Part shown: piece after piece, positions 1 through 33,084 of the stretch
Layout: each line of letters starts with the position of its first letter
Position numbering within the stretch: the first letter of the stretch is position 1
Source: Hydrogenophilales bacterium
GTDB lineage: Bacteria > Pseudomonadota > Gammaproteobacteria > Burkholderiales > Thiobacillaceae
Assembly (NCBI GenBank): GCA_024636675.1
Contig: JAGXGM010000076.1
Location: forward strand, 1-33,084
Reading direction: 5' to 3'
DNA: 33,084 nt
The notes under the pieces: model-generated
Database searches by the model: none
What the model saw: the letters and a program-made list of their open reading frames with translations, nothing else
Told to the model about the DNA's origin: nothing
Translations under genes and position numbers: made by a program

Positions 1-676
1 AGCCGGAGATGCACATGCGCCAGCCGCGGCACTTGTCCTGGTCGACCAGCACGATGCCGTCCTCCTCGCGCTTGTAGATCGAGCCCGACGGGCAGGAGGC
101 GACGCAGGTCGGGTTGAGGCAGTGCTCGCACAGCCTGGGCAGGTACATCAGGAAGGTGTTCTCGAAAGTCGAGTGCATTTCCTTCTGTACGTTGTCGAAG
201 TTCTTGTCGCGGCTGCGCGAGGCGAACTCGCCGCCGAGGTCGTCTTCCCAGTTGGGGCCCCAGTTGATCTTCTCCATCTTCTCGCCGGTGATGGCGGAGA
301 CCGGGCGCGCGGTGGGCGGCGTCTCGGACAGCGGCGCCTTCTGCAGGTGCTGGTAATCGTAGGTGAAGGGCTCGTAGTAGTCGTCGATTTCCGGCAGGTT
401 GGGATTGCCGAAAATGTTGGCGAGGATTTTCAGGCGGCTGCCCTGGCGTGGTTCGAGCTTGCCGTTGCCTTTCAGCTTCCAGCCGCCGTTCCACACGTCC
501 TGGTTCTCCCATTGCTTGGGATAGCCGATGCCGGGCTTCGATTCGACGTTGTTGAACCAGACGTATTCCATGCCTTCGCGCGAGGTCCACACGTTCTTGC
601 AGGTGATCGAGCAGGTATGGCAGCCGATGCACTTGTCGAGGTTCAGCACCATGGCAATTTGCGCACGCACTTTCAT
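1..676 (-). CDS. narH: Respiratory nitrate reductase beta subunit NarH (partial, 3' end outside window)
   Basis: Iron-sulfur subunit of the membrane-bound NarGHI nitrate reductase. It carries electrons from the cytochrome b subunit NarI to the molybdenum subunit NarG on the cytoplasmic face of the membrane. About 225 N-terminal codons are present. The first ferredoxin-type cluster is complete near the N-terminus (C16, C19, C22, C26 in DKCIGCHTCSITCKNVW). A second begins at CEHCLNPTCVASCPSG, followed by KCRGWRMC, where the Trp typical of NarH stands in a position that is Cys in ordinary ferredoxins. The start is ATG at 674-676, preceded on the minus strand by AAGGAG seven bases upstream. It follows narG in the same direction with a 117-bp gap. 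narJ and narI would be expected just beyond the left edge. Confidence 0.97.
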   Translation of the reverse strand, partial: MKVRAQIAMVLNLDKCIGCHTCSITCKNVWTSREGMEYVWFNNVESKPGIGYPKQWENQDVWNGGWKLKGNGKLEPRQGSRLKILANIFGNPNLPEIDDYYEPFTYDYQHLQKAPLSETPPTARPVSAITGEKMEKINWGPNWEDDLGGEFASRSRDKNFDNVQKEMHSTFENTFLMYLPRLCEHCLNPTCVASCPSGSIYKREEDGIVLVDQDKCRGWRMCISG

Positions 677-695
677 GTTGTAACTCCTTGCCTGA

Positions 696-777
696 CAGGG
701 GCGTCATGCCCCTGTGCGTTGTAAAAACCCCGCACCGGAGAGAGGTGGCGCGGGCATGAAGGGCGGGAGACGCCCTT
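696..777 (-). other. Two stem-loops in the narG-narH gap
   Basis: Two perfect inverted repeats lie between the narG stop and the narH start. At 759-777, AAGGGCG pairs with CGCCCTT across a 5-base loop. At 696-714, CAGGGGC pairs with GCCCCTG across a 5-base loop. Neither is followed by a T run in the direction of transcription, so they are unlikely to be full terminators. They may stabilise the narG 3' end or tune the amount of narH mRNA. The structures are seen in the sequence; the role is inference. Confidence 0.5.
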
Positions 778-793
778 CTTGAAACCATTCATT

Positions 794-3700
794 TCAGCGC
801 TCGACCAGCGGACCTTCCATCCAGTCCACCTTCTTCATCTTGCGCACGATCACGTATTCATCGCGGTTGGAGCCGACCGTGCCGTAGTAGTTGAAGCCGT
901 AGGCCAGCTGCGCGTAGCCGCCGATCATGTGCGTGGGTTTGGTGATGGTGCGCGTCACCGAGTTGTGGATACCGCCGCGGAATCCGCTCACTTCCGCGCC
1001 CGGCACGTTGATGATCTTTTCCTGGGCGTGGTACATCAGGCACATGCCGCGCGGCACCCGCTGGCTGACCACCACCCGGGCCGTCAGCGTGCCGTTGACG
1101 TTGAACACCTCGACCCAGTCGTTGTCGACCAGCCCCGCTTCCTTCGCTTCCGGCTCCGACACCCAGACGTGGGGGCCGCCGCGTGACAGCGTCAACATAT
1201 GCAGGTTGTCGGTGTAGGTGCTGTGGATGCCCCACTTCTGGTGCGGGGTGATCCAGTTCAGCACCAGCTCATGGTTGCCGTTCGACGTTTTTCCGAGCAT
1301 CGGCTCAATCGTCTTGGTGTCGACCGGCGGCTTGTACACGCACAGGCCCTCGCCGAAATCCAGCATCCATTGATGATCCTGGTAGAACTGCTGGCGGCCG
1401 GTGAGGGTGCGCCACGGGATCAGCTCGTGCACGTTGGTGTAGCCGGCGTTGTACGAGACATGCTCGGATTCAAGGCCCGACCAGGTGGGCGAGGAGATGA
1501 TCTTCCGCGGCTGCGCGACGACGTCGCGGAAGCGGATCTTGTCGTCCTCGCGCGGCAGCGCCAGATGGGTATGGTCGCGTCCGGTGATCTTGGAGAGCGC
1601 TTCCCAGGCCTTCACCGCCACCTGGCCGTTGGTTTCCGGCGCCAGCATGAGGATGACCTCGCAGGCGTCGATGGCCGACTCGATCTTCGGCAGGCCCTTG
1701 GCGACGCCCTCTTCGGTGACGGTGTAATTCAGCTCGGCCAGCTGCCTCACCTCGTCCTCGGTGTTCCAGGCAATCCCCTTGCCGCCGTTGCCGATCTTGG
1801 TCATCAAGGGGCCGAGCGCGGTGAACTTGCGGTAGGTGTCGCCGTAGTCGCGCGTCACCACCGTCATCGCCGGCATGGTTTTGCCGGGGATGGCGTCAAC
1901 TTCGCCCTTCTTCCAGTCGCGCACGGCCATGCTCTGGCCCAGCTCGGATGGGGTGTCGTGCATCAGCGGCGTCAGCACCAGGTCCTTCTGCGTGCCCAGG
2001 TGGACGGCCGCGATTTCGGAGAACTTCTTCGCGATGGTCTTGTAGATGTCCCAGTCGGACTTCGATTCCCACAGCGGCTGCACCGCCTCGGACAGGGGAT
2101 GGATGAAGGGGTGCATGTCCGAGGTGTTGAGGTCGTCCTTCTCGTACCAGGTGGACGAGGGCAGCACGATGTCGGAATACAGGCAGGTGGTCGACATGCG
2201 GAAGTCGAGCGTGACCAGCAGGTCGAGCTTGCCTTCGGCGCCCTTGTCGTGCCACACCACTTCCTTCGGCTTGGCCTCGCCCAGTTCGCCGAGGTCCGGC
2301 CCGAGCACCGCGTTCTGGGTGCCGAGCAGGTACTTGAGGAAGTACTCGTGTCCCTTGCCGGAGGAGCCCAAAAGATTCGAGCGCCAGACGAACATGTTGC
2401 GCGGGAAGTTCTTCGGGTTGTCCGGATCCTCGCAGGCAAACTTGAGCGCGCCGCTCTTGATCTGCTCGACCGCGTACTTGACCGGATCGATGCCGGCAGC
2501 GTCGGCGGCCTGGGTGATCTCCAGCGGATTGGTGTCCAGCTGCGGGGCGGACGGCAGCCAGCCCATGCGCTCGGCGCGCACGTTGAAGTCGATCAGACGG
2601 TAGTCGCCCAGATCCTTGTTCGCGGTGGGCGAGAGGATCTCGGACGCCGCCAGCTTCTCGTGCCGCCACTGGCTGGTGTGGGCATAGAAGTAGGAAGTGG
2701 AGTTCATCTGGCGCGGCGGACGGTGCCAGTCGAGGCCGAACGCCAGCGGTGCCCAGCCGGTCTGCGGCCGCAGCTTTTCCTGGCCGACGTAGTGCGCCCA
2801 GCCACCGCCCGACTGGCCGATGCAGCCGCACATCGTCAACAGGTTGATGATGCCGCGGTAGATCATGTCGTTGTGGTACCAGTGGTTCAGCGCCGCGCCG
2901 AGGATGACCATGGATTTGCCGTGGGTCTTGTCGGCGTTGTCGGCGAATTCGCGCGCCACCGTGATGATGTCGGCGTGCGGCACCCCGCAATGCTTCTCGG
3001 CCCAGGCCGGGGTGTAGGGCACGTCGTCGTCGTAGCTGGTGGGGATGTTCGGCCCGCCGAGGCCGCGGTCGACGCCGTAGTTGGCCAGCGTGAGGTCGTA
3101 GACGGTGGCGACGCGCACGTCCTGGCCGCCGACGCTGATCACTTTGACCGGCAGGTTGCGGGAAAGCAGTTCGTCATGGTCGCCGCCGAAGTAGGGCAGC
3201 GCCACCTCGACCACTTCGTCGTGATTGCCCAGCAAGGTCAGCTGCGGCTTCACGTCCTTGCCGGAATAGCCGTCGCGCATTTCCAGGTTCCACGCGCCGG
3301 ACTGGCCCCAGCGGAATCCGATCGAACCGTTGGGGGCGACCAGGTAGCCGGTGTTTTCGTCGTACACCACCGTCTTCCACTCGGGGTTGTTGTCCTGGCC
3401 CATGTTGCCGGTGAGGTCGGAGGCGCGCAGATAGCGGTCAGCGATCAGCGTGCCTTCGTGCGCCTTCAGCATCACCAGCATCGGCATGTCGTTGTACTGG
3501 CGGCAGTAGGAATCGAAGTACTCGCTGCGATTCTTGACGTGAAATTCGGACAGGATGACGTGGCCCATCGCCAGCGCCAGCGCGGCGTCGGTGCCTTGCT
3601 TGGGGGCGAGCCAGATGTCGCCGAATTTCACCATCTCGCCGTAATCGCTCGATACCGCCACGGTCTTGGTGCCCTTGTAGCGCACCTCGGTGTAGAAGTG

Positions 3701-4492
3701 GGCGTCCGGGGTGCGGGTCTGCGGCACGTTGGACCCCCACACCATCAGGTAGGTGGAGTTGTACCAGTCGGCCGATTCCGGCACGTCGGTCTGTTCGCCC
3801 CATACCTGCGGGCTGGCCGGGGGCAGGTCGCAGTACCAGTCGTAGAAGGAGCCGCAGACGCCGCCGATCAGCGACATGTAGCGGCTGCCTGCCGCGTAGC
3901 TCACCATCGACATCGCGGGGATCGGCGAGAAGCCGTAGATGCGGTCGGGACCGAAGTCCTTGATGGTGGTGACGTTGGCGGCGGCGATCATTTCCGTCAC
4001 TTCGTCCCACTTGGCGCGCACGAAGCCGCCCAGGCCGCGCACCGACTTGTAGCGCTTGGCCTTGGCCGGATCCTGGGTGATCGAGCGCCAGGCTTCGACC
4101 GGGTCCATCGTCTTGCGTGCTTCGCGCCACATTTCCATCAGGCGGCCGCGGATCAGCGGGTATTTCACCCGTTGCGCCGAATACACGTACCAGGAATAGC
4201 TGGCGCCGCGCGGACAGCCGCGGGGTTCATGGTTGGGCAGGTCGGCGCGGGTGCGGGGGTAGTCGGTCTGCTGGATCTCCCAGGTGATCAGGCCGTTCTT
4301 GACGAAAATTTTCCAGCTGCACGACCCGGTGCAGTTCACCCCATGGGTGGAACGCACGATCTTGTCGGTCTGCCAGCGGCTGCGGTAGGCGTTTTCCCAG
4401 CTGCGGTCTTCGTTGCTGACGACACCGTGGCCGTCGGAAAACTCGGAGACGGTTTTCTTGAAGAAGGTCAGGCGGTCGAGGAAGTGACTCAT
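794..4492 (-). CDS. narG: Respiratory nitrate reductase alpha subunit NarG
   Basis: Catalytic molybdopterin subunit that reduces nitrate to nitrite in the cytoplasm using electrons from quinol via NarI and NarH. The 1232-residue length is normal for NarG. The ligands of the FS0 [4Fe-4S] cluster are visible as H50, C54, C58 and C93 (THGVNCTGSCSWK and RGCPRGASYSW). The Asp that coordinates molybdenum is D222 in DWYCDLPPASP, at almost the same numbering as in E. coli NarG. There is no twin-arginine motif at the N-terminus, as expected for a cytoplasm-facing Nar enzyme. The start ATG at 4490-4492 has GGAG nearby upstream. It lies between narK2 and narH in an evident narK1-narK2-narG-narH operon. 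Confidence 0.99.
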   Translation of the reverse strand: MSHFLDRLTFFKKTVSEFSDGHGVVSNEDRSWENAYRSRWQTDKIVRSTHGVNCTGSCSWKIFVKNGLITWEIQQTDYPRTRADLPNHEPRGCPRGASYSWYVYSAQRVKYPLIRGRLMEMWREARKTMDPVEAWRSITQDPAKAKRYKSVRGLGGFVRAKWDEVTEMIAAANVTTIKDFGPDRIYGFSPIPAMSMVSYAAGSRYMSLIGGVCGSFYDWYCDLPPASPQVWGEQTDVPESADWYNSTYLMVWGSNVPQTRTPDAHFYTEVRYKGTKTVAVSSDYGEMVKFGDIWLAPKQGTDAALALAMGHVILSEFHVKNRSEYFDSYCRQYNDMPMLVMLKAHEGTLIADRYLRASDLTGNMGQDNNPEWKTVVYDENTGYLVAPNGSIGFRWGQSGAWNLEMRDGYSGKDVKPQLTLLGNHDEVVEVALPYFGGDHDELLSRNLPVKVISVGGQDVRVATVYDLTLANYGVDRGLGGPNIPTSYDDDVPYTPAWAEKHCGVPHADIITVAREFADNADKTHGKSMVILGAALNHWYHNDMIYRGIINLLTMCGCIGQSGGGWAHYVGQEKLRPQTGWAPLAFGLDWHRPPRQMNSTSYFYAHTSQWRHEKLAASEILSPTANKDLGDYRLIDFNVRAERMGWLPSAPQLDTNPLEITQAADAAGIDPVKYAVEQIKSGALKFACEDPDNPKNFPRNMFVWRSNLLGSSGKGHEYFLKYLLGTQNAVLGPDLGELGEAKPKEVVWHDKGAEGKLDLLVTLDFRMSTTCLYSDIVLPSSTWYEKDDLNTSDMHPFIHPLSEAVQPLWESKSDWDIYKTIAKKFSEIAAVHLGTQKDLVLTPLMHDTPSELGQSMAVRDWKKGEVDAIPGKTMPAMTVVTRDYGDTYRKFTALGPLMTKIGNGGKGIAWNTEDEVRQLAELNYTVTEEGVAKGLPKIESAIDACEVILMLAPETNGQVAVKAWEALSKITGRDHTHLALPREDDKIRFRDVVAQPRKIISSPTWSGLESEHVSYNAGYTNVHELIPWRTLTGRQQFYQDHQWMLDFGEGLCVYKPPVDTKTIEPMLGKTSNGNHELVLNWITPHQKWGIHSTYTDNLHMLTLSRGGPHVWVSEPEAKEAGLVDNDWVEVFNVNGTLTARVVVSQRVPRGMCLMYHAQEKIINVPGAEVSGFRGGIHNSVTRTITKPTHMIGGYAQLAYGFNYYGTVGSNRDEYVIVRKMKKVDWMEGPLVER

Positions 4493-4518
4493 TTTTTGCT
4501 CCTTACAGTTGCTGGGGA

Positions 4519-4546
4519 TCAGGATTCAGGGTTCAGGATTCAGGGG
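4519..4546. repeat. Heptanucleotide tandem repeat in the narK2-narG gap
   Basis: Four consecutive 7-bp units read on the plus strand: TCAGGAT, TCAGGGT, TCAGGAT, TCAGGGG. They lie in the 111-bp gap between narK2 and narG, so they would be transcribed in the operon message. This is a short heptameric tandem repeat, a class prone to gain and lose units by slippage. A second array with the same unit length occurs at 24868-24895. No function is visible. Confidence 0.75.
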
Positions 4547-4603
4547 TCGAGCGGCGGTGCCGCGCTTTTTCTCTCACCCCGGCCCCTGGTCCTGGCCCTT
4601 TGC

Positions 4604-6223
4604 TTACGGATTCTTGAACTCGGCCTTGGGGCTCAGGTAGTACCACCAGTTCAGCACCAGACACACGGCATAGAAGATGGCGAAGCCATACAGGGCATTT
4701 TCAGGAGTGGAGGCCTTGATCTGTTCGCCAAACACCTGCGGGATGACGAATGCACCGTAGGCCGCCACTGCGGAGGTCCAGCCCAGCGCCGGGCCGGCCT
4801 GTTCCTTGGGGAACACCATGGCGATGGTGCGGAAGGTGGAACCGTTGGCAATGCCGGTCATTGCAAACATCACTAGGAACAGAATGAAGAACGGTATGAA
4901 GAATTCTTCCGGGGTGGCGGACTGGTAGGCCGCCTTCATGTAGTAGGCAATGCCCATCGCCGTGGCGATCATCACGATCGTGGTGAACTGGGTCACCTTG
5001 GCACCGCCCACCTTGTCGGCAACCCAGCCGCCGACTGGCCGGATCAGGGCGCCGATGAACGGCCCCATCCAGGCGTACATCAGGGCACTGGGCGCATTGG
5101 CGTTGACCGTGGTGTGAATCATCTCGCCTTCCGGGCCCATCACATGGCTGAAGCCGAAGATCACCTTGATGGCCAGTGCAAAGCCCGCGGAATAACCAAT
5201 GAAACTGCCGAAGGTCATGGTGTAGATGATGCTCATGATCCAGGTGTGCTTGTTGCCGAAGATCTTGAACTGGCGCTGCAGGTTGGGCTTGATGTCGCCG
5301 GGGATCATCTTCATCAGCATCACGGTGGCGAAGATGACACCGACCAGCACGAACCACTTGGCCCAGCTGGGGGCACCCAGACCGACAGGGGCGGGCAGGA
5401 TGATGTACAGGCCGGCGGCGGCGGTGAGAAAGCCGATCAGCAACATGCCGGCAATCTTGGACATGGCGCCGATGGGCGAGCCGGGATTGGGCGTTACCTC
5501 CTGGGTGGCGATGTTGTTCATGCCGAACCAGCCGATGACGGCCAGAGGGACCAACAGAAACAGCCAGACAAAACCGCCATTCTGGATATAGGTCAGGGCA
5601 CCCGCCGGCTCCTTGCCGATCAGGCTGCCCGAGGGCTGCACCAGGGGAACGGGGTCGCCGCCAATGGCACCCAGCATCGCAAAGGTCATCACCAGGGGAA
5701 TCAGGATCTGCATGGTGGTGACGCCGGCGTTGCCCAGGCCGGCATTCAGCCCCAGGGCCAGGCCCTGCATCCGCTTCGGGAAGAAGAAGCTGATGTTGGA
5801 CATGGACGAGGCGAAGTTGCCGCCACCGAAGCCGGACAGGAAAGCCAGCATCTGGAACACCCACAGGGGCGTGTTCTGATCCTGCAGGGCGATGCCGGTA
5901 CCAAGGGCCGGAATCATCAACAGCGCGGTGGTGAAGACGATGGTATTGCGGCCGCCTGCGATCCGGATGAAGAAACTGGAGGGAATGCGCAAGGTCGCGC
6001 CGGTCAGTCCGGCAATGGCTGCAAGCGTGAACAGTTGTTCCGGCTTGAAGGGGAAGCCGGCATTGATCATCTGCACGGTGATGATGCTCCACATCAACCA
6101 CACTGCGAATCCGCACAGCAGGCTGGGAATGGAGATCCACAGATTGCGGTAGGCGACGCTCTTGCCGGTGGCGTCCCAGAATTTCGGGTCCTCGACATTC
6201 CATTCCTTGAGGTTCGTAGGCAT
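4604..6223 (-). CDS. narK2: NarK2-type nitrate/nitrite MFS transporter
   Basis: Inner-membrane major facilitator protein of the nitrate/nitrite porter family, resembling E. coli NarK; it probably exchanges cytoplasmic nitrite for nitrate. Family hallmarks are present. Substrate arginines are R79 in TLRIPSSFF and the Arg in GPFIGALIRPVGG. The two nitrate signature motifs are GLGNAGVTTMQ (about 163-172) and GIANGSTFRTIAMVFP. At 539 residues it is longer than E. coli NarK (about 463). The extra length is mostly an insert at about 245-315 holding two hydrophobic segments (about 253-277 and 288-307) between the two six-helix halves, suggesting 14 rather than 12 helices. The start ATG at 6221-6223 follows AAGGAG at good spacing. 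The type assignment is by resemblance. Confidence 0.93.
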   Translation of the reverse strand: MPTNLKEWNVEDPKFWDATGKSVAYRNLWISIPSLLCGFAVWLMWSIITVQMINAGFPFKPEQLFTLAAIAGLTGATLRIPSSFFIRIAGGRNTIVFTTALLMIPALGTGIALQDQNTPLWVFQMLAFLSGFGGGNFASSMSNISFFFPKRMQGLALGLNAGLGNAGVTTMQILIPLVMTFAMLGAIGGDPVPLVQPSGSLIGKEPAGALTYIQNGGFVWLFLLVPLAVIGWFGMNNIATQEVTPNPGSPIGAMSKIAGMLLIGFLTAAAGLYIILPAPVGLGAPSWAKWFVLVGVIFATVMLMKMIPGDIKPNLQRQFKIFGNKHTWIMSIIYTMTFGSFIGYSAGFALAIKVIFGFSHVMGPEGEMIHTTVNANAPSALMYAWMGPFIGALIRPVGGWVADKVGGAKVTQFTTIVMIATAMGIAYYMKAAYQSATPEEFFIPFFILFLVMFAMTGIANGSTFRTIAMVFPKEQAGPALGWTSAVAAYGAFVIPQVFGEQIKASTPENALYGFAIFYAVCLVLNWWYYLSPKAEFKNP

Positions 6224-6256
6224 TTGTCTCTCCTTGCTTGATGGGCGTCGTGGGAA

Positions 6257-7510
6257 TTATTCGAGGGTGTCGGTCGACGCTGTCTTGATCATGGGCACCC
6301 TGCGCACTTCGGTCAGGTATATCCAGATCAGCGAGACCGAGGTGACGCCGTACAACAGCATGAACACGCCGCTATTGATGCCGGTGATATCGACGATGGC
6401 GCCGAACAGGATGGGCAGAGCGAAGCCGCCGAGGCCGCCGACCAGGCCGACGATGCCGGAGATGACGCCGATGTTGTCGGGGTATTCGTCGGAGATGTAT
6501 TTGAATACGCTGGCCTTGCCGAAGCCCCAGGAGATTCCCACGACGAACAGCAGGGCGGTGAACATCCAGACGTTGAGTCCGAAGTGCAGCGACATCGGCC
6601 CCTTGGTCGTCTGCACCACCATCTCGGTCTGCGGGTACGACAGCAGGAACAGGCAGACCCACGACACCCACATCACCCACCAGGTCAGCTTGTGGGCGCC
6701 GAATTTGTCGGACAGCCAGCCGCCCATCGCGCGGATGATGCCGGACGGCAGCACGAAGATGGCGGCCAGCAACGCGGCGGTCTGCATGCCGAAGCCGTAT
6801 TCGGTAATGTAGTATTTGGTCATCCACAGGCTCAGCGCGACGTAGCCGCCGAACACGATGGAGTAGTACTGGCACAGCTTCCACACGTTGGGATCCTTCA
6901 GTGCGGCGAGCTGCTCCTTGATGGTGATCTTGCTCGACACATGGTGCGAAGTGTCGGTATAGGTGAAGACCCAGAACAGGATGGCCATGATCAGCATGGC
7001 GACGGCATATACTTTCGGCACCGCCTGCCAGCCGTAGGCCACCACCAGCGCCGGCGCGACGAACTTGGTCACTGCCGCGCCGGCATTGCCGGCACCGAAG
7101 ATGCCCATGGCAAAGCCCTGGCGGTTCTTGGGAAACCAGCGTGCGACGTAGGAGATGCCGACCGAGAAGGACGCGCCGGCTGCGCCGACAAACAGTCCGA
7201 GCACCAGGAAATGCCAGTACGCGGTGGCGAGGCTGATGAGGTAGATCGGTATTACGGTAGACAGCATCAATATGAAGAAAACGATGCGTCCACCGACCTT
7301 GTCGGTCAGCATGCCCAGCGGCAGACGGAGGAGCGAGCCGGTGAGGATGGGGGCGGCGGCGAGCAGGCCGAACTGGGTTTCGTTCAGCCCGAGGTTGGTC
7401 TTGATCGGGATGCCGATGATCGAGAACATCACCCATACGGCGAAACACACGGTGAATGCCAGCGTGCTCATGCTGAGTACGGAAATCTGTTGCTGGGTCT
7501 GCGTGGCCAT
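6257..7510 (-). CDS. narK1: NarK1-type nitrate/proton symporter-like MFS transporter
   Basis: Second nitrate/nitrite porter family protein, 417 residues with about 12 membrane segments, of the shorter NarK1/NasA-like type thought to import nitrate with protons. Motifs seen are GSLLRLPLGMLTDKVGGR, a nitrate-signature-like IFGAGNAGAAVTKF, and GIIRAMGGWLSDKFG carrying the second conserved Arg. The frame is open up to 7630. The ATG at 7508-7510 is preferred because AAGGAC lies just upstream and the protein then begins MATQTQQQISVLS, directly before the first hydrophobic segment. The upstream extension would also run over the candidate NarL site. It is first in the nar operon, 33 bp ahead of narK2, and divergent from narX. 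Confidence 0.92.
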   Translation of the reverse strand: MATQTQQQISVLSMSTLAFTVCFAVWVMFSIIGIPIKTNLGLNETQFGLLAAAPILTGSLLRLPLGMLTDKVGGRIVFFILMLSTVIPIYLISLATAYWHFLVLGLFVGAAGASFSVGISYVARWFPKNRQGFAMGIFGAGNAGAAVTKFVAPALVVAYGWQAVPKVYAVAMLIMAILFWVFTYTDTSHHVSSKITIKEQLAALKDPNVWKLCQYYSIVFGGYVALSLWMTKYYITEYGFGMQTAALLAAIFVLPSGIIRAMGGWLSDKFGAHKLTWWVMWVSWVCLFLLSYPQTEMVVQTTKGPMSLHFGLNVWMFTALLFVVGISWGFGKASVFKYISDEYPDNIGVISGIVGLVGGLGGFALPILFGAIVDITGINSGVFMLLYGVTSVSLIWIYLTEVRRVPMIKTASTDTLE

Positions 7511-7621
7511 GTGCTGTCCTTTATCAACAAACCGGACTTGTTTATCCGAAAGTTCTGATCGAAGTGTAAGCCTGTGGACGTAAATGAAACAGGCGCCGAA
7601 TTCGCGGCATACGGCACGCTC

Positions 7622-7637
7622 TACCTCCAAATGGGTA
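7622..7637. promoter_or_regulatory. Candidate NarL 7-2-7 operator in the narK1/narX divergent region
   Basis: TACCTCC, a 2-base spacer AA, then ATGGGTA. The NarL/NarP heptamer is TACYYMT and its inverse AKRRGTA. The right half matches 7/7 and the left half 6/7, and the 2-bp spacing is the arrangement bound by NarL dimers. Further G-rich half-site-like GGGGGTA elements lie at about 7640-7646 and near 7718-7724. The site is about 112-127 bp from the narK1 start and a similar distance from narX, so it could serve either direction. The rest of the 247-bp region has an AT-rich TATATAT stretch upstream of narX that may be a -10 element. No convincing FNR box was found. Confidence 0.55.
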
Positions 7638-7757
7638 GAGGGGGTAGATGATTAACCATTTGTTTTTGCGAAGATTTCTGAAATAGTCCTACGGTCGAAC
7701 CAACCGGTTCGGCTAGTTGGGGGTAACCCTATATATCCGGGTGGCCTGGAGATGGGT

Positions 7758-9653
7758 ATGAGAACGAAAAGCGGTTTTTTGCAGCATTCGCTGCTGCTCA
7801 AGCTGGGCGGCATGCTGGCCTTGATCGCCAGTTTCGCCATCCTCGGCATGGCCAGTTCGGGCATCATCGCCGAGTCGGTGCAGGGCAGCGGCGAGGCGAT
7901 CAATCTGGCGGGCAGCCTGCGCATGCAGGCCTACAAAATGACCAGCCTTGCGCTGACGGCACGCCAGCCGGAGGCTGCCAACGTGTCCGCGCGGCTGCGC
8001 ACCGCGATCGACCGCTTCGAGTCCACGCTCACCGATGCGCGCATCACCGACGTCATGACCCGCCAGGCCGGGTCCGCCCTTTCGCGCAGCTATGCAAATG
8101 TTGTGATGAGTTGGCACACGCGGGTGAAGCCGCGTGTTCTGGCAGCGGCGGGAAGTGGTTCGGCCACGGCGGCAGGCAGCACGCCGCTGTTCGATGACGT
8201 CACCCTGTTCGTCGGCGAGATCAACGATCTGGTCAAGCAGATCGAGCAGGTCACCGAGGCGAAAGTGCGGGTGCTGCGCATGGTGCTGGGCGCTGCCTTG
8301 CTGATGACCCTGCTGATCGGCGCGCTGACCCTGGTGCTGGCGCGCAACGATCTGATCCTGCCGCTGCGCAACCTGCTGGCGTTTGCCGCCAATGTCGGAC
8401 GCGGCAACCTCGCGGTGCGCACGGAGCACACCGGCAGCGACGAGCTGGGACGGCTGGGCCAGGCCTTCAACCACATGGCGGAAGATCTCTCCACGCTGTA
8501 CCGGAACCTGGAAGCGCGGGTGGAGGAAAAGACCGCCGAACTCACCATCGCCAATCGCTCGCTGGAACTGCTCTATCACTCGATCGCCCGGCTCTACAAC
8601 GGGCCCGTGGCGCCGGACACCTATGCCATCCTGCTGAAGGACCTGGAAAACGTGCTGGGCGTGGGGCACGGGCGAGCCTGCCTGGTGGAAGCCGGCGATA
8701 TCCGCGCACGGGTGATCGCCAGCACGCTGCACCTGGATAGCGGCGACCCCGACCTGTGCGGCCTGATGAGTTGCGCCGAGTGTCTGACCCACCCGTCGCT
8801 GGCCGTGCATCCGCTGCACGATGGCCGGCGTGTGCTGTCATTGCCGCTGAAGGACACCGAGCACCAGTACGGCGTGCTGCAGCTGGAAATGCCGGCGGGC
8901 AAGGAGCTGGCGCCGTGGCAAACCCAGCTGCTGGAAGCGCTGTCGCGCCACATCGGCATTGCCATCGGCACGGCGCGGCGCGGTGAACAAAGCCGCCGGG
9001 TGTCGCTGCTGGAAGAACGCGCCGCGCTGGCGCGCGACCTGCACGATTCGCTGGCGCAGTCGCTCGCCTACATGAAAATCCAGGTCAGCCGGATGAAGCC
9101 GCTACTGGACAATCCGCAGCGGGGAGATGAAGCCAGAGAGGTTCTGGCCGAGCTGCGCGAGGGCTTGAACAGCGCCTACCGCCAACTGCGTGAACTGCTC
9201 ACCACCTTCCGTCTGCGCATCGAGGGCGAAGGGCTGGCTGCCGCCCTGCACAGCACGGTGACTGAGTTTTCCGGCCGTGGCGGCATCCCGATCACGCTGG
9301 ACGTGCATCTGGCCGGCTGCCCGCTCAGTCCCAACGAGGAAATCCATGCCCTGCAGATCATCCGCGAAGCCTTGTCCAACGTGCTCAACCATGCCAGCGC
9401 GACCAAGGCCGAGGTCAGCGTGGTATGCAACAGCGACGGCTCGGTGTCGGCCAGCGTCACCGACGACGGCCTCGGCATCCGTCAGGCCGCCGGCGCCCAT
9501 CACTACGGCATGACCATCATGGACGAGCGGGCAAAAAACCTGGGCGGCCAGCTGACGGTCGAGAACCTGCCCACGTCAGGCACCCGCGTGACCCTGCATT
9601 TCGTGCCGGGCGCCGGTCGCGACGTTACCATCCCCATTCATCCCGTTACCTGA
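7758..9653 (+). CDS. narX: Nitrate/nitrite sensor histidine kinase NarX
   Basis: Membrane sensor kinase that detects periplasmic nitrate/nitrite and phosphorylates NarL. Domains in order over 631 residues: transmembrane segment 1 (about 12-37); the ligand-binding P-box in GEAINLAGSLRMQAYKM (about 45-61); transmembrane segment 2 (about 173-196); HAMP linker (about 197-250); a central region with a cysteine group C334, C339, C342; the HisKA_3 dimerisation helix with phospho-accepting H429 in ARDLHDSLAQ; and an HATPase domain with N-box EALSNVLNHA and DDGLGI. An ATG at 7752 directly abuts GGAG, leaving no spacing. The ATG at 7758 has a 6-base gap to GGAG and is chosen. It is followed after 10 bp by narL. 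Confidence 0.95.
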   Translation: MRTKSGFLQHSLLLKLGGMLALIASFAILGMASSGIIAESVQGSGEAINLAGSLRMQAYKMTSLALTARQPEAANVSARLRTAIDRFESTLTDARITDVMTRQAGSALSRSYANVVMSWHTRVKPRVLAAAGSGSATAAGSTPLFDDVTLFVGEINDLVKQIEQVTEAKVRVLRMVLGAALLMTLLIGALTLVLARNDLILPLRNLLAFAANVGRGNLAVRTEHTGSDELGRLGQAFNHMAEDLSTLYRNLEARVEEKTAELTIANRSLELLYHSIARLYNGPVAPDTYAILLKDLENVLGVGHGRACLVEAGDIRARVIASTLHLDSGDPDLCGLMSCAECLTHPSLAVHPLHDGRRVLSLPLKDTEHQYGVLQLEMPAGKELAPWQTQLLEALSRHIGIAIGTARRGEQSRRVSLLEERAALARDLHDSLAQSLAYMKIQVSRMKPLLDNPQRGDEAREVLAELREGLNSAYRQLRELLTTFRLRIEGEGLAAALHSTVTEFSGRGGIPITLDVHLAGCPLSPNEEIHALQIIREALSNVLNHASATKAEVSVVCNSDGSVSASVTDDGLGIRQAAGAHHYGMTIMDERAKNLGGQLTVENLPTSGTRVTLHFVPGAGRDVTIPIHPVT

Positions 9654-9663
9654 TTCGATATCC

Positions 9664-10323
9664 ATGAACCTGGAAGAGCCCCAGAGCATCCTCATCGTCG
9701 ACGACCACCCGCTGTTCCGCAAAGGTGTGATCCAGCTGATCCAGGCCGTCCCCGAATTCCGTTTCGTTGGCGAGGCCGCGAGCGGAAAGGAGGGCATTGC
9801 GCTAGCCCGCAGCCTGCAGCCGGACATGATCCTGCTCGACCTGAACATGAAGGACATGAACGGCGTCGAGGTGCTGAAAACGCTGAAAGACGAGGGCCTC
9901 GATTCGCGCATCATCATGCTGACCGTGTCGGATCATGCGGAAGACCTGATGGCCGCCCTGCAGGCTGGCGCCGACGGCTACCTGCTGAAGGACATGGAGC
10001 CGGAAGACCTGATGCAGCAACTGGGCGAGGCGGCGCGCGGCAAGATCACCATCAGCGAGCGCCTGACGCAATTGCTGATGGCTTCGCTGCGCGAAAAGGA
10101 TCGTCCCTCCGGTCCCGCCGAGGCCGGGCTGACCGAACAGGAAAGCCGGATTCTGGAACATCTTGTAGAGGGCAAGAGCAACAAGCTGATTGCCCGCGAC
10201 ATGGGAATCGCCGAGGGCACGGTCAAGGTCCACGTCAAGCACCTGCTGAAAAAGCTCAACCTGCGTTCGCGGGTGGAAGCGGCGGTGTGGGCCGACCGCA
10301 GCAGGCGCCAGGCCAAGCCCTGA
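9664..10323 (+). CDS. narL: Nitrate/nitrite response regulator NarL
   Basis: Two-domain response regulator, 219 residues. The receiver domain (about 1-125) has acidic residues D13-D14 in IVDDHP, phospho-acceptor D59 in ILLDLNM, a Thr in MLTVSD and K109 in YLLKD. The C-terminal LuxR/NarL-type helix-turn-helix (about 150-210) contains LTEQESRILEHLVEGKSNKLIA followed by the recognition helix region GTVKVHVKHLLKKL. It is the likely partner of NarX, 10 bp upstream, and would act at heptamers such as that at 7622-7637. No clear Shine-Dalgarno precedes the ATG, so translation may be coupled to narX. It converges on pgm. Confidence 0.94.
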   Translation: MNLEEPQSILIVDDHPLFRKGVIQLIQAVPEFRFVGEAASGKEGIALARSLQPDMILLDLNMKDMNGVEVLKTLKDEGLDSRIIMLTVSDHAEDLMAALQAGADGYLLKDMEPEDLMQQLGEAARGKITISERLTQLLMASLREKDRPSGPAEAGLTEQESRILEHLVEGKSNKLIARDMGIAEGTVKVHVKHLLKKLNLRSRVEAAVWADRSRRQAKP

Positions 10324-10343
10324 TATTCGCGATGGCGTGCCAA

Positions 10344-10376
10344 CCGGGTTTCCCGGCGTCGGCTATCCTGGATAGC
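10344..10376. terminator. Paired hairpins between convergent narL and pgm
   Basis: Two small perfect hairpins lie back to back: CCGGGTTTCCCGG at 10344-10356 and GCTATCCTGGATAGC at 10362-10376. They sit in the 102-bp gap between the convergent narL and pgm ends, where termination is expected on both strands. Neither has a T run, so intrinsic termination would be weak. Confidence 0.3.
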
Positions 10377-10425
10377 AGGTCCGTTCAAACAAGGAGCGCA
10401 ATCTCCGGGCAGCAGCGTCGTTCCG

Positions 10426-12081
10426 TTATTGAGCGGGGGCTTCCAGTGCAGCGCTGACGATGGTCTGCGCTTCTTCCTGGATTCGATGCAGGTGGTCTGC
10501 GCCGCGGAAGCTCTCCGCATAGATCTTGTAGATGTTTTCGGTGCCGGATGGACGCGCCGCAAACCAGCCGCTTTCCGCCACGACTTTCAAACCGCCGATG
10601 GGTGCGCCGTTGCCCGGCGCCTGGGTGAGGATGGTCTGGATTTTTTCGCCGGCCAGTTCGTCAGACTGCACCTGCCGGGGCGACAGTTGTGCCAGTTTTC
10701 GTTTCTGTTCCGGGGTCGCCGATGCCTCGATACGATCGTAAGCAGATTCGCCGAACTCGCCCGCAAGCTCACGGTAGCGTTCGCCGGGATCGCGGCCCAT
10801 GCGCGCGGTGATCTCCGCCGACAGCAATGCCGGGATGATGCCGTCCTTGTCTGTTGTCCAGGCGCTGCCATCCATCCGCACAAACGAGGCGCCCGCACTC
10901 TCTTCTCCGCCAAACCCCAGCGAGCCGTCGTGCAGGCCATCCACAAACCATTTGAACCCGACCGGCACCTCGTAGAGCGTGCGGCCGAGCTTGGCCGCAA
11001 CGCGATCGATGATCTGGCTGCTGACCACCGTCTTGCCGACCGCCGCATCCTGGCGCCACCCTGGTCGATGCTGGAACAGGTAGTCGATGGCGACCGCCAG
11101 GTAATGATTGGGAGACATCAAGCCCGTCTTTGTGACGATCCCGTGCCGGTCGTGGTCGGGGTCGCAGGCAAAAGCGATGTCGAACCGGTCTTTCAGACCG
11201 ATCAGGCTCTGCATGGCATGGGACGAGGAGGGGTCCATGCGAATCTGGCCGTCCCAATCGACTGTCATGAAGCGGAAGGTCGGATCGACGGCTTCGTTCA
11301 GCACTGTGAGATTCAAGCCATAACGCTCGGCAATTGGCCCCCAGAAGTGCACGCCGGCGCCCCCCAGCGGATCCACGCCCATGCGGATGTCCGCGCCGCG
11401 TATGGCCTCCATGTCGAGCACATTGCCGAGATCGGCAACGTAAGTGTTGATGAAATCGTGCCGGTGCGTGGTTCTGGCACGCCGCGCCTGTTCAAACGAC
11501 ATCCTCTTCACACCCTTCAGGCCGCTTTGCAGCAGCGCATTGGCGTGGTCCTCGATCCGTCCCGTGATGTCCTTGTCCGCAGGCCCCCCATTGGGCGGGT
11601 TGTACTTGAAGCCGCCGCTGTCGGGCGGATTGTGGGAGGGCGTGATGACGATGCCGTCCGCCAGCCCGGACACGCGATCCCGGTTGTAAACCAGTATGGC
11701 GTGGGAAATCGCAGGGGTCGGCGTGTACTCATCCCCGTCTGCGAGCATGACCTCCACGCCGTTGGCTGCCAGCACCTCGAGCGCGCTGGCCAATGCCGGC
11801 TCCGAAAGCGCGTGCGTGTCGATCCCCAGAAACAGCGGGCCATTGATGCCCTGCAGCTTGCGGTAATCGCAAATGGCCTGGCTGATGGCCAGCACATGCC
11901 ATTCGTTGAAGCTGTTGTCGAACGCGGAACCGCGGTGCCCCGAGGTCCCGAATGCGACCCGCTGCGCGGGCAGCGCAGGGTCGGGCCTGTTGCTGAAGTA
12001 GGCAGTGACGAGTCTGGGCACATTGACCAGCGACGCGGCCTCGGCGAGTGTGCCCGCCTGTGGGTTGGTTTTCATTTCCAT
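10426..12081 (-). CDS. pgm: Phosphoglucomutase (alpha-D-glucose specific)
   Basis: Interconverts glucose-1-phosphate and glucose-6-phosphate, linking glycogen/exopolysaccharide sugars to central metabolism. Its 551 residues match the bacterial Pgm family. Motifs are AFGTSGHRG at about 43-51, the phosphoserine loop with S149 in [13 protein letters not shown], the metal loop DPDHDRHG (D307, D309, D311), the sugar-recognition loop [10 protein letters not shown], and the C-terminal phosphate-binding [16 protein letters not shown]. The start could be ATG 12079-12081 or an in-frame ATG two codons later; neither has a strong ribosome binding site. It lies only 6 bp after the transketolase stop, so the two are probably co-transcribed. 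Confidence 0.95.
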
Positions 12082-12087
12082 GCGATA

Positions 12088-14175
12088 TCAGCCTTGTTCA
12101 GTGTCCGACGCAGCGGTGGAACCTGCCAGCAGGGCCTCGGCCCGCATGCAGACGTTGTCGACGGTAAAACCATATTCGCGCAACAATACCCCGGTCGGCG
12201 CGGAAGCGCCAAAACGCTCCACGCCGAGCATGTCGCCTCGCGCGCCGATATAGCGCTCCCAGCCTTGCGGCACCCCCAGTTCGACCGCGAGCCGCGCGCT
12301 TACCGAGGGCGGCAACACCGCATCGCGCTCGGCTTGCGGCAAGGCCTCGAACAATTCCCAGCTCGGCATCGAGACGCAGCGCACGGCAATGCCTTGCTCC
12401 TGCAAACGTTCAGCCGCCGCCACGATCAGGCCGACTTCGGAGCCGCTGGCGAGCAGGATCAAGTCGGGCTTTCCATCCGCCGCATCGCTCAATACATAGG
12501 CGCCACGGCGTAAGCCATCCGCCGCGGCGTAACGGCTGCGATCGAGCGTGGCAACATTCTGCCGGCTCAGTGCCAGCAACACCGGACGGCCGCGGGATTC
12601 CATCGCGACCCGCCAGGCGACTGCGGTTTCATTGGCGTCGCAGGGACGGATCACGATGAGGTTCGGAATCGCGCGCAGACTCGCCAGTTGCTCCACCGGT
12701 TGATGGGTGGGGCCGTCTTCGCCGAGCGCGAGGCTGTCGTGGGTGAATACGTGCACCACGTGCAGTCCCATCAGCGCCGCCAGCCGGATCGACGGGCGCA
12801 TGTAATCGGAGAAGATCAGAAAAGTGGCGCCATAGGGAATGAAGCCACCGTGAGCGGCGAGCCCGTTGACGATGGCGCCCATCGCATGTTCGCGCACGCC
12901 GAAATGCAGATTGCGCCCGGCATGGCTCCAGCCGCCGCCGCCGGAGCCTTGCTGGTCCGCATTTTCTGCCGGGGGCGGATTGAAATCCCCCAGGCCTTTC
13001 AAATCTGTTTTTGTCGACGGATCGAGGTCGGCCGAGCCGCCGGTCAGCGCCGGCAGGTTGGGCGCGATGGCGTTCATCACCTTCCCGGAAGCCTTGCGCG
13101 TGGCGAGGCCATCGGCATCGGCGTCAAATGCCGGAATATCCGCATCCCAGCCCGGTGGCAACTCGCCATCCAGCCGGCGCTGAAGCGCTTCGGCCAGGTC
13201 CGGAAACGCCTTGGCATAGGCATCCCGCAACATGTCCCACGCCGCTTCATCCTGCGCGCCGCGCGACACCTGCTTGCGGAAATGGGTCAGTGCCGCGTCC
13301 GGTATCAGGAAGTCCGGTTCAGTCGGCCAGTCCAGCGCCTGCTTGGTCGTGCGCACGTCCTCCTCACCAAGCGGCGAGCCATGCGCCTTGAAGGTGTCCT
13401 GTTCGGGCGAGCCGTAGCCGATATGGGAGCGCACTAGAATCAGCGATGGCCTGTCGGTTTCCGCATGTGCCGCGGCCAGCGCGGCATCGATTGCGGCGAG
13501 GTCGTTGGCGTCCGCCACCGATACCGTGTGCCAGCCATAGGCCTCGAAGCGCTGCGCGCGATTTTCGGAAAAAGTGATGCTGGTGCCGCCGGCCAGCGTG
13601 ACGGCATTGTCGTCGTAGAGACACGTGAGCTTGCCGAGCTTGAGATGGCCGGCCAGCGAGGCCGCTTCGGAAGCCACGCCTTCCATCAGGTCGCCATCGC
13701 TGACGATGGCATACGTATGGTGGTCGATAAGCGCATGACCCGGCCGGTTGTAGCGTGCCGCAAGATGCGCTTCTGCGATCGCCATGCCGACCGCATTGCC
13801 GAAACCCTGCCCCAGCGGTCCGGTGGTGGTTTCCACGCCCGGCGTGTGTCCGCGCTCGGGATGTCCGGGTGTCCTGCTGCCCCATTGACGAAATTGCCGG
13901 ATATCGTCCAGCGCAAGGTCGTAGCCGGTCAGGTGCAACAGACTGTAGAGCAGCGCCGAACCATGTCCGGCGGAAAGCACGAAGCGGTCGCGATTGAACC
14001 AGTCCGGATTGCGCGGGTTGACCCTGAGCCAGCGTGTCCACAACAAATAGGCCATTGGTGCAGCGCCAAGCGGCATGCCGGGATGGCCGCTGTCGGCCTT
14101 TTGCACCATGTCCACCGAAAGGAAACGCAGGGTATTGATGCACTGCTGGTCGAGTTGTGCTTGTTCGGCAGTCAT
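12088..14175 (-). CDS. tkt: Transketolase
   Basis: Thiamine-diphosphate enzyme transferring two-carbon units between sugar phosphates in the pentose phosphate and Calvin cycles. At 695 residues it has full family length. Landmarks are the N-terminal [18 protein letters not shown], the TPP phosphate motif [18 protein letters not shown] ending in [18 protein letters not shown], the catalytic Glu region [14 protein letters not shown], and the substrate-binding [23 protein letters not shown]. The ATG at 14173-14175 follows AAAGGA at good spacing. A 209-bp gap without features separates it from pssA upstream. In an autotroph it is likely shared by ribulose-bisphosphate regeneration and the pentose pathway, although no cbb genes are in view. 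Confidence 0.96.
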
Positions 14176-14384
14176 GTGTTTAATCCTTTCAGTAACGGGC
14201 GGCCGGGGGCTGCCATTGCTGCATGGGTTTCAGGGAGGACATGCGGCTGCCCTGTGCCGCTCGATCGATCGATCGTCTTCCGCCTTCCGCCTGGATCCCT
14301 GTCTGATGTGATGGCCGCAATCCCGCTCATTCATGTCGAACGCCGCAATCGGCGCGACGCCGGCCGCGTTGCGTGGCAGGCCGC

Positions 14385-15005
14385 TCAGAGCTTGGGTATG
14401 CGCAGCGTCCGGCTGATCATCAGGGAACCGGATACTGCGAACATGAGCACGAGCGGGTGGAGTCGCCATGGACCAATCTCGATCGATCCGAACCAGAGAT
14501 CGTCGCCGATCGCGCCATAGCCGGCGGCGATGGCGATGACGATGACCAGCAACAGGGTGCTGGGAATCGGCGTGCCCTCGAAATATTTCACCTTGTCGCT
14601 GCCCTGCGACAGGGCATCAGCGGTGACGTTGTAGCGGGCCAGGCGGCTCACACCGCATGCCACGAAGTAGACCAGAATCGCGCGGTCCCAGATGCCGTCC
14701 ATGCCGGCACCATAGGCGATGGCTGCCGGCGCAACGCCAAAGGAGATCACGTCGGCGAGGGAATCCAGATCGCCGCCCAGCGCCGATGTTTGCTGGCGCC
14801 AGCGCGCAATGCGGCCATCGAAGACATCGAGCACAAACGCCAGTGGGATCAGGGCGCAGGCCAACAACAGGTGCTGCACGTCCTGGCTTTGCAGATAGCG
14901 CATCACGGCAAATATCGCAATGACGCCGCAGGCTGCATTTCCCAGCGTAACCCAGTCCGCGAGATGGAAACTGCGGATCATCGAGAGATGTTTGCCCGGC
15001 TTCAT
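14385..15005 (-). CDS. pssA: CDP-alcohol phosphatidyltransferase, PssA-like (CDP-diacylglycerol-serine O-phosphatidyltransferase)
   Basis: Integral membrane enzyme of phospholipid synthesis. The family motif D-x2-DG-x2-AR-x8-G-x3-D-x3-D is complete: D60, D63-G64, A67-R68, G77, D81 and D85 (LDVFDGRIAR, then GGDLDSLAD). About six hydrophobic segments fill the 206 residues. The N-terminus SFHLADWVTLGNAACGVIAIF resembles the type II PssA family, so phosphatidylserine synthase is the best guess. Other CDP-alcohol transferases, such as PgsA-like or Pcs-like enzymes, share the motif and cannot be excluded. It lies between transketolase and the host-attachment family gene in the same direction, with gaps of 209 and 78 bp. 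Confidence 0.85.
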   Translation of the reverse strand: MKPGKHLSMIRSFHLADWVTLGNAACGVIAIFAVMRYLQSQDVQHLLLACALIPLAFVLDVFDGRIARWRQQTSALGGDLDSLADVISFGVAPAAIAYGAGMDGIWDRAILVYFVACGVSRLARYNVTADALSQGSDKVKYFEGTPIPSTLLLVIVIAIAAGYGAIGDDLWFGSIEIGPWRLHPLVLMFAVSGSLMISRTLRIPKL

Positions 15006-15083
15006 GACGCGGGAGCTCGTCGTCGCCAGGCTGCAGAGATCCCCCGGCCATTCGCGTTCGTGTCGCTCGTCATCGACCCGCGC

Positions 15084-15521
15084 TCAAAGCCGCTCGGGAA
15101 GCTGGGCACGCAGGACCTCGGGCCGCATTGCGGTGTAGTCCTTGTTAATCTCCAGGGACACCCGGGAACTGAGCGGGGCGCCGAAATTTGCGCGCAGCTG
15201 GCCAAGAAACGCAGGCGCCGCGACGACCACAAGGCGCTCGAAGTTGTTGCCCACGCGCCCTTGTTCAAGCCGGTCCGCAATCAACTTGGCGAAACGAATC
15301 TGCTCCTGCTCCTTGGGGGCGACCGCGACTTCCATCGCATGGCGTCCCTCGCCATGGCTGTCGAAGCTGCGGCCCGGACGGTCGCTGGTGAGCGTCATCT
15401 CTTTCGCGCGTGCTTCAGGGTTGTCAAAGGTCTCGATCTCGGTCAAAGGCGCCGTCGGCGAGTCCGCGGCAAAGAGTGTGGCGTTGCCGCTGTTCGCGGC
15501 GAGAATCCATATTTTGGTCAT
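15084..15521 (-). CDS. Host attachment family protein (function uncertain)
   Basis: A 145-residue soluble protein resembling the bacterial 'host attachment protein' family. It begins MTKIWILAANSGNATLFA, continues with a DRPGRSFDSHGEGRHAME segment, and has the characteristic C-terminal half (RFAKLIADRLEQG, VVVAAPAFLGQLR, EINKDYTAM). The family name comes from a plant-associated bacterium. In free-living proteobacteria its role is not established, and the fold is reminiscent of the release-factor-like eRF1/Pelota middle domain. The frame is open to 15614, but ATG 15519-15521 has AGGA about eight bases upstream and matches the family N-terminus. No signal peptide is seen. Confidence 0.8.
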   Translation of the reverse strand: MTKIWILAANSGNATLFAADSPTAPLTEIETFDNPEARAKEMTLTSDRPGRSFDSHGEGRHAMEVAVAPKEQEQIRFAKLIADRLEQGRVGNNFERLVVVAAPAFLGQLRANFGAPLSSRVSLEINKDYTAMRPEVLRAQLPERL

Positions 15522-15597
15522 GATGGTTGTCCTGAAATATTCACTCGGGGCGTAAGCGCCATTTGCGAAAAACCGGTTTGAAAAAGGGTGTTTCTCA

Positions 15598-15620
15598 CAT
15601 GAGACGCTCCTCATCTCATG
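15598..15620. promoter_or_regulatory. Inverted repeat upstream of the host-attachment family gene
   Basis: A perfect 7-bp inverted repeat, CATGAGA and TCTCATG, separated by 9 bases, about 77-99 bp upstream of the ATG at 15521 on the minus strand. Its spacing fits a dimeric regulator site or a 5' leader hairpin. No known regulator consensus is recognised. Confidence 0.35.
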
Positions 15621-15659
15621 CTAGATCACGTGCGGCAATGAGCCACTCGTCGACCGCGG

Positions 15660-17750
15660 CTAAGCACGGCTGGTGTCGCCATCCTGCTGTGTCGCCGCAG
15701 CCGTATCGTTCCCTCGGGGCAGTCTGAGCAAGCGGGCGTTGATCGCGACAATCACGGTGCTCGCGGCCATCAGCGCCGCGCCCAATGCCGGGGATAGCAG
15801 CACCCCCCAGGCGTAAAGTGCGCCGGCTGCCAGCGGGATGGCGAACGCGTTGTAGCCGGTCGCCCAGACCAGGTTTTGGAACACCTTGCTATAGGTGGCC
15901 TTGGACAGCTTGAGAAGCGCCACGACATCCAGCGGGTTGCTGCGCACCAGAACGACGTCTGCGGTTTCGACTGCCACATCCGAGCCTGCCCCGATGGCGA
16001 TGCCCAGATCCGCCTGCGCCAGCGCGGGGGCATCGTTCACGCCATCGCCGGTCATGGCGACCAATATGTCGCGGGACTGGACTTCCTTGACTTTGGCCGC
16101 TTTGTCCTGCGGCAGGACGTCGGCGAAATATTCGTCCAGCCCGACCTCCTTCGAAACCCATTCAGCGACCTGCTTGTTGTCACCGGTGAGCATCATGCAC
16201 CGGATGCCCATTTCCTTGAGTTCGGCGATGGCCTGCTTTGATTCGGGCCGGATGATGTCGGCCAGGGCAATCGCCCCTTTCAGTTGTCCGTCAATCATGA
16301 CAAACACGACTGTTTTTCCCTGCGCCCTGAGCTCGTCGACGCGCGAGTCGGTCATGTCGATATCCTGTTCGCGCAGGAAGCCCGAACTCACGATCTTGAC
16401 CGCTTTGCCCTCGACCGTGCCTTCTGCCCCTTTGCCTGCAATGCCCTTGAAATCGTCGACGGGAAGCGTTTTGTCCACCGAGGTGGCAATGGCGCGGGCG
16501 ATGGGATGCTCGGAACGGGCTTCCACCGAGGCCGCATACCGATGCAGGGTGTCTTCGTCGATGTCCTGCGAGAACATCAGGGTATCGGTCACGCCGAAGC
16601 GGCCTTCGGTGAGCGTGCCGGTCTTGTCGAAAATGATCGCCTGCAGCTTCCGGGCGCGCTCAAAAGCCGGACGATTGCGGATCAGCAGCCCGTTGCTTGC
16701 GGCCAGCGAGGTGGAAACGGCCACCACCAGCGGCACCGCCAGTCCCAGGGCATGCGGACAGGTGATGACCATGACGGTCACCGCACGCTCGATGGCAAAG
16801 GAAAGCGCATTGCCCATGACGCCCAGCCAGATGAAGAAGGTGATCGCGCCGCCGCCGAGGGCGATGAAGGTGAGCCACATCGCCGCCGTATTGGCCAGAT
16901 CCTGGGTTTTCGATTTGCTTTCCTGGGCCTGTTTGACCAGGTCGATGACCTGCGACAGAAACGAATCCTTGCCGGTCCCCTTGACCTCGATGGTCAGCGA
17001 GCCTTCGCCATTGATAGCCCCGCCGATGACCTTGTCATCGGTCTTCTTTTTCACCGGGGTCGATTCTCCGGTGAGCATGGCCTCGTTGACGGAACTTTCA
17101 CCTTCCGTGATGACCCCGTCAGCGGGAATCTTTTCGCCCGGTTTGATCAGCAGCTTGTCGCCCGCCGCCAGTTCGCTCAACGGCACGTCCTTCACGCTGC
17201 CGTCCGGCATGAGCTTGTGGGCGTCGGAGGGCATCAGTTTCGCCAGTTCCTCCAGTGCCCGCGATGCGCCCATCACCGACTTCATCTCGATCCAGTGACC
17301 CAGCAGCATCACATCGACGAGCGTGGCCAATTCCCAGAAGAACACCTTTCCGGCGAGGCCGAACACCACGGCGCTGCTGTAGGCATACGCGGTGGTGATG
17401 GCGACCGCGACCAGCGTCATCATTCCGGGCTGACGGGATTGAAGCTCCTCGAACAAGCCTTTCAGAAACGGCCAGCCGCCGTAGAAGAATACGGCACTCG
17501 ACAGACCGAACAGCACATACAGATCGCCCGGAAAATCGATGGCGTCGCGCAAGCCCGCCAACTCCTGGAGCATCGGCGAGAGCACCAGTATCGGCAGGGT
17601 CAGAACCAGCGCAATCCAGAATCGCCTGCGGAAATCCGCAGCCATGTGGGCATGGTGGCTTTGATGATCGTGATCGCCGTGATCTTTGTGATCGTCGTGA
17701 TGATCGTGATGCGCTTCCGTCTCTTCCGCTTGATCTGGATTTGGTTTCAT
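15660..17750 (-). CDS. copB: CopB-type copper/silver P1B-ATPase
   Basis: Inner-membrane ATPase exporting copper or silver from the cytoplasm. The 696-residue protein has a His-rich N-terminus (about ten His between residues 14 and 35) in place of CxxC metal-binding domains. The membrane metal site is CPH (331-333), the signature of the CopB (P1B-3) group as opposed to CPC of CopA. Other hallmarks are phosphorylation loop DKTGTLTEG with D375, HP motif at 415-416, TGES phosphatase loop (about 227-230) and GDGVNDAPAL. ATG 17748-17750 follows GAGGGG, and the longer open frame upstream lacks family sequence. It is divergent from the Met-rich cassette at 18092. CopB enzymes have been linked to Cu(II)/Ag(I); substrate choice here is inference. 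Confidence 0.92.
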   Translation of the reverse strand: MKPNPDQAEETEAHHDHHDDHKDHGDHDHQSHHAHMAADFRRRFWIALVLTLPILVLSPMLQELAGLRDAIDFPGDLYVLFGLSSAVFFYGGWPFLKGLFEELQSRQPGMMTLVAVAITTAYAYSSAVVFGLAGKVFFWELATLVDVMLLGHWIEMKSVMGASRALEELAKLMPSDAHKLMPDGSVKDVPLSELAAGDKLLIKPGEKIPADGVITEGESSVNEAMLTGESTPVKKKTDDKVIGGAINGEGSLTIEVKGTGKDSFLSQVIDLVKQAQESKSKTQDLANTAAMWLTFIALGGGAITFFIWLGVMGNALSFAIERAVTVMVITCPHALGLAVPLVVAVSTSLAASNGLLIRNRPAFERARKLQAIIFDKTGTLTEGRFGVTDTLMFSQDIDEDTLHRYAASVEARSEHPIARAIATSVDKTLPVDDFKGIAGKGAEGTVEGKAVKIVSSGFLREQDIDMTDSRVDELRAQGKTVVFVMIDGQLKGAIALADIIRPESKQAIAELKEMGIRCMMLTGDNKQVAEWVSKEVGLDEYFADVLPQDKAAKVKEVQSRDILVAMTGDGVNDAPALAQADLGIAIGAGSDVAVETADVVLVRSNPLDVVALLKLSKATYSKVFQNLVWATGYNAFAIPLAAGALYAWGVLLSPALGAALMAASTVIVAINARLLRLPRGNDTAAATQQDGDTSRA

Positions 17751-18091
17751 CGTGACCCCTCGTGTCAACTTTTGAATACGAAGCGGAGAACCCGGTATGC
17801 CCTGCCTATCGACCTGCAATCAGCATTTCATTTGCAGCAAGGCAGGCGCGATATTCCGGGCATCGTTATTTCAGCATAGGCATCGGCTGTAAAAGGCACA
17901 GCCCGGCGTGTCTGTTCTCATGCCTGACGGGGCTTCGCTGCACGCCAGTTTCTGCCCATCGCACAAAACCATGCCATGGCTTCTATGGTCTATACAAAGG
18001 AGGGCGCAGGCAGTGAAATGGGCAGCGCCGGCCTAATCTCCGTACGAGTGCTCTCACTGTTTTTTTTCACCAAGACGACAAGGAGTTTCGA
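17751..18091. promoter_or_regulatory. Divergent intergenic region between copB and the Met-rich cassette
   Basis: A 341-bp region with no gene. It holds a hairpin at 17885-17903 (GGCTGT and ACAGCC, 7-base loop) and an inverted repeat ACCAT/ATGGT at 17968-17972 and 17985-17989. The latter lies just before TATACA at 17991-17996, which could be a -10 element for the plus-strand genes; the repeat would then occupy the -35/-10 spacer, as in MerR-type promoters. The match to any copper-responsive consensus is poor. A T8 run lies near 18060, and AAGGAG just before 18092 is the ribosome binding site of the next gene. Confidence 0.3.
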
Positions 18092-18661
18092 ATGAACACA
18101 TCCGCAAAAACCCTATTGGCCATCGCTACTGCCTTTTCCCTGGCCGGAACAGCGGCATCTGTTTCGGCGATGGAGCACACGATGGCAAAGGAGAAGGCTG
18201 AGAACAAGACGGCCGATCGGTCAAAGATGATGCCGGGCTACGGTCATGGAATGGGAATGATGAACATGATGGGCGGCGGCTGTCCCATGATGGGCGGCGG
18301 CATGATGGGGCCAGGCATGATGGGGCCAGGCATGATGGGCGGCGGCATGGGACCCATGGCCATGCTCGACCTGAGCGATGATCAGACCGCCCGCTTGAAT
18401 AAAGTCCAGACCGAGACGCAGAAGAAGATGCGCTCGGTCATGCGACAGATGTGGGAACAACAGGGCAAATTGAACGATTTGTACCAGGCGGAGAAACGCG
18501 ACCCGGGGGCGATCGGCAAGGCCTACGGCAAACTCGCGGATCTGCAGCGCCAGGCACTGGAGGCGCGTATCGAAATGGAAAACAAAATGTCTGAGGTGCT
18601 GACCAAGGAGCAGAAGGCGCAAATGCGCCGCGGTTTCGGGCAGGGCATGATGGGTAACTGA
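18092..18661 (+). CDS. Periplasmic Met-rich Spy/CpxP-like protein
   Basis: A 189-residue exported protein. Residues 1-26 form a Sec signal peptide ending SVSA before MEHT. Residues about 46-92 are extremely rich in Met and Gly, including a threefold tandem repeat of a 15-bp unit at 18301-18345 encoding MMGPG, MMGPG, MMGGG. The C-terminal half is helical and charged (LDLSDDQTARLNKVQTE, later VLTKEQKAQMRRG), like the LTxxQ-containing Spy/CpxP/ZraP group of periplasmic chaperones and metal sensors. Met-rich segments commonly bind Cu(I), and the divergent CopB ATPase supports a role in copper handling. The ribosome binding site AAGGAG is optimal. The exact function is inferred. Confidence 0.8.
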   Translation: MNTSAKTLLAIATAFSLAGTAASVSAMEHTMAKEKAENKTADRSKMMPGYGHGMGMMNMMGGGCPMMGGGMMGPGMMGPGMMGGGMGPMAMLDLSDDQTARLNKVQTETQKKMRSVMRQMWEQQGKLNDLYQAEKRDPGAIGKAYGKLADLQRQALEARIEMENKMSEVLTKEQKAQMRRGFGQGMMGN

Positions 18662-18686
18662 GCGCATTTCAAGCAGCAAGCGCCGG

Positions 18687-18710
18687 ACTGGCCCTAAGCA
18701 CCTGGCCAGT
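18687..18710 (+). other. Intercistronic hairpin between the Spy-like and SHOCT genes
   Basis: ACTGGCC and GGCCAGT form a perfect 7-bp stem with a 10-base loop, flanked by a second pair GCGCAT (18662-18667) and ATGCGC (18713-18718). No T run follows, so it is more likely an attenuator or a 3'-end stabiliser of the first cistron than a full terminator. Confidence 0.4.
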
Positions 18711-18744
18711 TCATGCGCCACCGGAAGTAATCAGGAGAATATTG

Positions 18745-18987
18745 ATGATGATGGACGGTTTCGGCATGACAGGCGGCTTCGGGTTCGGCTGGATCTTCAT
18801 GATCCTGTGGTGGTTGCTCATCATCGTCGGCATTGTGGCGCTGGTGAAATGGATGGTGACTCCTTCAGGGACATACAGTCGGACGGGCAGTGACAACAAG
18901 GCACTGGACATCCTCAAGGAACGCTATGCGCGGGGAGAGATCGACGAACAGGAATTCCAGAAGCGGAAGCGCGATTTGACCCAGTAG
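18745..18987 (+). CDS. Small SHOCT-domain membrane protein
   Basis: About 80 residues. A Gly/Met-rich N-terminus leads into one hydrophobic segment (about 11-35, WIFMILWWLLIIVGIVALVK). A C-terminal SHOCT (short C-terminal) domain follows, ending LDILKERYARGEIDEQEFQKRKRDL. A TTG at 18742 precedes three ATGs. The ATG at 18745 is chosen because AGGAG ends seven bases before it. SHOCT peptides often accompany envelope-stress and metal-resistance genes, but no biochemical role is known for this type. It sits between two Met-rich Spy-like genes and is likely co-transcribed with them. Confidence 0.8.
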   Translation: MMMDGFGMTGGFGFGWIFMILWWLLIIVGIVALVKWMVTPSGTYSRTGSDNKALDILKERYARGEIDEQEFQKRKRDLTQ

Positions 18988-19047
18988 CCGTGTGCCTGCC
19001 GTGGCCTCGGCCTATCCGTAGCAGCGTATCAAGGGAAAGGGAAAAAC

Positions 19048-19632
19048 ATGAACAGAAAGCATGGGTTCTGGGTTGCCCTGTGGGTGGTTCTTTTGGTCGT
19101 GACGGGCGTTCTTGCGTTGAACTACCACTCCAGCGGAAAGGGTTACGGGCCATGGCATGACTGGGGCCGGATGGGGGGCTGGCACGACAGCCCGCGCACA
19201 GGCGGCACACCTGGTTGGCATGGCATGGGACCAGGGATGATGGGCGGCTACGGCGGCATGATGCCGGGAATGGGCGCGGGAATGAGCGGCGGGCGTTACG
19301 CCATGACGCTCTGGGAATTGCCCGATCTGACGCCGGAACAGACCGAGAAAATCATCGCGTTGCAGCGCGATTCGGCCGTGGAAAATCGCAGCCTTATAGA
19401 ACAGCTCGGAGAGGCGAAGGCTCGCCTGAATCGTCTCTATGCAGCTGAGAAGCGTGAGTGGGATGCGATTCGTGCTGCCTCACAGACTGTATTCGATCTG
19501 CAGCGCAAGCAAATGGAGGCAGCCATCGATATGCAGCAGAAGATCGATAGTCTGTTGACCGATCGCCAGCGCCAGGAAATGGCGCGTGCCTGGCGTGATT
19601 ACGGATGGATGGGCAGTGATTCTATGCAGTGA
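19048..19632 (+). CDS. Membrane-anchored Met/His-rich Spy-like protein
   Basis: A 194-residue protein with an N-terminal hydrophobic segment (about 7-25) that is probably an uncleaved anchor, since no clear cleavage site follows. Next is a Trp/His/Gly/Met-rich stretch (about 33-85: GPWHDWGRMGGWHD, GMGPGMMGGYGGMMPGMGAGM). The C-terminal half is a helical LTxxQ-type domain (LPDLTPEQTEKIIALQRD, later SLLTDRQRQEMARAW) close in layout to the protein at 18092. The two are probably paralogues, one soluble and one tethered. A purine-rich AAGGGAAAGGG stretch precedes the ATG. The stop is only 6 bp from the convergent hypE stop. A copper or metal role is inferred from composition and neighbours. Confidence 0.78.
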   Translation: MNRKHGFWVALWVVLLVVTGVLALNYHSSGKGYGPWHDWGRMGGWHDSPRTGGTPGWHGMGPGMMGGYGGMMPGMGAGMSGGRYAMTLWELPDLTPEQTEKIIALQRDSAVENRSLIEQLGEAKARLNRLYAAEKREWDAIRAASQTVFDLQRKQMEAAIDMQQKIDSLLTDRQRQEMARAWRDYGWMGSDSMQ

Positions 19633-19638
19633 TTCCAT

Positions 19639-20643
19639 TCAGCAGATCCGCGGCAGCGGATCGTCTTCCAGTTCGTCCAGAATGCGGCGGCCGCCGAGCG
19701 GCGTTTCCAGGATCACCCGTCCGCCTCCCATCTCGATGCGGCCGATGATGCAGGCATCGCGGCCTTCCGGCAGCGCGCGCCAGCGGGCGAGCACGTCGCC
19801 GGCGGCGAAGGGGTCGACGACAGCGACGATGCGGCCTTCGCACGCCAGGTAATAGGGGTCGTAGCCCAGCATTTCGCACACCGACACGACTTCCGGACGC
19901 AGCGGCACCGCGCTCTGCTCGAGTGCCACGCTGTGGCCGCTGGCGCGCGCGATTTCGTGGGCGACGGTGGCGAGCCCGCCGCGCGTCGGGTCGCGCATGA
20001 ACTTGAGGTCGGGAAAATCGCGGATGGCGCGCGCCAGCGGCAGCACCGAGGCCGAATCCGAGCGCAGCGCGCCCGCCAGGCCGAACTGTTCGCGCGCCAG
20101 CATCACTGCAATACCGTGATCGCCCACCGGCCCGGAGACCAGCACCACGTCGCCCGGCACGATGCGGCTCAACGCCAGCTGTGCGCCCGCGCGCCGCACG
20201 CCGATGCCGGTGACGGTCAGATAGAGACCGCTGCCTTCACCGCGCCGCACCACTTTGGTGTCGCCTGCCACCACGGCAACGTGGTTCTGCCGAGCGGCCC
20301 GCGCAAAGCTGGTGATGTAGTGGTCCAGCTTTGCGATTTCCAGGCCTTCTTCGATCAATGCCGACAGGGTGAAATAGAGCGGATCGGCCCCGGCCACCGC
20401 CAGGTCGTTGACCACGCCATGGACGGCCAGCGAACCGATGTTGCCGCCGGGAAATTCGAGCGGCTCGACGGTGAAACCGTCGGTGGTGACCATGAGGTCG
20501 CCGTCCACATGCGGCAGCGTCACCGCATCGGCGTCGGTATCGAGCAGCGGGTTGCCGAGATGGCGGGCAAAGATGCCGCTGATGAGTTCGCGCATCAGGC
20601 GGCCGCCGTTGCCGTGCGCGAGAAGAATGCGGGTGTCGTCCAT
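19639..20643 (-). CDS. hypE: Hydrogenase maturation protein HypE
   Basis: ATP-dependent dehydratase that converts the thiocarbamoyl group on its C-terminal cysteine, received from HypF, to thiocyanate, the source of the cyanide ligands of the NiFe site. The 334 residues end in the diagnostic PRIC, with the reactive Cys as the last residue. The AIRS/PurM-like domain is visible as AHGNGGRLMRELI, a DGFTVEPLEFPGGNIGSLAVHG segment, VVAGDTKVV and MRDPTRGGLATV. It follows the hypF stop by 5 bp; the ribosome binding site is weak, suggesting coupling. It is last in hypCABDFE and converges on the Spy-like gene at 19632. Confidence 0.96.
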   Translation of the reverse strand: MDDTRILLAHGNGGRLMRELISGIFARHLGNPLLDTDADAVTLPHVDGDLMVTTDGFTVEPLEFPGGNIGSLAVHGVVNDLAVAGADPLYFTLSALIEEGLEIAKLDHYITSFARAARQNHVAVVAGDTKVVRRGEGSGLYLTVTGIGVRRAGAQLALSRIVPGDVVLVSGPVGDHGIAVMLAREQFGLAGALRSDSASVLPLARAIRDFPDLKFMRDPTRGGLATVAHEIARASGHSVALEQSAVPLRPEVVSVCEMLGYDPYYLACEGRIVAVVDPFAAGDVLARWRALPEGRDACIIGRIEMGGGRVILETPLGGRRILDELEDDPLPRIC

Positions 20644-20648
20644 GGATT

Positions 20649-22934
20649 TTATGGGTGCAGAAATTCGATGACCTGACCAAAGCTTAACCCGGCATCGTTC
20701 ACCGGGAGTCGTCGCGGTAGGCAGACGTCAAAGCCCGCAGCCTCAAGCAGGCGAATCGCGGCTTCGGCGAGCAGGCGATTCTGGAACACGCCGCCGGTGA
20801 GGCCGACCGACCGGATGCCGGTTTGCGCACGCAGTTGCTGCGCCTGGTCGACCAGGGCTTGCGCCAGGCTGAGATGAAAGCAGGCCGCGCGTCCGGCTGC
20901 CGGGCGAGTAGTGTCGGTGAGCATCGGCAACAGCGGCGCCCAGTCGCTGCGCCAGAGGCCGGCCGGATCGCGTTCGAGCGGCAATTCGATGGTCGGGCCT
21001 GCTGCATCGGCAACCCTAAACAACGCCGATCCACTAGGAGCTGAAGCCCCGCAAAGCGGGATGGCATCGTGTGCGGCAGCTTCCAGCCGCATTGGGCCTT
21101 CGCCTTCGAAACTGGCGTGGGTGCAGACGCCGCACAGCGCCGCCGCTGCATCGAACAGGCGGCCGGCCGACGAGCTGGCCGGGCTGTTGAGCCGGGCCGA
21201 CCACGCCTGATGCAGCGGCTCGGGGGCGAAGGGCGCCTCCTGGCCTGCCTCCCATAGCAAGGCCGCCGCGGCGCGCCACGGCTCGCGTCCGGCCTTGTCA
21301 CCGCCGGGCAGATGGAACGGTCTGAACGAGGCGCCGCGCTGCCAGCGGCCGGGTGCGCCGGTGAAGGCTTCGCCGCCCCACAGGCTGCCGTCCTCGCCGA
21401 GACCGACGCCGTCCCAGGCGAACACGATCCATTCGTTCATTGCCGGAAATTCCCACGCCAGCGCCGAGGCATGGGCGCGGTGATGCCAGATTTCGGTCAG
21501 CGGCAAGCCGCTGTCGCGGGCAAAGCGGCGGTAGCCGTAGCCGGGATGCCGATCCACCAGCAAGCGCGAGGCCTGCACCTGGTACAGGCGCTGCAGGTCG
21601 GCCGCCATTTGCGCCAGCGTATCGAGGCTGCGCGGCGTGTCGAGTTCGCCGATGTGCGGCAGGACGACGGCGCGTGTGCCCCAGGCGAGGCAAAGCGTGT
21701 TCTTCATGTGGCTGCCGAGCGCGAGCACGGGTTCGGGCAGGGTCGCGGGCAGTTCCAGTTCCAGCGGCGCGCTGCCGCGTCCCAGGCGCAGCGGACGCGG
21801 CGCGCCGGCGATGACGCGAACCACCGGGTCGTCGGCCGGGCGCACGATGGGGCGGTCGTGGTGCACGAAGGCATCGGCAATATGGGCGAGGCGGGTCTGC
21901 GCTTCCGCATTGTCGGTCAGCACCGGCTCGCCGGAAAGATTGCCCGAGGTCGCCACCAGCGGGCCGCCGAAGTCGGCCAGCAGCAGATCGTGCAAGGGCG
22001 AGTAGGGCAGGAAGCAGCCGACTTCGGCGAGACCGGGAGCGATGGATTCGGGCAGCGGCGCATCGGCGCGCTTCGGCAGCAGCACGATGGGACGCTCGGG
22101 CGATGCGAGAAAACTTTCCAGCGCCGGCGTGGTATGCACCCCCGCGCGCAAGCCATCGATATCGCGAAACATCACCGCCAGCGGTTTCGCCGGCCGCGGC
22201 TTGCGGGCGCGCAGCGTTGAAACAACTGTGTCGTTCATCGCATCGCACATCAGGTGATAGCCGCCGACGCCTTTCACCGCAAGGATTTTCCCGGCCCTGA
22301 GCGCTGCGACCGCAGCCGCCAGCACGGCTTCATCGCCGTCGTGCGTGTCCTTTCCCGAAACGAATTGCAGATGCGGCCCGCACGCCGGGCAGGCGATCGG
22401 CTCGGCATGAAAACGCCTATCGAGCGGATTCTCATATTCCTGCCGGCAATCCGGGCACAACACGAAGTCGCGCATGGCCGTATTCGGGCGATCGTAGGGC
22501 AGGGCGGTGATCAGGGTGTAGCGCGGGCCGCACTGGGTGCAGTTGATGAAGGGGTAGCGGTGGCGGCGGTTGGCCGGGTCACGCAGGTCGGCGAGGCAGT
22601 CGGCGCAGGCGAAGCCGTCTGCAGGTAAATGGATATCGGCGGCGCTGATCGACTGGCTGTCGAGAATGGCAAACGCTTCGGCGTGCGCAGGTGCGCAGGT
22701 GGTGACGACAAGCGGGCCGGGCGCGGACAGTGGCGGCGCTTCCTTCAGCAGCGCGTCGCTGAACCGCAGAAGCTGTGCGGGCCTGCCCTCGGCATGGATT
22801 TCTACCGCGCCGTCGACGTTGCGCACCCAGCCGGTGATGCCGTGTTGCTGCGCCAGGCGGTAGACGAAGGGCCGGAAGCCCACGCCCTGCACCCGGCCGC
22901 TGATGGTGATGTGCTGCGCGATGCGCTTAGGCAT
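20649..22934 (-). CDS. hypF: Carbamoyltransferase HypF
   Basis: Uses carbamoyl phosphate and ATP to carbamoylate the HypE cysteine, the first step of cyanide ligand synthesis. The 761 residues hold an N-terminal acylphosphatase domain (GRVQGVGFRPFVYRLAQ, about 13-30), two zinc-finger pairs (C110/C113 with C132/C135; C160/C163 with C182/C185), a YrdC-like domain (about 200-385, including ATSGNLSGEPV) and a Kae1-like C-terminal domain with metal-binding HHRAHASAL and GLTGGVFQNRLL. The open frame extends to 23108. The ATG at 22932-22934 is chosen because it starts directly at the acylphosphatase domain and overlaps the hypD stop by 8 bp, a normal coupling arrangement in this operon. Confidence 0.97.
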   Translation of the reverse strand: MPKRIAQHITISGRVQGVGFRPFVYRLAQQHGITGWVRNVDGAVEIHAEGRPAQLLRFSDALLKEAPPLSAPGPLVVTTCAPAHAEAFAILDSQSISAADIHLPADGFACADCLADLRDPANRRHRYPFINCTQCGPRYTLITALPYDRPNTAMRDFVLCPDCRQEYENPLDRRFHAEPIACPACGPHLQFVSGKDTHDGDEAVLAAAVAALRAGKILAVKGVGGYHLMCDAMNDTVVSTLRARKPRPAKPLAVMFRDIDGLRAGVHTTPALESFLASPERPIVLLPKRADAPLPESIAPGLAEVGCFLPYSPLHDLLLADFGGPLVATSGNLSGEPVLTDNAEAQTRLAHIADAFVHHDRPIVRPADDPVVRVIAGAPRPLRLGRGSAPLELELPATLPEPVLALGSHMKNTLCLAWGTRAVVLPHIGELDTPRSLDTLAQMAADLQRLYQVQASRLLVDRHPGYGYRRFARDSGLPLTEIWHHRAHASALAWEFPAMNEWIVFAWDGVGLGEDGSLWGGEAFTGAPGRWQRGASFRPFHLPGGDKAGREPWRAAAALLWEAGQEAPFAPEPLHQAWSARLNSPASSSAGRLFDAAAALCGVCTHASFEGEGPMRLEAAAHDAIPLCGASAPSGSALFRVADAAGPTIELPLERDPAGLWRSDWAPLLPMLTDTTRPAAGRAACFHLSLAQALVDQAQQLRAQTGIRSVGLTGGVFQNRLLAEAAIRLLEAAGFDVCLPRRLPVNDAGLSFGQVIEFLHP

Positions 22935-24054
22935 CGACGGCGACGCGCACGCCACCCGCCCACCAGATGCGGCAGGCGCCTTCGTCCGACACCATGCAGG
23001 GGCCGACCGGATTGCGCGGGGTGCAGGCACGACCGTAGATGCGGCACTGGTTGGGATAGATCTTGCCGAGCACCACCTGCGCGCAATCGCAGCCGGGCGG
23101 CATTTCACCGGCGCGGCGGCGGCCGGGTTGATTGGAGTCGGCGTCGCTGTGGTCGGGGAACAGCAGGCGCGCGTCGTGTCTGGCGAACGCGGGCTTCAGC
23201 GCATAGCCCGAGTTGGGGATGATGCCGATGCCGCGCCAGTTGGCGTCAACGATGGCCAGCGTTTCATCGACCAGGCGGCGGCCGGTGGGATTGCCGCCCG
23301 GATGCGCGACTTCGCGGTAGCAGTTGTCGAGGAAGCGCTCGCCGGTTTTCAGCTGGCGCAGCACCGAATAGAACGCGGCCAGCAAGGATTCCGGTGCGAA
23401 GCCGGCGACCGCAGTGGGGATTTCGTGGCGGTCGACGACGAAGGCCCATTCCTCCGGCCCCATCACGGTGGAGACGTGGCCGGGCGCGACCAGCGCGTCG
23501 AAGCCGGGCTTTCCCGGGTTGGCTTCAAACGTGCCGAGCAGCATCGCCACCGCCGGCCAGGTCAGCCGGCCGGACAGCAGGATGGAAAGATTGTCGGGAA
23601 TGCCTTCCGCCAGCATCGCCGCGACCGGCGCGGTCGTGGTCTCGAAGCCGGCGGCGAAGAACACTACCGGGCGGTCCGGGTTGTCGCGCGCGATCCTGCG
23701 CGCATCGAGCGGGCTGGCGATCGGCCGCACGTCGGCGCCGGCGGCCTGCGCGTCGGCCAGCGAGCGCACCTCGCCCTTCTTCACGTTGACAGGCACCCGC
23801 AGCATGTCGCCGAAGGCGACCAGGATCACGCGGTCCCTGAGCGCCAGCTGCATCGCCTGGTAGACGTCCTCTTCCGGGCACACGCACACCGGGCAGCCGG
23901 GGCCGGGCACCAGCTCGACCCAGTCCGGCAAGGCGCCGCGCAGGCCGGCGTGGGTGATCGAGCGCTCGTGGCCGCCGCACACGTTCATGATCTTGACCGT
24001 GCGGTCGAATTCGAGGGCGTGGATTTTTTCCAGCCAGGCGCGGGCCTCGTTCAT
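22927..24054 (-). CDS. hypD: Hydrogenase maturation protein HypD
   Basis: Iron-sulfur scaffold which, with HypC, assembles the Fe(CN)2CO unit of the NiFe site. The 375-residue length is typical. Conserved motifs are NVCGGHE with C26 and H29, GPGCPVC with C54 and C57, GFETTTAPVAAML, and the C-terminal cluster region DCAQVVLGKIYPNQC followed by GRACTPRNPVGPC. An extra Cys (C59) directly follows the CPVC motif. The stop overlaps the hypF start by 8 bp, and the start shares one base with the hypB stop (TGATG). Confidence 0.97.
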   Translation of the reverse strand: MNEARAWLEKIHALEFDRTVKIMNVCGGHERSITHAGLRGALPDWVELVPGPGCPVCVCPEEDVYQAMQLALRDRVILVAFGDMLRVPVNVKKGEVRSLADAQAAGADVRPIASPLDARRIARDNPDRPVVFFAAGFETTTAPVAAMLAEGIPDNLSILLSGRLTWPAVAMLLGTFEANPGKPGFDALVAPGHVSTVMGPEEWAFVVDRHEIPTAVAGFAPESLLAAFYSVLRQLKTGERFLDNCYREVAHPGGNPTGRRLVDETLAIVDANWRGIGIIPNSGYALKPAFARHDARLLFPDHSDADSNQPGRRRAGEMPPGCDCAQVVLGKIYPNQCRIYGRACTPRNPVGPCMVSDEGACRIWWAGGVRVAVDA

Positions 24055-24860
24055 CAGGCGGTGACGCTGTGAAGTTTCTGGCCGTCGGACTGGATCGCCG
24101 GGCGGCGCGACTGGCCGAGCGCGACGCGGGCGCGCTGGGCGGCCAACTGCTCGCGCAGCCAGGCGTACCAGGCCTCCATGTCAAGTTCCTTGCGCGCCGA
24201 CAGCCGCATCACCGGCGCCGGATTGGCCAGGTTGCGCAGGTGCGCCTCGGCCTTGTCGCAATCGAAGTCGTTGAGCACGGGCAGGAGGTCGGTCTTGGTC
24301 AGGAGCATGGCATCGGCGGCGCGGAACATCACCGGGTATTTGGCCGGCTTGTCGTCGCCTTCGGTGATCGAGAGCAGGGTGACGTTGAGGTGCTGGCCGA
24401 GATCGAAGCTGGCGGGGCACACCAGGTTGCCGACGTTCTCGATGAACAGCAGGTCGACGCCGTCGAGCGTCATGTGATGCAGCGCGTCGTGCACCAGATG
24501 GGCGTCGAGGTGGCAGGCGGTGCCGGTGACAATCTGGTGCGCCTGCACGCCCTTGGCGCGGATGCGCTCGGCGTCGTTCTCGGTTTCGAGGTCGCCCTCG
24601 ATCACGGCGCAGGTGAATTCGTCCTTCAGCGCGGTCAGCGTGGCTTCCAGCAGCGCGGTCTTGCCCGAGCCGGGCGAGGACATCAGGTTGATCGCGAGGA
24701 TGCCGCGGCGGTCGAAGTGTTCGCGGTTGTGCGCGGCCTGGTCGTCGTTCTTTGCCAGCAGGCCCTTCAGCACCGACACCGCAGTCGCGCCCTTGGCGAC
24801 GGGCTTGAAGGCGAGGTGCTTGTTGCCGGGAGTGAGGTTGCAGCCGCAGGTGTCACACAT
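24054..24860 (-). CDS. hypB: Hydrogenase nickel incorporation GTPase HypB
   Basis: GTPase that, with HypA, inserts nickel into the hydrogenase large subunit precursor. The 268 residues start MCDTCGC, the high-affinity N-terminal nickel motif (C2, C5, C7). No long His-rich stretch follows, so nickel storage is not expected. The P-loop is SSPGSGKT (about 62-68), followed by EGDLETENDAERI, the metal-site region GTACHLDAHLVHDAL, ENVGNLVCPASFDLG and base-recognition TKTD. The start ATG lies inside the hypA 3' end (8-bp overlap) and the stop overlaps hypD by one base. Confidence 0.97.
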   Translation of the reverse strand: MCDTCGCNLTPGNKHLAFKPVAKGATAVSVLKGLLAKNDDQAAHNREHFDRRGILAINLMSSPGSGKTALLEATLTALKDEFTCAVIEGDLETENDAERIRAKGVQAHQIVTGTACHLDAHLVHDALHHMTLDGVDLLFIENVGNLVCPASFDLGQHLNVTLLSITEGDDKPAKYPVMFRAADAMLLTKTDLLPVLNDFDCDKAEAHLRNLANPAPVMRLSARKELDMEAWYAWLREQLAAQRARVALGQSRRPAIQSDGQKLHSVTA

Positions 24861-25242
24861 TTTGTGGGTGAGGGGTAAGGGGTGAAGGGTGAGGGGTATC
24901 CGTTACCAACTCGACGCTTTCGAGCAGGAGTTCGTCGCCGGAGAGGATCTGGGTATGCCAGTCGTCGCAGGCGCCGCAGAGCAGGCGGTTCATCGCGGCC
25001 TCGGTCTCGGCGCCGCAGGTCCGGCAGCGCACCCGGATCGGCGCGTGGCTGAATTCGAGCTGGGCGTGTTCCATGCGGCTACCGGCGGCTGCCAGCGGGA
25101 AAGCCGTGGCCAGCAGTTCGGACACCACGCCGGCGAGCGGGCCGATGCGCACGCGGATCAGGCTGGCCTGCGCCGCGCCATGCTGATCGATCACGGCGTC
25201 CACCTGTTCGACGAGCGCCTGGGCGACAGCCAGTTCATGCAC
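24853..25242 (-). CDS. hypA: Hydrogenase nickel metallochaperone HypA (C-terminus extended by a repeat)
   Basis: Zinc protein that delivers nickel with HypB. The N-terminus MHELAVAQALV supplies the nickel-binding His2. The zinc site is two CxxC pairs, C73/C76 and C89/C92 (CRTCGAE, LLCGACDDW). HypA proteins usually end shortly after LLLESVELVT, near 113-115 residues. This one runs to 129 with a Pro/His-rich tail (PHPSPLTPHPQNV) translated from the heptanucleotide array at 24868-24895. The array thus appears to have displaced or extended the original stop while keeping the 8-bp overlap with hypB. The start overlaps the hypC stop by 8 bp. Confidence 0.95.
   Translation of the reverse strand: MHELAVAQALVEQVDAVIDQHGAAQASLIRVRIGPLAGVVSELLATAFPLAAAGSRMEHAQLEFSHAPIRVRCRTCGAETEAAMNRLLCGACDDWHTQILSGDELLLESVELVTDTPHPSPLTPHPQNV
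24868..24895. repeat. Heptanucleotide tandem repeat inside the hypA 3' end
   Basis: Four consecutive 7-bp units on the plus strand: GTGAGGG, GTAAGGG, GTGAAGG, GTGAGGG. On the coding (minus) strand they encode the Pro/His/Ser/Leu/Thr tail of HypA. The unit differs in sequence from the array at 4519-4546 but shares its 7-bp period and copy number. A gain or loss of one unit would shift the HypA frame beyond the conserved domain. Confidence 0.75.
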
Positions 25243-25465
25243 CGCTTTCCGCCAGGATCTGGTCGAGCAGTTTCCACGTGGTGCAGGCGTCCGATTCGGT
25301 GACTTTCTGGATGGCGTAGCCGACGTGCACCATGACGAAGTCGCCGATTGCGGGCGGCGCGTCCTGCATCATGAACAGACTGACGTCGCGCCACACGCCC
25401 TTGGCATGACAGCGGGCGGTGAAGCCTTCGATCGATTCGATCTGCATGGGGATGGCAAGACACAT
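25235..25465 (-). CDS. hypC: Hydrogenase assembly chaperone HypC
   Basis: Small chaperone (76 residues) that holds the Fe(CN)2CO unit with HypD and transfers it to the large subunit precursor. The essential Met-Cys N-terminus is present as MCLAIPMQIE with C2. The body is typical (GDFVMVHVGYAIQKV, then a Trp-Lys-Leu-Leu-Asp-Gln end region). The frame opens slightly upstream with TTG, but ATG 25463-25465 is required to expose Cys2. No good Shine-Dalgarno is seen. It is first in the hyp operon. A possible -10 hexamer TATACT lies on the minus strand at 25495-25500, with no good -35. Confidence 0.96.
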   Translation of the reverse strand: MCLAIPMQIESIEGFTARCHAKGVWRDVSLFMMQDAPPAIGDFVMVHVGYAIQKVTESDACTTWKLLDQILAESGA

Positions 25466-25547
25466 GGGCGGCAATCAGAACTGTACTTAAAATCAGTATA
25501 TGTGATTTGTCGGCGCGGCGTTCGACCGGGAATGTTGCAAAATTAAT

Positions 25548-25595
25548 TTCGAATAATCAGATGCTTGAGCGATTTCCTTGGTTGTTATTCGAATA
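25548..25595. promoter_or_regulatory. Paired TTCGAA palindromes between hypC and the hydrogenase operon
   Basis: TTCGAATAA at 25548-25556 and its exact inverse TTATTCGAA at 25585-25593 form a 9-bp inverted repeat with a 28-base spacer. Each copy is itself centred on TTCGAA; the second is a full 10-bp palindrome TATTCGAATA (25586-25595). The centres are 40 bp apart, close to four helical turns. They lie in the 150-bp divergent gap between hypC (minus) and the protease gene (plus). This fits two dimer sites for a regulator able to loop DNA, or a 5' leader hairpin. No known hydrogenase regulator consensus is matched. Confidence 0.45.
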
Positions 25596-25615
25596 GCGGG
25601 CTGCTAGATTGGGGT

Positions 25616-26089
25616 ATGAAAACGCTCGTACTCGGCATCGGCAACACACTGCTTACAGACGAAGGCATCGGCATTCACGTGCTGCAGGCGCTCGAACCCG
25701 AGCTGGCGAATTGGCCCGATGTGACCCTGCTCGACGGCGGCACGCTGTCATTCACCCTGGCGGGGCCGATCGAGGACGCCGATGCGCTGATCGTCGTCGA
25801 TGCCGCCAATATCAAGACGAAGCCGGGTGAATGGGCATTGCTGGAAGGGGAGGAGATGGACGCATTCCTGATGGGCAATCGCAAGTCCACGGTGCACGAA
25901 GTTGGGTTGACCGATCTGCGCGCCATTGCCATTCTGGCCGGCCACTGGCCGGAAAAACGCGCGATGCTGGCGATTCGGCCCGATGTCGTCGACTGGGGCG
26001 AACTGCCCACGCCGGCCGTCGCCGCCGCCATTCCCCCCGCCTGCGCGGCAATCCGCGGACTGATCCGGGAATGGCAGCATGAAGCTTGA
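25616..26089 (+). CDS. hupD: [NiFe] hydrogenase maturation protease (HyaD/HupD family)
   Basis: Endopeptidase that removes the C-terminal tail of the large subunit after nickel insertion. The 157 residues contain GIGNTLLTDEGIGIHVL and the three nickel-sensing ligands at the family positions: E16, D62 (VVDAAN) and H94 (TVHEVGL), nearly the same numbering as in E. coli HybD. The frame is open from 25565 with alternative starts, but the family begins at MKTLVLGIGN, giving ATG 25616-25618. Only a weak GGGG precedes it. Its likely substrate is the large subunit at 30039, cut after H572. It overlaps the next gene by 11 bp. Confidence 0.94.
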   Translation: MKTLVLGIGNTLLTDEGIGIHVLQALEPELANWPDVTLLDGGTLSFTLAGPIEDADALIVVDAANIKTKPGEWALLEGEEMDAFLMGNRKSTVHEVGLTDLRAIAILAGHWPEKRAMLAIRPDVVDWGELPTPAVAAAIPPACAAIRGLIREWQHEA

Positions 26090-26495
26090 CGTCATTCCCA
26101 TCCACGTTGCCGATCAGCCGCCGGGCGAACCCGGCCTCTCCGGCAATGCGCCGCCGTTGCTGCGCGAAGTGGCCGAACAGGTGCGCCGCCTGCTCGAATC
26201 CGGCGAGCCTTCCGCCATCGACCTGTCCGCCTTGCCGCTGACGCCGGCCGACCTCGACTGGCTGCAGGAAAAACTCGGCGCCGGTGAGATTGCCGTCACC
26301 CTGCAGGCCAGCGGCGAATCGACCCTGAACGAGACCGCCTGCCCCGGCGTCTGGTGGGTGACGCATCGCAACGAGCAGGGCGTGGTCACCTCGCAGTTTA
26401 TCGAGGTGGCGTTCGTGCCCGAGCTGGTGAAGGCCCATCCAGCGGATGTGGCGATCGGTTTGGAAACCCTTGAGTTACTGATATCCGATCTATAG
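26079..26495 (+). CDS. HupH/HyaF-like hydrogenase expression protein (single-domain form)
   Basis: A 138-residue protein resembling the HupH C-terminal domain family, thought to act as a chaperone for small-subunit or large-subunit maturation. The best conserved block is SGESTLNETACPGVWWVTHRNEQG with Cys and a double Trp; RLLESGEPSAIDLSALPLT and LDWLQEKLGAGEI precede it. Classical HupH and HyaF are about 280 residues with two related halves, so this is a one-half version. The start ATG lies inside the protease gene. The stop TAG (26493-26495) falls within the left arm of the palindromic element at 26491-26604. Confidence 0.75.
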   Translation: MKLDVIPIHVADQPPGEPGLSGNAPPLLREVAEQVRRLLESGEPSAIDLSALPLTPADLDWLQEKLGAGEIAVTLQASGESTLNETACPGVWWVTHRNEQGVVTSQFIEVAFVPELVKAHPADVAIGLETLELLISDL

Positions 26496-26604
26496 GAAAC
26501 GCAGATAAATTCGTTATTGCGAAGCGCGGCAATCCAGCGCCATTGGCTAAGCAGGATTTACGCGCCTCGCAATGACGGTATGCCGAATAAATCAGTGTTT
26601 CATA
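26491..26604. repeat. Palindromic mini-element (REP/MITE-like) downstream of the HupH-like gene
   Basis: About 114 bp with nested inverted repeats. The strongest arms are CGTTATTGCGAAGCGCG (26512-26528) and CGCGCCTCGCAATGACG (26561-26577), 15 of 17 pairing. An inner AATCC/GGATT pair is at 26531-26535 and 26554-26558. Imperfect outer arms run from TATAGGAAAC at the left to GTTTCATA at the right, with AAATTCG and CGAATAA inside them. The CGTYATTGCGA/GCAATCC wording resembles a very widespread bacterial palindromic repeat. The left end includes the stop codon of the HupH-like gene. The rest of the gap to the small subunit gene holds only its ribosome binding site. Confidence 0.65.
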
Positions 26605-26663
26605 AGCTGAGTTGAGTACCGGGTTTTCGAGGCAGTGGTGTGTTACGTCGGGAGGCAAGCATC

Positions 26664-27743
26664 ATGCAGGGTCCGTTGATCGATACACTCGCGCGGCAGG
26701 GCGTTAGCCGCCGCACTTTTCTCAAGTATTGCGCCACGCTGGCCTCGATGATGGCCTTGCCGCCCGCGGCCGGGCTTGCCATGGCCGAGGCGATGGCCGC
26801 CGCTCGCAGGCCGTCGGTGATCTGGCTGCCGTTCCAGGAATGCACCGGCTGCACCGAGTCGTTCACGCGTTCGCACTCGCCGACGCTGGAAGGCATGATC
26901 TTCGACATGATCTCGCTCGACTACCAGGAGACGCTGATGGCCGCCGCCGGGCACCAGGCCGAGGAAGCCCGGCACACCGCGATGCGGGACAACGCGGGCA
27001 AGTACCTGCTGGTCATCGACGGCTCGATTCCGCTGGATCAGGGCGGCGCCTATTCCTGCATCGGCGGCCGCTCCAATCTGGACATCCTGAAAGAAGCCGC
27101 CGAGGGTGCGGCGGCCATCATCGCCATGGGCACCTGCGCCGCCTACGGCGGCATCCCGAAGGCCAACCCGAACCCGACCGGCGCGGTGTCGGTGTCCGAC
27201 ATCGTCAAGGACAAGCCCATCGTCAACATCCCCGGCTGCCCGCCGATCCCGGTGGTGATGACCGGCGTGCTGGCGCACTACCTCACCTTCGGCAGCCTGC
27301 CCGAACTCGACGACAAGGGCCGGCCAAAAGCCTTCTTCGGCGAAACCATCCACGACCGCTGCTACCGCCGCCCGTTCTACGACCAGGGCAAGTTCGCCAA
27401 GACCTTCGACGACGAGGGCGCGCGCCGCGGCTGGTGCCTGTTCGAACTCGGCTGCAAGGGGCCGGTGACCTATAACGCCTGCGCCACGGTGAAGTGGAAC
27501 GGCGGCACCTCGTGGCCGGTGGAATCCGGGCACGGCTGCCTCGGCTGCTCCGAGCCCGATTTCTGGGACGCAGGCGGCTTCTACAAAGCCCTGTCGCTGC
27601 CGGCCGATCCGCTCAAGTTCGCCGCCGCCGCCGCGGTGGTGGGCACAGGCGCGGGGGTGGCGATCGGCTTCGCCAACCGCTCCAAGAAGGGCGGCGCCAA
27701 GTCCGCGCATGAAACCACCACTCTGGACGACCTGGAGAAATAA
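26664..27743 (+). CDS. hynS: [NiFe] hydrogenase small subunit (Isp-type, group 1e-like)
   Basis: Electron-transfer subunit of a periplasmic-facing uptake hydrogenase, 359 residues. The N-terminus carries a twin-arginine signal (SRRTFLKY, R16-R17) with a hydrophobic stretch to about residue 45. The proximal cluster begins CTGCTES (C60, C63) and continues with GTCAAYGGI and GCPPIP. The distal cluster has HDRCYRRPFYDQGKF, CLFELGCKGP, and the medial cluster lies in GCLGCSEPDFWD. A weakly hydrophobic C-terminal segment (FAAAAAVVGTGAGVAIGF) may help anchor it. The ATG at 26664 is preceded by GGGAGG at 8 bases. The order small subunit, Isp1, Isp2, large subunit is characteristic of HynS-Isp-HynL enzymes. 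Confidence 0.95.
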   Translation: MQGPLIDTLARQGVSRRTFLKYCATLASMMALPPAAGLAMAEAMAAARRPSVIWLPFQECTGCTESFTRSHSPTLEGMIFDMISLDYQETLMAAAGHQAEEARHTAMRDNAGKYLLVIDGSIPLDQGGAYSCIGGRSNLDILKEAAEGAAAIIAMGTCAAYGGIPKANPNPTGAVSVSDIVKDKPIVNIPGCPPIPVVMTGVLAHYLTFGSLPELDDKGRPKAFFGETIHDRCYRRPFYDQGKFAKTFDDEGARRGWCLFELGCKGPVTYNACATVKWNGGTSWPVESGHGCLGCSEPDFWDAGGFYKALSLPADPLKFAAAAAVVGTGAGVAIGFANRSKKGGAKSAHETTTLDDLEK

Positions 27744-27979
27744 TGGAACCTCCGATTGTTTTATCCATGGACCGCGTTTACACGAAAAATGCTCAGCTGC
27801 AAGGCGCGCGACGAAGGTCGTATCGAGCATACGAAGCCGAGGAGCGCAACGCCACAGATGAGCATTTTTCGTGCAAACCCTTTGGGGCCTGGCTTTCCGG
27901 GCGGTCTGCTTTGTCGCGCATCCCGTCCCGGAAAGCCGCGCCGCGGCCACGGATAAAGCAATCGGAGGTTCCTAAATGA
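27743..27979 (+). CDS. Through-reading 78-codon frame across the hynS-isp1 element (probably not a functional protein)
   Basis: The frame starts at ATG 27743-27745, sharing a base with the hynS stop (TAATG), with GGAG at 27733-27736 as a possible ribosome binding site. It ends TGA 27977-27979, overlapping the isp1 ATG as ATGA. It runs through the whole palindromic element. The product would be Arg/Lys-rich (QGARRRSYRAYEAEERN) with no recognised domain, and its content simply follows the repeat. The possible value is translational: ribosomes could pass from hynS to isp1 without release, opening the hairpins. Whether it is translated is unknown. Confidence 0.3.
   Translation: MEPPIVLSMDRVYTKNAQLQGARRRSYRAYEAEERNATDEHFSCKPFGAWLSGRSALSRIPSRKAAPRPRIKQSEVPK
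27745..27972. mobile_element. Nested palindromic MITE-like element between hynS and isp1
   Basis: A 228-bp element with 26-bp terminal inverted repeats at 27745-27770 and 27947-27972 (24 of 26 identical; outer bases GGAACCTCCGATTG). Three further perfect inverted repeats are nested inside: CACGAAAAATGCTCA (27781-27795) with TGAGCATTTTTCGTG (27859-27873); TCGTAT with ATACGA (27818-27834); and GGCTTTCCGGG (27891-27901) with CCCGGAAAGCC (27927-27937). TAA occurs at both borders, a possible short target duplication. No transposase frame is present. The right arm contains GGAGG (27964-27968), which serves as the isp1 ribosome binding site. The architecture suggests a non-autonomous element or a structured RNA. 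Confidence 0.7.
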
Positions 27980-28635
27980 ACGAGCTGCAATTTCTGACCT
28001 GGGTGCGTGGCACGGGACTCAATATTGCCGTGGCGATTTTTCTGCTGGGGGTGACGTGGCGCCTGTTCGAAATCTACTCGCTGGGCCGCAAGAAAGACCT
28101 GTCCGCACCGCGCCATGCGTCCGGCGCGTCGGGCCTGCACACGGTGTTCCGCCGTTCGCTGGCGCCCCCCGGCATGCTGAAGCGTTCGCCGGTGAGCTAC
28201 ATCGGCGGTTATATCTTCCATCTCGGCCTGGCCGTCGTGGTGTTCCTGTTCGCTCCGCACATCCTCCTGATCTCCAATCTCACCGGCCTGTCGTGGCCCG
28301 GGCTGCCTTCGCAGTTCATCGACCTGGCGGCGGTGGTGACGATGGCGGCCATGCTGGTGATGCTGGTCGACCGCATCAGCAAGCCGGTCAAGCGCTTTCT
28401 TTCCACCTTCGAGGACTGGTTCACCTGGACGGTGACCTTTTTGCCGGTGCTGACCGGCTGGATGGCAGTGCAGCACCTGCTGCTGCCCTACACCACGATG
28501 CTGGCGCTGCACATCCTGTCCGTTGAAATCCTGCTCATCGTGCTGCCCTTCACCAAGCTGTTCCATGCCTTCACGCTGTTCGGCTCGCGCTGGTACAACG
28601 GCCGGGTCAACGCTCACAAGGGGGTACCAGTATGA
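27976..28635 (+). CDS. isp1: Isp1, NarI-like membrane cytochrome b of the hydrogenase
   Basis: A 219-residue inner-membrane protein with about five hydrophobic segments, resembling NarI/DsrM-type diheme cytochrome b subunits. It probably accepts electrons from the small subunit and passes them to Isp2 or the quinone pool. Candidate haem-ligand histidines lie in YIFHLGLAV and LALHILSVE, with others near FHAFTLF. The N-terminus NELQFLTWVRGTGLNIAVAIFLLG is in the membrane. The ribosome binding site GGAGG lies in the palindromic arm at 27964-27968, and the ATG overlaps the stop of the frame through that element. Its own stop overlaps a 37-codon frame as ATGA. Confidence 0.9.
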   Translation: MNELQFLTWVRGTGLNIAVAIFLLGVTWRLFEIYSLGRKKDLSAPRHASGASGLHTVFRRSLAPPGMLKRSPVSYIGGYIFHLGLAVVVFLFAPHILLISNLTGLSWPGLPSQFIDLAAVVTMAAMLVMLVDRISKPVKRFLSTFEDWFTWTVTFLPVLTGWMAVQHLLLPYTTMLALHILSVEILLIVLPFTKLFHAFTLFGSRWYNGRVNAHKGVPV

Positions 28636-28745
28636 GCAGGAAGCAGGGGCCCCACGCAGTGGGGATGCGACCGGCCGCGAATGCTGGTGGCGACCGACAC
28701 GAAAGCCTCGGTATATCCCGTACGTTCAAGGAGGGAGCGGTATGA
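28632..28745 (+). CDS. Possible 37-residue micro-ORF between isp1 and isp2
   Basis: A short frame in the 106-bp gap between isp1 and isp2. Its ATG (28632-28634) overlaps the isp1 stop as ATGA, and its TGA (28743-28745) overlaps the isp2 ATG as ATGA. AAGGGGG lies upstream of its start. The product would begin MSRKQGPHAVGMRPAANAGG and is basic, without cysteines or a membrane segment. The octamer GTATGAGC occurs at both ends (28630-28637 and 28740-28747), and a hairpin CCCCAC/GTGGGG lies at 28650-28664. It may be a genuine small protein or DNA inserted into what was once a direct ATGA junction. No homologue is recognised. Confidence 0.3.
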   Translation: MSRKQGPHAVGMRPAANAGGDRHESLGISRTFKEGAV

Positions 28746-30034
28746 GCGCCACACTCGAAAAAGGCATCCGCGTCCTCAAGGAAGTCATCGACGCGCCCAT
28801 CGCCAGCTATTTCAACAGCTGCGTGCACTGCGGCCTGTGTGCCGAAGCCTGCCTGTTCTACACGGAAACCGGCGACCCCAAGTACACGCCGATCCACAAG
28901 CTGGAGCCGTTGCGTCGTATCTACGAGCAGGAATACACCTTGCTGGGGCGGCTGAAAAGCATGGTCGGCCTGTCCAGGGCCGTGACCGACGACGAACTCG
29001 ATCAATGGCAGGAGCTGGTCTACAACAGCTGCACCCTGTGCGGCCGCTGCTCAGCCGTCTGTCCGGTCGGCAACGACATCGTCTACATGGTGCGCAAGTT
29101 CCGCGAGGGCATGTCGGCCTCCGGCCATGCACCGGCAGGCATCAAGGACGCGGTCACCCGCACCGTCACGGTCGGCAGCCCGATGAATGTCAAGCTGCCC
29201 GCGGTGCAGGCGCAGATGAAGCACGTGGAAGAAGACTATGGCATTCCGATTCCGCTCGATGCCGAAGGCGCCGAATACATGGTGGTGCTGTCGTCGATGG
29301 AAATCATGAACTTCCCGGAGTATCTGGCGGCCGTCGCCAAGATCATGCAGCAGGCGGGCAAGACCTGGACGCTGTGCTCGACCGCCTTCGAGGCGACCAA
29401 TGCCGGCATCCAGATCGGCAACTCGGACCTGGCGAAAGTGATCGTTTCACGCATCGTCGAGGGCGCGGAAAAGCTCAAGGTGAAAACCGTGATCAGCCCC
29501 GAATGCGGCCATGCCTACACCGCGTTGCGCTGGGAAGGCCCCAACCTGATCGGGCGGCCGTTCGGCTTCGAGGTCAAGCACATCATCGAGGTGCTCGACG
29601 AGTTCCAGGCGCAGGGGCTGCTGCAGACCGAAGGCTTCGAGACCGACCGCCTCACCTTCCACGACCCGTGCCAGCTGGTGCGTCGCGGCGGCGTGATCCA
29701 GCAGCCGCGCACGCTGATGAACATGGTGGCGAATAACTTCGTCGAGATGCCGGATGCGGGCTACATGAACTGGTGCTGCGGCGGCGGCGGCGGGGCGTCG
29801 GCCATCGAGGAAGGCGAGGAACTGCGGCTGGAAGCCTTCAAGAAGAAAAAATCCCAGTTCGACGCGGTCAAGCCGGACCGGGTGGTCACGGCCTGCGCCA
29901 ACTGCCGCATCGTGCTGGAAGAAAGCCTCGAACACTACAAGATGGACATCCCGGTGATCGGCCTGACCGAGATGATTGCCGAACATATTCCAGAACCCGT
30001 GCCGCAAGCGGCCGCCAAGCCGGAAGGAGCCTGA
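28742..30034 (+). CDS. isp2: Isp2, HdrD/DsrK-like iron-sulfur protein of the hydrogenase
   Basis: A 430-residue cytoplasm-side partner of Isp1, related to heterodisulfide reductase subunit D and DsrK. Two [4Fe-4S] binding motifs lie at C27, C30, C33, C37 (CVHCGLCAEAC) and C97, C100, C103, C107 (CTLCGRCSAVCPVG). The C-terminal half has CCG-type elements: SPECGHAY, HDPCQLVRRGG, then NWCCGGGGGASA and a final VTACANCRI. These may hold a noncubane cluster active in thiol/disulfide chemistry. The frame is open from 28523, but ATG 28742 has AAGGAGGGAG upstream and starts directly before the family sequence. It is followed after 4 bp by the large subunit gene. Confidence 0.93.
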   Translation: MSATLEKGIRVLKEVIDAPIASYFNSCVHCGLCAEACLFYTETGDPKYTPIHKLEPLRRIYEQEYTLLGRLKSMVGLSRAVTDDELDQWQELVYNSCTLCGRCSAVCPVGNDIVYMVRKFREGMSASGHAPAGIKDAVTRTVTVGSPMNVKLPAVQAQMKHVEEDYGIPIPLDAEGAEYMVVLSSMEIMNFPEYLAAVAKIMQQAGKTWTLCSTAFEATNAGIQIGNSDLAKVIVSRIVEGAEKLKVKTVISPECGHAYTALRWEGPNLIGRPFGFEVKHIIEVLDEFQAQGLLQTEGFETDRLTFHDPCQLVRRGGVIQQPRTLMNMVANNFVEMPDAGYMNWCCGGGGGASAIEEGEELRLEAFKKKKSQFDAVKPDRVVTACANCRIVLEESLEHYKMDIPVIGLTEMIAEHIPEPVPQAAAKPEGA

Positions 30035-30038
30035 CGCC

Positions 30039-31802
30039 ATGGCCACCACTCAACGCGTCGTCGTCGACCCCATCACCCGCATCGAGGGCCACCTGCGCAT
30101 CGAGGCGGAAACCGACGCCGACGGCAGGATCACCCAGGCCTACTCCGCCGGCACCATGGTGCGCGGCATCGAGATCATCCTGCGCGGGCGCGACCCGCGC
30201 GACGCATGGGCCTTCGCCCAGCGCATCTGCGGCGTCTGCACCCTGGTGCACGGCATCGCCTCGGTGCGCTCGGTGGAGGACGCGCTGCACCGCGCCATCC
30301 CCGGCTACAGCATTCCTGCGAACGCCGAGCTGATCCGCAACCTGATGATCGCGGCGCAGCATGTGCACGATCACGTGATGCATTTCTATCACCTGCACGC
30401 GCTCGACTGGGTCGACGTGGTGTCGGCGCTGAAGGCCGACCCCAAGGCCACCTCGACGCTGGCGCAGAGCCTGTCCGGCTATCCCAAGTCTTCGCCCGGC
30501 TACTTCGCCGACGTGCAGAAAAAGGTGAAGACTTTCGTCGAGCAGGGCCAGCTCGGTATTTTCGCCAACGCCTACTGGGGCCATCCCGCCTACAAGCTGC
30601 CGCCGGAAGCCAACCTGATGGCGCTGGCGCATTACCTCGACGCGCTTGCCTGGCAGCGCGACGTGGTCAAGCTGCATGCCATCTTCGGCGGCAAGAACCC
30701 GCACCCCAACTTCGTCGTGGGCGGCGTCCCCTCGGCCATTTCGGTGCACACCAGCGGCGGCGGGCAGGCGGCCACCGCGCTCAACATGGTCGGCCTGCAG
30801 ACGGTGCAGAACGTCATCACCCGGATGCGCGAGTTCGTCGATCAGGTCTATGTGCCGGACACCCTGGCGATTGCCGGCTTCTACAAGGACTGGGCTGGGC
30901 GCGGCGAAGGCCTGGGCAACTTCCTGTCGTTCGGCGACCTGCCCGCGAAAGGCTTCTGGGATACCGATTCCTACCTCATCCCGCGCGGCGTCATCCTCGG
31001 TCGCGACCTGTCGACCATCCATCCCATCGACCTCGATGCCGACAACGAAATCCAGGAATTCGTCAGCCATTCCTGGTACAAGTACAGCCAGGGCGACGAA
31101 CACGGCCTGCACCCGTTCAGGGGCGAGACCGAACTCAACTACACCGGGCCGAAGCCGCCTTACCAGCATCTCGATGTCGAGCAGAAATATTCCTGGATGA
31201 AATCGCCGCGCTGGCAGGGTCGATCCATGGAAGTCGGCCCGCTGGCGCGCGTGCTGATGCTCTACGCCAGCGGCAACGAACAGGCCAGGGAACTGGTGGG
31301 CATGACCCTGAAGACGCTCGACCTGCCGGTTGACGCGCTGTTCTCCACCCTCGGCCGCACCGCCGCGCGCACCCTGGAATCGAAGATCCTGGCCGACGCC
31401 ATGCAGGGCTGGTACGACCAGTTGATGGCCAACATCAAGGCCGGCGACGTGCGCACCTTTAACGACCAGTACTGGGATCCGTCGACCTGGCCGAAGCGCA
31501 TGCAGGGCGTCGGCCTGATGGAAGCGCCGCGCGGCGGGCTTTCCCACTGGATCGTGGTCGACGACGGCAAGATCAGCAACTACCAGGCGGTGGTGCCCAG
31601 CACCTGGAACGCCGGCCCGCGCGACACCTTGGGCCAGCCCGGTGCCTACGAGGCGGCGCTGCAGGACAACCACGTCATGCACGACCCCAGGCAGCCGCTC
31701 GAGATCCTGCGCACCATCCATTCCTTCGACCCCTGCATTGCCTGCGCGGTGCACGTGACCGACCCGGATGGCGAGGAACTGGTGCAGGTAAAGATCAAGT
31801 AG
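30039..31802 (+). CDS. hynL: [NiFe] hydrogenase large subunit (Isp-type, group 1e-like)
   Basis: Catalytic subunit that splits H2 at the NiFe(CN)2CO site, 587 residues. Nickel ligands are C64 and C67 (QRICGVCTLVHG) and C566 and C569 (FDPCIACAVH). The protein ends 15 residues after H572 with VTDPDGEELVQVKIK, the tail that the maturation protease would remove. The N-terminus VVVDPITRIEGHLRIE is typical. There is no signal peptide, as it is carried across the membrane by the Tat signal of the small subunit. The ATG at 30039 has AAGGAG upstream; the longer open frame is out of family. It is separated from the small subunit gene by isp1 and isp2. Confidence 0.97.
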   Translation: MATTQRVVVDPITRIEGHLRIEAETDADGRITQAYSAGTMVRGIEIILRGRDPRDAWAFAQRICGVCTLVHGIASVRSVEDALHRAIPGYSIPANAELIRNLMIAAQHVHDHVMHFYHLHALDWVDVVSALKADPKATSTLAQSLSGYPKSSPGYFADVQKKVKTFVEQGQLGIFANAYWGHPAYKLPPEANLMALAHYLDALAWQRDVVKLHAIFGGKNPHPNFVVGGVPSAISVHTSGGGQAATALNMVGLQTVQNVITRMREFVDQVYVPDTLAIAGFYKDWAGRGEGLGNFLSFGDLPAKGFWDTDSYLIPRGVILGRDLSTIHPIDLDADNEIQEFVSHSWYKYSQGDEHGLHPFRGETELNYTGPKPPYQHLDVEQKYSWMKSPRWQGRSMEVGPLARVLMLYASGNEQARELVGMTLKTLDLPVDALFSTLGRTAARTLESKILADAMQGWYDQLMANIKAGDVRTFNDQYWDPSTWPKRMQGVGLMEAPRGGLSHWIVVDDGKISNYQAVVPSTWNAGPRDTLGQPGAYEAALQDNHVMHDPRQPLEILRTIHSFDPCIACAVHVTDPDGEELVQVKIK

Positions 31803-31829
31803 GCTGAATTTATTTGGCTGAATTTATTT
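31802..31829. repeat. Perfect 14-bp tandem duplication after hynL
   Basis: GGCTGAATTTATTT occurs twice in direct succession, 31802-31815 and 31816-31829, in the 46-bp gap between hynL and hupE; the first base of copy one is the last base of the hynL stop codon. It looks like a recent local duplication and makes the gap AT-rich relative to its surroundings. Confidence 0.7.
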
Positions 31830-31848
31830 GGATAGCGGAGAACACAGC

Positions 31849-32424
31849 ATGAAACCGATGAAGCCTTCCCACACGTTTGCCCTGGCCGCCCTTTGCCTGT
31901 TCGCCGGCACGGCGTCGGCACACACCGGCGAGCACACCGCAAGCGGTTTCGCCAGCGGCCTGGCGCACCCCCTGCTGGGGCTCGATCACCTGCTCGCCAT
32001 GATCGCGGTCGGCCTGTGGGCCGCGCAGCAGGGCGGGCGGGCGCTGTGGGCGGTGCCCGCCGCATTCGTCGGGGCGATGCTGATGGGCGGTGGGCTGGCC
32101 GGGCTGGGCTGGGGGCTGCCGCATGTCGAAACCGCCATCGCGCTGTCGGTGCTGGTGCTGGGTCTCCTGATCGCCACGCGCCGGCAGCGGGGAACCGCCG
32201 CCGGCATGCTGCTCGCTGCCGGTTTCGCGCTGTTCCATGGTTACGCCCACGGACTGGAAATGCCGCAGGCCGCATCGCCCGTGGGCTATGCCCTGGGCTT
32301 CGTGCTGGCCACCCTGTGCCTGCATGGCATGGGGATCGCCGGCCGCCTGATCGGCCGCCGCGCAACACAGCTTGCAGGCGCCGGTATCGCGGTCAGCGGC
32401 CTGGCGTTGATTTTCAGCGGGTGA
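31849..32424 (+). CDS. hupE: HupE/UreJ family nickel permease
   Basis: A 191-residue inner-membrane protein that probably admits nickel for hydrogenase maturation. A cleavable signal peptide ends near GTASA (residue 24), leaving HTGEH at the mature N-terminus. The conserved HPLLGLDHLLAMIAVG metal motif follows (about 40-55), then about five more membrane segments including ALFHGYAHGLE. The ATG at 31849 has GGAG at 8 bases; an earlier TTG is less likely. It is the last gene of the hydrogenase operon, 46 bp after hynL, and is followed by a strong terminator. Confidence 0.93.
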   Translation: MKPMKPSHTFALAALCLFAGTASAHTGEHTASGFASGLAHPLLGLDHLLAMIAVGLWAAQQGGRALWAVPAAFVGAMLMGGGLAGLGWGLPHVETAIALSVLVLGLLIATRRQRGTAAGMLLAAGFALFHGYAHGLEMPQAASPVGYALGFVLATLCLHGMGIAGRLIGRRATQLAGAGIAVSGLALIFSG

Positions 32425-32450
32425 AACTGCAATACGCGCGGCCCAATAGC

Positions 32451-32483
32451 AAAAACCCCCTGTCGGTTCGACAGGGGGTTTTT
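32451..32483. terminator. Bidirectional intrinsic terminator between hupE and soxZ
   Basis: A perfect 15-bp inverted repeat, AAAAACCCCCTGTCG with CGACAGGGGGTTTTT, and a 3-base loop. The GC-rich stem is followed by a T run on both strands, so it should stop the hydrogenase operon on plus and the soxYZ transcript on minus. Confidence 0.92.
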
Positions 32484-32588
32484 GTTTCAGTCGCTGGCAG
32501 CGGCAAGCGCCGCCAGATCAAGGGCACTACACCCAGCCTGCGATTTGAAGATGATTCATCACGTCACAGGGCAGGGGTGCAACAGCGC

Positions 32589-32903
32589 TTAGCCGATGGT
32601 GGCTTCGGCGCTGTTTTTGTCGCCCTTGTTGTCGACCCAGTTGACGACGACCTTGTCGCCGGCCTTGGGGCCCTTGACCTTGAAGCCCAGGTAGGGATTC
32701 CTGGACACAGCGCCGCCGATTTCAGCGTTCAACACGGGGGCGCCATTGATGGTGGCGGTCACTTCGGAGATGAAGTGGGCGGGCACCAGCTGGCCGGTTT
32801 TCGCGTCTTTGCGCGTCCCGGTTTCCATCGGGTGGTTCATCAGTACTTTGACGTCGGCGAGGTCGCCTGCCATGGTGGCGCGGATGCGCATGGGTTGAGC
32901 CAT
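32589..32903 (-). CDS. soxZ: Thiosulfate oxidation carrier subunit SoxZ
   Basis: Small periplasmic partner of SoxY in the thiosulfate-oxidising multienzyme system. The 104 residues fit SoxZ: MAQPMRIRATMAGDLADVKVLMNHPMETG, HFISEVTATING, then an Ig-like beta fold with GPKAGDKVVVNWVDNKG. No signal peptide is present, as expected, since SoxZ travels with SoxY. AAGGAAAG precedes the ATG. It follows soxY in the same direction with a 45-bp gap. Confidence 0.96.
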   Translation of the reverse strand: MAQPMRIRATMAGDLADVKVLMNHPMETGTRKDAKTGQLVPAHFISEVTATINGAPVLNAEIGGAVSRNPYLGFKVKGPKAGDKVVVNWVDNKGDKNSAEATIG

Positions 32904-32948
32904 TTTGCTTTCCTTTTCTGAATATGAATGTGGGATGGGGTGAGCGGA

Positions 32949-33084
32949 TTAACCGCCGCAGCCGCCGATGGTGACTTTCACTTCCTTGGCCGCCGTGTAG
33001 GACTTGCCGCCGGCATTGACCACGGCACGGACGAGCGACGTCTGGCCCATCTTGATGCGGGTGGAAATGAAGCCCTGGGCGCCG
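32949..33084 (-). CDS. soxY: Thiosulfate oxidation carrier protein SoxY (partial, 5' end outside window)
   Basis: Only the C-terminal 45 codons are present, reading GFISTRIKMGQTSLVRAVVN, later KEVKVTIGGCGG and stop. The terminal GGCGG is the swinging-arm motif of SoxY, whose Cys covalently carries the sulfur intermediates during thiosulfate oxidation. The rest of the gene, including its Tat signal, would lie beyond the right edge. It is upstream of soxZ in the same operon. Confidence 0.95.
   Translation of the reverse strand, partial: GAQGFISTRIKMGQTSLVRAVVNAGGKSYTAAKEVKVTIGGCGG

Follow-up and report, generated by a model that had tools for sequence, protein, structure and literature searches.

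A palindromic MITE-like repeat between hynS and isp1 of a betaproteobacterial hydrogenase operon: a possible translational relay

We analyzed 33,084 nucleotides of DNA from a Hydrogenophilales bacterium (contig JAGXGM010000076.1, forward strand; hereafter the window), in which the hydrogenase genes hynS and isp1 are separated by a palindromic element. That the element is a non-autonomous, MITE-like repeat, and part of a family that is dispersed in the Burkholderiales, is well supported by sequence comparisons. An open reading frame (ORF) crosses the element from the stop codon of hynS to the start codon of isp1, and we see about an even chance that the element acts as a translational relay, which would keep isp1 coupled to hynS.

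Results

Anatomy of the hynS-isp1 element

In the ORF list, hynS (small subunit of NiFe hydrogenase; Pfam NiFe_hyd_SSU_C and Oxidored_q6) occupies 26640..27743 on the forward strand, as do all features described here, and its stop codon is TAA (27741-27743). isp1 is at 27976..28635, with its ATG at 27976. The element between them (27745-27972) has outer arms of 26 nt each, which are 92% complementary: the left arm (27745..27770; GGAACCTCCGATTG...) is of a type that is repeated in other genera, which we call type B, and it pairs with the right arm (27947..27972). Within the outer pair, two inner hairpins follow one after the other, one with arms at 27776..27799 and 27855..27878 (92% complementary), and the other with arms at 27886..27901 and 27927..27942 (88%). 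The core that is common to dispersed relatives with other arms is 27772..27951. An earlier note, made from the sequence alone, had reported this element and its 26-nt outer arms, and both are real. It also described three nested perfect inverted repeats; there are three repeats, but none is perfect, and the inner two are nested within the outer one but not within each other.

The putative Shine-Dalgarno sequence of isp1 (GGAGG, 27964..27968) lies within the right arm, as the earlier note had it. It ends seven bases upstream of the ATG, and in all four genomes that carry the element at this junction (the host of the window, or G000, and G005, G025, and G027), it starts 12 nt before the ATG. The candidate relay ORF, which the note had also described, is present at 27743..27979 (78 codons): it overlaps the hynS stop codon by one base (TAATG; -1) and the isp1 start codon by four (ATGA; -4). 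A promoter or a terminator inside 27600-28100 was considered and rejected: no promoter-like site was detected, and there was one terminator-like site versus 0.6 expected.

A dispersed family with IS5-type ends

The host assembly (2.54 Mb, 81% complete) has one copy of the element. The earlier note had proposed a search for other copies in related genomes, and among 100 genomes (the host, 55 others of the genus, 4 of the family, and 40 of the order), at least 16, including the host, have matches; scoring was limited to seven candidates per genome and copies were missed, so these counts are lower bounds. The core (query 30-209) recurs with another type of arm (CAGGCTGTTGAAAAACTC-like; type A), for instance at 7 or more places in G095. 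As for the type B arm, a 13-base pattern finds 24 sites in G096, 13 in G140, 9 in G085, and 23 in G131, which belong to other genera, with no sites in G181 and none in the reversed control. We fetched 30 of these 69 type B sites, which yielded nine different readable arm pairs; exact 4-nt YTAR duplications flank 4 of these 9 paired copies. YTAR is the target duplication of the IS5 group. In G096, one type B arm (GGAACC-N-CYGATT) begins 78 nt before the remnant of an IS5-type transposase (NF033581, transpos_IS5_4; E = 2.6e-58). By this remnant, which is truncated, is from another genus, and has a left end but no right end that we could find, the type B arm is an IS5-like terminal inverted repeat.

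The copies of the element vary in internal length and contain no transposase. At hynS-isp1, none of the four carriers has a YTAR duplication. A search for DUF772 transposases found none in G005, G025, or G027 and one in the host, without an adjoining type B arm. Carriage on a plasmid was considered, but a plasmid collection had no match to the element. Overall, the dispersed relatives, the element-free junctions (below), and the IS5-type arms with target duplications elsewhere give good support to the earlier proposal of an inserted mobile mini-element.

Filled and empty sites

Junctions without the element, which the earlier note had suggested looking for, are the rule. Of 30 loci in the genus set, 26 have just 2-8 nt between the last aligned codon of hynS and isp1 (including the stop codon), and the other four carry the element; by the same measure, their gaps are 235 nt (the window), 277 nt (G005), 423 nt (G025), and 146 nt (G027). 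Among 80 named loci, 79 were readable and three have the element (L071, L078, and L107), with the same junction sequences as G005, G027, and G025, respectively. Five loci from other lineages (L103, L113, L128, L129, and L135) have other inserts of at least 30 nt at this junction. We also read 20 of the 21 remaining locus matches and found no further carrier. Counting from the stop codons, the gap is 11 nt or less in 97 of 109 junctions, which come from two locus sets that overlap in species, and it is 1-2 nt in 85 of these 97. The usual empty site is TRA, one or two bases, and ATG (TRA-GC-ATG or similar). The four filled sites have common ends: TRATGGAACC on the left, and GGTTCC or GGCTCC followed by three bases and ATG on the right.

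Within the genus, a 22-base arm pattern (up to 3 mismatches) matches 4 of 56 genomes, only at hynS-isp1 and at the same nucleotide. The looser 13-base pattern matches 26 of the 56 (11 sites in G006, usually one in each of the others, and 6 sites in the reversed control); within the four carriers, it too occurs only at hynS-isp1. A scan of 300 genomes from the order gave seven matches to the 22-base pattern outside the window, each with 3 mismatches, and two in the control.

To place the carriers, we used a tree of hynS and the DNA that follows it. This is a tree of the locus rather than of the species because rpoB was dropped as a species marker: 19 of the 56 genomes, including the host, gave no match. 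The carriers require at least three changes on the locus tree, and grouping them as one clade is rejected (p-AU = 3.9e-7, with bootstrap support not fully settled), so a single vertical inheritance by the carriers alone is rejected on this tree. G025 and G027 are sisters, while the host (G000) is sister to G049 and G005 is sister to G048, and neither G049 nor G048 has the element. Recombination with long flanks was also rejected, as the flanks of G000 and G005 match those of these element-free sisters and not each other. Between pairs of carriers, the elements differ at 5 of 150 bases (G000 and G005) to 12 of 114 bases (G025 and G027), or 3-11%, and fourfold sites in isp1 differ at 17-31%. The distribution may reflect recurrent gain, lateral spread, or an old presence with many losses. 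Repeated fresh transposition into hynS-isp1 is doubtful, because the common ends of the carriers are not YTAR duplications and because of the outcome of the DUF772 search.

The host assembly has a second hyn operon (contig C6, L255), whose junction reads CTGGAGGTTCCCAAATGAACGA and in which hynS ends on the ATGA of isp1. This looks like the scar of a deletion of the element, from the GGAG of hynS to the GGAG of the right arm; the contig is possibly misassigned.

The reading frame through the element

The ORF reaches isp1 in 3 of the 4 carriers (lengths of 144, 237, and 279 nt). It overlaps hynS at -1 and isp1 at -4 in the window and in G005, and it ends directly before isp1 (0) in G027. G025 has no strict relay: its ATG frame, of 133 codons, runs out about 28 nt upstream of isp1. 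Three inserts of other sequence (L128, L129, and L135) contain ATG relays as well, and two (L103 and L113) do not. In total, a strict ATG relay is present in 6 of 9 distinct inserts at this junction versus 3.15 expected (P = 0.015, uncorrected for relatedness); the nine inserts form four sequence groups, three of which contain relays. Individually, the window has a shuffle probability of 0.25; for L128 and L129, the value is 0.95, and these two weigh little because their shuffles bridge too. Nor is the open frame in the window more than chance could produce (P = 0.05-0.27 with three models of composition), and the elements of all four carriers have at most two stop codons in any frame. The earlier claim of a relay therefore stands as to the overlaps of stop and start codons, but the openness of the frame is within chance and G025 does without a strict relay. 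We consider a relay at hynS-isp1 to be suggested by these data.

Predicted pairing of the Shine-Dalgarno sequence

The junction RNA was folded, as the earlier note had advised, and it is far more stable than its shuffles: the element folds at -143.6 kcal/mol, compared to a shuffle mean of -91.9 (z = -11.3), and none of 200 shuffles was as good. In the full-length fold, the GGAGG is predicted to be paired in all four carriers (unpaired probability of 0.000-0.002). If the fold omits the first 45 nt of the element, the central base of the GGAGG is unpaired with a probability of 0.45-0.89, and the value for the outer bases is often much lower. The pairing of the right arm is decaying in G027. Folding thus provides the support for the idea, put forward in the earlier note, that the left arm would mask the Shine-Dalgarno sequence of isp1.

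A second, probable relay between isp1 and isp2

The evidence for a relay is much stronger at the next junction, where it is well supported by the sequences. The window has a 106-nt insert between isp1 and isp2 (28636-28741) that is unrelated to the hynS-isp1 element. It is spanned by a candidate relay ORF of 37 codons (28632..28745) with ATGA overlaps at both ends, and it ends with the putative Shine-Dalgarno sequence of isp2 (AAGGAGG, 28728..28734, by count); isp2 itself is at 28742..30034. The commonest arrangement of isp1 and isp2 is an ATGA overlap (54 of 109 junctions). We compared 34 distinct inserts that are at least 25 nt long and derive from several unrelated sequences, and 32 of them are bridged. 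In 30 of these, the bridge is a single ATG ORF with -4 overlaps on either side; in the other two, it is a pair of such ORFs in a chain. L082 and L134, which are not bridged, have no ATGA at the isp1 stop. Another locus, L268 (gap of 70), bridges as well, with -4 and -4. Shuffles of fixed length would be expected to bridge 17.35 of the 34 (tail probability of 1e-11, uncorrected for relatedness); inserts shorter than about 75 nt add little, because their shuffles mostly bridge too. If one or two bases are deleted from the middle of each insert, just 5 or 11 of the 34, respectively, still contain a relay. Single-linkage clustering placed the inserts in 8 similarity groups, and in six of these, every member has the relay.

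What is kept at isp1-isp2 seems to be the link between frames rather than the peptide, given that L117 and L130 read the repeat in another frame, with its total length preserved, and that nonsynonymous differences exceed synonymous ones across the first 16 codons of 12 members (pN = 0.142, pS = 0.046). We read both inserts in the window as tolerated or recruited translational relays.

We considered isp2-hynL as a control junction. Its six gaps of 62-256 nt include four with a loose relay and two with none, but it is a poor control because most of the long gaps hold a conserved gene. This gene, of about 148 codons, is found at isp2-hynL in many relatives (such as L101 and L105); the gap in the window is 4 nt. 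The isp2-hynL inserts of L132 and L135, which have CACAGAGAACACAGAG-like sequence, form loose relays, and L135 also has sequence similar to its isp2-hynL insert at hynS-isp1. In L046, about 146 extra nt are nested within the copy of the element as found in G025, and these are partly like the GAGCAGGGGCCCCGC repeat of the isp1-isp2 insert.

The isp1-isp2 repeat in other operons

The isp1-isp2 repeat (peptide MSREQGPR...) is also found outside hydrogenase operons. A pattern search of the genus found it at 17 places in 12 of the 56 genomes, with 12 of the places at hyn by position. Of the non-hyn copies (L231, L238, L239, L242, and L244), only L242 has an ATGA relay: in G046, it sits at the ATGA of glyQ-glyS, with -4 at both ends. 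Across 300 genomes of the order, 7 (including the host) have matches, at 9 places. With gene names assigned from the ends of the peptides, the seven loci outside the window are ftsW-murG (L247 and L249), isp1-isp2 (L250), dctQ-dctM-like (L251), mnmG-rsmG (L253), the end of glyQ (L252), and one tandem place at a nuoA-like gene (L248 and L254). The repeat starts at -4 on the upstream stop codon in five of the seven (L247, L249, L251, L252, and L253), and the downstream gene is at -4 in five (L247, L249, L250, L251, and L253). In L248, the gap between the upstream gene and the repeat is +4. In L250, isp1 ends 10 nt before the ORF of the repeat. A five-codon, ATGA-to-ATGA frame lies between them and links the isp1 stop to the repeat, as though the chain had been extended.

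Discussion

From what is observed (the anatomy, the mobile family, the empty sites, the recurrence at one nucleotide, the predicted pairing, and the frames), we infer that the ORF through the element may be translated, that the stem may be opened, and that isp1 may be coupled to hynS. In element-free relatives, isp1 is preceded by the GGAG in which hynS ends; the element moves isp1 away from this GGAG and brings a new GGAGG in its right arm, which the left arm could mask by pairing with it. On finishing hynS, a ribosome could restart at once on the overlapping ATG, five bases downstream of the old GGAG. Its translation of the left arm would then unfold the stem, and it would terminate at the ATGA of isp1. 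The relay would thereby couple isp1 to hynS and might also keep the gap covered by ribosomes. Several points weigh against such a relay: some of the inserts are related to each other and do not count as independent, a strict relay is missing from G025, L103, and L113, and the pairing of the right arm is decaying in G027.

The element could instead be a tolerated passenger that landed just before isp1, with an arm that by chance provided a good Shine-Dalgarno sequence and an open frame that is the by-product of a stop-poor repeat, and with no coupling. We consider this a real possibility, if a less probable one than the relay. It would accommodate a frame whose openness has a chance probability of 0.05-0.27, the scarcity of stop codons in every frame of the four carriers' elements, and the missing strict relay in G025; also, the hydrogenase may be dispensable. 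However, the two ends of the frame use -1 and -4 overlaps, which are common between coupled genes (PMC10666635), and a relay is strongly kept at isp1-isp2. Also, the Shine-Dalgarno sequence is predicted to be paired unless the left arm is opened.

The stability of the fold (z = -11.3) would also suit a device that acts at the level of RNA, in which the long hairpin is cut (as by RNase III) or shields the mRNA, so that the levels of hynS and isp1 are set separately. A review (PMC10969869) names RNase-mediated cleavage of MITE-bearing transcripts. But G027 is down to 146 nt, with most of its interior lost, and there were no Rfam matches over 27000-28700 (up to E = 1). We view such a device as unlikely. 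We give even less credence to a functional small protein encoded by the 78-codon ORF, which would be a surprise. The ORF is open in carriers, and pN is below pS in all six pairs of carriers, but with 5 to 12 differences in each pair, these are too few to show constraint. The ORF has no match in Pfam, its C-terminal part varies in frame and length among carriers, and its core is a dispersed repeat; furthermore, isp1-isp2 is bridged by unrelated peptides, with pN above pS in the main repeat.

A relay of this kind resembles some known systems. Mycobacterial interspersed repetitive units (MIRUs), as described in a review (PMC12548453), seem to move, enter at start codons, and carry an internal ORF that is coupled at -4, probably with little consequence for the gene concerned. 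On paper, both inserts in the window are similar: they are mobile-looking repeats at start codons, each with an ORF of its own that ends at -4 on the downstream gene. However, MIRUs are from mycobacteria, which are other bacteria than those studied here, and the hynS-isp1 element has a palindromic structure and IS5-type arms, and its usual empty site has no ATGA overlap. Insertion at an ATGA, as for MIRUs, is seen for the isp1-isp2 insert, which fits the MIRU anatomy much better; the likeness drawn here is one of anatomy. The hynS-isp1 element also resembles MITEs of the IS5 family, with arms like the one beside the IS5-type transposase remnant, YTAR duplications at some copies elsewhere, length variants, and no transposase, but it has no matching duplication at hynS-isp1, and each carrier has just one site, which is always the same within the genus. 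In Rickettsia, palindromic elements with an open frame are kept in expressed regions, but as in-frame fusions inside genes, as described in PMC10969869, whereas the hynS-isp1 element is intergenic and has a separate ORF. Chunjie, a MITE of Geobacter uraniireducens, is about 235 bp, has size variants, and is found in an operon; the description that we consulted mentions neither a relay ORF nor the supply of a Shine-Dalgarno sequence. In the open-access literature, we found no description of these units, whether as MIRU-like or MSREQGP repeats or as palindromic repeats of Thiobacillus.

More broadly, and somewhat more tentatively than for the relay at hynS-isp1, we propose from these comparisons that Betaproteobacteria have mobile relay units, that is, repeats that would survive in tight operons by means of a frame that joins the upstream stop codon to the downstream start codon. 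One family would insert where genes overlap by ATGA, in several operons. A palindrome of IS5 type, unrelated to that family, would do likewise at hynS-isp1, where it would return to one nucleotide in several lineages and add a stem that stays closed unless a ribosome translates through it. This suggests a rule: a tight operon may accept foreign DNA that keeps ribosomes moving. The rule is testable because the two junctions offer many natural replicates, including the same repeat in another frame with its length kept. The isp1-isp2 repeat also points to a MIRU-like family outside the mycobacteria, in operons for hydrogenase, the cell wall, and tRNA synthetase.
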